Assembly: GCA_003559735.1 (NCBI GenBank)
Contig: PWKN01000176.1
Coordinates: forward strand, 1-49,729
Length of the DNA: 49,729 nt
Source of the DNA: Bacteroidales bacterium
Lineage (GTDB): Bacteria > Bacteroidota > Bacteroidia > Bacteroidales > UBA7960
Direction of reading: 5' to 3'
Under the pieces are notes generated by a model, which was given only the letters and a program-made list of their open reading frames with translations, had not been told where the DNA came from and made no database searches. Shown piece after piece: positions 1-49,729 of this stretch (its first letter is position 1; the number at the start of each line of letters is the position of its first letter). The position numbers and the translations under genes are program-made.

Positions 1-2
1 AC

Positions 3-377
3 CATGAACCGGAAATGGTCTATGCCACAGGCAATTGGGACCCGGATGGCGGTGCGGGACCGGGCATCTCCATACAAGCACAGTTTGTACCGGATACCTA
101 CACAGTTTCCAATAAGGATCTTCCCGGGGCGCTGGTCTTTCCAAACCCTGCAACTGATCATTTCCTGGTGGAGTTGATCAATGACGGCGACCAACCATTG
201 AAGATGTCGTTATTAAACATCCATGGGCAGACCATAAGCAGGAAAACAATCACAGATAAGGGGCACCACACGGTCAGATTCGAAACCGGTATGCTGATGC
301 AGGGAATATACCTCCTGCGTTTGGAGTCTGAACGGAATAAAGGGGTGCCTCTGCTGAAAAAAGTCGTGGTCAGATAA
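3..377 (+). CDS. C-terminal part of a T9SS-exported protein (5' end outside window)
   Basis: The reading frame is open to the left edge of the window, so only the last ~124 residues of a larger secreted protein are visible. The final ~80 residues have the look of a type A T9SS C-terminal sorting domain: a VFPNPATDHF start, a stretch of beta-strand character, a QGIYLLRL segment and a basic KKVVVR end. Proteins with this domain cross the outer membrane through the type IX system and usually have the tail removed at the cell surface. What the missing N-terminal part does cannot be told. The short Gly/Asp-rich stretch before the tail is uninformative. A T9SS component, PorW/SprE, is encoded about 33 kb downstream. 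Confidence 0.85.
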   Translation, partial: HEPEMVYATGNWDPDGGAGPGISIQAQFVPDTYTVSNKDLPGALVFPNPATDHFLVELINDGDQPLKMSLLNIHGQTISRKTITDKGHHTVRFETGMLMQGIYLLRLESERNKGVPLLKKVVVR

Positions 378-451
378 GCCGGACCAGATGCAGCGTAACC
401 GGTTTAAAGGGATTTAAAAGTATTCAATAATCATGTGCCTGTTTTCAAAAC

Positions 452-488
452 AAGCATAACGCAGAAACCGGATGGCAGAGACAGACAC
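452..488. repeat. Dispersed 37-bp repeat, copy A
   Basis: This 37-bp segment matches 12196-12232 at 34 of 37 positions; the first 22 bases are identical. It lies in the gap between the T9SS cargo stop and the stop codon of the convergent valS. It does not encode an obvious peptide and is not part of a terminator hairpin that I can see. It may be a small intergenic repeat family. Confidence 0.7.
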
Positions 489-491
489 TAT

Positions 492-3119
492 TTAAAGGCT
501 GGCCAGCTGTTCTTTAAGAACACCAATTTTGGCCAGTGCGTCACTGCGCTTTTTCTTCTCTTTCTCCACAACGGCACTGGGGGCATTGCTGACGAACCGT
601 TCGTTCGACAGCTTTTTCTCAATGCTCTTCAGGAAGCCCTCCTGGTACCGGATCTCAGACTCCAGGTTCTTTCGTTCCTCTTCTTTATCAACATGCTGAT
701 CAAGCGGAATATGCAACTCTGTTGATTTGACGATTATGGTATGCACACCGGGCGGCTTAACAGGCACGTAGTCGAGATGCCCCAGGTTGCACAGCTTTTT
801 TATAATGCCATCAAAGGTGATATCGGGCGACTCATCGTTGTTCTTTTTTATATAGAGCTCCAATGATTGTTTTTGGGGTATGTTTTTCTCCTGACGCATG
901 TTTCGGATAGACATGATGACCTGACGGGCTGCTGTAAATCTTTCGTTCATCTGATCATCATAAGCCTCTGCTTCCGGCATCGGCGCAATGGTGATGCTCT
1001 CACTGTCTCCTTCCCCTTTTATGCTCTGATAGATCTCTTCTGAAATAAAAGGCATAAACGGATGCAGGATGCGTAACAGTTTATTCAAAAATCCGATGGT
1101 CCTGTCGTAAGTAGCAGCATCGATGGGTTCCCTGTATGCTGGTTTTACCATCTCAAGATACCAGGAACAAAAATCATCCCAAATAAGCTTGTATACTGTC
1201 ATCAACGCATCGGCGATTCGATATTTTTCAAAATGGTCTGCCAGGGTGGCAAGGGCCCTGTTCAGGTTTGCTTCAAACCAGTGGATGGCGGTATTGGACT
1301 CTTTCGACTGTGGCAACGAACCATCCACATTCCAGCTTTGGGTGAGCCTGAATGCATTCCATATTTTATTACAGAAATTACGTCCCTGCTCACAAAGCGA
1401 TTCATCGAACAAAAGGTCGTTGCCCGCCGGAGAACACAACAACATTCCAACCCGCACTCCGTCAGCCCCGTAATCATCCATCAGTGCAATGGGGTCAGGT
1501 GAATTGCCCAGCGACTTTGACATCTTTCGCCCCTGCTTGTCGCGTACAATGCCATGGAGGTATACATTGCGGAAAGGGATCTCATTTCTGAACTCCAGGC
1601 CGGCCATGATCATCCGGGCTACCCAGAAAAACAGGATCTCGGGGGCAGTCACCAGGTCGTTGGTCGGGTAGTAATACCTGATCTCCCGGTTGCCGGGTTC
1701 ATTGATCCCGTCGAATACCGAAATTGGCCACAGCCATGAGGAGAACCAGGTGTCAAGCACATCTTCATCTTGTTTCAGGTCGCTTTCTTTCAGGTCAGCA
1801 TCATACTTTTCACGTGCCATGATCAGGGCCTCTTCCAGACTTTCTGCAACCACAAACTGTCCGCCTGGCAGGTAATATGCTGGGATCCGGTGGCCCCACC
1901 ACAACTGCCTGCTTATGCACCAGTCGCGCACATTCTCCATCCAGTGCCTGTATATGTTCTTGAATTTTGGGGGATGAAAACGAATGGTGTCATCCATTAC
2001 TGCTTTCAATGCCGGACGGGCAAGGGATTCCATTTTCAGGAACCACTGCAGCGACAACCTGGGCTCAATGATCTCATCTGTACGTTCAGAAAAACCTATG
2101 CTGTGTGTAATATCTTCTGTCCTGACCAGGAAGCCTTTCTCTTTCAGCTCTTTGGTGATCTTTTCACGGGCAACAAAACGATCCTCGCCGGTATAGATCT
2201 CTGCCTTTTCGTTCAGGCGGCCGTCATCATGAAAAATGTCGATGGAAGGGAGCGTATGTTTCAGGCCAAGGTTATAGTCATTGATATCATGTGCCGGTGT
2301 TACCTTCAGTGCACCGGTACCAAGTTCCCTGTCAACATATTCATCCTGAATAAATGGTACCGGACGGTTAATGAGCGGCACAAGTGCCTTTTTCCCGATA
2401 AGGTGCCTGTATCGTTCATCATCTGGGTGGACACATATTGCGGTGTCTCCCAGAATTGTCTCTGGCCTTGTGGTAGCAATGGTGACATACTCATCACTGT
2501 CCTGGATCGGGTATCGGATATAGTAAAATTTTGCCTGAACCTCTTTGTGCACCACCTCTTCATCGGAGAGTGCGGTCAGCGCCCTGGGGTCCCAGTTAAC
2601 CATACGCACCCCCCTGTATATAAGTCCTTTTTCATAAAGGTCAATAAAAACACGGATCACTGATCCAGACAGGCTTTCATCCATCGTAAACTTTGTCCTG
2701 TCCCAGTCGCAGGAAGCCCCAAGCTTTTTTAACTGTTCAAGTATGATCCCCCCGTGCTTTTCTTTCCACTCCCACGCATGATGCAGAAAGTCCTCACGGG
2801 TTAAGGTCTTCTTGTCGATCCCCTCGCTGCGCAGTTTGTTCACCACCTTGGCCTCTGTTGCAATGGAGGCATGATCTGTTCCCGGAAGCCAGCAGGTATT
2901 GAATCCAAGCATCCTGGCACGCCGAACGAGCACATCCTGGATGGTGTTGTTTAACATATGACCCATGTGCAGAACACCAGTTACGTTGGGAGGCGGGATG
3001 ACCATTGAATATGGAGGCCGTTCGTCGGGTTCAGACCGGAAATACCCCTTTTTGATCCATTGGGCATACCATTTGTTCTCTGCATCTTTCGGTGAGTATT
3101 GCTTGGGAATAGTCTTCAT
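492..3119 (-). CDS. valS: Valyl-tRNA synthetase
   Basis: Cytoplasmic class Ia enzyme that charges tRNA-Val and hydrolyses mischarged Thr-tRNA-Val. The 875-residue product has the usual family length. The HIGH-type signature is HMGH at residues 51-54, KMSKS is at 532-536, and the CP1 editing domain shows TTRPET near 217-222 and an AHDINDYN segment near 276. The C-terminal ~70 residues are charged and helical, as expected for the tRNA-binding coiled coil. A longer frame opens at 3230, but its extra residues run through an intrinsic terminator and have no family match. I therefore chose the ATG at 3119, which gives [10 protein letters not shown]. Its own promoter candidate lies at 3161-3192. Confidence 0.97.
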
Positions 3120-3160
3120 GGTGTGGTGACAACCTTTTACATTTTCAAAAAAAAACCCGA

Positions 3161-3192
3161 CAAAGTTAAAACAAAATAAAACACCCGGCATA
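3161..3192 (-). promoter_or_regulatory. Candidate valS promoter (TATG-N20-TAACTTTG)
   Basis: On the minus strand a perfect Bacteroidota -7 element TAACTTTG (3168-3161) is preceded, after 20 bp, by TATG (3192-3189), a 3/4 match to the -33 element TTTG. This predicts a leader of roughly 35 nt before the valS ATG at 3119. The -33 element falls in the loop of the upstream gene's terminator hairpin. Confidence 0.6.
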
Positions 3193-3210
3193 TTGCGCGG
3201 GTGTTTTATT
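3175..3210 (-). terminator. Intrinsic terminator after the E1 dehydrogenase gene
   Basis: A 13-bp perfect stem (3175-3187 with 3198-3210) encloses a 10-nt loop. Read on the minus strand, the GC-rich core cccg/cggg is followed by a T-rich run (gttttattttgtttt). It lies about 110 bp past the E1 stop codon and just before the valS promoter, so it should stop E1 transcripts. Confidence 0.85.
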
Positions 3211-3323
3211 GCGGCATTTTTTAACTTCATCCGCCGTAAGGGGCAAAAATAGTTGAGCAGTCAGTTGCCGCCTTCTTGTTTGCGGGAGGATCAGTTATGC
3301 ACGATCCCAGCCTGCAGAACAGG

Positions 3324-5399
3324 TCAGTATTGCAAGATTTCCATGGCCGCTTCCCTGATTTTCTCAGCCGAAGGAAGAATGGCTTGTTCCAGGTTTTTGT
3401 GGAACCCTACCGGCGTGAATGTTGAACCAACCCTTTTCACTGGTGCATCAAGGTATTCAAAACCTTTATCTGTGATCTGTGACACCAGTTCGGCACCAAA
3501 GCCCGAGAAAACCTTGTCCTCATGCACCACCAGCGCCCTGTTGGTTTTTTTGACCGACGCGATGATCGATTCGGTATCCAGGGGTATCAGTGAACGGATG
3601 TCAATTACTTCGATCTCTTTGCCCTGTTCTTTGGCGATTTGCTCTGCAACTTCGATGCTCAAATGCGTAGTGTTTCCATATGTAATGATGGAGAGGTGTT
3701 TGCCAGCTCTTCTCACACGGGCTTTTCCAAATGGCACCTCAAAATCGTCGGGGACAACCGTTTCTGCAGCTTTGGCATTATAAAGGGCTTTGGGCTCAAG
3801 GAAAAGCGTAGGCCCTTTCGACCTTATGGATGTCCGAAGCAGTCCGGCTGCATCATCTGCAAAGGAAGGATAGACAACACGGATGCCCGGGAATGTGGTC
3901 AGTGCACCCTCTGTGGTTTGCGAGTGATAGAGTCCGCCACCGATATAGCCACCCGAGGCGAGCCGGATGGTAACGTTTGGTACAAATTTGCCGTTGCTTC
4001 GCCAGAAATCGTGGGTCATCTCCACATACTGTTCCATGGCTGGCCAGAAGTAATCGGCAAATTCCGCGCCCTCTATCACGATCCGTATTTTTTCATTGAA
4101 CCGGCTCATCCCGTTGGCCGTACCAACAATAAAATCTTCGGCAATCGGCGCATTGAACACCCTTTCTTTGCCGAACTCTTTCTGCATTCCTTTGGTTACG
4201 TTGAAGATCCCCCCTTTTTCTTTGTATGCCACATCCTGGCCCCAGATATACGTGTCGGGATTGTGGCGGAATTCTGATTTAAGGGTTTCATTCAGGGCTG
4301 TTATCATTTTCTTTTTTTCCCCTTCCTGTTCGTGTGTCCCATCAGTATATTTTTTAGGTTTATATGGGGTGGGAATAACGTGATCATAGATTGATGCCGG
4401 GTCGGGATCAGGTGCTTTCATCACTTTTTTGTGTGCTTCGGCTATGAGTTTGTTTGCTTTCTTGTCGACAGCATCGAGCTCATCCTGAGTATATATTTTA
4501 TTTTGCAGTAAAACCTTGCTGTACTTTGGCAGCGGGTCATGTGCCTTGACACAATGCAACTCACGGTCGTCGCGGTACAGGTCATGGCGGTCACTGTTTG
4601 AATGGGATCCGATGCGCACTACGCTGGCATGAACGATCACCGGTTCGGAATGCTCTATTGCATGCCTTCGCGCCTCATGCATGGCATTCATCGAACCCAG
4701 CACATCTTTGCCATCGCAATGTATGATACGGAGGTTCTTGAATCCCCTGAAATTATCAGCCGCCTTGCGGTTGGCTGTCTGGTCCTTTTTTGGGACAGAG
4801 ATGCCATATCCGTTGTCCTGAAAAACAAAGACCACCGGCAGCTTTTCATTGCTTGCTCCATTAATGGCCTCATAAACATACCCTTCTGATACGGACGATT
4901 CTCCCTGTGAACTGATCGCCACGCCCTTATGTCCGTATCGCTTCATTGCCCGCGCAACACCCACGGCATGCAGGGTATGGTTTCCTGTTGAGGATGAAAC
5001 ATTGTGAATGTTCCATTCGGGTTTGGCAAAATGATTCGACATATGCCGTCCCCCGCTGGCAATATCCGTTGCCTTTGAGAGTCCGTTGAGCAGGATCTCC
5101 TCTGGTGTGATGCCCGCCGACAGTGCCGTAAGCATATCACGGTAATACGGGAACAAATGGTCTTTTTCGCGGTTAAAGATCTGGCCAATGGCAAGCTGAA
5201 TGCCATCATGACCGGCATAGGGCGCATGGTAGGACCAGCCAAGGGCCTGTTTCAGGTAATTGGGCGCTTTGTCGTCCAGTTTCCTGCCAATAACCATCAA
5301 CTCATACCATTCCCTTAACGTGCCGGCATCAACACTGTCAATGGTGTATGTATCTTTTTTTTCCAGGGTCGCTGTTTTGTTTTCTTTAGTGGCTTTCAT
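3324..5399 (-). CDS. 2-oxoacid dehydrogenase E1, fused alpha and beta subunits
   Basis: Thiamine-diphosphate-dependent E1 component that decarboxylates a 2-oxoacid and passes the acyl group to a lipoylated E2. It is a single 691-residue chain. Residues ~25-330 are the alpha part, with GESS near 166-169 and FQDNGYGIS at 193-201 as the ThDP/Mg site. A ~35-residue linker is followed from ~364 by the transketolase-like beta part (ALNETL, GQDVAYKEKGG) and its C-terminal domain (VVHEDKVFSGFG). Such fusions are common in Bacteroidota and resemble the branched-chain oxoacid type more than homodimeric AceE. Substrate cannot be fixed from sequence. No E2 or E3 gene is adjacent, but a lipoate ligase lies at 41.1-42.1 kb. 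A terminator follows at 3175-3210. Confidence 0.92.
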   Translation of the reverse strand: MKATKENKTATLEKKDTYTIDSVDAGTLREWYELMVIGRKLDDKAPNYLKQALGWSYHAPYAGHDGIQLAIGQIFNREKDHLFPYYRDMLTALSAGITPEEILLNGLSKATDIASGGRHMSNHFAKPEWNIHNVSSSTGNHTLHAVGVARAMKRYGHKGVAISSQGESSVSEGYVYEAINGASNEKLPVVFVFQDNGYGISVPKKDQTANRKAADNFRGFKNLRIIHCDGKDVLGSMNAMHEARRHAIEHSEPVIVHASVVRIGSHSNSDRHDLYRDDRELHCVKAHDPLPKYSKVLLQNKIYTQDELDAVDKKANKLIAEAHKKVMKAPDPDPASIYDHVIPTPYKPKKYTDGTHEQEGEKKKMITALNETLKSEFRHNPDTYIWGQDVAYKEKGGIFNVTKGMQKEFGKERVFNAPIAEDFIVGTANGMSRFNEKIRIVIEGAEFADYFWPAMEQYVEMTHDFWRSNGKFVPNVTIRLASGGYIGGGLYHSQTTEGALTTFPGIRVVYPSFADDAAGLLRTSIRSKGPTLFLEPKALYNAKAAETVVPDDFEVPFGKARVRRAGKHLSIITYGNTTHLSIEVAEQIAKEQGKEIEVIDIRSLIPLDTESIIASVKKTNRALVVHEDKVFSGFGAELVSQITDKGFEYLDAPVKRVGSTFTPVGFHKNLEQAILPSAEKIREAAMEILQY

Positions 5400-5428
5400 A
5401 CGGATAAATAATGATCACTGTTTTTGAA

Positions 5429-5445
5429 AGAGATTATCAATCTCT
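5429..5445. promoter_or_regulatory. 17-bp dyad upstream of the E1 gene
   Basis: AGAGATT-ATC-AATCTCT is a perfect 7-bp inverted repeat with a 3-bp centre, 30-46 bp ahead of the E1 start codon. It could be an operator or a leader hairpin. No clear TAnnTTTG box was found for this gene. The rest of the gap, 5446-5649, holds no gene that I can support. Confidence 0.4.
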
Positions 5446-5649
5446 AAACACCAGAACTGTCATTTTGTTTATGGATTGTTTCTGAAGCACCCTGCTTTTT
5501 TTGCGAAATGATATCCTGCAGGCACCTCAATTGGCGAACGGATGTCAGGCACGAACATTTCCGGACGGCCATGCACGTAAGGTATAATGCCTGATGCTTC
5601 AGATCCGAAAGATGATCAAATGGAATGCCAGGAGCAGCAGTATTAAAGC

Positions 5650-7164
5650 TTAAACCCTCATCGTGGTCTTAATGGCTTTGGGTATTTGTTCAATAACATC
5701 GCTTGCTGTGAGGCCCTCCTGACCCTTGCGGCTGGCTGCAAGATCACCTGCCCGGCCGTGAAGATAAACACCCAGCAAACAAGCATGCAACGGGGTATAG
5801 TTTTGAGCCATCCACCCCAGTATCATGCCGGTAAGCACATCGCCACTGCCTCCTGTCGCCATTCCCGGGTTCCCCGTTGAATTAAAGTAACATCGTCCGT
5901 CCGGACAAACAATTACCGTATGGGCACCTTTCAGTACGATAAACACCTGGAACCTGTGGGCAAGCTCCACGGCTTTATCCAGCCTGTCATGATCATCGGT
6001 GGTTTTTCCCGCAATGCGGTCAAATTCGCCCGGGTGCGGGGTAAAGACAGAAGATTTTGGCAGAAAACCACACCAGGTTAGGTTTTCCGATAAAATATTC
6101 AGCGCATCAGCATCAATAACCATCGGTGTTGTGGTGTTCTGGATCAGCAGTTTCAATGCCCTGGCGGTTTGTTCATCCGTACCGGTTCCCGGACCAACGC
6201 CAGCCACATTGTATCCGTTCAGGTCAGGGACTTCTGATATAAAATGGGGATGCTGATCGGGGATGCACATTGCTTCAGGAACTGCAGTCTGTATGGACTG
6301 GTAGCCACACTGCGGAAGGTGAACGGTTAAAAGACCTGCTCCGGTGCGAATGGCTGCCCTTGCACTTAATATTGCCGCTCCCACCTTGCCATAGCTGCCC
6401 GCCATCAGGTATGCATGTCCGAAGTGCCCCTTGTGGGCAAATTTCCTGCGATGACGGTACAGCATCCTGATGTCGGACGCCTGCAAATAGTGGTATTTTG
6501 TTTCTGCCAGTCGCACACCCTCCGGATGAAGTCCGATATCGATCAGATGCCACGATCCAAGATATTGTTCGTTTGACGGAAACATAAAGGCAAGCCTGGG
6601 GAACTGGAAGCTCAGCGTATGGCTGGCCCTGATGATATTTTTCGGATTGTTGTGCCTGTTGTCTTCACAGAACAACCCGGTCGGAAAATCGACCGATACA
6701 ACAACCGCATCCGACGCATTGATGTGTTGTACGACTTTTGCAAGCCAACCCTCAAGTGGCCTTGCCAGTCCGCTGCCCAGTATCGCATCGATCACCAGGT
6801 CGCCGGAGGATAAAGCTGGCAAGTCATCACCCTCCTCGAGCGAAACGTAATTAAGGTTCCTGATCCCGGTCAACCGTTTTTCATTGATCATGAAATCTTC
6901 TGATGCCTGTTCCATATGAACCACCCTGAATACCTGTACCTGAAAGCCATTGCCTGCAAGCATCCGCGCAATCACCAGTCCGTCGCCCCCATTGTTTCCC
7001 ATCCCGCAAAAAACCTTTACGTGCCGCTTCTTACTCAACTTGTGACGGATCCACTCATAACATTTTTTCGATGCACGTTCCATCAGATCGGCAGACGAAA
7101 CGGGTTCATTATTTATGGTATATTTGTCCAGTTCACGTATTTGTGCAGCGTTCAGGATTTTCAT
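5650..7164 (-). CDS. nnr: Bifunctional NAD(P)H-hydrate epimerase / ADP-dependent NAD(P)H-hydrate dehydratase
   Basis: Metabolite-repair enzyme: the N-terminal domain epimerises R- and S-NAD(P)HX and the C-terminal domain dehydrates S-NAD(P)HX using ADP. The product is 504 residues. The YjeF_N domain (about 1-215) shows GMGNNGGDG at 54-62. The ribokinase-like C-terminal domain shows an HPGE segment and the GNPGMATGGSGDVLTG site near 431-446. I chose the ATG at 7164 (MKILNAAQIRELD, the family start) over a longer frame from 7263, whose extra residues cover the intergenic promoter region. It is divergent from the WbqC-family gene. Confidence 0.95.
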   Translation of the reverse strand: MKILNAAQIRELDKYTINNEPVSSADLMERASKKCYEWIRHKLSKKRHVKVFCGMGNNGGDGLVIARMLAGNGFQVQVFRVVHMEQASEDFMINEKRLTGIRNLNYVSLEEGDDLPALSSGDLVIDAILGSGLARPLEGWLAKVVQHINASDAVVVSVDFPTGLFCEDNRHNNPKNIIRASHTLSFQFPRLAFMFPSNEQYLGSWHLIDIGLHPEGVRLAETKYHYLQASDIRMLYRHRRKFAHKGHFGHAYLMAGSYGKVGAAILSARAAIRTGAGLLTVHLPQCGYQSIQTAVPEAMCIPDQHPHFISEVPDLNGYNVAGVGPGTGTDEQTARALKLLIQNTTTPMVIDADALNILSENLTWCGFLPKSSVFTPHPGEFDRIAGKTTDDHDRLDKAVELAHRFQVFIVLKGAHTVIVCPDGRCYFNSTGNPGMATGGSGDVLTGMILGWMAQNYTPLHACLLGVYLHGRAGDLAASRKGQEGLTASDVIEQIPKAIKTTMRV

Positions 7165-7175
7165 AATGGTACCTG

Positions 7176-7207
7176 TTTGATGGTAAAAAAATGAATTGAT
7201 ACCTTTG
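7176..7207 (+). promoter_or_regulatory. Promoter for the WbqC-family gene (TTTG-N20-TACCTTTG)
   Basis: This is an exact match to the Bacteroidota primary-sigma consensus: TTTG at 7176-7179, 20-bp spacer, TACCTTTG at 7200-7207. It predicts a transcript start near 7214, about 60 nt ahead of the wbqC-like start. The -33 box lies only 12 bp upstream of the nnr start codon. Confidence 0.75.
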
Positions 7208-7232
7208 CCAGTCAGGCAAGGCTGAATCATAA

Positions 7233-7264
7233 CAAAAATAACGCGATTTTTCGGTATTCGCAAC
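7233..7264 (-). promoter_or_regulatory. Candidate nnr promoter (GTTG-N20-TATTTTTG)
   Basis: Minus-strand TATTTTTG (7240-7233) is a perfect -7 element with GTTG (3/4 match to TTTG) 20 bp upstream at 7264-7261. With the plus-strand promoter at 7176-7207 it makes a face-to-face divergent pair, so the two transcripts would overlap at their 5' ends. Confidence 0.55.
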
Positions 7265-7274
7265 AGGAAGGCAA

Positions 7275-7955
7275 ATGTCCGTTAAAATGTCCATGCAAAA
7301 CCCCCCATTATTGTCAACGGCATATCTGCCCCCCCTGTCGTATGTGATGATGCTGTTTTATGCTGAAACTGCCTTTGTTGAAATACACGAAACCTATCAA
7401 AGGCAAACATGGCGAAACCGGTGCCGGATACTTACCGGCAACGGGTTGCTCAACCTCACCGTTCCGGTCATAAAACCCGGTGGAAACCATACCAGGACAA
7501 AGGAGGTGCTGATCAGCCAGCATGAACACTGGCAGGCAAAACACTGGAGGGCCATTAAGAGCGCCTACGGCAAGGCGCCGTTTTTTTTATTCTACAGAGA
7601 CATGCTGGAGCCATTCTACAAAAAAAGATACAGTGGATCGTTGCATGCATTCAATAACAGCTTGCTCGAACAGCTCCTTGCAGAGACAGGGATCAGCTGC
7701 CAGCTTTGCACCACTGATGCGTATGATAAATATCCGGTGCACCTTACTGACCTGAGATCAGGGATCACCCCCAAAAAAGACGTCATCGATGAATTGTTGT
7801 TGTCAAACTGGCCACGCTATTGCCAGGTGTTTTCTGAAAGATATGGTTTTACCGGCAACTTGAGCATTATAGACCTGCTGTTCAATGTGGGACCAGAGTC
7901 AGGTAATTATATTGCAGATGCAGGAAAACACCTGTCAATGCCATCAGAACAATGA
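7275..7955 (+). CDS. WbqC-family protein
   Basis: The ~220-residue product matches the WbqC-like family seen across Bacteroidota: LLSTAYLPPLSY near the N-terminus, a QRQTWRNRCRI segment, and the LTVPVIKP and HWRAIKSAYGKAPFF segments. Some members sit in polysaccharide or glycolipid biosynthesis loci, but the biochemical role is not established and the neighbours here give no hint. Three in-frame ATGs (7275, 7287, 7293) are possible starts. The last gives only five residues before LLSTAY, as in many relatives. Transcription is probably from the promoter at 7176-7207. It converges with the HD-domain gene. Confidence 0.85.
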   Translation: MSVKMSMQNPPLLSTAYLPPLSYVMMLFYAETAFVEIHETYQRQTWRNRCRILTGNGLLNLTVPVIKPGGNHTRTKEVLISQHEHWQAKHWRAIKSAYGKAPFFLFYRDMLEPFYKKRYSGSLHAFNNSLLEQLLAETGISCQLCTTDAYDKYPVHLTDLRSGITPKKDVIDELLLSNWPRYCQVFSERYGFTGNLSIIDLLFNVGPESGNYIADAGKHLSMPSEQ

Positions 7956-8035
7956 CCTGCCCGTTCTTCCTGCGCGGGTCCGGGACAAACAGTGCAGGTT
8001 CTCCATGATAAAAAGCACAAACAATACCCTGCAGG

Positions 8036-10114
8036 TTAACCCAGCGACGGATATGCAACACGAACATGGTATATGTTCAGCAACATCCGCTTTAGTATGC
8101 CCTTCACCGTGGTGATGTCTTTAAAGGTGATGTCGGCATTATCAAATTGTTTTTCCTGCACCTGGGTGTCTATGATGTTGTCAACCAGCAGGTTGATGTT
8201 TTTTTCGTCGGGTTTTCCCAGACTGCGTGAGGCAGCCTCTACAGAATCGGCCATCATAACAACGGCTGTTTCCTTACTGAACGGCCTTGGGCCCGGATAG
8301 ATAAAATCGGCTTTGCTCACCTCCTCATCTTCGTTCTCCTGAACCTGCATGGTGTAAAAATACCTTGCCGTGGTTGTGCCATGATGTGTCCTGATAAAAT
8401 CGATAATGTATTCGGGAATATTGTGTTTTCTTGCCATCTCAATGCCATCGATCACATGGTCTATTATGACCCGGGCGCTCTCTTTGAAGCTGATGTCGTT
8501 GTGTGGATTGAAATCTGCCGACTGGTTTTCGGTAAAGTATTGTGGATTCTTCATTTTCCCGATGTCGTGATAGAGTGCCCCGGTCCGTGTAAGCAAACTA
8601 TTACCCCCAATTGCAATAATGGCTTCTTCAGAGAGATTGGCAACCTGCATTGAGTGTTGAAATGTGCCAGGCGCTTTTAAACCAAGGTTGCGCAACACCT
8701 TGTTATTGGTGTCGGCCAGCTCCAGCAGGGAAAAGTCGGTGGGCATGCCAAAAAGCCGTTCAAAAAGAAATATGAGGGGGTAAGCAAAAAGGGTCAGGAA
8801 GGCACTGCCGGCAAAAAATGCGATGTCGCGCCAGTACAGGTTGTCAAACGAACCGGTATGCGCCAGCGAGAGTCCGAAATACAATGCACAGTAAGTTGCA
8901 AATATCAGTGTAACTGTGATAAACAGCTGTGAACGCCGCCTTAGGCTTGCCATGCTCAGGATCGCAATGATGCCTGCAACGAACTGGATAAACACAAATT
9001 CAAAGCTGCGGGGGATCAAAAACCCAATCAGTATGATCGTGATAATGTGAACATACAAAGCCAGGCGGTTTTCGAAAAATGCACGGATTACCACAGGAAC
9101 AAGGCATACGGGTACCAGGTACAAATAATCAATATTGTAACGGATGATGATGCTGGTAAGAAAAACCATCAGCAAAACAGAAAGCAGTACCAACAATATT
9201 TTCCGGTTGTCGGTAAACACGTCTTTGCGGAAAAAATACAATAACAACAGCAATACGATCATTGAAATGCTCACCAGCAGAAACTGTCCGGCATACAGGA
9301 TGGTCAGCATGGCAGCATCGCCCAACTGTCTTTGGTACTCGGCCTTGAACGATTCAAGGATCTGGTAGGTTTCGGCAGTCACCAGTTCGCCTTTTGAGAC
9401 GATCTTTTCTCCCTCCTGCACCATCCCACGCGTCAGGGGAATATTATCCAGTTCTGCTTCAATGGTGCGCTCGGTAAGTTCCTGGTTATAAAACACATTA
9501 TGGCTGAGGGAATTTTCAAGCAACGGCTGCAGCAGTTCTGTGTCAACCGTTTCCCTGTTGTCGTCGAGCATTGAGATGATATACAGGTATGCTTCCCTGA
9601 TGTTGTACATGGCCCCGAGCACTGTTGCCCTGGCAATATTGTCTTCAACCACCCTCAGTGGCAAGTTTTCCGGTTTGTTGCGAAATTGTTCATCCAGGAA
9701 AACAATACCTGCATCGTACAGGTGCGATAGGATTGCAACCCCCAGGTCCCGGCTGCGTTGTCTCATGCGGGACTGTGTATCTTCGGGGTGTTTTGCTTCC
9801 CATGCCTCTTCAAATGCCTCTTCAAATGATCCGATCATTGCTTGTTTTACCTGGGGCCGCCTGGAAAAGAATGGAAGAAAGGCCTCCATCAGCTCTTCTC
9901 TTTCCTGCTGAATTTCAGTGTTGGTTTTTAATACCGCGAAGTTAAACGGTGCGATCATGTCGTCATACATCCAGGGACGGGCAAGCTGGTATTCATATTC
10001 AAATCCGGGCTGCCGCGGAAACAACTGGACGAGCAGAAAAATGCTGAGCAAGACCAGGAAGCCTTTGTAAATATTTGAATACTGGCGTTGAAGCCAATGA
10101 ATGATCGTTTTCAT
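8036..10114 (-). CDS. 7TM-HD (PgpH-like) membrane phosphohydrolase, possible c-di-AMP phosphodiesterase
   Basis: The 692-residue protein has the 7TMR-HDED architecture: one N-terminal membrane helix (about 17-30), a ~230-residue extracytoplasmic region, a block of seven hydrophobic segments (about 270-470), and a cytoplasmic HD domain. The HD metal site is YHDIGKMKNPQYF (His516-Asp517), with further candidates in the RTHHGTTT and MMADSVEAA segments. In Listeria, PgpH of this family hydrolyses cyclic di-AMP. That activity here is inferred from family, not shown. A hairpin sits in the leader at 10137-10158. It converges with the WbqC-family gene and is divergent from thrS. Confidence 0.9.
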   Translation of the reverse strand: MKTIIHWLQRQYSNIYKGFLVLLSIFLLVQLFPRQPGFEYEYQLARPWMYDDMIAPFNFAVLKTNTEIQQEREELMEAFLPFFSRRPQVKQAMIGSFEEAFEEAWEAKHPEDTQSRMRQRSRDLGVAILSHLYDAGIVFLDEQFRNKPENLPLRVVEDNIARATVLGAMYNIREAYLYIISMLDDNRETVDTELLQPLLENSLSHNVFYNQELTERTIEAELDNIPLTRGMVQEGEKIVSKGELVTAETYQILESFKAEYQRQLGDAAMLTILYAGQFLLVSISMIVLLLLLYFFRKDVFTDNRKILLVLLSVLLMVFLTSIIIRYNIDYLYLVPVCLVPVVIRAFFENRLALYVHIITIILIGFLIPRSFEFVFIQFVAGIIAILSMASLRRRSQLFITVTLIFATYCALYFGLSLAHTGSFDNLYWRDIAFFAGSAFLTLFAYPLIFLFERLFGMPTDFSLLELADTNNKVLRNLGLKAPGTFQHSMQVANLSEEAIIAIGGNSLLTRTGALYHDIGKMKNPQYFTENQSADFNPHNDISFKESARVIIDHVIDGIEMARKHNIPEYIIDFIRTHHGTTTARYFYTMQVQENEDEEVSKADFIYPGPRPFSKETAVVMMADSVEAASRSLGKPDEKNINLLVDNIIDTQVQEKQFDNADITFKDITTVKGILKRMLLNIYHVRVAYPSLG

Positions 10115-10136
10115 ATTGATCTATTTATGTTACATG

Positions 10137-10158
10137 TCGCATGGATCTTGCCATGCGA
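10137..10158. promoter_or_regulatory. 8-bp perfect hairpin/dyad in the leader of the HD-domain gene
   Basis: TCGCATGG and CCATGCGA form an 8-bp stem around a 6-nt loop, 22 nt ahead of the HD-domain start codon and downstream of its candidate -7 box. It could be a protein-binding dyad or an mRNA hairpin near the ribosome site. It has no T-tract on the minus strand, so it is not a standard terminator. Confidence 0.45.
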
Positions 10159-10201
10159 TCATCATCAGTACTATGTATCTGTTAAACGTCATCGTCATGG
10201 T

Positions 10202-10209
10202 CAAATGTA
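10202..10209 (-). promoter_or_regulatory. Candidate -7 box for the HD-domain gene (TACATTTG)
   Basis: This is a perfect TAnnTTTG element on the minus strand, ~90 bp ahead of the start codon at 10114. No TTTG is found at the expected -33 position, so it is only a half match. Confidence 0.4.
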
Positions 10210-10222
10210 GTGATATTTTTTT

Positions 10223-10230
10223 TACCTTTG
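10223..10230 (+). promoter_or_regulatory. Candidate -7 box for the thrS operon (TACCTTTG)
   Basis: This is a perfect TAnnTTTG element 32 bp ahead of the thrS ATG, predicting a leader of ~25 nt. The -33 position has no clear TTTG. It lies back to back with the minus-strand element at 10202-10209. Confidence 0.5.
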
Positions 10231-10262
10231 CACCTTGAAAAAGCAGAAAATATCAAAAACAG

Positions 10263-12203
10263 ATGATAAAGATTACCTTACCCGATCAGTCAGTAAAGGA
10301 GTATCCTGAGGGTGTGACCGGCCTGGATATTGCGCGGGACATATCTGAAGGACTGGCACGCAATGTGTTATCTGTCACTGTGAACGGAGAAGTGTGGGAT
10401 CTTGACAGACCAATACGTCACGATGCGCCGGTAAAATTGAACACGTGGGACGATAATGACGGACGGTCGACCATGTGGCATTCTTCAGCCCATTTAATGG
10501 CTGCTGCGATCGAGGAATTATACCCGGGAACAAAATTTGGCATCGGTCCCGATGTTGAAAACGGCTTTTATTATGATATTGACCTGGGCGACAAAACGAT
10601 TTCCAGCAACGACTTTGAAAAAATAGAAAAAAAGATGCTGGAGATTGCCAGGCGTAAAGAATCATTTGAGCGGACAGAGATACCCAAGGAGGAGGCCCTT
10701 GATTTTTACACCAAAAAGGGAGATGAATACAAGGTTGACCTGATCAGTGACCTGGAAGACGGGACCATTAGTTTTTACAAGTCCGGGAACTTCACCGACC
10801 TGTGTCGCGGTCCGCATCTGGCAGATACCAGTCCGATTAAAGCCGTAAAGCTGCTCAGTACCGCAGGTGCATACTGGCGGGGCGATGAGCGGAGGAAACA
10901 GCTTACCAGGGTATATGGCATCAGCTTTCCCAAGCAAAAGATGCTCCAGGAATACCTGGAAATGCTGGAGGAAGCTAAAAAACGTGACCACCGGAAGATC
11001 GGCAGGGAACTTGAGCTTTTCGCGTTTTCGACAAAAGTGGGACAGGGACTGCCATTGTGGCTTCCCAAAGGGGCGGAGCTGCGTGATAACCTCGAAGTAT
11101 TCCTGAAAAAATTGCAGCGAAGGGCAGGTTATCAGCCAGTCATTACCCCGCATATCGGTAACAAAAACCTTTATGTAACCAGCGGTCATTATGAGAAGTA
11201 TGGCGAAGATTCCTTTCAGCCAATTGCCACTCCCTCAGAAGGGGAGGAGTTTTTTCTCAAACCAATGAACTGTCCGCACCATTGCGAAATATTCAAACAC
11301 AAACAATATTCATATAAGGATCTGCCTGTCAGGCTTGCTGAATTTGGTACCGTGTATCGTTATGAGCAGAGCGGCGAATTGCATGGTCTGACGCGCGTAC
11401 GTGGCTTTACGCAGGATGATGCCCATATCTTTTGCAGGCCCGACCAGGTGAAAGATGAGTTCATTGCCGTAATCGACATTGTGCTATTGATATTCAAAGC
11501 GTTGGATTTTCAGGACTACAGTGTTCAGATTTCGCTGCGCGATCCTGATCAGATGGAAAAGTATATCGGTACCGATGCCAACTGGGATAAGGCGGAACAG
11601 GCAATTATTGAGGCTACGAATGAAAAGGGGCTTAAGGCGGAAATCGTGAAAGGAGAAGCAGCGTTCTATGGTCCCAAACTCGACTTTATGGTGCAGGATG
11701 CACTCGGAAGGAAATGGCAGCTGGGTACCATCCAGGTCGACTATAACCTGCCCGACCGGTTTGAGTTGGAATATATTGGCAGCGATAACCAGAAACACCG
11801 TCCCGTTATGATCCACAGGGCTCCGTTTGGTTCAATGGAACGCTTTGTAGCTGTCATGATAGAACATTGTGCCGGTAATTTTCCGCTGTGGCTTACGCCC
11901 GATCAGTCTATAATATTGCCAATCAGTGAGAAATATGAAAAATATGCAAAAAAAGTTTTAACTTTGCTGAATAATTACGAAATTCGCACGCTGATTGACG
12001 ATCGCAACGAAAAAACGGGAAAGAAGATTCGGGATGCTGAAACGCGTAAAATCCCCTATATGCTTATTGTTGGCGAGAAAGAGGAGAATGACAATACCAT
12101 TTCCGTGCGTAAGCATGGATCGGGTGATTTGGGTACTTATACGGTAAAGGATTTTGTAAAAATGGTTGAACAGGAAATAGAAAGGCTCATACCCGAAGCA
12201 TAA
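10263..12203 (+). CDS. thrS: Threonyl-tRNA synthetase
   Basis: Class II synthetase of 646 residues, the normal length. Domains in order are the N-terminal TGS domain (1-60), the editing domain with HSSAH at 73-77 and a Cys/His pair further on (GDE.RK and CRGPHLAD region), the catalytic core with [10 protein letters not shown] and the motif 2 segment [22 protein letters not shown], and the C-terminal anticodon-binding domain. It is the first gene of a thrS-infC-rpmI-rplT run, an arrangement also known from other bacteria. The short repeat at 12196-12232 covers its stop codon. Confidence 0.97.
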
Positions 12204-12232
12204 CGCAGAAACCGGATCGTAGAGACAAACAC
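12196..12232. repeat. Dispersed 37-bp repeat, copy B
   Basis: It matches 452-488 at 34/37 positions. It starts inside the last codons of thrS (the GCA TAA end is part of the repeat) and runs into the thrS-infC spacer, ending 22 nt before the infC Shine-Dalgarno. It is therefore transcribed in the operon. Confidence 0.7.
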
Positions 12233-12253
12233 CAATTATTCACAAAATAACAG

Positions 12254-12270
12254 AGGAGGAACAAAAAATA
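12254..12270 (+). promoter_or_regulatory. Strong Shine-Dalgarno and AUA start of infC
   Basis: AGGAGG at 12254-12259 is followed after 8 nt by ATA at 12268. The frame contains no ATG, GTG or TTG between the stop at 12220 and GTG 12364, and that GTG would remove the conserved IF3 N-terminal segment. ATT at 12235 and 12238 and ATA at 12247 are other non-standard options, but they lie ahead of the Shine-Dalgarno. Bacteroidota mRNAs rarely carry such a motif. Confidence 0.7.
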
Positions 12271-12834
12271 GCAACACCATTCAAACCCAGAGGTAGAAGG
12301 CGTTTTGTAAAAAAAGAAGACCCGCACCGTATCAACGACCGCATTAACGCCCCTGTTGTACGTGTGGTTGGAGACAATGTGGAATCAGACATCCACCCGA
12401 TCAGGGATGCATTGAATTTGGCAGACGACCTGGGACTTGACCTGGTAGAGATTGCACCCACGGCAAATCCCCCGGTATGCAAGATCATGGATTACAAAAA
12501 GTTTCTTTATGAACAAAAAAAGAAACAAAAAGAGATCAAGGCAAATGCTGCCAAAGTGATCGTTAAGGAAATACGTCTCGGACCAAATACTGATGACCAC
12601 GATTTCAACTTTAAGCTGAAGCATGCCATAAAGTTCCTGCAGGAAGGGGCAAAACTGAAAGTATATGTGTTTTTTAAAGGCCGGACCATCATATATAAAG
12701 AAAAAGGGGAGGTGATGCTGCTCCGGTTTGCACAGGAAATTGAAGATTACGGGAAAGTTGAACAGTTCCCAAAAATGGAAGGGAAACGGATGATCATGTT
12801 TGTTTCGCCCAAAAAAATAACGAAAAAGAATTAA
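12268..12834 (+). CDS. infC: Translation initiation factor IF-3 (AUA start)
   Basis: IF-3 binds the 30S subunit, rejects non-canonical initiation complexes and prevents early 50S joining. The ~188-residue product has a basic N-terminal tail, the N-domain ([18 protein letters not shown]), a basic helical linker (residues about 75-95, rich in Lys) and the C-domain with [14 protein letters not shown]. Starting at an ATG, GTG or TTG is not possible without losing the N-domain, so the start is placed at AUA after the Shine-Dalgarno. In E. coli, infC starts at AUU and IF-3 thereby represses its own synthesis. A similar loop here is inferred from the rare codon. Confidence 0.9.
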
Positions 12835-12871
12835 ATACAATCACAATAAAAATCAAAAAAATCAAACCATA

Positions 12872-13066
12872 ATGCCGAAAATGAAAACAAAGTCCGGTGC
12901 AAAAAAAAGGTTTTCGCTTACCGCATCGGGACGTATAAAACGAAAGCATGCCTACAAAAGCCACATTTTGACAAAAAAGAGCAAGAAAAGGAAAAGGAAC
13001 CTGACAAAAACATCACTGGTGCATAAAGCCGATGAGAAAAACGTCAAGGCAATGCTGGCCTTGTAA
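12872..13066 (+). CDS. rpmI: 50S ribosomal protein L35
   Basis: 64-residue, very basic protein with the family signature ([14 protein letters not shown] start, [13 protein letters not shown] segment). It lies 37 nt after infC and before rplT, the standard infC-rpmI-rplT order. The spacer to rplT holds a foldable element at 13086-13136. Confidence 0.97.
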
Positions 13067-13085
13067 ACACAAATATTATTCACTT

Positions 13086-13136
13086 TTGCTTAAGCAAGGT
13101 AAGATTTCCCCGTTAAAAGAGGGAAGCGCTTAGCAA
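13086..13136 (+). promoter_or_regulatory. Structured spacer between rpmI and rplT, possible L20 control site
   Basis: A two-part stem can form: TTGCT and AAGC (13086-13095, one bulged T) pair with GCTT and AGCAA (13128-13136), and inside it TTCCC (13106-13110) pairs with GGGAA (13121-13125) around a 10-nt loop. A shorter palindrome, TTGCTTAAGCAA (13086-13097), would compete with the outer stem. It ends 15 nt before the rplT ATG. L20 controls this operon in E. coli and B. subtilis through rRNA-like mRNA structures; a similar role here is inferred only. Confidence 0.5.
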
Positions 13137-13151
13137 AAAAAACAAAACATC

Positions 13152-13496
13152 ATGCCAAGATCAGTAAACAAAGTCGCCGCAAGGCGCAAACGCAAAAAAC
13201 TGTTTAAATTTACCAAAGGATACTTTGGAGCCAGGAAAAATGTATATACGGTTGCAAAAAACACCTGGGAGAAAGGGTTAACCTACGCTTACCGCGACAG
13301 GCGAAATAAAAAAAGAGCGTTCAGGAAGCTGTGGATCCAGCGGATCAATGCCGCCGTCAGACAATATGACATGAACTATTCACAGTTTATCGGCAAGCTG
13401 AACGATAAGGATGTCAGGATTAACCGCAAGGTGCTTGCTGATCTGGCGATGAATAATCCCGAGGCCTTCAAGGCCGTTGTAGACTCGGTAACATAA
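13152..13496 (+). CDS. rplT: 50S ribosomal protein L20
   Basis: 114-residue 23S rRNA-binding protein needed for early 50S assembly. It has the typical long basic N-terminal extension ([31 protein letters not shown]) and the globular C-terminal part ([10 protein letters not shown]-like segment, here [13 protein letters not shown]). It is the last gene of the thrS-infC-rpmI-rplT run. It converges with the YD-repeat gene, whose stop codon is only 13 bp away. Confidence 0.98.
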
Positions 13497-13509
13497 TCAA
13501 CCGAAAGGT

Positions 13510-14631
13510 TCAGTACCATATTTCCCTGGTCAACCGTCCCGATTCATCATATCTGTACTTTCGCTGCCATTGGACATTGCCGTCGCCATCGTACCATGTC
13601 CAGCCGGTTTTTCGTCCGCCATCATCATATGTCATGGTGTACTGTATTTCAATTATTCCGGGCGATTTATACCTGGTATACCGGGTGAGCCTGCCATCGG
13701 GGTCATGCTCGCGAACCAGCGAGTAGAGGAAACGGCCGGTTTCATCGTACACCCTTTTCTGTGACGGATAGCCATATTCGTCGTATGTATATTCAAAGCG
13801 GTGCTGAATACGGTATCGCAAGGTTCTGGAGAACAATCGCTGGAAAACATAATAACGCCGCTGTTCAACCCGGTTGCCGTCTTCGTCGTAACGGTAGGTT
13901 CTAACCCACTGCAAGCGGTCTTTTTCATTATACCATTTTACTGCAGTCCGCCGGTTGTGCTGATCATGGTCATAAACATACCTCCATTTAAGCTGACCAC
14001 CTGATCCATAAACGTCCTGTACGGTCATATTACCGTTGTTGTCGTAGGTGTACCTGTACCTGTATGCCAGGCGGCCATCTGCATCCATCCATTTTTCCTC
14101 TTTCCGCTTGTTGCGTTCATTGTATGTGTATGTCCTGATCCACTCCGGCACTCCCCCTTCTCCATAATGGTGCCAGGAGACCCTGTTGAAAGAAGCATCA
14201 TAGCGGTAACGGCTTCGCGATATCACCATGGAGCTGCCATCAGACACCGTTTCTTCCAGCACGTTGCCAACAACATCATAATCGCGTTCGATTTTTTTCA
14301 GGAGCCGTCCGTCGTATCCATAATGACACTCCTCAATAAGCTGTCCGGCTTCGTTATGTTGGTAAACCTCTTTTCTGTAAGCCAAACCCCGGGCATCATA
14401 TTTTACCGTTGATATCTTTCTTCCCGCACCGTTGTAAGCATGTATGATCTCCCGTATATAGTCATTGTCATCCCTGCCCGCATTGCCCTTGTCCGCATTC
14501 TCCCTTTCCGCCATGGATGTACCGGTTTGCATCGCCAAAGCAGAAGCTGACAGATCCTTGTTTTGGTCAGCAAAACAAGGCGCCCGGGCCAGGGACATTA
14601 TGAGGAGAATGCTGTATACCATAGCACACAT
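13510..14631 (-). CDS. Exported YD-repeat (RHS-like) protein of unknown function
   Basis: 373 residues. A hydrophobic N-terminus (MVYSILLIMSLARAPCFA) looks like a signal peptide with cleavage near Ala21, followed by ~30 residues of low complexity. The rest is about ten copies of a ~26-residue repeat rich in Tyr, Asp, Gly and Arg, for example YTYDNNGNMT...GGQLKWRY and YRYDEDGNRVEQ. These resemble the YD repeats of RHS proteins, which form beta-strand shells. There is no RHS core motif, no toxin tip and no T9SS tail, and the protein ends within a repeat. It is probably a free periplasmic or surface beta-repeat protein. The start is the only ATG before the signal peptide; MVYS at 14622 is an alternative. 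Function unknown. Confidence 0.75.
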   Translation of the reverse strand: MCAMVYSILLIMSLARAPCFADQNKDLSASALAMQTGTSMAERENADKGNAGRDDNDYIREIIHAYNGAGRKISTVKYDARGLAYRKEVYQHNEAGQLIEECHYGYDGRLLKKIERDYDVVGNVLEETVSDGSSMVISRSRYRYDASFNRVSWHHYGEGGVPEWIRTYTYNERNKRKEEKWMDADGRLAYRYRYTYDNNGNMTVQDVYGSGGQLKWRYVYDHDQHNRRTAVKWYNEKDRLQWVRTYRYDEDGNRVEQRRYYVFQRLFSRTLRYRIQHRFEYTYDEYGYPSQKRVYDETGRFLYSLVREHDPDGRLTRYTRYKSPGIIEIQYTMTYDDGGRKTGWTWYDGDGNVQWQRKYRYDESGRLTREIWY

Positions 14632-14687
14632 GTGACGGTCGGTTGTGAAGTGAATACAGAAATCACCGTTAAGTTAACAAAAAAATT

Positions 14688-15356
14688 TCAATCCTGTTGA
14701 TTGATGACCCTTGAGGTGACTGCCAGGAATTCTGACAGGATCATTGCCGTGGCTCCCCAAATCGTATGTCCGTCGACATGATAGCAGGGTGTATTCATAC
14801 ATCTGCCGTCAGATAGTGTAATGGGCATGCTGTGGATGTTTGATTCCCGGAAGAATTCCTTAAGCGGTATTTCAAGGATGTATTCCACTTCTTTCTTATC
14901 AGGGGTGAATTTTGGGGGGTGCTGGCATATGCCAACAAACGGATCAACCAGGTGGTTGCTTGGTGGAATATACAACGAAGTCAATTTTCCGGTAACCTCT
15001 ATTTTTTCAGGATCAACGCCAATCTCTTCATGTGTCTCACGCAGTGCAGCATCCATTGATGTGGCATCACCAGGATCAATCCGGCCTCCGGGGAAAGATA
15101 TCTGACCCCCATGTACGCCATCATAATGCGGCCGTTGGATGAATACTGTTTTTGTATGCTGGTGCTCAGTAGGGTATAGAAGGATCAATACACTGCTTTT
15201 AATGGGTTTTTTCCCTGCTCCTCCCAGTTGAATCTCATCACGCCGCAACAGCGGGGCCATTTGAAGTTGCGCTTTGAGTCCCGGCAGGTCGTTGAAAGAT
15301 ATTTTTCGTAGTCCGGCTGCGAATGTTTTAAAATCAAGATCCCTGCTGATATTCAT
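14688..15356 (-). CDS. Nudix hydrolase, NudL-like CoA pyrophosphatase family
   Basis: 222 residues with a Nudix box at about 90-113 (GGRIDPGDATSMDAALRE then THEEIG). The preceding segment, HGGQISFPGG, and the Asp in place of the first Glu of the standard box are features of the NudL/NUDT7 CoA-diphosphatase group. Those enzymes cleave CoA or oxidised CoA to phosphopantetheine and 3',5'-ADP. Substrate here is inferred from the family. It lies 56 bp upstream of the YD-repeat gene on the same strand and could be co-transcribed with it. Confidence 0.9.
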   Translation of the reverse strand: MNISRDLDFKTFAAGLRKISFNDLPGLKAQLQMAPLLRRDEIQLGGAGKKPIKSSVLILLYPTEHQHTKTVFIQRPHYDGVHGGQISFPGGRIDPGDATSMDAALRETHEEIGVDPEKIEVTGKLTSLYIPPSNHLVDPFVGICQHPPKFTPDKKEVEYILEIPLKEFFRESNIHSMPITLSDGRCMNTPCYHVDGHTIWGATAMILSEFLAVTSRVINQQD

Positions 15357-15478
15357 ATATTCCTGTTATCCTTTATAATTAAGTCTTTTTCGCCAGGTCC
15401 AACCGGACATGCCACCGGATTCCGGGCGAAGAGATGATCACCTGTTTGCGTGACCTTTAATGAATTTGGCATTGCCCA

Positions 15479-16789
15479 TCAACTATTGAGCGCTTTCCGG
15501 TACACTTTCAAACAACGTTCGCGGGCATATGCATGGTCTGTCATTGGCTGCGGATATTCTGGTGTGTCAAACCCTGCGACCCACTGCCTGATAAACCGTG
15601 CATCAGGATCAAATTTTTGTTGCTGAGACAAAGGGTTAAAAATACGAAAATAAGGGGCTGCATCACAACCGGTACCAGCACTCCATTGCCATCCGCCATT
15701 GTTTGATGACAATTCATAATCGAATAGCTTTTCTGCAAACCAGGCCGCTCCCCAGCGCCAGTCAATAAGCAGGTGCTTGCTCAGAAAGCTGGCGGTGATC
15801 ATGCGCAGCCGGTTATGCATGTATCCGCTTTCCTTCAGTTGGCGCATTCCGGCATCGACCATGGGATAGCCGGTGCGACCCTCCTTCCACAACTGGAAGT
15901 CATCCTCATTGTTTTGCCACTCAATGCGATCGTACACAGTTTTGAATGAATTATTTACAACGTATGGATGGTGCCATAGGATCATCGCATAAAATTCACG
16001 CCAGATCAGTTCATTCAGAAATGTCTGGTTCCACTCCATTGCCTTTTTAACCAATTGGCGAATGCTGACCGTACCGAAACGCAGATGCACGCCCAGGCGC
16101 GTAGTACCCTCCTTTGCCGGAACATCACGTTTGAGGTGGTATTGAGTGATCAGCTGTTTGTTTATATCGGGAGGAGGTGCCGTAATGCTGGAGGTGCTGA
16201 AGCCAATATCGTGCAGTCTGGGGATTGGATTATTGGTGGCTGGCACAAACCTTGCCAGTAATGTTTCTGATGGATACCGGTTCAGGTGATCACCGGTAAG
16301 CAGGGTTTTCCACCGTTTGCCATAAGGGGTGTACACGTGATAAGGGGTTCCGTCTCCCTTCAGCACATCGTTTTTGTTCATCACCAGGTGGTCAAGTTCC
16401 TGGTGGAAATCCACACCCTTGCTTCGCAAATAGCGCTCCACCTGCCGGTCCCTTTCAATACCAGAGGGTTCATGATCCAGGTTGGAATATACAGCACCTA
16501 TGCTGTATGAGTCAAGCAATTGCTGAAACACTTCTGCCGGACTTCCCCTCTTAATCATTAACCCTTTTGTGCGGGCACGCAATGATGTTTCAATGTCACG
16601 CAATGCCCTGTAAATAAATGACACGCGGTGATCATTACGTGGCAGGTGATCGAGGATGTCGCGGTCAAGGATAAACAACGGCAACACCTGTCTGCCGCCC
16701 TGTAGTGCACGATATAACCCTTTGTTGTCGTTCAGTCGCAGATCCCGCCGGAACCAGAAAACGTCAATGACCTGGTCTTTTTTCATCAT
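15479..16789 (-). CDS. phr: Deoxyribodipyrimidine photolyase (class I)
   Basis: Light-driven flavoenzyme that repairs cyclobutane pyrimidine dimers. The 436-residue protein has the N-terminal Rossmann-like domain (DVFWFRRDLRLNDN at about 9-22) and the helical FAD/DNA domain. The latter carries GRTGYPMVDAGMRQL, the MHNRLRM segment and SNNGGWQWSAGTGCDA (from ~362), which includes the Asn and Trp residues of CPD photolyases. This favours a CPD photolyase over a cryptochrome or (6-4) enzyme. Two ATGs are adjacent, at 16789 and 16786. It suggests the organism sees light at times. Confidence 0.93.
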   Translation of the reverse strand: MMKKDQVIDVFWFRRDLRLNDNKGLYRALQGGRQVLPLFILDRDILDHLPRNDHRVSFIYRALRDIETSLRARTKGLMIKRGSPAEVFQQLLDSYSIGAVYSNLDHEPSGIERDRQVERYLRSKGVDFHQELDHLVMNKNDVLKGDGTPYHVYTPYGKRWKTLLTGDHLNRYPSETLLARFVPATNNPIPRLHDIGFSTSSITAPPPDINKQLITQYHLKRDVPAKEGTTRLGVHLRFGTVSIRQLVKKAMEWNQTFLNELIWREFYAMILWHHPYVVNNSFKTVYDRIEWQNNEDDFQLWKEGRTGYPMVDAGMRQLKESGYMHNRLRMITASFLSKHLLIDWRWGAAWFAEKLFDYELSSNNGGWQWSAGTGCDAAPYFRIFNPLSQQQKFDPDARFIRQWVAGFDTPEYPQPMTDHAYARERCLKVYRKALNS

Positions 16790-16930
16790 ATTTTAATTTG
16801 TGTCTGTCTGCAATGTAAATTGCCTCATTTTTAATATACGGGATTAAGGCTTGCGCGGTTTTGAAAACAAGGCCGTTTGATTTGATAAAAAATAAACCCT
16901 GGAAAGCCTGTTGTATGATCAAAGAAGGTT

Positions 16931-16938
16931 TAACTTTG
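16931..16938 (+). promoter_or_regulatory. Candidate -7 box for the AspT-type transporter (TAACTTTG)
   Basis: This is a perfect TAnnTTTG element ~70 bp ahead of the transporter start. GTTG lies 17 bp upstream, shorter than the usual 19-21 bp. The remainder of the 221-bp photolyase/transporter gap is AT-rich and shows no gene. Confidence 0.45.
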
Positions 16939-17010
16939 TAAGATGTTATCATCTGACAAGTGCTTTATAGTGTAACCTGCATTCTTTATGAATGTTCAAC
17001 AAGAATAGAG

Positions 17011-18600
17011 ATGGTTGACCTGGTTTACGAAGGATATTTTGCCCTTTTTCTGATCATTACGCTGGGAATAATGCTTGGCAATGTAAAGTTCAGGGGATTT
17101 TCGCTCGACTTATCAGCTGTTGTATTTGTGGCATTGATCATGGGCCATTATGGGATAATGGTTCCTGAGGCATTTCAAACGATCGGTCTGGTGTTTTTCA
17201 TCTTCACCATTGGCATCCAGGCCGGTCCGGGTTTTTTTGATGCCTTTAAAAAATCGGGCCGCCAGTTTTTAAGGGTTTGCCTGTTGCTTATCAGTGTTGC
17301 AGCCTTGCTAAGTTTTACCACCAGCCGCCTGTTCGGACTCGATCCACTGATGGGGGTTGGGATTTTCAACGGGGCGCTTACCAGCACATCCGGACTGGCG
17401 GCTGCCATCGACATTTCCGGATCCACAATCCCTTCGATTGGATATGGTGTGGTTTATCCTGCCGGTGCTGTCATGGCGATCCTGATGATCCACCTGTTGC
17501 CTGTCATACTGGGGATCAACATGAAGTCGGAGGAGAAAAAATACCTGCTGAAAGCCAGGGAAGATCATCCCTCTGTAGGTGTTCAAAACTTTGTGGTGGA
17601 AAACAAGAACATTCACGGAAAGACCATTGGAGAAATCGGTGTGGGCAGCATGACCAGTGCGGTGATCAGTCGCATACAGCATGGCGGGGATGTGTTTGCT
17701 CCCAATGAAGGAACCCGGTTGTACCTGGGCGACATCATTAAGGTTGTCGGTACAGATGATGCATTGGATAAGGTGGAGCTGATGATTGGGCCACGCTCCG
17801 ATAAGAAGATCCCCCATGCTGCCGGTAATAAGATCAACTGGCTCCTTGTCACCAATAAAGATGTCATCAACAAAAGTCTGAACGAGTTAAACCTGACGGC
17901 TTATTACAGCGCCACCATTACCCGCATCCGCCGCAGTGGCATTGATATTTCACCGCGCGGATCGAGCACGTTGCGCTTCGGTGACAAAGTGTTGCTGGTT
18001 TCTGATGAGGAAAACATGCCCAAGGTAATGCAGCTCCTTGGCAACAATGAGAAACGTCTCAGTGAAACTAACTTTTTACCCATCAGCCTTGGCATCATTA
18101 TCGGTGTATTGCTGGGGGCCATCAGCTTCCCGTTTTTCGGTTTGTTTGAGCTTTCACTGGGTACCACAGGCGGTGTGCTTACCGCTGCGTTGGTGCTCAG
18201 CAAGCTGGGCAAGACAGGCCCTGTCATATGGAACATGTCGGGAGGAGCCAACCATTTGCTCAGGAAGCTGGGATTGCTGATGTTTCTTGCCACAGTGGGC
18301 ACACATGCCGGTGCACATATTGCTGAGGCGTTGGCAGAATACGGATGGACACTCATATACACCGGAATGATCATCACAATCGTTCCGATGCTGGTCACTG
18401 CAATGATTGGTCATTATGTATTGCATATCAACTTTGCAACATTGCTGGGGGTTGTGGCAGGCAGCATGACCAGCACACCCGGGTTGGCTGCAGCTGATGC
18501 AAAAACAGACTCTGATGCCGCCACTTTGGGCTATGCAACCGTTTACCCGCTGGCACTGGTATTGATGATCATTTTTTCACAGCTCCTTGTCCTGATTTGA
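17011..18600 (+). CDS. AspT/YidE-type membrane transporter with two TrkA-C domains
   Basis: 529-residue integral membrane protein. Two homologous membrane halves (about 1-165 and 360-529) flank a soluble centre with two TrkA-C/RCK-C-type domains (GEIGVGSMTSAVISRIQ and LNELNLTAYYSATITRI regions). The duplication is visible: GALTSTSGLAAA...YGVVYPAG in the first half corresponds to GSMTSTPGLAAA...YATVYPLA in the second. This is the aspartate:alanine exchanger family layout; many relatives (YidE, YbjL) have unknown substrates, so none is assigned. I chose the ATG at 17011, as the 17 extra residues from 16960 have no family match. Confidence 0.9.
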   Translation: MVDLVYEGYFALFLIITLGIMLGNVKFRGFSLDLSAVVFVALIMGHYGIMVPEAFQTIGLVFFIFTIGIQAGPGFFDAFKKSGRQFLRVCLLLISVAALLSFTTSRLFGLDPLMGVGIFNGALTSTSGLAAAIDISGSTIPSIGYGVVYPAGAVMAILMIHLLPVILGINMKSEEKKYLLKAREDHPSVGVQNFVVENKNIHGKTIGEIGVGSMTSAVISRIQHGGDVFAPNEGTRLYLGDIIKVVGTDDALDKVELMIGPRSDKKIPHAAGNKINWLLVTNKDVINKSLNELNLTAYYSATITRIRRSGIDISPRGSSTLRFGDKVLLVSDEENMPKVMQLLGNNEKRLSETNFLPISLGIIIGVLLGAISFPFFGLFELSLGTTGGVLTAALVLSKLGKTGPVIWNMSGGANHLLRKLGLLMFLATVGTHAGAHIAEALAEYGWTLIYTGMIITIVPMLVTAMIGHYVLHINFATLLGVVAGSMTSTPGLAAADAKTDSDAATLGYATVYPLALVLMIIFSQLLVLI

Positions 18601-18763
18601 CATACCGGTTGCCTGAACCAGACCGCAGGGGAAACGCCTGATAGCAATGCGCTATATGCCGGCTACGGTCGACGCGTTGTACCTGCCCCGGATGGCAAGT
18701 CTGAACAATGCAGGCTGGATGATATGCATAAACAATACAGGGTTACAACAAAAAAGCACATCT

Positions 18764-19228
18764 ATGGCAACGAACATGATCAAAAATCCCGCTAAGATCA
18801 GGGAAGTCATCAACAAATGTGATGTCTGCTATGTAGGCATGATTGACAATGAGGGCAAACCGTATGTTCTCCCTTTTAATTTCGGATATGAGGAGGGCAG
18901 CATTTACCTGCACATGGCTCCGCAGGGAAAAAAGATAGATGCACTCAGCAATAATCCTGATGTATGCGTAGCGTTCAGCACCGACCATGAATTGTTTCAC
19001 CGGCACGAGAATGTAGCATGCAGTTACGGAATGAAGTACCGGAGCGTTTTGGCACACGGAAGGGTTGAATTTGTTGAAGATTTTGAGGAAAAGGTACGTA
19101 TAATGAATGTAACAATGCAAAAATATACAGGGAAGGACTTTTCCTACAATGCCCCGGCGATAAAGAATGTTACCGTTTGCCGGGTCATGGTCGAATCAAT
19201 TGAAGGGAGACTGTCAGGTTATTTTTAG
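18764..19228 (+). CDS. Pyridoxamine 5'-phosphate oxidase-like flavin split-barrel protein
   Basis: 154 residues with the split-barrel FMN-binding fold typical of the 'PPOX-class' family: [20 protein letters not shown] near the N-terminus, [23 protein letters not shown] in two segments, and [15 protein letters not shown]. Small members of this group bind FMN, haem or F420, and some act on nitroimidazoles; substrate is unknown here. The ATG at 18764 (MATNMIKN) is chosen over a frame starting at 18647, whose extra 39 residues lack family similarity. The last 15 bp overlap the end of obg on the other strand. Confidence 0.88.
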
Positions 19229-20245
19229 TCCGCCGGGATCCCCTTCCTGCTCCATCATCGTTTCCCACAGAAGGTCCTTTAGTTCATCAATGCCCTTCAT
19301 GGTTACTGAAGAGATGTATGTTTTCGGGATCTCCGGCAGCGTGTCGTTTAATTCATCCTTTATTTTTTGCAGCTCTTCAGGCACAACAAGGTCTGTCTTG
19401 CTCACAGCCAGCAGTCTTTTTTTATCGAGCAGCTGGGGATTATATAGTTTTAATTCGTTCAGCAGTATATGAACCGCACCAGGAATATTGTCTGTATCTG
19501 CAGGCACCATGAACAGGAGTACGGCATTTCTTTCAATATGGCGCAAAAAACGGTGTCCAAGTCCCCTGCCTGCATGTGCCCCTTCAATGATCCCCGGTAT
19601 GTCGGCCATTGCAAATGACCGGTTTTCTTTATAAGCCACTATGCCCAGGTTCGGGACGAGTGTGGTGAAGGGATAATCGGCAATGGCAGGTTTTGCCGCG
19701 CTTACAACCGACAATAATGTTGATTTTCCCGCATTGGGAAACCCCACCAGTCCGACATCAGCGAGCACCTTTAACTCGAGCACAAACCATTTTTCCTGTC
19801 CCGGTTCACCCGGCTGCGCGTAGCGCGGGGTTTGCCTGGTGCTCGACTTGAAGTGGACGTTCCCCCTGCCGCCCTTGCCACCTTTGAGCAGGATAAATGT
19901 TTCGCCATCCTCTGTGATCTCAGTGACCACCTGTTGATTGTCCGCATCTCGTACAACGGTACCCAGCGGTATTTCCACCAGCACATCATCACCAGCGGGG
20001 CCACTGCTTCTTTGCTTACCCCCCGGTCCGCCGGACTTTGCGATCAGGTGGCGTGTATACTTCAGGTGCAGCAGGGTCCACAGCTGACCATTTCCTTTGA
20101 GGATGATATGCCCTCCCCTTCCGCCGTCACCACCATCCGGTCCGCCCTTTGGCACGTATTTCTCTCTCCGGAGGTGGGCGGAACCGGCACCACCTTTGCC
20201 TGAGCGGCAACAAATCTTTATGTAGTCTATAAAATTGGCATTCAT
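19214..20245 (-). CDS. obg: Obg-family GTPase
   Basis: 343-residue ribosome-associated GTPase. The Gly-rich Obg domain spans ~1-160 ([20 protein letters not shown] and many GG turns). The G domain follows with the P-loop GFPNAGKST at 168-176, DIPG at 215-218 and SKTD at 282-285 in the NKxD position. The protein ends soon after the G domain, without the C-terminal OCT domain of some Firmicutes homologues. I chose the ATG at 20245 ([11 protein letters not shown]). A TTG two codons upstream is possible but unlikely. It is third in an hpt-adk-obg run and overlaps the convergent flavin-protein gene by 15 bp. Confidence 0.96.
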
Positions 20246-20416
20246 GATCAATCGTCATTTATCCTGCAGTATTCATTATGCAGGTTATGGCTGCCTCAAT
20301 CTGATCGCATTCAGGGCGTTGGTACGTGCAGCCGCAAACCGTGGAAGCCCTGGTGCCGGTAGAGAGACGAAATGTGCTGGCATACAGGGTTATCGTCGTA
20401 TCAGCAGTTGGTGTGT

Positions 20417-21019
20417 CTAATGAATGACAGCAAGGATTTTGTTGGTTTCCAGGTATGTATCAATAGCGTGACTGATCTTTCCAAATACCTCATCAACGGG
20501 AGCCATTCCATTAATGGCCACAATCTTTCCCTGCGCCTTATAATAAGAGATGAGCGGCATGGTTTCTTCCTTGTATATTTCGAGTCGTCGCCTGGCTACA
20601 AGATCGGAGTCATCACTTCGACCGGAATCCTCACTTCGGCCCATGATACGGCGATACAATTCTTCTTCCTCAACCACGACCGATACTACCAGGCTGATGG
20701 GAATCTTCCGCTTGTTGAACATCTGGTCCAGTGCTTCTGCCTGGACAATGGTGCGGGGAAAGCCATCAAAAACAAAGCCGGGCGAATCCATGTATTTTGA
20801 TGCCCGGCGGTACAGCTTGGGTATCACAATATCATCAGGGACCAGTAAGCCCTTGTCAATGTATTTTTTTGCCTCTTTCCCAACGGGGGTATCTTTCGCA
20901 ATCTCCTCCCTGAGTAATTCGCCGGTCGAAAAGTGAACCAGCTTATACCGTTTAACGAGATTTGAAGACTGGGTGCCTTTCCCCGACCCGGGTGGCCCAA
21001 AAATTATCAGATTCAGCAT
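20417..21019 (-). CDS. adk: Adenylate kinase
   Basis: Catalyses ATP + AMP to 2 ADP. 200 residues with the P-loop GPPGSGKGT at 8-16, the AMP-binding STGELLREE segment and the DGFPRT motif. The lid between the GRSED and LVARRRLEIY segments is short and has no Cys-type zinc site, so this is the short form. I chose the ATG at 21019 (MLNLIIFGPPGSGKG); a longer frame opens at 21190 but overlaps hpt and lacks homology. It is 40 bp downstream of hpt and probably co-transcribed, linking purine salvage to nucleotide balance. Confidence 0.97.
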   Translation of the reverse strand: MLNLIIFGPPGSGKGTQSSNLVKRYKLVHFSTGELLREEIAKDTPVGKEAKKYIDKGLLVPDDIVIPKLYRRASKYMDSPGFVFDGFPRTIVQAEALDQMFNKRKIPISLVVSVVVEEEELYRRIMGRSEDSGRSDDSDLVARRRLEIYKEETMPLISYYKAQGKIVAINGMAPVDEVFGKISHAIDTYLETNKILAVIH

Positions 21020-21059
21020 ATGGCAAAAATTTTCTGAATAATTTTGTTTGTTTTGTTGG

Positions 21060-21596
21060 TTACTCAGTAATTTTATAGATGTCTCTGAAATTCCTTCCAA
21101 AACCATTGTAGTCCAAGCCATACCCCACAATGAAATCGTTTGGGATCTCCATTCCGACGTAATCGGGCCTGACCTCTTTTTGTAAAGCATCGGGTTTTAA
21201 TAAAAGGGTAGCTACCCTGACGCTTTTCGGATCATATCCTTTAAGGTCATTGACAAGATGTGAAATGGTAATGCCACTGTCTACAATATCTTCCAGTATG
21301 ACAACCTCCCGGCCTTTTATCTCCTCATCAAGTCCGATCAAAGTTTTCACCTGTCCGCTTGTTTGTGTTCCCGAATAGGAGGACAGCTTAATGAAGCTGA
21401 TCTCGCATTTGCCCGGGTATTCCTTACAAAAGTCGCCGGCAAACATAAAGGCACCATTGAGCACGCATAGGAACAGTGGCTCAGTGTGTCCGTAATCGTC
21501 ATAAATGGCGCTGGCCATCTCTTTCACGACTGCCTGAATGCGCTCAGAAGCAATGTTTTTTTTAAATTCCTTATCCAGAATGGTTATTGTTCCCAT
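21060..21596 (-). CDS. hpt: Hypoxanthine phosphoribosyltransferase
   Basis: Salvages hypoxanthine (and usually guanine) with PRPP to make IMP or GMP. 178 residues with the PRPP-binding loop VVILEDIVDSGIT (98-110), the LNGAFMFAGD segment and a C-terminal DFIVGYGLDYNG motif that stacks on the base, all typical of HPRT. It is the first gene of hpt-adk-obg. The 200-bp gap to the divergent truA has no perfect TAnnTTTG box on either strand. Confidence 0.96.
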   Translation of the reverse strand: MGTITILDKEFKKNIASERIQAVVKEMASAIYDDYGHTEPLFLCVLNGAFMFAGDFCKEYPGKCEISFIKLSSYSGTQTSGQVKTLIGLDEEIKGREVVILEDIVDSGITISHLVNDLKGYDPKSVRVATLLLKPDALQKEVRPDYVGMEIPNDFIVGYGLDYNGFGRNFRDIYKITE

Positions 21597-21796
21597 GCAG
21601 CAATAATGAATAAAACAAGAAGGGGGTGCCTTGCAGAATCAGACAAATCCAATTTCCGGCTAAATTACGAAATAATTAGATTGTGTACGGTTTTTTTGTT
21701 TTTTCATGATCATTTGTTTTGCTTCATTGTCATGAACCAACTGAATGAGCAATATAGGTTAGGGATAAATGTTTATTTTTACAGAAAAACAGACCA

Positions 21797-22567
21797 ATGC
21801 CGGAAAGCACATATCGCTACTTTATCAGGATGGCCTATATGGGCACAGAATTTAACGGCTGGCAGGTACAGGCAGGTTCACCCAGTATCCAGCAGACGGT
21901 TGAACATGCGTTATCGCTGCTGCTGAGGGAGCAGGTGCGGGTGACGGGCGCCGGAAGAACAGACACCGGGGTACATGCAAAGGAGTTTTACGCCCACTTT
22001 GACAGTCTCCATGACCCTGTTGCCTTGCGGGATTTGCAGATGGTATACAGGTTGAACCGGATCCTCCCGGGCAGCATCGCCATCTATGAGCTTTTTCCAG
22101 TACATCAGAAGGCCCATGCACGCTTCAGTGCGATTGAAAGGACATATCAATATACCATATGCACCAGGAAAGATCCGTTTTATGCCGACAGATCGTGGCT
22201 TTTTGAAAGGGCATTGAATATGGAAACCGTGCGGGAAGCAACCGCCCTTTTACCCGGATACAATGACTTTACCAGTTTTGCAAAGACCAACAGCCAGGTA
22301 AAAACCACCATATGTACGGTGCGAGAAGCAATGTGGGAATCAGTTGGGCACCTGTTGCTTTTCAGGATCAGTGCCGATCGTTTTTTGCGCAATATGGTCA
22401 GGGCCATCACCGGAAGCCTGGTGGATGTTGGACTGGGAAAACTGGGTGTGGGTGATTTCCGTGAAATCATTGAAGCACGGGATCGGCGCAGATCAGGATA
22501 CTCAGCACCGGCCAGGGGACTGGTCCTTGAAAGGGTCACCTACCCGGAAGGACTGTTTATGACTTGA
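21797..22567 (+). CDS. truA: tRNA pseudouridine(38-40) synthase
   Basis: Modifies uridines 38-40 in the anticodon stem-loop of tRNAs. 256 residues, with the catalytic Asp in GAGRTDTGVHA (Asp56), an ARFSAIERTYQY segment and DFTSFAKTNSQVKTT in the C-terminal half. The RFLRNMVRAITGSLVDVG segment is also characteristic. The last 11 bp overlap the end of the convergent AI-2E-type exporter gene. Confidence 0.97.
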   Translation: MPESTYRYFIRMAYMGTEFNGWQVQAGSPSIQQTVEHALSLLLREQVRVTGAGRTDTGVHAKEFYAHFDSLHDPVALRDLQMVYRLNRILPGSIAIYELFPVHQKAHARFSAIERTYQYTICTRKDPFYADRSWLFERALNMETVREATALLPGYNDFTSFAKTNSQVKTTICTVREAMWESVGHLLLFRISADRFLRNMVRAITGSLVDVGLGKLGVGDFREIIEARDRRRSGYSAPARGLVLERVTYPEGLFMT

Positions 22568-23678
22568 TCTTCTTTTGCCAGTTTAAGATGCGTTCGCCAA
22601 GGGGTTTTTCTGCACTTTTCCTTGCCCGGGTATCTCCCAGCAAAAAACCATATGGCTCCAGGCCGTCAATCTCATCGAAAATAACCTTTAACATGGCCAT
22701 CCCCGGAATAAACAGGATCATCCCGGCAAGTCCCCATATGAAATTACCGAAAAGCAAGGCTACGATGGTCATCAGCGGATTCATAGATACCTTTCCCCCT
22801 ACGATCTTTGGGGTAAAAATGTTGCTTTCGGCAAGTTGTATCACATAGAACGTGAGAAATATCCCAAAAGGATACCATAGCGAATCCTTGGTTAGAATTG
22901 CATACACAATGGGAAGCGTCGCACCAAGGAATGGTCCGAGGAATGGGATAACATTAAGCAGCGCCGCAAAAGAGGCAAACAGCAATGCATGCCGCAGGCC
23001 AAAACTGTATAGGGCGATGCTGTTCAATATGGCCAGTATGACGATCACAATGAACATGCCCACGATATAGTTTTGGACCACCATTTTTACCTTGTAGATC
23101 ACCTTTTGCACTTTTTCCTGGTCGTTTTCAGGGAACGCGCGGCCAATAAACTCAATCAGGAAGTGCCTGAAGTAAATGAAGAGAAAGATATAAATGGGAA
23201 TAATAAATACAATGGTCAGGGTCGTAGCTGTGGCGATGACACCCTGGGTAAGGCTTGCCATATTGTCATACAGATAGTTGAAGATAGCGGTTTGGATATT
23301 GTCAAAAGAGATGGGTACCGCACCTTCAATATGTTGTTCGGTAAACTCGTTAAAGGCCCTGAGGAATTCCGACATCCTTTTTTCCAGCAAGTACAGTTCG
23401 TCAGCAAAACCTATCAGCTGGTTGTAGAAAAAGTAAGCCAGTCCGAATAGCAAACCGATCAATGCCACCAGGCTGAAAAAGGCAGCCAGGATACGTGGTA
23501 TCCCTTTTTTTTCCATCCAGGAGGCCAGCGGACTGATCAGTACGGCCAGCAATCCGGAGATCATCAGAGGAACCAGTATCCCTTTTGCATATACCATGAT
23601 AAACACAACCAGTGTGATTGTTAGCAATACCATCGGTACCCTTATAAATAACGGTTGTTGCAGCTTCTTTTTTTCCAT
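22557..23678 (-). CDS. AI-2E family (PerM/UPF0118) membrane transporter
   Basis: 373-residue membrane protein with about eight hydrophobic segments in the PerM/TqsA pattern: a helix pair at the N-terminus (LLTITLVVFIMVYAKGILVP), a soluble loop with an amphipathic region (about 70-140), then helices containing LNVIPFLGPFLGATLP and LFGNFIWGLAGMILFIPGMA, both family hallmarks. Members move AI-2, Na+/H+ or unknown solutes, so no substrate is assigned. I chose MEKKK at 23678 over nine extra residues from 23705. Confidence 0.9.
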   Translation of the reverse strand: MEKKKLQQPLFIRVPMVLLTITLVVFIMVYAKGILVPLMISGLLAVLISPLASWMEKKGIPRILAAFFSLVALIGLLFGLAYFFYNQLIGFADELYLLEKRMSEFLRAFNEFTEQHIEGAVPISFDNIQTAIFNYLYDNMASLTQGVIATATTLTIVFIIPIYIFLFIYFRHFLIEFIGRAFPENDQEKVQKVIYKVKMVVQNYIVGMFIVIVILAILNSIALYSFGLRHALLFASFAALLNVIPFLGPFLGATLPIVYAILTKDSLWYPFGIFLTFYVIQLAESNIFTPKIVGGKVSMNPLMTIVALLFGNFIWGLAGMILFIPGMAMLKVIFDEIDGLEPYGFLLGDTRARKSAEKPLGERILNWQKKIKS

Positions 23679-23744
23679 GATCAGATATTTTACATTTAAT
23701 AGCAACCTTGAATTGATGCGGGTGTTTGTCGAATACCGACCCCT

Positions 23745-24956
23745 TTACCCATTATATCTTCTGGCATTGTTTCTTTCCAGGATCATTCGCAGTGGTCCGG
23801 CCGGAGACCTGAACAGGTAACAGAACATGACAGCGGCAATGATATATGGTTTATATCCTGCTTCACGGTATGTTTGCAGGCGAGCCTGTTCAAAAACTGA
23901 TGCATCCACTTCCCCCCTGTGACATGAAACACCTGAAATGTCGGCAGGCAGGCAATGCAGATACAACGCGCTTCCGTTATCTGTCACAGAGTGAAGACGC
24001 TGGTCGTATTCCCAGTGAATATGTTCTTTGTTGTTGTTCAGACATTCCCGTTCCAGGTCACGGAGTCTGACGGTTTCGCCACTGTTCAGCAACTCCGTGC
24101 GTTTTTTCATTATGTGCAGCGGGGCCCAGCTTTTGGGATAGACAATGTGGGCGCCTGTCATGGCCTCTTCCATGGAATGGAAGATCTGCAGAGACCCGCC
24201 ACTGCTTTTGGCCTGTTGCTGCGACATCTCCACAATTTCGGGAACCAGGTCGTACCCTTCGGGATAAGAGAGGGAAACATCCATCCCAAGTCTTGTCATC
24301 AGTGCAATGATCCCTTGCGGAACAGACAGGGGTTTTCCATAGCTTGGGGAGTATGCCCAGCTCATTGCAAACTTTTTACCACGCAATGCATCCAGCGAGC
24401 CAAATACCTCTTGAAGGTGCATCAGGTCGGCCATTGTCTGCGTCGGATGGTCCATGTCGCACTGCAGGTTGATGATCCCCGGCCTGGCAGGCAGTATCCC
24501 GTTTGAATGGCTGTCGTCAATAGCGGCTGCCAGCTCACGCATATACCGGTTCCCTTCTCCCAGGTACTGATCATCCCTGATGCCAATAAAATCTGTCAGA
24601 AATGAGATCATTGCCGCTGTTTCCCTTACGGTTTCACCATGAGCAATCTGTGACTTTTCTTCATCAAGCTCCTGTAAGCCAAATCCCAGCAAATTGCAGG
24701 CAGAAGCAAACGCAAATCGTGTACGTGTTGACTTGTCACGAAAAATAGAGACCGCCAGTCCGGAATCGGCAATCCTCGGTGATATATTGCCCTCACGCAT
24801 TTGCTTTAGTACGGATGCCACCTCCAGGATCATACGCAGATCATCTTCCCCTTTTTCCCAGGTCACCAAAAAGTCTTTTGAGAACAAACCCGAATGGTTG
24901 GTACTGATCGCTTCAATCCCGGACAACAATGCATTTAAGGTCTTATGTTCATTCAT
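23745..24956 (-). CDS. ygeW: YgeW-type knotted carbamoyltransferase
   Basis: 403 residues, longer than an ornithine carbamoyltransferase. It has carbamoyl-phosphate motifs FRDKSTRTRF (72-81), MDHPTQT (168-174) and LHCLP (333-337), and the YgeW-type FAFASACNLLGF and SWAYSPSYGKPLSVPQ segments. In E. coli and many anaerobes ygeW lies in the ygeW-ygeX-ygeY-hyuA-ygfK-ssnA purine/ureide cluster. YgeW does not use aspartate or ornithine in reported work, and its substrate is not firmly established. ygeY lies 133 bp upstream on the same strand, with xdhC beyond it. The knotted SOTCase/AOTCase arginine enzymes are the main alternative, but the ygeY neighbour favours YgeW. Confidence 0.88.
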   Translation of the reverse strand: MNEHKTLNALLSGIEAISTNHSGLFSKDFLVTWEKGEDDLRMILEVASVLKQMREGNISPRIADSGLAVSIFRDKSTRTRFAFASACNLLGFGLQELDEEKSQIAHGETVRETAAMISFLTDFIGIRDDQYLGEGNRYMRELAAAIDDSHSNGILPARPGIINLQCDMDHPTQTMADLMHLQEVFGSLDALRGKKFAMSWAYSPSYGKPLSVPQGIIALMTRLGMDVSLSYPEGYDLVPEIVEMSQQQAKSSGGSLQIFHSMEEAMTGAHIVYPKSWAPLHIMKKRTELLNSGETVRLRDLERECLNNNKEHIHWEYDQRLHSVTDNGSALYLHCLPADISGVSCHRGEVDASVFEQARLQTYREAGYKPYIIAAVMFCYLFRSPAGPLRMILERNNARRYNG

Positions 24957-25089
24957 GGGTAGTGTCGTTTGTTTTGTTGCTGACTTTCCCCCCTGACCAG
25001 GCCAGTATCTTCACCTTCATAAAAACGTGCTCTTCTGAAAAATATTTGACACAACAGAATGCCTGTTTTTTTAAGGGTGTTCTATATTG

Positions 25090-26274
25090 TCAGACTGTGC
25101 AGGCCAGTGCGGCATAAAATGCGGCGGCTTTTTCAAGGTGGTCTGTCGCCACTTTTTCATTCGGTGCATGGGCCAGCTCCTCATTTCCGGGTCCAAAACC
25201 CAACACAGGAATTCCATATATCCCGTGTATGGTAACACCATTGGTGGAAAAAGTCCAGTTGCCAATGGTCGGCGGGTGTCCGTATAACTCTTTGAACACA
25301 TTCACGCCACATTGGATCACCTCGTGTGATTCGGGCATTTGCCAGGTCGGATAATACTTTTCCATACCGTAGGTAAGACCCGTAAATGATTTTCCCATGT
25401 ACACAGGTACCTCCACACTTGCCTTCATGTCGCTGATCAGCAACCTGATCTCCTCCATTGCTGATTCTTTTGTTTCACCCAGGGTTAAACGTCTGTCGAG
25501 ATGCAACTGTGCAAAGTCGGCTACGGCGCACAAAGACGGACTTTTTGATATGATCTCCGAGACCGTGATGGATCCCTTGCCCAGGGAAGGATCCGTTTTC
25601 AGCCTTTTGTTGAGTTTTTCAATCTCCAATGCAACGGACGATGCCATATATATTGCATTTTTGCCACGTTCAGGCGCAGATCCATGACATGACAGTCCGT
25701 AGAAACGGACCTCCATTTCCATTCTGCCTCTCTGGCCACGGTATATATTCAGGCTTGTGGGCTCGGTGAGGACCACCACGTCGGGTCGAAGTCCCTCTTC
25801 CTCAACAAGATACTTCCAGCATAACCCATCACAATCTTCTTCAATGACGCTGCCGACAAAGTAGACGGACATATCCCTGTCAAAAACCAGTTCTTTCAGT
25901 ATGCGGCCAGCTGTGACCAGGGCGGCGGCTCCCCCCTTCTGGTCAGCCGTTCCCCTTCCGTGGACATACCCATTTGATATGGCTCCCCCCAGGGGATCAA
26001 ATTCCCAATCGTCCGTATTGCCTGTGTCGACTGTGTCGATATGGGCATCAAAGGCAAGGATCCTGTTCCCATTGCCAATTCTTCCTATGACATTACCGAG
26101 TTTGTCCATCCGTACTTCATCAAAACCAGCACTTTGCATCTGACGGATCAATTCAAGTTGTGCCTGTTCTTCATGTAAGCTCAACGACTTGCATTGTACA
26201 AGTTTCGATAGATTATTGGCTGTATAATCAAGATATTGCCTCGAAAGTCGTTTGATCTCAGCGAAATGTTCCAT
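25090..26274 (-). CDS. ygeY: YgeY-type M20 metallohydrolase
   Basis: 394-residue M20 peptidase-family hydrolase. The metal ligands lie in DAHIDTVD (76-83), GTADQKGG (109-115, bridging Asp) and IEEDCDG (144-150). The C-terminal half has HGSAPERGKNAIY and an HAPNEKV segment with the last His ligand. The overall sequence fits the YgeY 'selenium metabolism-linked hydrolase' group, which deamidates or hydrolyses intermediates of anaerobic purine or ureide breakdown. It pairs with ygeW. A perfect -7 box is found at 26341-26348 in the gap to the divergent xdhC. Confidence 0.88.
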   Translation of the reverse strand: MEHFAEIKRLSRQYLDYTANNLSKLVQCKSLSLHEEQAQLELIRQMQSAGFDEVRMDKLGNVIGRIGNGNRILAFDAHIDTVDTGNTDDWEFDPLGGAISNGYVHGRGTADQKGGAAALVTAGRILKELVFDRDMSVYFVGSVIEEDCDGLCWKYLVEEEGLRPDVVVLTEPTSLNIYRGQRGRMEMEVRFYGLSCHGSAPERGKNAIYMASSVALEIEKLNKRLKTDPSLGKGSITVSEIISKSPSLCAVADFAQLHLDRRLTLGETKESAMEEIRLLISDMKASVEVPVYMGKSFTGLTYGMEKYYPTWQMPESHEVIQCGVNVFKELYGHPPTIGNWTFSTNGVTIHGIYGIPVLGFGPGNEELAHAPNEKVATDHLEKAAAFYAALACTV

Positions 26275-26340
26275 GTTGCCTGCAGATTGGTTGATGGATC
26301 AAAACAGTTGATCAGAAGAAGCCTGATCTTTGTATATTTA

Positions 26341-26348
26341 CAAAAATA
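26341..26348 (-). promoter_or_regulatory. Candidate -7 box for ygeY-ygeW (TATTTTTG)
   Basis: This is a perfect TAnnTTTG element on the minus strand, 67 bp ahead of the ygeY ATG. TTTG occurs 15 and 22 bp further upstream, neither at the usual 19-21 bp spacing. The 103-bp gap also serves the divergent xdhC, for which no clean box was found. Confidence 0.4.
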
Positions 26349-26377
26349 TTGTTTAACTGCGAACAAAACACAAAAAA

Positions 26378-27328
26378 ATGCAAATATGGACATTTATTCA
26401 GGGAAAGCTATCGGTTGGTGACCCTGTAATGCTCATTGCAGTCGCGCACACAAAAGGAAGCAGTCCGGGGAAAAAAGGGTTTAAAATGGTTGTTGCTTCT
26501 GACGGGACGGTTGAGGGCTCCGTGGGTGGTGGACTAATGGAGTACCAGGTGGTTGAACTGGCAAGGGAAAGGTTAAAAAAAGGAGGGGGTTCTCCATTTT
26601 TGAAAAGGCTGGTCCATTCATCTGATGCTGAAGAGGATGCTTCCGGGTTGATCTGTGAGGGTGAACAGCAACTGGCGTTTGTCCCCCTTCATCCCGGCGA
26701 CCAGGATGGAATTACCCTCCTTGCCGGTTGCGTTGATGATGGGAATGAGGGGACGCTGGTGTTGTCGCCGGGCGGTTTTGCATTTCACCGGAAGCCAGGG
26801 GAGGAAGTGCCTGGTGAGGGGCTGACCATAACCGGTCAGGACTGGCAGTACGTTGAACGGATGATGCCAGTAAATACAATGTATGTATTTGGTGGCGGAC
26901 ACATCAGTGTTCCCTTGAGTCAGCTCGGGCGAATGCTTGGCTTCAGGGTGGTGGTGCTGGACGACAGGCAGGACCTTGAGACAATGAAAAACAACCCCTA
27001 TGCCCATGAAAAAAGGCGGATCAACTACCTGAACGCTGCCGCTTGCATCCATCATCCTGAAAACTCATATGCGGCGATCATGACGGTATCGCACGAGACC
27101 GATCAGCATATACTGGAGCAATTGCTGCCATTGCCATTGAAATACCTGGGGATGATCGGGAGCAATGCCAAAATAAAAAAGATATTTTCCAATCTTCTTG
27201 ATAAGGGATTTGGTCAGGATGGGTTAAACCGGGTTGATGCCCCGATGGGGTTGGACATCAACAGCCGGACACCGGCAGAAATTGCCGTTAGCATTTATTC
27301 TTTGATCATTCAAAGGAAAAATGCCTGA
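26378..27328 (+). CDS. XdhC/CoxI-family molybdenum-hydroxylase maturation factor
   Basis: 316 residues. XdhC proteins bind molybdenum cofactor and help load and sulfurate it in xanthine dehydrogenase-type enzymes. The N-terminal XdhC_CoxI domain has TKGSSPGKKGFKM and GSVGGGLMEY (47-56), and LICEG at 91-95. The Rossmann-like C-terminal domain has YVFGGGHISVPL (169-180), VVLDDRQ and MIGSNAKIKKI. In many homologues the SVGGG segment is SxGGC; here the Cys position is Leu53. No molybdenum hydroxylase is encoded in the window. The position next to ygeY-ygeW suggests purine metabolism. It converges with the atp operon. Confidence 0.85.
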   Translation: MQIWTFIQGKLSVGDPVMLIAVAHTKGSSPGKKGFKMVVASDGTVEGSVGGGLMEYQVVELARERLKKGGGSPFLKRLVHSSDAEEDASGLICEGEQQLAFVPLHPGDQDGITLLAGCVDDGNEGTLVLSPGGFAFHRKPGEEVPGEGLTITGQDWQYVERMMPVNTMYVFGGGHISVPLSQLGRMLGFRVVVLDDRQDLETMKNNPYAHEKRRINYLNAAACIHHPENSYAAIMTVSHETDQHILEQLLPLPLKYLGMIGSNAKIKKIFSNLLDKGFGQDGLNRVDAPMGLDINSRTPAEIAVSIYSLIIQRKNA

Positions 27329-27408
27329 TCTGAAGTGTTTTTGTTTGCTTTTTATTAATAATGCAGGAAGCATGAAGGTGCTTGCAGGCCGGCAGGGCCA
27401 GGGTCAGA

Positions 27409-28302
27409 CTAATGGGTGATGCGTTCAGCACCACCGACAATGTCGAGGAGCTCCCTTGTTACAGCCGCCTGGCGCGCCTTATTGTAAGAGAGGGTCAGGT
27501 TTTTAAGCATTTCATCGGCATTGTCAGTGGCTTTATGCATTGCCGTCATCCTGCTCCCGTGCTCGGAAGCGGAGGCATCCAGCAGGATCCGGTAAATATT
27601 GTACTGAATGTATTGTCTGCACATATAATCTACCACCTGCTCGTGATCAGGTTCGAGTATCAGCCGTTCATTGGGCAGGACAGCTGATTCAGCTTTTCTT
27701 TTCAACAGCATTTCATCGATGGCCACAGGCAGCACCTGTTCGGCGGTTAGCTCGTGAACCACTGCATTTTTGAAGCGGTTATACACCATGATCACACGTC
27801 CGTAATTCTTTTTAATGAACAGGTCCATTGCCTGGCGTGAAAGGTCGGCAGCCGCTTCATACGTTGGCTTTTCAATTAAGTGGTGGGGTCCGGGAATGAG
27901 CTCTGTATCTTTGTTCTTTAAAAAGAACTGCTCTGGTTTTTTCCCAATCACCATCAGTTGTACTTTGCTGCCTTCCTTTTGCAGCATGTCGATCTTGTTT
28001 CTGCAATATTTGATAAGAAGCGCATTATATGTCCCGCACAGCCCTTTGTTGGATCCAATACAGATAACCAGCACATCATGTGCTGTCTTTTTTTTCATGA
28101 ACACATTTTGTTTTGACAGGGGGAGGTAGTTCATCACCTGGTCGAGAATATGCTTAAGCAGATGCGCGTAGCTGCGCAGGTGCACGATGTCGTTTTGTAC
28201 CCTGCGCAATCTGGACGCAGCTACCATTTTCATGGCACTCGTAATCTTGTGGGTTGACCTGACGGTAGCTATTCGTGTTCGTATTTCTTTCAGGCTTGGC
28301 AT
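27409..28302 (-). CDS. atpG: ATP synthase gamma subunit
   Basis: Central stalk of F1. 297 residues, normal length, with the conserved N-terminal helix (LKEIRTRIATVRSTHKITSAM, in two parts) that forms the rotor coiled coil and the C-terminal ASEHGSRMTAMHKATDNA segment that completes it. It is the last gene of the operon. No atpD or atpC follows; the next gene is the convergent xdhC. Confidence 0.97.
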   Translation of the reverse strand: MPSLKEIRTRIATVRSTHKITSAMKMVAASRLRRVQNDIVHLRSYAHLLKHILDQVMNYLPLSKQNVFMKKKTAHDVLVICIGSNKGLCGTYNALLIKYCRNKIDMLQKEGSKVQLMVIGKKPEQFFLKNKDTELIPGPHHLIEKPTYEAAADLSRQAMDLFIKKNYGRVIMVYNRFKNAVVHELTAEQVLPVAIDEMLLKRKAESAVLPNERLILEPDHEQVVDYMCRQYIQYNIYRILLDASASEHGSRMTAMHKATDNADEMLKNLTLSYNKARQAAVTRELLDIVGGAERITH

Positions 28303-28332
28303 ATCCTATTCATATTGCACACCTTGACCGGC

Positions 28333-29937
28333 TCAATGGGTTTTTTCCGGGGGAGTTTCCAGTATGGATGTGATGATTTGTTTTGCTGTATCACGGATAA
28401 TATCCATGCTTTCTTCATTCCACCGGTCATTTTTGATTTGTTGCAACAGATCGGGATTCTTTTCGCGCAACCTGCTGATCAGCTCAGTTTCGAATTGGCC
28501 TGTTTTCTCAACAGGTAATTCTTTGAGCAGGCCTTTGGTGCCGCAATAGAGAATTACAACCTGTTCTTCAACGGGTATTGGATGGAATTGTTTTTGCTTC
28601 AGTATTTCCATGTTTCGTGCCCCCTTGTCAAGGATCTCCCGTGTGGTGGGATCCAGATCGGAGCCAAACTTGGCGAACGCTTCTAATTCGCGATAGTGTG
28701 CCTGGTCTATTTTCAATGTCCCGGCAACTTTTTTCATGACTTTCATTTGGGCGTTTCCTCCAACCCGGCTAACCGAAACACCAACATTGACCGCAGGTCT
28801 TACGCCCCCATGAAACAAACCCGACTCAAGAAAGATTTGTCCGTCGGTTATGGATATCACATTGGTTGGAATGTAAGCCGATACATCGCCAGCCTGGGTT
28901 TCCACAATGGGAAGAGCCGTAAGGGAGCCGCCACCTTTTACCATATCCCTCACCGAGTCGGGTATATCGTTCATTTGTCTTGCTATTTCATCGGAAGCAA
29001 TGATTTTTGCCGCCCTTTCGAGCAGGCGCGAATGGAGGTAAAACACATCGCCCGGATAGGCTTCCCTGCCGGGAGGTCTTCTCAGGAGCAATGAAACCTC
29101 CCTGTAAGAAACGGCTTGCTTTGAAAGATCATCGTAGATGACCAGTGCATGCCTTCCGGTATCCCTGAAAAACTCACCGATGGCTGCACCGGTAAACGGG
29201 GCAAAAAACTGCATGGCTGCAGAGTCACTGGCTGAGGCAGAAACAATTACGGTATAATCCATTGCCCCATGCTTTTCCAACTGTTCAGCTATAGTTGCAA
29301 CCGTTGATCCTTTCTGTCCAATCGCAACATAAACACAAAATACAGGTGCACCCTCCTCAAAAACCGTCCTCTGGTTGATTATGGTGTCAATGGCAATGGC
29401 TGTTTTTCCTGTCTGACGGTCACCTATGATGAGTTCACGTTGCCCACGGCCGATCGGGATCATTGTGTCGATGGCCTTGATGCCTGTTTGCAGCGGTTCA
29501 TTTACTGGTTGCCGGTAGATCACCCCTGGTGCTTTCCGTTCAAGGGGCATGTCATAAAGCGGACCTTCCGGAGTCCCTTTCCCATCAACCGGTTGACCGA
29601 GGGTGTTTACCACCCTGCCAAGCAAGCCTTCACCAACCCTGACCGATACAATATTGCCAGTACGTTTAACAATGTCACCCTCTTTCAGGTTGCGTGGATC
29701 ACCAAGCAGGACAATGCCGGCATTGTCTTCTTCCAGGTTTAGCACCACACCGGTCAGTCCGTCGTCGTTACAGGTGATCATCTCACCCGACCATGCATTG
29801 CTGAGTCCGTAGATACGGGCAATCCCATCCCCAACCTGCAATATGGTGCCTGTTTCCTCCAGCTCTGTCTCCATGCTGAAACCAGCCATCTCTCTCCGCA
29901 AAATAGCCGATATCTCCGAAGGTTTTATGTCAGACAT
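28333..29937 (-). CDS. atpA: ATP synthase alpha subunit
   Basis: Non-catalytic nucleotide-binding subunit of F1, 534 residues. The P-loop GDRQTGKTA is at 172-180. Other family segments include the N-terminal [11 protein letters not shown], the PIGRGQREL motif, [12 protein letters not shown] and GKARNM-type C-terminal region. It lies 12 bp after atpH and 30 bp before atpG. Confidence 0.98.
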
Positions 29938-29949
29938 ACTGTAATAGGT

Positions 29950-30516
29950 TTATAGGGTACTTAAATGTTTTTTCATTTTTTGAAAACGTTGTTTTACACT
30001 GGCATCGTAACGCTTCTCTTCCATATGGAGTATAAAGCCGCCAATGATATCCGGATCGATGTGTTCTTCAAACTCAATTTCGTGCGGTGTAAGTTTCCGG
30101 GCAGCCTCAAGTGCACGCATCCGCAACTGATCGTCCATCGGAACAGCCGTTGTTACCTTTACCCTTTCGATCCCTGCATATTGTTTGTACAGGGCAATAT
30201 AAGCGCCCGATATCCCTTCAAGCATACCCCCCCGTTGTTTTCTTACAATAAGCATCATGTACCTTAGTATAAACGGGTGAACGTGGTGTTCAAAAAGACG
30301 GGACAACACGTTTTGCTTGCTTGTGTTTCTGATCACCGGACTTTTTAACAAAATGGCAAGGTCTTTGTTCCTGCTGAATACTTCATGAATGTTCTTCATG
30401 TCTTCGTAAGAACGTTCCAGGATATTGTTTTCTTCTGCCAGGGAAAGAAAAGCCCTCGCATAACGTTTGTTCAGTATATGGTGGTTCCTGGGCATTGTGG
30501 TGCGGGTATGCGTCAT
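29950..30516 (-). CDS. atpH: ATP synthase delta subunit
   Basis: Peripheral-stalk subunit connecting F1 alpha to the b subunits. 188 residues, with the NKRYARAFLSLAEE N-terminal segment and the C-terminal IDPDIIGGFILHMEEKRYDAS motif of the OSCP/delta family. Two starts are possible, at 30516 and at MPRNHH, 7 codons later. It lies between atpF and atpA in the usual order. Confidence 0.95.
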   Translation of the reverse strand: MTHTRTTMPRNHHILNKRYARAFLSLAEENNILERSYEDMKNIHEVFSRNKDLAILLKSPVIRNTSKQNVLSRLFEHHVHPFILRYMMLIVRKQRGGMLEGISGAYIALYKQYAGIERVKVTTAVPMDDQLRMRALEAARKLTPHEIEFEEHIDPDIIGGFILHMEEKRYDASVKQRFQKMKKHLSTL

Positions 30517-30576
30517 TGATCTTTCAGGGACAATGACAGTTGAAAGCCATTCTGTGACAGGCTTTTTATTGCGGCA

Positions 30577-31071
30577 TCAGTTGGCTGCCACCTCTTCAAG
30601 CAATTTATGGATGTAGCGTGTATTGCGCTCTCTGTCACTGAATTCCTCATTCAGTACTTTTTCTGCAATATCAAGCGACAAGGCCGACAACTGGCTTCTG
30701 ATCTCCATCATGGCTTCTTTCTTGTATTTATTGATCATCTCATCTGTTTTCTCGCTGATGATCCTGGCCTCTTCCCTGGCTTTCTCTTTTGCCGACTCGA
30801 TTATCCTTTCTCCCTCAGCGTGTGCTTTTTCTGTGATCTCTTCATACAACTTTTCCGCCTCAGCCACTTTATCTGTTTTTAAGACAGCCAGCTGAGACAT
30901 TTCATATTCAATCCGTTTGGCATCGCTGAAGGCTTTTGCCAGTTTTTTTTCGCGTTGATTCAGCACATTGAGTATGGGTTTCCAGGCGTATTTCTTCAGG
31001 ATCAGTAAAACAAATCCAAATGAAACTGTCATCCAGAAGATCAACCCCAATCCCGGCATTAATAATTCCAT
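30577..31071 (-). CDS. atpF: ATP synthase b subunit
   Basis: 164 residues: one N-terminal membrane helix (about 8-26) followed by a long charged coiled coil with many Glu, Lys and Ala, the form of the Fo peripheral stalk. [19 protein letters not shown] after the helix is typical. There is a single atpF and no b' paralogue, so a b2 homodimer is expected. Confidence 0.95.
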
Positions 31072-31188
31072 AGTTCAATTGTTTTTATCCTGCATTGTTC
31101 ATGCAGGTGTTAACCTGGTGTCCGGTACTCTGCAGCAAGTTTTCACCACCATGTGTGCCTGAGAAAAAAACAGGCCCTGCAGACGTAC

Positions 31189-31452
31189 TTAATTTACAAA
31201 TAATGTCAGCAGGATGATCACGAGCGCAAAGAAGGTGATCCCTTCTATAAGTGCTGCTGCCACAACCATTGATGAACGGAGGTCATTTCCGGCTTCCGGT
31301 TGTCTGGCAATGTTTTCGATGGCGCTCCTGGCAATCAGTGAAATACCGTACGCAGCGCCGAAAACTGCGATCACGGCCATCAATCCGGCTCCGAGTTTCA
31401 TCCATTCGTGTGCAATCTCCACACTGTTTAGCAATACAAAAGGTACTGTCAT
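31189..31452 (-). CDS. atpE: ATP synthase c subunit
   Basis: 87-residue hairpin of two hydrophobic helices with the polar loop ARQPE. The ion-binding carboxylate is Glu70 in LIEGITFF. The Glu is followed by Gly-Ile rather than Ser/Thr, and no Gln is seen at the first-helix position used in Na+-type rings, so a proton-coupled ring is the likelier reading. The N-terminus is slightly longer than in E. coli. The 117-bp gap to atpF has no gene. Confidence 0.95.
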   Translation of the reverse strand: MTVPFVLLNSVEIAHEWMKLGAGLMAVIAVFGAAYGISLIARSAIENIARQPEAGNDLRSSMVVAAALIEGITFFALVIILLTLFVN

Positions 31453-31497
31453 AACTATCGTTTTTGGGTTAATAATTCATTCATTTTAAATTACCGG

Positions 31498-32637
31498 TCA
31501 GTGATCTGCTTTTGGCACGGCCATGCCAAAGAAGAATGCACTGAACAGGGTAAATATGTAAGCCTGTAAAAAAGCGACCAGGATCTTTAAAAAGTTTAAA
31601 AATATAAGGAAAACAACTGTTATCGGAGATATGGCGTACCCCAGCAAGATACTGACACTGCCAAGGACAAAGACCAGTGAGGTAAGACTCAGTATCACCA
31701 TATGTCCGGCGGTAATGTTGGCAAAAAGCCTGATCATCAGCACAAAAGGCTTGATGAGGGCCCCGGCGATCTCAATAACCGGGAGGATGGGTACCGGAAA
31801 CTTCAGGAACATGGGTACCCCCGGCATGTTGAACATATGTTTCCAGTATGTTTTATTGGCATACCAGTGTGTGGTGCCAAAAGTAAACATCGCCAGCACA
31901 AAAGTAACACTGATGTTTCCTGTAACGTTAGCACCACCGGGAAAAAAAGGGACCAGTCCAAGCAAATTGTTCAGGAATATGAAAAAGAATACCGTAAGCA
32001 GGTATGGCATGAACTGTTTGTATTTTTCCGGACCAATTGCCAGTATGGCGATCTGATCGCGAACAAAAAGGATAAGGGGTTCAAAGAACAGGGGCAATCC
32101 TTTTGGGGTGGCATATATATCGGCACCCCGGTATCTTTTACCGATGCTGACAAAGAGCAGGCAAAGCAATGCCGATGCAACAAACACTGCCACAACATTT
32201 TTGGTAATGGAAAAATCATATACGGCAGACGCATGGGGGTCAGGGGTAACGCCATCTTCCAGAACCCGGATGGCGCGTCCTTTCTTTGGGCCATCTGTGG
32301 CAACCCGGAACCCTTTGTATGCACTGTACCCATGATCGAACCTCCGGCTTGAAAAGATGCTTAAACGACCCTCGTAAAAGAGGATGACCGGCAGGTGGAT
32401 GGAAAATTCACGGTCTCCAATGTCAAATAAATGCCATTCGTAACTGTCCAGCACATGGTCAACGATCACCTTCCTGGCATTGAATGACGGTGGTTCGCCA
32501 TTGCTGCCCGTACTTTTTATCGTGTCTGCAGCAGAGAGTGGGAGCGAGCAGCCGATGCAGATCAACGCTGTCAGGACCAGGGTAAACAGGGCCTTATATG
32601 TTAAACTCTTTGATCGTTGCATGGGTTGTTGGATCAT
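31498..32637 (-). CDS. atpB: ATP synthase a subunit with exported N-terminal extension
   Basis: 379 residues, about 100 more than E. coli AtpB. Residues 1-37 look like a signal peptide (LTALICIGCSLPLSAAD). Residues ~38-145 form a hydrophilic region, followed by the membrane helices and the essential Arg303 in MIRLFANITAGH. The C-terminal part has the proton-channel helix pair. The exported extension is known in Bacteroidota AtpB. MQRSKS at 32622 is an alternative start. It lies 19 bp after the AtpI-like gene. Confidence 0.95.
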   Translation of the reverse strand: MIQQPMQRSKSLTYKALFTLVLTALICIGCSLPLSAADTIKSTGSNGEPPSFNARKVIVDHVLDSYEWHLFDIGDREFSIHLPVILFYEGRLSIFSSRRFDHGYSAYKGFRVATDGPKKGRAIRVLEDGVTPDPHASAVYDFSITKNVVAVFVASALLCLLFVSIGKRYRGADIYATPKGLPLFFEPLILFVRDQIAILAIGPEKYKQFMPYLLTVFFFIFLNNLLGLVPFFPGGANVTGNISVTFVLAMFTFGTTHWYANKTYWKHMFNMPGVPMFLKFPVPILPVIEIAGALIKPFVLMIRLFANITAGHMVILSLTSLVFVLGSVSILLGYAISPITVVFLIFLNFLKILVAFLQAYIFTLFSAFFFGMAVPKADH

Positions 32638-32656
32638 AAAGCAAGCATGTGCAGAA

Positions 32657-33055
32657 CTATGGCTTGTTTTTTCTGTTTGTCCTTAGTTCACGATAAAGAA
32701 AGACCACTTCATAGATTGTATAGAAAAAATAGAAGACAAAAAACGTAACGATGAACGAAACGGCATCATCTGGAAAAACAAAGGCATAAGTAAGTAATGT
32801 CGCTACATATATGGCAAACCTGACAATGTTGACAGAGACAAACTGAACACCCAGTCCGTTCATCTTTTTCCCGGTAAGCCAATAAAGCAGGTATTTCGAC
32901 AACAGTACCACCAGGTAAAAATAGGGGACAATGGTCCACGACCAGGCTGGCACGTACTTACCAGGCATTAACAGGGCAAATACCCCATATACCGCAAACA
33001 ACAACAGGGATAATGTGGTTAATTGCCTTAGAAAGGATGTCAGGTTGATTGCCAT
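32657..33055 (-). CDS. AtpI-position membrane protein
   Basis: 132 residues with four predicted membrane helices (about 12-30, 38-58, 70-92 and 98-118), short loops and a basic C-terminus. It sits directly ahead of atpB, where atpI is found in other bacteria, and its size and topology fit. Sequence similarity to AtpI is not obvious to me. A role in c-ring assembly or ion supply is inferred from position only. It lies 44 bp after the bactofilin gene. Confidence 0.75.
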   Translation of the reverse strand: MAINLTSFLRQLTTLSLLLFAVYGVFALLMPGKYVPAWSWTIVPYFYLVVLLSKYLLYWLTGKKMNGLGVQFVSVNIVRFAIYVATLLTYAFVFPDDAVSFIVTFFVFYFFYTIYEVVFLYRELRTNRKNKP

Positions 33056-33099
33056 ATTGCATGCGTGGGTTTATCAGCAACGATCAGATCATTCGATCG

Positions 33100-33486
33100 T
33101 CAACTTTTTTTGTGTTCTGGTTTTGCCTGCTGTTCCGGCCTGCTGTCTTTGTCCATCGTACAGGTTCCGGTAAACCGGGCCCCTGGTTCGATCGATAGTT
33201 TATTTGTCACGATGTCACCTGAAAAAACGGCTGATGCCTTTAATGACAACAGTTCTGTGGCATCCGCCTTCCCTTTTATTTTTCCCGAGAAATCGGCATT
33301 GGCACAATATATCTCTCCTTCTACTATTCCGGTGTCACCGATAATAATTTTTCCTTGTGAGCGCACCTCGCCCATAATTTTTCCGTCAACCCGGATGTCG
33401 CCTTTTGAATGTATTTCTCCCTTAATGGTGGTACCCGATCCAACCAGGTTGATCGCAGTATGATCTGTTTCCTTATTCTTCGTCAT
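33100..33486 (-). CDS. Bactofilin
   Basis: 128-residue polymer-forming cytoskeletal protein. The core has the repeated beta-helix rungs typical of bactofilins, such as GSGTTIKGEIHSKGDIRVDG and GKIIIGDTGIVEGEI, and a hydrophilic tail rich in Lys and Glu. Bactofilins polymerise without nucleotides and act in cell shape and positioning. It is the first gene of a run with the AtpI-like and ATP synthase genes. This order is seen in other Bacteroidota. A functional link to ATP synthase is not established. Confidence 0.93.
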   Translation of the reverse strand: MTKNKETDHTAINLVGSGTTIKGEIHSKGDIRVDGKIMGEVRSQGKIIIGDTGIVEGEIYCANADFSGKIKGKADATELLSLKASAVFSGDIVTNKLSIEPGARFTGTCTMDKDSRPEQQAKPEHKKS

Positions 33487-33543
33487 TATCCAGTGGGTTT
33501 ATAAATATGAAACAATGTAAATGGTTGTGCTTTGAATCAGGAG

Positions 33544-33551
33544 CAAAAATA
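33544..33551 (-). promoter_or_regulatory. Candidate -7 box for the bactofilin-atp operon (TATTTTTG)
   Basis: This is a perfect TAnnTTTG element on the minus strand about 57 bp ahead of the bactofilin ATG. TTTG lies 15 bp upstream, shorter than usual. Confidence 0.4.
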
Positions 33552-33684
33552 TAAAAAATCTTCAATCAAATGTTCCGCCCTCCATAATTCATAAACATTT
33601 CCTTCTGATTGTGGCTGGTAAAATTGTGGACTCCCGGCATGCGTATAACATGACATTTCAGCAGCATGTTTGATAATAAGCAGA

Positions 33685-36357
33685 TCAGATATCAAGGTAA
33701 TAATGTTCGAAGAAATGCCTGTAGGCATCAAGTTCTTTTTCCTGGTAGAACAGCGGATAATTATCAACAGAGATGACGTAATACTCTATTGTGTTGCCGT
33801 CCGGATCCAGCTCCGACAAATTTTCTGACTGCATGATGGTCCGGTAGTATTGCATGCCTGTTTCCTTGCCTTTAAAGTTTGTAACGGTAACAAGGTGCTT
33901 GCTCCCTTCAAAATAAATGTTGCTGACTGCCAGTTCCGTATCGGCATAGACCTCTTTGTTGAAATTATTGACAATGTTGTTCAGATCGCGGGGGTCGTGG
34001 TGGTTGTCATTCACAATCAGCACAAAGAAATGGGCCGCATCAGGAGAGAAGGTGAAGGGGGAGGATATGGGTGCACGTTCTCGTTGAACATTCGATTCAG
34101 AGGGCGGGCGGACTTCATCACTTCCGGATGAAGCGATCATGGAATCACCAGCGTCCAGGGAAGCGAGCAATGTGGAGGCTGGCTGGTGGACAGGTGTGTC
34201 GTGGAATTCATCAACCACCCTTTGCAGTTCTGACACAAATATGGCGTGACGCTCTGTTTTGGCCGTGGCTATGGCATGCAGGTAAGCAAAACGTGCTTTT
34301 AGCTCGCGCGATACTTCGAGTGTGTCGAGTGCCTCCATGTTTCGTCCAATTACATCATATCGTCCGGCGAAAAAGGCATTGTAGCTCTCCCTGTAAAGGT
34401 TGTCTGCCAGTGTCTGGCGTTCACGAATGCGGTCAGCATAGCCAGGGTCGCCGATGATCCTGGCATATTCACTGTCGGGATAGAGCTGAACAAGTGAATT
34501 TTTCACCCTTTCGGCTGCGGCAGCATCACCCTGCTCGCGAAGCATAAAATACAGATGGTAATATGCCGGCAGTTCCCTGTCTGTTTTCGGAAAGTACTCC
34601 ACAAGGGTCTCAAAACATCGTATGGCATTGGCGGGATCATTCAACTGGTCCTTGAACAACATGCCCTTGTTAAAGTACGCCTCCACCTGCCGGTTTTTTG
34701 AAACCAGCAACTGTTCTTCCGTGTTGGGGATGTTCCGGAGGTATTTTTCTTTATCGAATTCATCAAATACGAGGGTATCTTCCTCATGTTCCATGTCTTC
34801 AAAACCAGGCATGTCCATGCCAAAATCACCGGCGATCATTTGTTTGTTGCTGATGCGCCAGAGATCTTCCAGTGGTCTTTCACCAAAACGGCCGAAGAAT
34901 TCATTTTTCCCGTTGTCCATGGCAGTGGTATTATAGAAATACCAACCCCTGTCATGATCGCTCATCCCTCTTGTTTGGCGCGCCCTTTGTGCTGCATCGC
35001 GCATGGCTGCCTGTCTTTGCCTTTCGGCCTCTTCCCGTAGTCTCTGTTGTTCACGCAAATCCTCAATAATGGCTTCCACTATGGCTTCTTGTTCTGCAGC
35101 TGGCAAGGCAGCAAGGGTTTGCAGGCTGTCTTCGTGTGCGATGACCCTGCTCAGTTGTGTGAGGTTTGACAGCATTTGTTGCCTGCGGCGCACCAATTCA
35201 TAATCATCATAACTATGGGGAAGGAAAGTTGCCGCACTATCATAGTATTGGTTTGCCGTTTTATAATCGGGATGTTCAAAGAAAATCTCTCCCAGTCGCA
35301 GAAAGGACAGCCCTTTTTGCATGTCGTTTGTCTGACTCACTTCCGCTGATTTTCTTAACATGCTGATGGCCTCTTTTTCGTCACCCTGCCGCAAAGCAAG
35401 CTGGGCAAGTGCATAGTATATCTGGTCGCGGTACTCCCTGTTTCTTTCGGCCGATAGCATATCCATTAATTCATCACGGATAAACCCACTTCCCCCCACT
35501 GAAGGATCATATGCCATAGCCATGCCAATACTTGCCTGGAAAGCCATGTTGCGGTCGGGACGCATGCTGAGTACCTTTTCGAACGCTTGCTGTGCTTCGG
35601 CAAATTTTTCTGAATGGTGGTATAACTGGGCCTGGATAAAAGTCAACCGTACCCGTTCACTGCGGCTTTTTTCATAAGGGATCCCCATTTGAAGCTGACG
35701 GGCTGCTTCCGGGTATTTTCCCTGTCTTATGTAATAGTCGGCATAAGCCTTCCGGAACAGTGCTGTTGTTTCATCTGTCAGTATGCCGTTCCTGTAATGT
35801 TGTTCCAGCATATTGAACATCCGCAGGGCCTGTTCATACCTTTCCTGCTCATTGTAAGATTTTGCAATCCAAACCTTTGCATCGTGACTGCGGTGGGTGT
35901 CATACTGCCTGATAATGTACTCAAAGGTCAGGATGGCCAGGGTGTAATCCCTCTTGAAAAAATGGGAACGGCCGATCAGAAAATAAGACTCATCAATATA
36001 CCTGTTGTGCTCCTTACCCCTGATGTTCATCGAGTGGCGCCTGATGACCAGGCTGGCCTTTTCGTATGCAACATCCATGTTGCTGCTCACAGAACCAGCA
36101 TCCTGCTCCGTACCGTACCGAAAAATGGATAGAATTTGCTCATAGTTGTCGTTATGTAATTCCGCCAATTGCCCGACCCCATCCCGGTAACTCTCCCGTG
36201 CGTTGAAAAATCCGTTGTATTTGGCATTGATCGTATGGTATGCCCTGTTCACAAAGGAATCTTTCTGTGTGGAGCAACTCCCGGTCAGAAGCATGATCAC
36301 CACCAATGCAGCCTGTAAGGGGGGTGTCCTGAAAATCTGAATGTTCTGAAAATGCAT
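33685..36357 (-). CDS. porW: T9SS lipoprotein PorW/SprE, tetratricopeptide-repeat protein
   Basis: 890 residues. A short signal peptide ends in LLTGSC with lipidation expected at Cys28, followed by the SprE/PorW signature region (NAKYNGFFNARESYRDGV). Many TPR helices fill residues ~60-420 and ~590-740, with a Glu/Arg/Gln-rich coiled coil between them. The C-terminal ~130 residues form a conserved domain starting near AHFFVLIVND. SprE in Flavobacterium and PorW in Porphyromonas are needed for T9SS secretion, and PorW is reported to link the PorLM motor to the translocon. I chose the ATG at 36357. It is divergent from the M23 peptidase gene. Confidence 0.9.
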   Translation of the reverse strand: MHFQNIQIFRTPPLQAALVVIMLLTGSCSTQKDSFVNRAYHTINAKYNGFFNARESYRDGVGQLAELHNDNYEQILSIFRYGTEQDAGSVSSNMDVAYEKASLVIRRHSMNIRGKEHNRYIDESYFLIGRSHFFKRDYTLAILTFEYIIRQYDTHRSHDAKVWIAKSYNEQERYEQALRMFNMLEQHYRNGILTDETTALFRKAYADYYIRQGKYPEAARQLQMGIPYEKSRSERVRLTFIQAQLYHHSEKFAEAQQAFEKVLSMRPDRNMAFQASIGMAMAYDPSVGGSGFIRDELMDMLSAERNREYRDQIYYALAQLALRQGDEKEAISMLRKSAEVSQTNDMQKGLSFLRLGEIFFEHPDYKTANQYYDSAATFLPHSYDDYELVRRRQQMLSNLTQLSRVIAHEDSLQTLAALPAAEQEAIVEAIIEDLREQQRLREEAERQRQAAMRDAAQRARQTRGMSDHDRGWYFYNTTAMDNGKNEFFGRFGERPLEDLWRISNKQMIAGDFGMDMPGFEDMEHEEDTLVFDEFDKEKYLRNIPNTEEQLLVSKNRQVEAYFNKGMLFKDQLNDPANAIRCFETLVEYFPKTDRELPAYYHLYFMLREQGDAAAAERVKNSLVQLYPDSEYARIIGDPGYADRIRERQTLADNLYRESYNAFFAGRYDVIGRNMEALDTLEVSRELKARFAYLHAIATAKTERHAIFVSELQRVVDEFHDTPVHQPASTLLASLDAGDSMIASSGSDEVRPPSESNVQRERAPISSPFTFSPDAAHFFVLIVNDNHHDPRDLNNIVNNFNKEVYADTELAVSNIYFEGSKHLVTVTNFKGKETGMQYYRTIMQSENLSELDPDGNTIEYYVISVDNYPLFYQEKELDAYRHFFEHYYLDI

Positions 36358-36426
36358 GCAAATAGTAGGTTTGTCACAATGATAACTCACAAATGATAAA
36401 AATAGTATGGGAATATACGGATATGA

Positions 36427-36459
36427 CAAAATTAACAAGATTCTGCCATAACCGTCAAA
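36427..36459 (-). promoter_or_regulatory. porW promoter (TTTG-N21-TAATTTTG)
   Basis: Minus-strand TTTG (36459-36456), 21-bp spacer and TAATTTTG (36434-36427) match the Bacteroidota consensus. A leader of ~60 nt is expected before the porW ATG at 36357. Confidence 0.65.
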
Positions 36460-36464
36460 ATGAT

Positions 36465-36472
36465 TACTTTTG
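36465..36472 (+). promoter_or_regulatory. Candidate -7 box for the M23 peptidase-dxr genes (TACTTTTG)
   Basis: This is a perfect TAnnTTTG element 26 bp before the M23 ATG at 36499. TCTG, a 3/4 match to TTTG, lies 19 bp upstream. It is back to back with the porW promoter. Confidence 0.55.
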
Positions 36473-36498
36473 TAAAGTCAAGCATTTCTGGTCATACA

Positions 36499-37377
36499 AT
36501 GAACGAAGAAAAAAAACGCGGCGGATTTTTCAGGAAGCTTCATAACAAGTATCATCTTGTTATTATGAATGATGACACCCTTGAAGAGAAACTGAGTATC
36601 CGGATAACCAGGTTCAATGTGTTCGTTTTTACGGGTACCGCTGCCATTTTGCTGGTTATTGCCACCATCTATCTGATCGCATTTACGCCACTAAAGGAAT
36701 ACATTCCCGGGTATGCTGATTTTAACACCCGGAAGGTGTTGCGGGAACTGACACTCAGAGCCGACTCACTTGAACAGGATCTGCGGCAGAAGGATCTCTA
36801 TATCTTAAACATACGCAACATCATTGAGGGGAGGGACCTGGTTGAAGAGATCCCTGAAAATGTTGATGATCCGACGATTTTTTCCATTAACGAACTGCCC
36901 AGATCGGCAGAGGATTCCCTGCTGCGCGCGGAAATGGAACAAGCTTCGTACATAAATAATGACTATTGGCAAAACGGAGAGCCGTACCCTATGCAGCAGG
37001 CTTTTCACATTTCTTTTTTCCCGCCGTTAACAGGGATGATCAGCAGTCATTTCGATCCTGTAAAAAGTCACTATGGTGTGGATGTGGTTGCCGCCGATGA
37101 TGCGATCATCATGGCAACCCTCGACGGGACGGTTATTTTTTCGACCTGGACAATAGAAACGGGTTACACAATTGGTCTTCAACACGCGAACAATATCGTT
37201 TCGATCTATAAACACAACAGCAGTCTGCTGAAAGAACAAGGGGCCTTTGTTGAAGCAGGTGAAGCCATCGCTGTTATCGGAGATACCGGATTGTACTCAA
37301 CTGGTACCCACCTGCACTTTGAATTGTGGTTCAATGGCATTCCTGTCAACCCGGCCGATTATATCTCTTTTCAATGA
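36499..37377 (+). CDS. M23-family peptidoglycan endopeptidase, membrane-anchored
   Basis: 292 residues: a ~38-residue cytoplasmic N-terminus, one membrane helix (about 39-63), a helical segment, then a LytM/M23 domain from ~165. The zinc and catalytic residues are present: His191 and Asp195 in SHYGVDV, and His271/His273 in HLHFELW. It is likely a periplasmic endopeptidase cleaving peptide cross-links. I chose the ATG at 36499 over 36460. Its TGA overlaps the dxr ATG by 4 bp (ATGA), which suggests translational coupling. Confidence 0.92.
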   Translation: MNEEKKRGGFFRKLHNKYHLVIMNDDTLEEKLSIRITRFNVFVFTGTAAILLVIATIYLIAFTPLKEYIPGYADFNTRKVLRELTLRADSLEQDLRQKDLYILNIRNIIEGRDLVEEIPENVDDPTIFSINELPRSAEDSLLRAEMEQASYINNDYWQNGEPYPMQQAFHISFFPPLTGMISSHFDPVKSHYGVDVVAADDAIIMATLDGTVIFSTWTIETGYTIGLQHANNIVSIYKHNSSLLKEQGAFVEAGEAIAVIGDTGLYSTGTHLHFELWFNGIPVNPADYISFQ

Positions 37378-38558
37378 CAATCCCCATCAGAAAAAAAATA
37401 GCGGTACTTGGTTCAACAGGTTCTGTCGGACGGCAGGCATTGGAAGTGGTGAAAACCAATCCGGACCTGTTCTGCGCGGGGGTCCTGACAGCATGGAACA
37501 ATGCCAGTCTGCTTGTGGAGCAGGCAATTGAGCATATCCCTGAAGCTGTCGTCATAGGCAATGAAGACCACTACACCCAAGTGAGCAACGCCTTATCTTC
37601 GCTGCCCATCCAGGTATATGCCGGTGAACAGTCGGTTTGCAATGTTGTTTCTTTAACGGATGTTGACCTTGTCGTCAATGCCATTGTCGGACTTGCCGGA
37701 TTGTCACCGACCCTGAATGCCATCCGGAACAAAAAAAACATCGTCCTCGCCAATAAGGAAGCGCTGGCCGTGGCAGGCCACATCATCATGCCATTGGCAA
37801 ACGAACATGGTGTGGAGATACTCCCTGTCGATTCGGAGCATTCGGCCATATTCCAGTGCCTGACCGGTGAGGAATACAATACGGTGGAGAAGATCATCCT
37901 GACAGCCAGCGGTGGTCCGTTCCTCGGCATGAATAAGAGTCAGCTGAAACAGGTTACCATAGCAGAAGCCCTGGATCACCCCAATTGGTCAATGGGAAAT
38001 AAAACGACCATCGATTCTGCAACAATGATGAACAAGGGGTTGGAAATGATCGGTGCCAAATGGCTGTTCCGGTTGCAACCGGATCAGATCGAGGTTGTAT
38101 TGCATCCGCAGTCGGTTATCCATTCTGTGGTACAATTTACAGATGCAAGCATGAAAGCACAAATTGGACTGCCCGATATGAGGCAGCCCATTCTGTTTGC
38201 ACTCGGATACCCAAGGCGCATGCCGTCAAACTACCAGCGCTTCAGCTTTGCTGATTACCAGGAGCTGACCTTCAGGGTGGTTGATCCCGGCATGTTTGAA
38301 TGTCTGGATATGGCATCACTCGCCCTGCATAAAGGTGGAAATGCACCCTGTGTATTGAATGCAGCCAATGAGGTGGCCGTTTCAGGGTTTCTTGACGGGA
38401 GCATCAGGTTTTTGGATATACCGGCAGTTATAAGGAAATGTACCGGTGAAATGCCCTTTGCCAATATCCGGTCTCCTGAGGAGATCGTTCAATGCGATCG
38501 TGATACACGGACAATGGCAAGGGAGATGATCAAAACAATTTCATCCTGTTGCCGTTAA
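37374..38558 (+). CDS. dxr: 1-deoxy-D-xylulose-5-phosphate reductoisomerase
   Basis: Second step of the MEP isoprenoid pathway: DXP plus NADPH to MEP. 394 residues with the NADPH-binding GSTGSVG (13-19), ANKEALAVAG, the metal site PVDSEHSAIFQ, SGGPFLG, and NWSMGNKTTIDSATMMNKGLE as a two-part family signature. A longer frame begins at 37326, but MTIPIRKK at 37374 fits the family and overlaps the M23 stop codon. rseP lies 130 bp downstream; the dxr-rseP order is found widely in bacteria. Confidence 0.97.
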   Translation: MTIPIRKKIAVLGSTGSVGRQALEVVKTNPDLFCAGVLTAWNNASLLVEQAIEHIPEAVVIGNEDHYTQVSNALSSLPIQVYAGEQSVCNVVSLTDVDLVVNAIVGLAGLSPTLNAIRNKKNIVLANKEALAVAGHIIMPLANEHGVEILPVDSEHSAIFQCLTGEEYNTVEKIILTASGGPFLGMNKSQLKQVTIAEALDHPNWSMGNKTTIDSATMMNKGLEMIGAKWLFRLQPDQIEVVLHPQSVIHSVVQFTDASMKAQIGLPDMRQPILFALGYPRRMPSNYQRFSFADYQELTFRVVDPGMFECLDMASLALHKGGNAPCVLNAANEVAVSGFLDGSIRFLDIPAVIRKCTGEMPFANIRSPEEIVQCDRDTRTMAREMIKTISSCCR

Positions 38559-38688
38559 TCAATACATAGCGTGTCATAATCACAGTTCATTATGTGTCTG
38601 ATTTTTTAAAGCCAAAATGAAACCAGTTGGAATAAGTTTTTGAAAAGTCTGGAAAACAATCATATATAATTAATTATTCAATGTAGCA

Positions 38689-40011
38689 ATGGAAGTTCTA
38701 ATTAAAACAGCACAATTCTTGCTTAGTTTGTCTATCCTGATCCTCATACACGAATTCGGACACTTTATGTTCGCCCGCTTGTTCAGGATCAGGGTGGAAA
38801 AGTTTTATCTTTTTTTTAATCCGTGGTTCTCATTATTTAAGATCCGGCGGGGCGATACCGAATACGGCATGGGCTGGCTGCCCCTGGGGGGGTATGTCAA
38901 GATAGCAGGGATGATCGATGAGTCGATGGACAAACAGCAGATGAAACAACCCCCAAAACCTTATGAGTTCCGTTCGCGGCCTGCCTGGCAGCGATTGCTC
39001 GTCATGATAGGAGGCGTACTGTTCAACATTGTGCTGGCTGCGATGATATACGTGTTCATGCTGTTTATAATGGGCGATGAATACCTGCCGGTGAAGAACC
39101 TGGCATATGGCATTGAAGCCGAAGCCCTGGGCAAGAAAATGGGTCTTGAGTCGGGTGACCACATATTGGCCGTAAACGGGGAAGACCCCGGCGACTGGAT
39201 GTCCCTGCGTGCCGGTTTTGCCAGGGGAACGATCAATGAAGTGGATGTCAGGAGAAACGACAGCGTTTTCACCCTTTCCGTACCGGATGATTTTTATGGA
39301 AAGATCATCTCTGCCCGTGGAGAAGGTTTTATTTCCATACGGTTCCCTTTCATTATAAGTGCTTTTGTGGATGATTCACCGGCAGAGAAAGCGGGCCTTC
39401 AGGCAGGTGACCATATAAAGGGGATCGGGACCGATACCACATGGTCTTTTTCTGGTTTTGCGCGGACAATCAATGAGTATGCCGGGAAACAGACTACATT
39501 GCTGGTTGAAAGGGATGGCGAAACATTTGAAGTGGATGTGCATGTTCCGGAAGAAGCAAGGATCGGTGCTTATGTCAGGAACCCATACGATATGTTTGTT
39601 ACCGAACGGAGAGATTATTCGTTGATCGCTTCCGTTCCGGCTGGTATTTCCAGGGCATATACCACAACACGTGATTATTTTCGCGACTTGCGGCTGTTGT
39701 TCCGGCCTGAGGTGAGTGCCCGCGAAAGTCTGGGCGGATTCATTGCCATTGGAGGAATTTTCTCACCAAGTTGGGATTGGACCCACTTTTGTATGATGAC
39801 CGCGCTGCTTTCCATCATGCTTGCCGTGATCAACATCCTGCCCATACCTGCATTGGATGGCGGACATGTAATGTTTCTGTTGTATGAGATCATTGCAGGG
39901 AAAAAGCCACCGGACAGGTTCATGGAATATGCACAGATGATCGGAATGATCCTGTTGTTTGCATTGATCCTGATGGTGAACCTGAATGATGTGTTGCGCC
40001 TGTTCAGATAG
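38689..40011 (+). CDS. rseP: RseP-type site-2 protease
   Basis: 440-residue intramembrane zinc metalloprotease. HEFGH at 21-25 in the first membrane helix and LDGGH at 389-393 in the third give the zinc site. Two PDZ-like regions lie between (GLESGDHILAVNG and GLQAGDHIKGIG), followed by the last membrane helix. RseP cleaves anti-sigma factors and signal-peptide remnants. No anti-sigma gene is adjacent, so its substrate is unknown. Confidence 0.95.
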   Translation: MEVLIKTAQFLLSLSILILIHEFGHFMFARLFRIRVEKFYLFFNPWFSLFKIRRGDTEYGMGWLPLGGYVKIAGMIDESMDKQQMKQPPKPYEFRSRPAWQRLLVMIGGVLFNIVLAAMIYVFMLFIMGDEYLPVKNLAYGIEAEALGKKMGLESGDHILAVNGEDPGDWMSLRAGFARGTINEVDVRRNDSVFTLSVPDDFYGKIISARGEGFISIRFPFIISAFVDDSPAEKAGLQAGDHIKGIGTDTTWSFSGFARTINEYAGKQTTLLVERDGETFEVDVHVPEEARIGAYVRNPYDMFVTERRDYSLIASVPAGISRAYTTTRDYFRDLRLLFRPEVSARESLGGFIAIGGIFSPSWDWTHFCMMTALLSIMLAVINILPIPALDGGHVMFLLYEIIAGKKPPDRFMEYAQMIGMILLFALILMVNLNDVLRLFR

Positions 40012-40088
40012 AAACGTTTGGTGTTCAGTGATCCTGGCAAGACGATGGACACCAGAACCAATGACCACCATAAACACTGTCCGGCCTC

Positions 40089-41027
40089 ATGTCAGCACTC
40101 TTTAATACCACCATACTGGGCTCATCAGCTGCCATACCCACATCGCTGCGCCATACCTCCGCACAGGTCGTTCAACACCATAACCGGCGCTTCCTGATCG
40201 ATTGTGCCGAAGGAACGCAGATGCAGATGCGGCGTTTCAAGATCCCGTTAATGAAGATCAACCATGTGTTCATCAGTCATTTGCATGGCGACCACTACCT
40301 TGGCTTACCCGGACTCCTGTTTACCTTCCACCTGCTTGGGAGGGAAAAAGAGCTCCACGTATATTCACCGCCAGGTCTGCAGGAGATCATCGAAGTGCAA
40401 TACAAACTGTCAGAATTAACACCTTCTTTTCCCATATCGTATCATGAACTGACCCAGGGGAGACAGCCGGTCTATGAAGATGAAAAACTTTGCATAGAAA
40501 CCATTGCCATGGAGCACCGGATTCCAACCTACGGCTTTTTATTGAAGGAAAAACCGGAAGACCGGAAAATCATAAAGTCTGCCATAACAAAATACAATAT
40601 TCCCACAGATCAGATGCAGGGGATAAAAAAAGGGAGTGACCTTGTTGCTGCCAATGGAGCGGTTATCTCCAACAGTTTGATTACAAAGGATCCCCTGCCT
40701 TCCCGTTCCTATGCGTTTTGTTCAGATACAGCATATACCGAACGGTTTATTGACCAGGTAAAAGGGGTGGATCTGCTCTATCATGAAGCCACGTTCATGC
40801 ATGAAAAAGCGGACATTGCCCGTCAAAAAATGCACACCACCACAACAGAGGCAGCCAGTCTGGCAAGAAAGGCCGGGGTCAGGCAACTGATGATCGGTCA
40901 TTACTCTGCCCGTTACAAAGAACTGAGCGCATTCAGGGAAGAGGCGGCAAACATCTTTCCGCAGACTATACTTGCCAGGGAGGGCGATGTTGTGCCGGTT
41001 GGAAAACCATCATCACCAACAGGATAA
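40089..41027 (+). CDS. rnz: Ribonuclease Z
   Basis: tRNA 3'-processing endonuclease of the metallo-beta-lactamase fold. 312 residues, with FLIDCAEGTQMQMR and the zinc motif HLHGDH at 64-69, then an exosite region and FCSDTAYTE further on. The C-terminal HTTTTEAASLARKAGV and LIGHYSARY segments carry further ligands. It has the short bacterial form length. The 101-bp gap after it holds a partial copy of the lplA 3' end. Confidence 0.96.
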   Translation: MSALFNTTILGSSAAIPTSLRHTSAQVVQHHNRRFLIDCAEGTQMQMRRFKIPLMKINHVFISHLHGDHYLGLPGLLFTFHLLGREKELHVYSPPGLQEIIEVQYKLSELTPSFPISYHELTQGRQPVYEDEKLCIETIAMEHRIPTYGFLLKEKPEDRKIIKSAITKYNIPTDQMQGIKKGSDLVAANGAVISNSLITKDPLPSRSYAFCSDTAYTERFIDQVKGVDLLYHEATFMHEKADIARQKMHTTTTEAASLARKAGVRQLMIGHYSARYKELSAFREEAANIFPQTILAREGDVVPVGKPSSPTG

Positions 41028-41056
41028 ACGTATTGTTGCCGGTTTCCCCATTAACC

Positions 41057-41094
41057 GGTCAGAAAAACATCTCCAGCCATTCACCTGGCAACCT
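41057..41094. repeat. Direct repeat, copy 1: duplicated 3' end of lplA
   Basis: 38 bp identical at 37 positions to 41127-41164, 70 bp away. On the minus strand it still reads as RLPGEWLEMFF and stop, versus RLPGEWLKMFF and stop in the gene. It lies past the lplA stop codon and is presumably untranslated. Confidence 0.85.
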
Positions 41095-41126
41095 TATGAT
41101 TCTTCACCCAACGGAGAAGGCGGCAG

Positions 41127-41164
41127 GGTCAGAAAAACATCTTCAGCCATTCACCTGGCAACCT
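41127..41164. repeat. Direct repeat, copy 2: genuine 3' end of lplA
   Basis: Partner of 41057-41094. This copy holds the last codons and the TGA of lplA (minus strand). Confidence 0.85.
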
Positions 41165-42109
41165 GTTTGTCCCCGAAGGGATCAATGCCTGTTCCCGGAG
41201 CACGCATAAGACATCACCGGCCTCATGCCTCTTGCCTTCCAGGTTTGTTCCCACTGCAAGCCACTCAGGGGGCAACCCCGTGCCTCCTATTTGTGCCGAG
41301 GTGATGATCCCGTTTTTAACCTGCAGCTCTACCCTCATGTCGATTTGATGCCACGAACCCTTTCCGTGAAATGAATAGGCAGGGGAATAGGAAAAGTTCC
41401 ATTCCCACTGACTGTATTTTTTTTCCGCAAGTGATCGTACCTTCTGGTCGTCTTCCTCTGCTAAGGCATAAGCCCCCTCGGACCCAAACCTCGCTGACAG
41501 GTATGCAGATAACTGTTCCATGAAGACATCCATCTGCGGGGCATCCGTCAGGTAGTCTGCAATGTTCGCCACGCGGCTCCTGATGGATTGTACACTTTTA
41601 TCCTTATAGCGCCCTGCCTGTATCCTGATGCTTTCATTCAGGAGATTAAGATCTGCATCATACAAAAGGGTACCATGGTGCAGAACCCGGTTCTTATATA
41701 CATGTCCGGCGTTCCCCGACACTTTATACCCATTTACGCGGATGTTGTTTTTCCCTTCAAAGGTTGCGGGTATGCCCAAACTTTGCAGAAAACCGGTTAC
41801 CGGGGCTGTATGCTTTTTAAAGTCTACCAGCTTGCCGGTCTCTCCATTGCCGATAAAGGTAAAGCTCAGGTTGCCCGGACCATGAAAAACCGTGCCTCCG
41901 CCCGAAAGTCTGCGATACACATTGATGCCGTTTGCATATATATAGGGGTAGTTGACCTCGGCCAGGGCATTTTGATGTTTTCCAACGATCACACATGGTT
42001 TTTCCGAATGCCATAGCAGGAAGAACTCCTTGCTGGAATTACGCAACAGGTATTCTTCAAGGGCAAGACAGTAGCATGCATCGTTTCGTATGTTTTTTAC
42101 CGGGATCAT
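41129..42109 (-). CDS. lplA: Lipoate-protein ligase
   Basis: Attaches lipoate, via lipoyl-AMP, to E2 and GcvH lipoyl domains. 326 residues, with RRLSGGGTVFHGPGNLSF from residue 66, NNIRVNGYKVSGNAG carrying the catalytic Lys, and LHHGTLLYDADL. The C-terminal domain of the long LplA form follows (from ~240). It would serve 2-oxoacid dehydrogenases such as the E1 at 3.3-5.4 kb. It stands alone, 103 bp downstream of the ferritin-like gene, and its final 38 bp are duplicated past its stop. Confidence 0.94.
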   Translation of the reverse strand: MIPVKNIRNDACYCLALEEYLLRNSSKEFFLLWHSEKPCVIVGKHQNALAEVNYPYIYANGINVYRRLSGGGTVFHGPGNLSFTFIGNGETGKLVDFKKHTAPVTGFLQSLGIPATFEGKNNIRVNGYKVSGNAGHVYKNRVLHHGTLLYDADLNLLNESIRIQAGRYKDKSVQSIRSRVANIADYLTDAPQMDVFMEQLSAYLSARFGSEGAYALAEEDDQKVRSLAEKKYSQWEWNFSYSPAYSFHGKGSWHQIDMRVELQVKNGIITSAQIGGTGLPPEWLAVGTNLEGKRHEAGDVLCVLREQALIPSGTNRLPGEWLKMFF

Positions 42110-42212
42110 CCTGTGGGGGTATTATAGCACCATAAATCGCTCCAACAAGCAAACCTTAGCCTGGCTTACCGGTTCTGTTTTTAACCTGTTTGCATGGTGT
42201 CTTGGGCATTGG

Positions 42213-42668
42213 TCAGTTGTCGCGCATCACGAAATCGTCGTATTCGATCTCAAAACGCAGTTTGTGTTTCGATTCTTCAACCGCCAATGCTTCAAATACC
42301 GTTTTGAGGCCGGGGTTGGTGGTACGTTCCGATAACCTGGTATAGAGCTTAAAGGCAGCCTTTTCCCGCTTCATGGCCAGAACCAGGGCATCGCGGTATG
42401 ACATCTCACTACCGGCACCCGTAGAAACCACATAATCGGCAATTTTCAGGTCACGGATCTTCTCCGCCTCCATGTCAAAAAGACCTTCGTCTTTTATTTT
42501 CTGCAGCCGGGCTTTGTGTCCAACTTCTTCACGGGCAAACTGCAGGAACACTTTACGCATCTCTTCGTTTTTCATCGTTTGTGCCAGGTTGGTGTAAAAG
42601 TCGACCGCTTCCTGTTCGCTTTGCATGGCAAAATCGAGGACCTCATTGATTGATTCAAATGTTTTCAT
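42213..42668 (-). CDS. Ferritin-like diiron protein (rubrerythrin family, no rubredoxin domain)
   Basis: 151 residues, a four-helix bundle with the diiron ligand pattern: Glu20, Glu48-x-x-His51, Glu102 and Glu132-x-x-His135. There is no CxxC pair, so the rubredoxin domain of classical rubrerythrin is missing. Such proteins reduce peroxide or handle iron in anaerobes, but they need an outside electron donor. I chose the ATG at 42668 over 42713. It lies only 13 bp after the stop of the large redox fusion gene and is probably in its operon. Confidence 0.9.
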   Translation of the reverse strand: MKTFESINEVLDFAMQSEQEAVDFYTNLAQTMKNEEMRKVFLQFAREEVGHKARLQKIKDEGLFDMEAEKIRDLKIADYVVSTGAGSEMSYRDALVLAMKREKAAFKLYTRLSERTTNPGLKTVFEALAVEESKHKLRFEIEYDDFVMRDN

Positions 42669-42681
42669 GGGTTTCCGGACC

Positions 42682-45600
42682 TTAAATGGTTTTTTGTGGC
42701 AAATGTTTTTCAAAATATTCGTCGAAACGTTTTACCAGCAGGTCGCAACCGTACCGGTAAAGTCTACGATGGTTATCATGGTCTGTGTACCGGAATGAAC
42801 AATGATCCTTTTCGCGGGCAGTGCCATCCATGACAGAGGCCACTTCCAGCATCACATCTGCAGGTGTTTCATACCCGGCCTGCAAACCAAAAGATTGATG
42901 CAGCTTAACGAGCTGCTTAAAGGAAGAGTCTTCCAGCGGGCTGTCCATGACCGCATCAAACTGCTGAATATACTTCTGTGTGTTGGTAAAGCTGCCCCCT
43001 GTTTCGACGGGAAAGGATGCAGGCAGCACCAGGTCGGCCAGGCTGGCCGTCTCGCTCATAAAATAGTCCTGTACCACGAGAAAGTCAGTGTTTTGCAGGA
43101 CTTTTTTGGTGTCGTTGCCCCGGATTGAACAACCCACCGGGTCTTCTCCAAAAACAAAGGCATTCTTTACTTGTCCGTCTCTCAGCAGGCTCCATTGTTC
43201 CTGAACCACATGTTCAGGCAGGTGGGCAGTTTGCCAGACCGATCTCAACTGCGACAAAACCGGCTCCCCGTTTATCTGTCCGCCTCCCGGAGCCATAGAA
43301 GCACAGCCCCCCATATCATACAAACCCTGGGCGTTGTTTTTTTCTTTGAGTGGCAGCAATCCACTGCCCTTTTTGCCACATTTTCCGGTAACATGGCAAA
43401 GGTTACGCAACTCGTGGCACGTATTGGCTGATATATTCTTTTCAGAGAACATCAGTACTGCCTGGGCTTCATTATTAAATGCTTCAGCAAATCCTGTCAC
43501 ATGAGTTATGCTCGCGCCCGACTTTTTTACAAGAAACCCGAAATCCTCCTGCAATGCATGTTCCCTGTAAGAATCGAATCCGGAGCAGTGATCATCAATA
43601 AACACCCTGTTCTCCATCCCTTTTTGAAGAATATGGTGGATGGCTGCCTTTACAAAATAATAAGACGACCCGATCATTGTGGTTTCGGTGGCTTTGTGGC
43701 GCATTCGGTTGTCTTCCCTGGTCGTGATGAGCACGATGGGGGTCCCCGCCCTGAAGTGCCTGTTGAAGGCGTAGTAACCAGGCACAGCATTCTCGTAGTT
43801 TATTTCGCTGTCAAGCACAAAAATTTTGTTTGCCTGTGCAAGGTCCTGTATGGGAACAGTGCAATTACTGTTTGCCATATATCCGGAGCCCCGTTCCATA
43901 TAATGAAAGCTGCTCACATTGTTCGTTTTTACTCCTGCCCTGGCCAGTTTCTGGATCAGGTATATCTCTTCGTTTGTCAGGCGCGCACCGGCATAGAATG
44001 CATTCTCATCGGGTTTTGCCTTTTGTATTTTTTTTGTGATGAGGTCATACGCTTCCCCGAATGACACCGGCTCAAATAAATTGTCCGCCTTTTTCAGAAG
44101 GGGAGTGGTGATCCGGGTATCATCATTCAGGTAATGGTAACCGAACTTGGCGTACCGGCAGATGCTTCCGTCCGTATTGATCAACCCCTTGTTTCCCGTA
44201 ACCCTTGCCACATAACCCTCCTTATGGTGCATATTGATCTGGCAACCCACAGAGCAGTAGTTGCATATGGAGCTGACCGTTTCCAGTTTAACCGGCACGG
44301 TTTTGAAAGGTACATTTTCGGTGATGGCGCCTGTTGGACAGGTATCAATGCACAAGCCGCACGATTCACAATCGGTGTCACGCAACCTGCCGTCCATGCT
44401 TGGAGCCACATAGGTATTGAATCCCCTGTTTACCAGTCCGAGTGCATTGGCCCCGTTTAATTCCGAACAAATCCGGATACAGCGCGAGCAAAGGATGCAT
44501 TTGTTGTTGTCTGCTTCAACAAAGGGATGGTCAAAGTCAACCAGGTATTTTTTATACGCACCCCCAAAACGTTTTTGTTCGGCCTGGTAGTCGTCAGCGT
44601 ATCTTTTCAGGTCGCAGGTGTGGAGTTCCGTACAACCGCACTCGAGACAGCGCATTGTTTCGTTGATGGCCGCCTCCTCACTGTAGCCAAGCTCCACCTC
44701 GTCAAAATTGTTGCGTTTCAGGGGATCCAGCGTGGGCATTTCCTCGCGGAGTTGTTTTGGGAATGACTGCTCATAGTCATTCTTATCCTGTTTTTCGAAA
44801 TTCTCTTTCTTGCTGAGAAATGGGACGTGATTGGGTGTGATCTCTTTGCCGTGGAGGTATTTGTCACAGCTTTCAGCTGCAATCTTTCCCTGTGCTATGG
44901 CTTCGATCAGCGTTGCGGGACCCGTTACGCCATCGCCGCAGGCAAACACGCTTTCGATGGAGGTTTGCAAGGTGCCAGGAGCGGCATCAATGTCGCCCCA
45001 CCGGTTTAACTTCAATTGTTCACCTGAGTGTTCGCTGATGTCATCCATGAAATCCGCCACTGTCTTCTGACCAATGGCTGCCAGGATGTAATCCAGTTTT
45101 ACGTCAAACTCCGACCCTTCAATTTTCACCGGCCTGCGGCGTCCGGATGCATCGGGTGCACCCAGCTCCATTCGGATACACGTTAGCGAGCTCAGGTTGC
45201 CATCTGCATCTTTGTTCACCCTGGCAGGCGCTGTCAGGAACATGTACTGTACACCCTCGAGCTTTGACTCATGGATCTCAATCGGGTTGGCCGGCATCTC
45301 CTTTTCCGTACGCCGGTAAATGACGATCACGTCGGTGGCTCCACAGCGCCGTGCCGTCCGGCAACAATCCATCGCAGTGTTCCCGCCACCGATCACTGCC
45401 ACAGTCTTACCGGTAAAATCATATTTCTGTCCGGTCATCTCCATGTTTCGCAGGAAGTCGATGCCGCTGAAGATGTTTCCTGCATCATCGTTTTCACAAC
45501 CAATGCCGGTCCCTTTTTGGGAGCCTATTGCAAGAATGGTTGCATCATATTGCTGTCTGATCTCTTTATAGCTAAGGTTGTCACCCAGCCGGCGGTTATA

Positions 45601-46386
45601 GTGGATCCTGACCCCCAGGTTTGTGATCCCTTCAATCTCTTTTTCGATCACATCGTTGGGCAGGCGGTAAGGAGGGATGCCGTATCGGAGCATGCCGCCT
45701 GCGTGTGGGTTCGCTTCATATATGTCGACACCATGTCCTTCTCTGGCCAGAAAGTAGGCCGCTGTAAGTCCACCGGGACCCGACCCGATCACGGCCACTT
45801 TTTTGCCTGTGGGGGGAGAAACTTCAGGCATGAACCGGTCATCCGAAAACATATCAATATCTGCGGTATGCCTTTTCAGGTAGTCTATTCCCACCCCTGT
45901 CCCCTCCAGCAGGGTGCGGCGGCAAACCAATTCGCAGGGACGTACGCATACCCTTCCGCAGATTGCCGGCAGTGGATTGGTCTCCTTGATCAGCTCCACG
46001 GCTTCGCGATGCTTGCCTTTGCTGATCATAGAGATGTAGCCCTGCACGTCCACTCCGGCAGGACATTCTTCCTGGCAGGGTGGTGCGCAGTCGGCATAGT
46101 GGTTGCTCACAAGCAGCTCAAGGGCAAACCTGCGCGACTGGCGGACCCGCTTGTTGTCGGTTTCAATACGCATCCCCTCGGTGATCCTGGTGGAACATGC
46201 CGGCTGCAGTCCGCGCATCCCCTCCACTTCCACTACACATAAGTAACAGGAGGAGAATGGGACCAGGCGATCATCATTGCACAGTGTGGGAATTTCGATG
46301 TTCAGGCGCCGTGCCAGTTCAAGAATTGTTTCACCCCTGTTGCCCTGTACAATCTTATTGTTGATGATGATATTGAGTTTGCTCAT
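42682..46386 (-). CDS. GltD/NuoG chimera: 2Fe-2S, glutamate-synthase-like flavoprotein, ferredoxin and molybdopterin-fold domains
   Basis: 1234 residues from MSKLNIIINN. (1) Residues 1-75: NuoG/HydA-type [2Fe-2S] domain with Cys36, 47, 50 and 64. (2) 90-510: GltD/NfnB-like flavoprotein: Fe-S Cys100, 104, 108 and Cys143, 147, 151, 155; FAD motif GSGPGG (201-206); NAD(P) motif GGGNTAMD (333-340); second FAD motif ACGDGVTGP (482-490). (3) Cys580, 583, 585, 591. (4) 630-683: two [4Fe-4S] ferredoxin motifs. (5) 708-743: Cys708, 711, 715, 743 of the molybdopterin Fe4S4 domain. (6) ~757-1150: molybdopterin-oxidoreductase fold. No Cys or in-frame TGA is found near 825-835, where formate dehydrogenases have Cys/Sec, so domain 6 may be inactive, as in NuoG. 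Downstream partner of HydB- and NuoE-like subunits. Substrates are not known. Confidence 0.85.
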   Translation of the reverse strand: MSKLNIIINNKIVQGNRGETILELARRLNIEIPTLCNDDRLVPFSSCYLCVVEVEGMRGLQPACSTRITEGMRIETDNKRVRQSRRFALELLVSNHYADCAPPCQEECPAGVDVQGYISMISKGKHREAVELIKETNPLPAICGRVCVRPCELVCRRTLLEGTGVGIDYLKRHTADIDMFSDDRFMPEVSPPTGKKVAVIGSGPGGLTAAYFLAREGHGVDIYEANPHAGGMLRYGIPPYRLPNDVIEKEIEGITNLGVRIHYNRRLGDNLSYKEIRQQYDATILAIGSQKGTGIGCENDDAGNIFSGIDFLRNMEMTGQKYDFTGKTVAVIGGGNTAMDCCRTARRCGATDVIVIYRRTEKEMPANPIEIHESKLEGVQYMFLTAPARVNKDADGNLSSLTCIRMELGAPDASGRRRPVKIEGSEFDVKLDYILAAIGQKTVADFMDDISEHSGEQLKLNRWGDIDAAPGTLQTSIESVFACGDGVTGPATLIEAIAQGKIAAESCDKYLHGKEITPNHVPFLSKKENFEKQDKNDYEQSFPKQLREEMPTLDPLKRNNFDEVELGYSEEAAINETMRCLECGCTELHTCDLKRYADDYQAEQKRFGGAYKKYLVDFDHPFVEADNNKCILCSRCIRICSELNGANALGLVNRGFNTYVAPSMDGRLRDTDCESCGLCIDTCPTGAITENVPFKTVPVKLETVSSICNYCSVGCQINMHHKEGYVARVTGNKGLINTDGSICRYAKFGYHYLNDDTRITTPLLKKADNLFEPVSFGEAYDLITKKIQKAKPDENAFYAGARLTNEEIYLIQKLARAGVKTNNVSSFHYMERGSGYMANSNCTVPIQDLAQANKIFVLDSEINYENAVPGYYAFNRHFRAGTPIVLITTREDNRMRHKATETTMIGSSYYFVKAAIHHILQKGMENRVFIDDHCSGFDSYREHALQEDFGFLVKKSGASITHVTGFAEAFNNEAQAVLMFSEKNISANTCHELRNLCHVTGKCGKKGSGLLPLKEKNNAQGLYDMGGCASMAPGGGQINGEPVLSQLRSVWQTAHLPEHVVQEQWSLLRDGQVKNAFVFGEDPVGCSIRGNDTKKVLQNTDFLVVQDYFMSETASLADLVLPASFPVETGGSFTNTQKYIQQFDAVMDSPLEDSSFKQLVKLHQSFGLQAGYETPADVMLEVASVMDGTAREKDHCSFRYTDHDNHRRLYRYGCDLLVKRFDEYFEKHLPQKTI

Positions 46387-46455
46387 ATGTATTTTGTTTT
46401 CTTGCATGCATTGCTGCACGTAACCTGTTATAACTGATCCTGAACCCGGTTTTTG

Positions 46456-48234
46456 TCATGAAACCCCGATCGCTTCAAACTTGCACCTTGTGTAACACAC
46501 CCCGCAACGGATACATACGTCCTGGAGAATTTTGTGCACCTGCTTCTTTTCTCCCTCGATGGCATCAACCGGACAACCTTTGATGCATGCCATGCACCCT
46601 GTGCAGTTTTCGTCAATCACCGTGTAGGTAAGCAGTTGCTTGCAGCTGATGGCAGGACATTTTTTGTCGCGTATGTGTGCTTCATATTCATCGCGAAAAT
46701 ACTTTATTGTGGTAAGCACCGGGTTGGGAGCCGTTTGTCCGAGTCCGCACAAAGAGCTGTCCTTGATGGTTTCCGCAAGTTCTTCGAGCATTTCAATGTC
46801 GCCTTCCTTGCCATCACCTGTGGTGATGCGGGTCAGTACTTCCAGCATCCGTTTGGTGCCCAGCCTGCAGAAAGTGCATTTTCCGCAGCTTTCCTTTTGG
46901 GTGAAGTCGAGGAAGAATCTTGCGATATCGACCACGCAGGTGGTCTCATCCATTACCACCATTCCGCCCGACCCCATAATGGCGCCAGTGGCATTTACCG
47001 AATCGTAATCGACGGGGGTATGGCTCAGGTGCTCAGGAATGCAGCCACCTGAGGGTCCGCCCAGCTGGACCGCCTTAAACTTCTTTCCACCGGTGATGCC
47101 TCCGCCCAACTTATAGATCACATCCCTGATGCTGATTCCCATGGGCACCTCCACCAGTCCGCCATGGTTGATCTTGCCGGTAAGCGCAAACACCTTGGTC
47201 CCTTTGCTGTTTTCCGTACCGTAACGCGCATAGGCCTTTGGTCCATTTCTTATGATCCAGGGGATGTTGATGAAGGTTTCAACATTATTGATGTTCGTCG
47301 GACTGTCCCACAGACCGGATTCGGCAGGGAAGGGGGGCCTTTTACGGGGCATGCCACGCAGTCCTTCGATGGAAGCAATCAGTGCGGTCTCTTCGCCACA
47401 TACGAAAGCCCCGGCACCTTCCTTGATGATGATGTCGAAATGAAACCCCCTGATGCCGAAGATATCATTTCCAAGGTACCCTTTTTCCCTGGCCTGGGCG
47501 ATGGCAATGTTGAGCCGCCTGATCGCCAGCGGGTATTCGGCGCGGCAGTAAATGTATCCCTCGCTTGCGCCGGTGGCATAGCCACAGATGATCATCCCTT
47601 CCAATACCCCGTGCGGGTCACCTTCGAGTATGGACCGGTCCATGAACGCACCCGGATCCCCTTCATCCGCATTGCAGATCACATATTTCGTTGCTGCTTC
47701 GTTTTTCTGGCAAAAGCGCCATTTCAGTCCGGCAGGAAACCCACCACCTCCACGTCCCCGCAAACCAGAGTCGATCACATCCTGGATTACCTGTTCGGGA
47801 CTCATTTGTTCACTGGCAATCTTCCGGATGGCCTGGTACCCGTCTCGTGCCTCGTAATCCTCAACAGACTCCGGATCTATGTGTCCGCAGTTTGCCAGGC
47901 TGATCTTCACCTGGCTTTCGAAGAACTCACGGTCTTTCGAAGGGCAGGCATCAGAATACACAATGTATTCAGGGATGGGTGAAAACTTTTTGATGTGCTT
48001 GTCGATGATCTCATCCACACGGGCGATATCGACCTCACCGTAAAGATAGGTACCGGTGTCATCAATCACTTCAACGAGGGGTTCACGGTAACACATCCCG
48101 ATACAGCTGGTTTTCCTTAACTGGAAGTCCAGTTTGTCGGCATCCATGATCCGTTTAAATTCATTGTAGGTTTTTGATGCCCCGGCAGCGATTCCGCAAC
48201 TTCCCAAACCGACAATTACTTTTGTGTTTCCCAT
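46456..48234 (-). CDS. HydB/NuoF-type NADH-binding flavoprotein
   Basis: 592 residues, longer than NuoF (~440). Residues 1-85 form a thioredoxin-like [2Fe-2S] domain (Cys13, Cys44, Cys48). The NuoF core carries the FMN/NADH loop GRGGGGFPAG (160-169), NADEGDPGAF, and a [4Fe-4S] site (Cys450, 453, 456, 496). Then come Cys526/Cys531 (CPAISC) and two ferredoxin [4Fe-4S] motifs (Cys544-554 and Cys574-584). This domain order matches the HydB subunit of bifurcating hydrogenases and related formate dehydrogenases. It oxidises or reduces NAD(H). It lies 108 bp after the NuoE-like gene and 69 bp before the chimera. Confidence 0.95.
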   Translation of the reverse strand: MGNTKVIVGLGSCGIAAGASKTYNEFKRIMDADKLDFQLRKTSCIGMCYREPLVEVIDDTGTYLYGEVDIARVDEIIDKHIKKFSPIPEYIVYSDACPSKDREFFESQVKISLANCGHIDPESVEDYEARDGYQAIRKIASEQMSPEQVIQDVIDSGLRGRGGGGFPAGLKWRFCQKNEAATKYVICNADEGDPGAFMDRSILEGDPHGVLEGMIICGYATGASEGYIYCRAEYPLAIRRLNIAIAQAREKGYLGNDIFGIRGFHFDIIIKEGAGAFVCGEETALIASIEGLRGMPRKRPPFPAESGLWDSPTNINNVETFINIPWIIRNGPKAYARYGTENSKGTKVFALTGKINHGGLVEVPMGISIRDVIYKLGGGITGGKKFKAVQLGGPSGGCIPEHLSHTPVDYDSVNATGAIMGSGGMVVMDETTCVVDIARFFLDFTQKESCGKCTFCRLGTKRMLEVLTRITTGDGKEGDIEMLEELAETIKDSSLCGLGQTAPNPVLTTIKYFRDEYEAHIRDKKCPAISCKQLLTYTVIDENCTGCMACIKGCPVDAIEGEKKQVHKILQDVCIRCGVCYTRCKFEAIGVS

Positions 48235-48342
48235 GCTTGCTTCTGATTATTTGTGTAACTTAAAAAATCGTGGATCCGGGGCGCAAACCGCTACAGGTCA
48301 GGCTCTCCCCAATGGCATGTGCCACTGACAAGGCATTGCCTC

Positions 48343-48864
48343 TTATTGTTCACCCCTGCGTATTTCCTTTATGATCTTCACAGCCTGTTTGGGTGTAAGC
48401 TTGCCATAGGTTTCTTCACCGATCATCATAACGGGTGCCAGTGAGCAGCAACCAAGGCAGGCGACAGTTTCAACGGTAAAGATACCGTCTTCTGTGGTTT
48501 CGCCATCCTTGATGTTCAGCGTATCAAGGATCTCGTCGGTGATGGCGGTGACATTTTGAACATGGCAGGCGGTTCCGTGACACATCTTTACAATGTGCTT
48601 GCCGGCGGGTTTCAGGCGGAACTGAGCATAGAAAGTGGCGACTCCATACATTTCATTCAGGCTGAGCCTGGTGGCTTTATGGATATGGAGAAACGCTTCC
48701 TTTGGCAGGTATCCGTATATTTCCTGGGTACCCTGCAGAAGAGGGATGAGGTTGCCTTTTCGGTTCTTGTATTTTTTCAGCAGTTCATCCATCAGAGAGA
48801 GGTCCGCCGCTTCATGAACAGCGGTCTCCCCGTTGTTTGATGGCTTGGTACGTTGTATGCGCAT
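48343..48864 (-). CDS. NuoE/HydC-type [2Fe-2S] subunit
   Basis: 173 residues with the thioredoxin-like [2Fe-2S] fold: Cys95 and Cys100 (CHGTAC), Cys136 and Cys140 (CLGCC). The N-terminal ~75 residues are helical, as in NuoE. Subunit of a NADH module with the HydB-like protein. First gene of the redox operon. A 17-bp dyad lies 13 bp upstream of its ATG. Confidence 0.95.
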   Translation of the reverse strand: MRIQRTKPSNNGETAVHEAADLSLMDELLKKYKNRKGNLIPLLQGTQEIYGYLPKEAFLHIHKATRLSLNEMYGVATFYAQFRLKPAGKHIVKMCHGTACHVQNVTAITDEILDTLNIKDGETTEDGIFTVETVACLGCCSLAPVMMIGEETYGKLTPKQAVKIIKEIRRGEQ

Positions 48865-48877
48865 ATTGGTTCAGGAT

Positions 48878-48894
48878 TTTTTCGTTGCGAAAAA
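48878..48894. promoter_or_regulatory. 17-bp dyad ahead of the redox operon
   Basis: TTTTTCG-TTG-CGAAAAA is a perfect 7-bp inverted repeat located 14-30 bp upstream of the NuoE-like ATG, between that gene and the preceding same-strand helicase-like gene. It overlaps a near match to the -7 element (TATTTTTC). It might be an operator site. No T-tract terminator form was seen. Confidence 0.4.
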
Positions 48895-48940
48895 TACATA
48901 AAAATCGGGGATGGAGCGTAACCGGACAGAAAAAAAATTC

Positions 48941-49729
48941 TTAAGTACTTTTCAATGAAGCCATTGCCATCCGCACATCAGCGTATGTAAACTCGTCGCC
49001 GAGCAAAGGCATGATGTCTGACAACCTGGTACTGTTCACAATTTTTGAGGCGGCAATGATCTGTTCCATCTTTTCCTCTTCAATGAATGCCCGTGCATCC
49101 AGCAAACCGTTCTCAATGTTTATGACCATGTGCGAGATGATGGTAGCGGGCGCAAGGTCTCTTACCTGTGCGATCTCTTCAATGCTTTTCCCCTCCTGGT
49201 GCAACTGGTAGCTTACTTCTGCTGAGGTAATACCCTGGGGTTTGTCTTTGCCGCCTTTGGTGGAGCCTTTTTTTGAACGTGACTTTCCGGGCACATTCTT
49301 GCTGAGGATCTTTGTGATCTCACCCTGCAACATCTCCTTTCTTTCCTTTGCCAGTAAGATGCTGGATGTGTTTTCCCTGTTGGGTTCATTATTTTCAAGA
49401 ATGGCACTGACCAGCGCTTCCGTTTTGCGGATCATCTGGAGGCGGCCGAAAAAGGCCGATTCAAGGTCACGGAGTTCTCCTGCGTACTTTTTAACCCCTT
49501 TCAGTTTGCCCACGGCAACCATATGTTCGAGGATGCGTTTGGAGCATGCGATAAGTTCTGGTTGAAAATAGTTGCCGCCTTTTTTCAGCCGCTCCTGCAG
49601 CAAGGCAGCATCGTCTGTTTTCAGGATGCGTTTCAGCTGGTTGAGAAAGCGGTCAGCGGTGGCTCTCAGGACATGAAAGTCGGCCATCAGCTTTTGCGCC
49701 CATTTCCTGAACCGTTGTTTTGCCGACCG
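48941..49729 (-). CDS. C-terminal part of a helicase-like protein with an HTH_40-type domain (5' end outside window)
   Basis: The frame is open to the right edge, with codons for RSAKQRFRKWAQKL before the ATG at 49687, so this is the tail of a longer protein. The visible ~262 residues are helical and basic. A Lys/Gly/Ser-rich linker (about 150-165) precedes a helix-turn-helix segment (SYQLHQEGKSIEEIAQVRDL, ATIISHM). This resembles the HTH_40 domain at the C-terminus of RecQ- and PIF1-type helicases of Bacteroidota. No helicase motifs are in view. The parent could be PIF1/RecD-like or RecQ-like. Confidence 0.7.
   Translation of the reverse strand, partial: RSAKQRFRKWAQKLMADFHVLRATADRFLNQLKRILKTDDAALLQERLKKGGNYFQPELIACSKRILEHMVAVGKLKGVKKYAGELRDLESAFFGRLQMIRKTEALVSAILENNEPNRENTSSILLAKERKEMLQGEITKILSKNVPGKSRSKKGSTKGGKDKPQGITSAEVSYQLHQEGKSIEEIAQVRDLAPATIISHMVINIENGLLDARAFIEEEKMEQIIAASKIVNSTRLSDIMPLLGDEFTYADVRMAMASLKST

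Follow-up and report, generated by a model that had tools for sequence, protein, structure and literature searches.

A ygeW-ygeY locus in a Bacteroidales genome as a probable block of a dispersed reductive urate degradation pathway

The ygeW-ygeY locus and its divergent XdhC-family neighbor

The window (the whole stretch of DNA analyzed, 49,729 nucleotides) carries a locus of three genes at 23745-27328, two of them on the reverse strand and the third divergent to them:

23745..24956, minus strand: ygeW, 403 aa, a knotted carbamoyltransferase, assigned from NCBIfam scores and identity to E. coli YgeW
25090..26274, minus strand: ygeY, 394 aa, an M20-family hydrolase, predicted to act on the remaining ureido group, assigned from NCBIfam and Pfam
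26275..26377, no strand: 103-base intergenic gap separating ygeY from the divergent XdhC-family gene, from the ORF coordinates
26378..27328, plus strand: XdhC-family gene, 316 aa, with PF02625 and PF13478 above their cut-offs

The ORFs, NCBIfam (for ygeW and ygeY) and Pfam (for the XdhC-family gene) agree with the three genes named in an earlier, sequence-only reading of this DNA. In profile searches, the window YgeW scored 598 bits against NF005538 (cut-off 453) and 565.5 bits against TIGR03316 (cut-off 500), compared with 118.8 bits against the N-acetylornithine carbamoyltransferase model. It is 57% identical to E. coli YgeW over 395 aa, retains the STRTR and HCLP stretches, and has 3q98 as its nearest solved chain by sequence. 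YgeY, in which Pfam finds Peptidase_M20 and M20_dimer, reached 499 bits against NF009555 (cut-off 321) and 477 bits against TIGR03526 (cut-off 321.5), compared with 177 bits for the generic DapE-ArgE model; its identity to E. coli YgeY is 48% over 389 aa. These score margins, used here in place of a tree, lead us to reject a role of the pair as arginine-pathway enzymes and counter the grouping with acetyl- or succinylornithine carbamoyltransferases and arginine-pathway deacylases that the earlier reading had raised as the contrary case. Two other carbamoyltransferases, scanned as N-terminal pieces, occur in the genome: an ornithine-type enzyme on contig C19, adjoining a carbamate kinase, and an aspartate-type enzyme on C92.

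Because both Pfam XdhC domains are there and both NCBIfam cut-offs are missed (NF045664, 212 of 350 bits; TIGR02964, 118 of 161.6 bits), we label the divergent gene no more finely than XdhC family. Judging from its sequence, the protein probably serves the molybdenum hydroxylases of the genome as a maturation or insertion factor, and the 103-base gap presumably serves as a promoter region common to it and ygeY.

We compared all window ORFs 80 aa or longer by blastp with the E. coli xdhA-uacT region and with the pathway proteins of the genome itself, and found no further member of the uricolytic cluster above 60 bits in the window, as the sequence-only reading had stated. The sole additional match was a GltD/formate-dehydrogenase-like fusion at 42685-46455.

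Candidate genes for the other pathway steps

The reductive urate pathway has already been published from assays of E. coli and Clostridioides difficile enzymes (PMC12507026), and its biochemistry is the subject of a commentary (PMC12990295). An XDH-type enzyme converts urate to 2,8-dioxopurine (yanthine), which YgfK dearomatizes before SsnA and HyuA open the rings to give 2,3-diureidopropionate. E. coli YgeW then removes one carbamoyl group by phosphorolysis, releasing carbamoyl phosphate from which carbamate kinase makes ATP; YgeY removes the second carbamoyl group, and E. coli YgeX turns the resulting 2,3-diaminopropionate into pyruvate and ammonia (PMC12507026). The E. coli cluster comprises xdhD-ygfM, ygfK, ssnA, hyuA, ygeW, ygeY, ygeX and yqeA. 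In C. difficile the overall chemistry is alike, with UacX in place of YgfK and UacY in place of YgeW, a published precedent for single-enzyme swaps in this pathway (PMC12507026). An account of cockroach-gut single-cell genomes, which in the part cited here finds them to have no uricase (PMC10266427), has no bearing on the reductive route.

The genome is a MAG of 295 contigs, 95.95% complete, so that the assignment of each contig to it hangs on binning. The window contig shows synteny with relatives. One other contig, C243, looks foreign (68% GC, against 46-48% in the window).

On contig C87, an XDH scoring 840.5 bits against TIGR03311 (cut-off 830.45) is followed by an SsnA relative. The best SelD model match in this 95.95% complete MAG reaches 69.6 bits (cut-off 125), and the name of TIGR03311 is no proof of selenium dependence here. 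SsnA models are the best matches of the SsnA relative, at scores under their cut-offs (NF005540, 351 of 444 bits; TIGR03314, 315.6 of 455.5 bits). Contig C269 encodes an XdhA-like protein of 749 aa, a MocA-like protein and the N-terminus of YgfK. By its profile matches, YgfK is present as two contig-end pieces, that on C269 covering model positions 2-177 (209.9 bits) and that on C160 positions 142-988 (656.6 bits); neither alone reaches the 835-bit cut-off because the contig ends cut the gene. HyuA is likewise cut by a contig end, leaving the C-terminal half, a 245-aa piece on C22 whose best match is TIGR02033 (289.5 of 393 bits). The carbamate kinase on C19 scores above its cut-off. A canonical YgeX gave no match at E 1e-20 when the genome was searched with TIGR03528.

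Other amidohydrolases were set aside. The best PF01979 match of the genome, on C293, reaches only 206-210 bits against the SsnA models and 460 bits against a TRZ/ATZ-type hydrolase model, itself below that model's cut-off. Two more, on C96 and C142, were considered as HyuA; Pfam describes them just as amidohydrolases, and they look like dihydroorotase-type and imidazolonepropionase-type proteins.

The genome resembles the E. coli cluster in holding YgeW, YgeY, YgfK, candidate relatives of SsnA and HyuA, XDH-type relatives and carbamate kinase. It differs in that the genes lie on several contigs, the XDH is distant (26% identity to E. coli XdhD, and 28% between the two XdhA proteins), SsnA is only 32% identical to its E. 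coli counterpart over 402 aa, SelD stays below its cut-off, and canonical YgeX is absent, with two other PLP enzymes instead. Unlike C. difficile, this lineage retains YgfK and YgeW and appears to swap YgeX. The sequence-only reading had suggested that the short locus reflects either a reduced pathway, with the other genes elsewhere, or a distinct use of the pair. That other genes lie elsewhere was borne out by the XDH/XdhA, YgfK, SsnA and HyuA relatives on C87, C269, C160 and C22; the genome search that it proposed recovered the molybdenum hydroxylases and the YgfK, SsnA and HyuA relatives, but not canonical ygeX. Because relatives for all the other steps were found, giving every step a candidate gene, we reject a reduced pathway.

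Co-occurrence and gene order in relatives

YgeW scored above its cut-off in 45 of 198 genomes searched. We compared these 45 with 35 YgeW-negative genomes of the order, hand-picked roughly in handle order from among, and not comprising all of, those at least 95% complete; a genome with a YgeW fragment below the cut-off (G114) was left out of both groups. YgfK, called at a threshold of E <1e-190 that was chosen after a gap between full-length and shared-domain matches had been seen, occurs in 44/45 YgeW-positive and 1/35 YgeW-negative genomes. The corresponding counts are 43/45 and 2/35 for SsnA, 43/45 and 1/35 for HyuA, 40/45 and 1/35 for a threonine-synthase-like PLP enzyme, and 41/45 and 2/35 for a second, CysK/CBS-like PLP enzyme.

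Gene order was examined in a set of named loci, the best 80 of 112 relatives obtained from the patterns of one query. All are MAGs, mostly of Bacteroidota with six titled Chlorobiota, and the results apply to these phyla. Named loci and panel are not independent: one panel genome matches the HyuA query of L051 at 100% identity, and some contigs agree with named-locus records in both length and coordinates. Fisher tests on the named loci are post hoc to the pattern and ignore shared ancestry. Of the 80 loci, 26 have flanks of 8 kb or more on each side; 19 of these have at least one further pathway gene and seven have none nearby. Across the named loci ygeY-ygeW is often linked to genes of the YgfK, SsnA or HyuA type. 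In the lineage of the window, the pair is set apart from those genes and lies beside an ATP-synthase operon: the order ATP synthase, XdhC, ygeY, ygeW, AI-2E transporter recurs in 10 of the 80 loci, which show no further pathway gene in the available flanks, some of a few kb only. In eight of these ten, an additional amidase gene separates ygeW from the AI-2E transporter.

Such separation, together with the extra amidase, is what might be expected of a stand-alone YgeW/YgeY pair that works independently of purines, for example in scavenging external albizziin or other ureido amino acids. A pair of this kind should often occur without YgfK, SsnA and HyuA, and the near-complete co-occurrence of YgeW with all three in the panel makes this reading very unlikely; the distinct use of the pair suggested earlier from the sequence is unsupported for the same reason.

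The same loci bear on the XdhC-family gene. Its sub-threshold scores against both named models and its presence in just 28 of the 80 loci would fit a protein that serves an unrelated molybdenum enzyme and lies next to ygeY by accident. Against this, 26 of the 28 show the gene in divergent orientation to ygeY-ygeW, and in ten named loci outside the window type the XdhC-ygeY-ygeW block is joined to hyuA. Moreover, the E. coli cluster too has a gene annotated as XdhC-CoxI family, yqeB, and the only two PF02738 proteins of the genome, on C87 and C269, are both pathway-linked. We consider an accidental position improbable.

We think it highly probable, from gene content, co-occurrence and clustering in relatives, that the window locus forms one block of a reductive (oxygen-free) pathway of urate/purine degradation that is complete in this genome, though dispersed. 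We infer the activities in this organism as follows. The window would supply YgeW and YgeY, and the XdhC-family protein would probably mature the molybdenum enzymes of C87 and C269, either of which may reduce urate; SsnA would come from C87, YgfK from C269 and C160, and HyuA from C22. The carbamate kinase of C19 would gain ATP from the carbamoyl phosphate released by YgeW. The final conversion of diaminopropionate to pyruvate and ammonia would most likely fall to the threonine-synthase-like enzyme of C87, alone or with the PLP enzyme of C209.

Two candidate PLP enzymes for the last step

In this lineage, the usual last enzyme, YgeX, appears to be replaced by one or two different PLP enzymes. 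YgeX (TIGR03528/NF006058) belongs to the PLP fold-type II family PF00291, which is common to both candidates. Both sit in urate gene clusters and co-occur with YgeW, and YgeX is found in none of the 37 genomes that have the two together and in 4 of the remaining 8 YgeW-positive genomes. Predicted structures and fold searches confirm fold-type II for the two proteins, a result that does not indicate their substrate.

The first candidate is encoded on C87 beside XDH and the SsnA relative. In sequence and predicted fold it resembles threonine synthase: it passes the thrC model TIGR00260 (175.9 bits, cut-off 167.1), threonine synthases lead and diaminopropionate ammonia-lyase is absent among the best 25 of its 41 NCBIfam matches, and it is not among the TIGR03528 matches of its own genome. 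Its identity to YgeX is 23%, over 160 aa only, and the threonine-synthase-like protein has four conserved N-terminal cysteines. The solved structures nearest to its model (mean pLDDT 86.4) are threonine synthases (2c2b: Z 40.1, 2.3 Å, 368 residues), with E. coli diaminopropionate ammonia-lyase 4d9m in row 46 (Z 30.2, 3.0 Å over 307). The second candidate, on C209, finds its best family matches among CysK/CBS enzymes, and its predicted structure (mean pLDDT 79.8) lies closest to their solved folds. Unlike cysteine synthase or cystathionine beta-synthase, it falls far below the family cut-offs (TIGR01139, 113 of 351 bits; TIGR01137, 78 of 510 bits), is bound to urate clusters and, at about 500 aa, extends beyond the PALP match into a conserved C-terminal part.

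The likeness of the C87 protein to threonine synthases, and the retention of the second PLP enzyme in two genomes that hold YgeX (G026 and G129), would suit another assignment: the C87 protein would be an additional threonine synthase, leaving the last step to the CysK/CBS-like enzyme alone or to a general serine/threonine dehydratase. By contrast, the C87 protein departs from threonine synthase in its gene context, directly preceding XDH and SsnA in clusters, and in tracking YgeW across the panel. In G026, which is without this gene, a diaminopropionate ammonia-lyase takes its place, after the second PLP enzyme. The genome also has a separate thrC on C93 (a 296-aa piece, 237 bits, above the cut-off), which disfavors a housekeeping role for the C87 enzyme. 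Taken together, we regard a second threonine synthase as rather unlikely. For a two-enzyme PLP module that replaces YgeX in Bacteroidales and some other Bacteroidota and jointly breaks down 2,3-diaminopropionate, we see about an even chance. Within such a module, one enzyme might catalyze a beta-replacement or deamination and the other an alpha,beta-elimination, or each might act on one stereoisomer of 2,3-diaminopropionate.

Set against the passages of PMC12507026 considered here, what looks new is this last step, with YgeX apparently exchanged for other PLP enzymes. The distribution survey in the main text of that paper does not mention Bacteroidota, possibly because SsnA in this lineage falls under its family cut-off. 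On the evidence of YgeW in 45 of 198 genomes, our analysis assigns an anaerobic route for urate to a considerable share of one Bacteroidota order. It also carries a warning: clusters that are split in a lineage, or across the contigs of a MAG, can mimic reduced pathways. Finally, the apparent exchange of YgeX can be put directly to the test as an instance of non-orthologous replacement: the enzyme that performs this step elsewhere is known, and both candidate substitutes are identified genes.

The ygeW locus and the rest of its probable pathway

Three genes lie together in the window:

within 23745-27328, minus strand: ygeW, 403 aa
within 23745-27328, minus strand: ygeY, 394 aa, upstream of ygeW across a gap of 133 bases
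within 23745-27328, plus strand: XdhC-family gene, 316 aa, divergent to ygeW and ygeY

The products of ygeW and ygeY score well above the curated cut-offs when matched to the NCBIfam models of their own families, score far lower against the acetylornithine carbamoyltransferase and ArgE/DapE models, and are 57% and 48% identical, respectively, to the E. coli proteins. A Pfam scan of the XdhC-family gene found both XdhC domains, and the gene falls below the cut-offs of the two XdhC models. Across the window we found no further uricolytic gene, in agreement with the sequence-only reading, which proposed either a reduced pathway, its other genes being elsewhere, or a distinct use of the YgeW/YgeY pair.

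According to PMC12507026, from assays of E. coli and C. difficile enzymes, XdhD converts urate to yanthine, YgfK and SsnA convert yanthine to ureidomethyl-hydantoin, and HyuA converts this to 2,3-diureidopropionate; YgeW then yields a monoureido compound by phosphorolysis, which YgeY and YgeX turn into diaminopropionate and finally pyruvate. Two 2025 studies disagree on the order in which the ureido groups are removed, according to PMC12990295.

Searches with the pathway families covered the source genome (3.66 Mb in 295 contigs, 95.95% complete). On contig C87 a threonine-synthase-like PLP enzyme comes first, followed by an 894-aa XDH that exceeds the cut-off of TIGR03311 and then by an SsnA relative that stays below its cut-offs. 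The N-terminal part of YgfK sits at the edge of C269, next to two genes that we label MocA-like and XdhA-like from our reading together with domain and BLAST matches, and the remainder begins at the edge of C160. The end of C22 holds the C-terminal half of a HyuA, adjoining what are presumably rnf-like genes. C19 encodes an ornithine-type carbamoyltransferase and a carbamate kinase (above cut-off), which could take the carbamoyl phosphate made by YgeW. SelD was not found above cut-off in the genome, although the model matched by the XDH bears the name selenium-dependent. With pathway genes on C87, C269, C160, C22 and C19, the pathway is therefore dispersed and not missing from the genome. The idea of a reduced pathway thus falls away, and the locus looks minimal through dispersal of a known pathway.

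Several neighboring features were also seen. Directly past ssnA on C87 lie further genes (L016:5419-9952), which we take to resemble acyl-CoA carboxylase, enoyl-CoA hydratase and a biotin carboxylase split in two ORFs. In G146, a genus relative, the gene of the second PLP enzyme described below is divided between two contig ends (G146:C43 and G146:C75), hinting that the ygfK block adjoins the XDH/ssnA block in this genus. Contig C243 of the source genome (locus L015; 4.6 kb), whose genes resemble a peptide ABC transporter and an amidohydrolase, has 68% GC vs 46-48% in the window and is probably a binning contaminant. Within the window, 42685-46455 (minus strand) encodes a 1257-aa fusion of a GltD-like NAD(P)-binding oxidoreductase and a formate-dehydrogenase-alpha-like part. 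The first half of this protein additionally aligns with positions 426-888 of YgfK, and proteins like it were seen in both YgeW-positive and YgeW-negative panel genomes.

Arrangement of the locus in relatives

Among the 80 named ygeW loci (the best 80 of 112 relatives), 26 are flanked by 8 kb or more on either side, and 19 of these hold at least one further pathway gene; seven hold none. The XdhC/ygeY/ygeW block is joined to hyuA in 10 of the 80, several of which continue to ssnA, XDH and the two PLP genes. Ten other named loci are arranged like the window, where the block lies between the ATP-synthase operon and an AI-2E transporter. That ygeY-ygeW stand apart from the other pathway genes is therefore characteristic of the lineage and does not stem from the assembly.

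In eight of these ten, an amidase gene missing from the window lies between ygeW and the transporter. This amidase (PF01425; L139:9419-11131 and 10 other loci), directly past ygeW in close relatives, reached none of the NCBIfam cut-offs shown; a ureido or amide intermediate could be its substrate. In many clusters ssnA and hyuA are separated by the gene of a conserved, apparently membrane-bound protein of ~213 aa (L144:15264-15890, L145:14848-15474 and 24 other loci), and we take it to resemble YgjV-type proteins. Two members had no Pfam match at E 0.01, and the sole NCBIfam match of one was a marginal L-lactate permease (E 0.003).

Co-occurrence with YgeW in the order

YgeW exceeded its cut-off in 45 of the 198 genomes searched in the order. 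We compared these 45 with 35 genomes lacking YgeW, each at least 95% complete; the counts ignore kinship, and the genomes span many families.

Genomes with each protein, YgeW-positive vs YgeW-negative
Full-length YgfK: 44/45 vs 1/35
SsnA: 43/45 vs 2/35 (one of the two weak)
HyuA: 43/45 vs 1/35
Threonine-synthase-like protein: 40/45 vs 1/35
Second PLP enzyme: 41/45 vs 2/35

The misses among the 45 include incomplete genomes (G171, 85%; G084, 77%) and near-complete ones (G012, 99%, for SsnA; G174, 97%, for HyuA). G036 is an exception in each of the YgfK, SsnA and HyuA searches. It carries all three and both PLP genes (L149, L150) with no YgeW above cut-off, and so looks like a pathway holder in which YgeW was not found, whether because the assembly has a gap there or because the lineage uses a different enzyme at this step.

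The last step of the pathway

The YgeX model, TIGR03528, had no match in the source genome at E 1e-20. It matched in 4 of the 80 panel genomes, none above its cut-off, and all four exceed that of NF006058 (diaminopropionate ammonia-lyase). In place of YgeX, the gene clusters hold the threonine-synthase-like protein and a second PLP enzyme of ~500 aa (on C209 in the source genome). The latter has a modest PALP match in Pfam, and cysteine synthase leads its NCBIfam matches, far below cut-off (113/351 bits); profile and fold comparisons place it closest to cysteine synthase, beta-cyanoalanine synthase and cystathionine beta-synthase. In G026, YgeX follows YgfK and the second PLP enzyme, whereas in G032, G097, G158, G138 and G172 it is the threonine-synthase-like gene that comes after the second PLP enzyme.

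Of the 45 YgeW-positive genomes, 37 have both PLP genes; none of these 37 has YgeX, vs four of the other eight (G026, G073, G089 and G129; Fisher p 0.0005, uncorrected and from a test chosen after the pattern was seen). Three kinds of observation speak against a neat exchange. First, the stretches that carry YgeX in G073 and G129 contain no other cluster genes, and in G089 it lies at a contig edge. Second, genomes are mixed, with YgeX accompanying the threonine-synthase-like gene in G089 and the second PLP gene in G026 and G129. Third, G044, G057, G084 and G191 (two of them <90% complete) lack one PLP gene and have no YgeX.

The source genome has a separate thrC on C93, which argues that the C87 protein is not the housekeeping threonine synthase. 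YgeX has likely been replaced by one or both PLP enzymes, and it is this variant last step that deserves testing.
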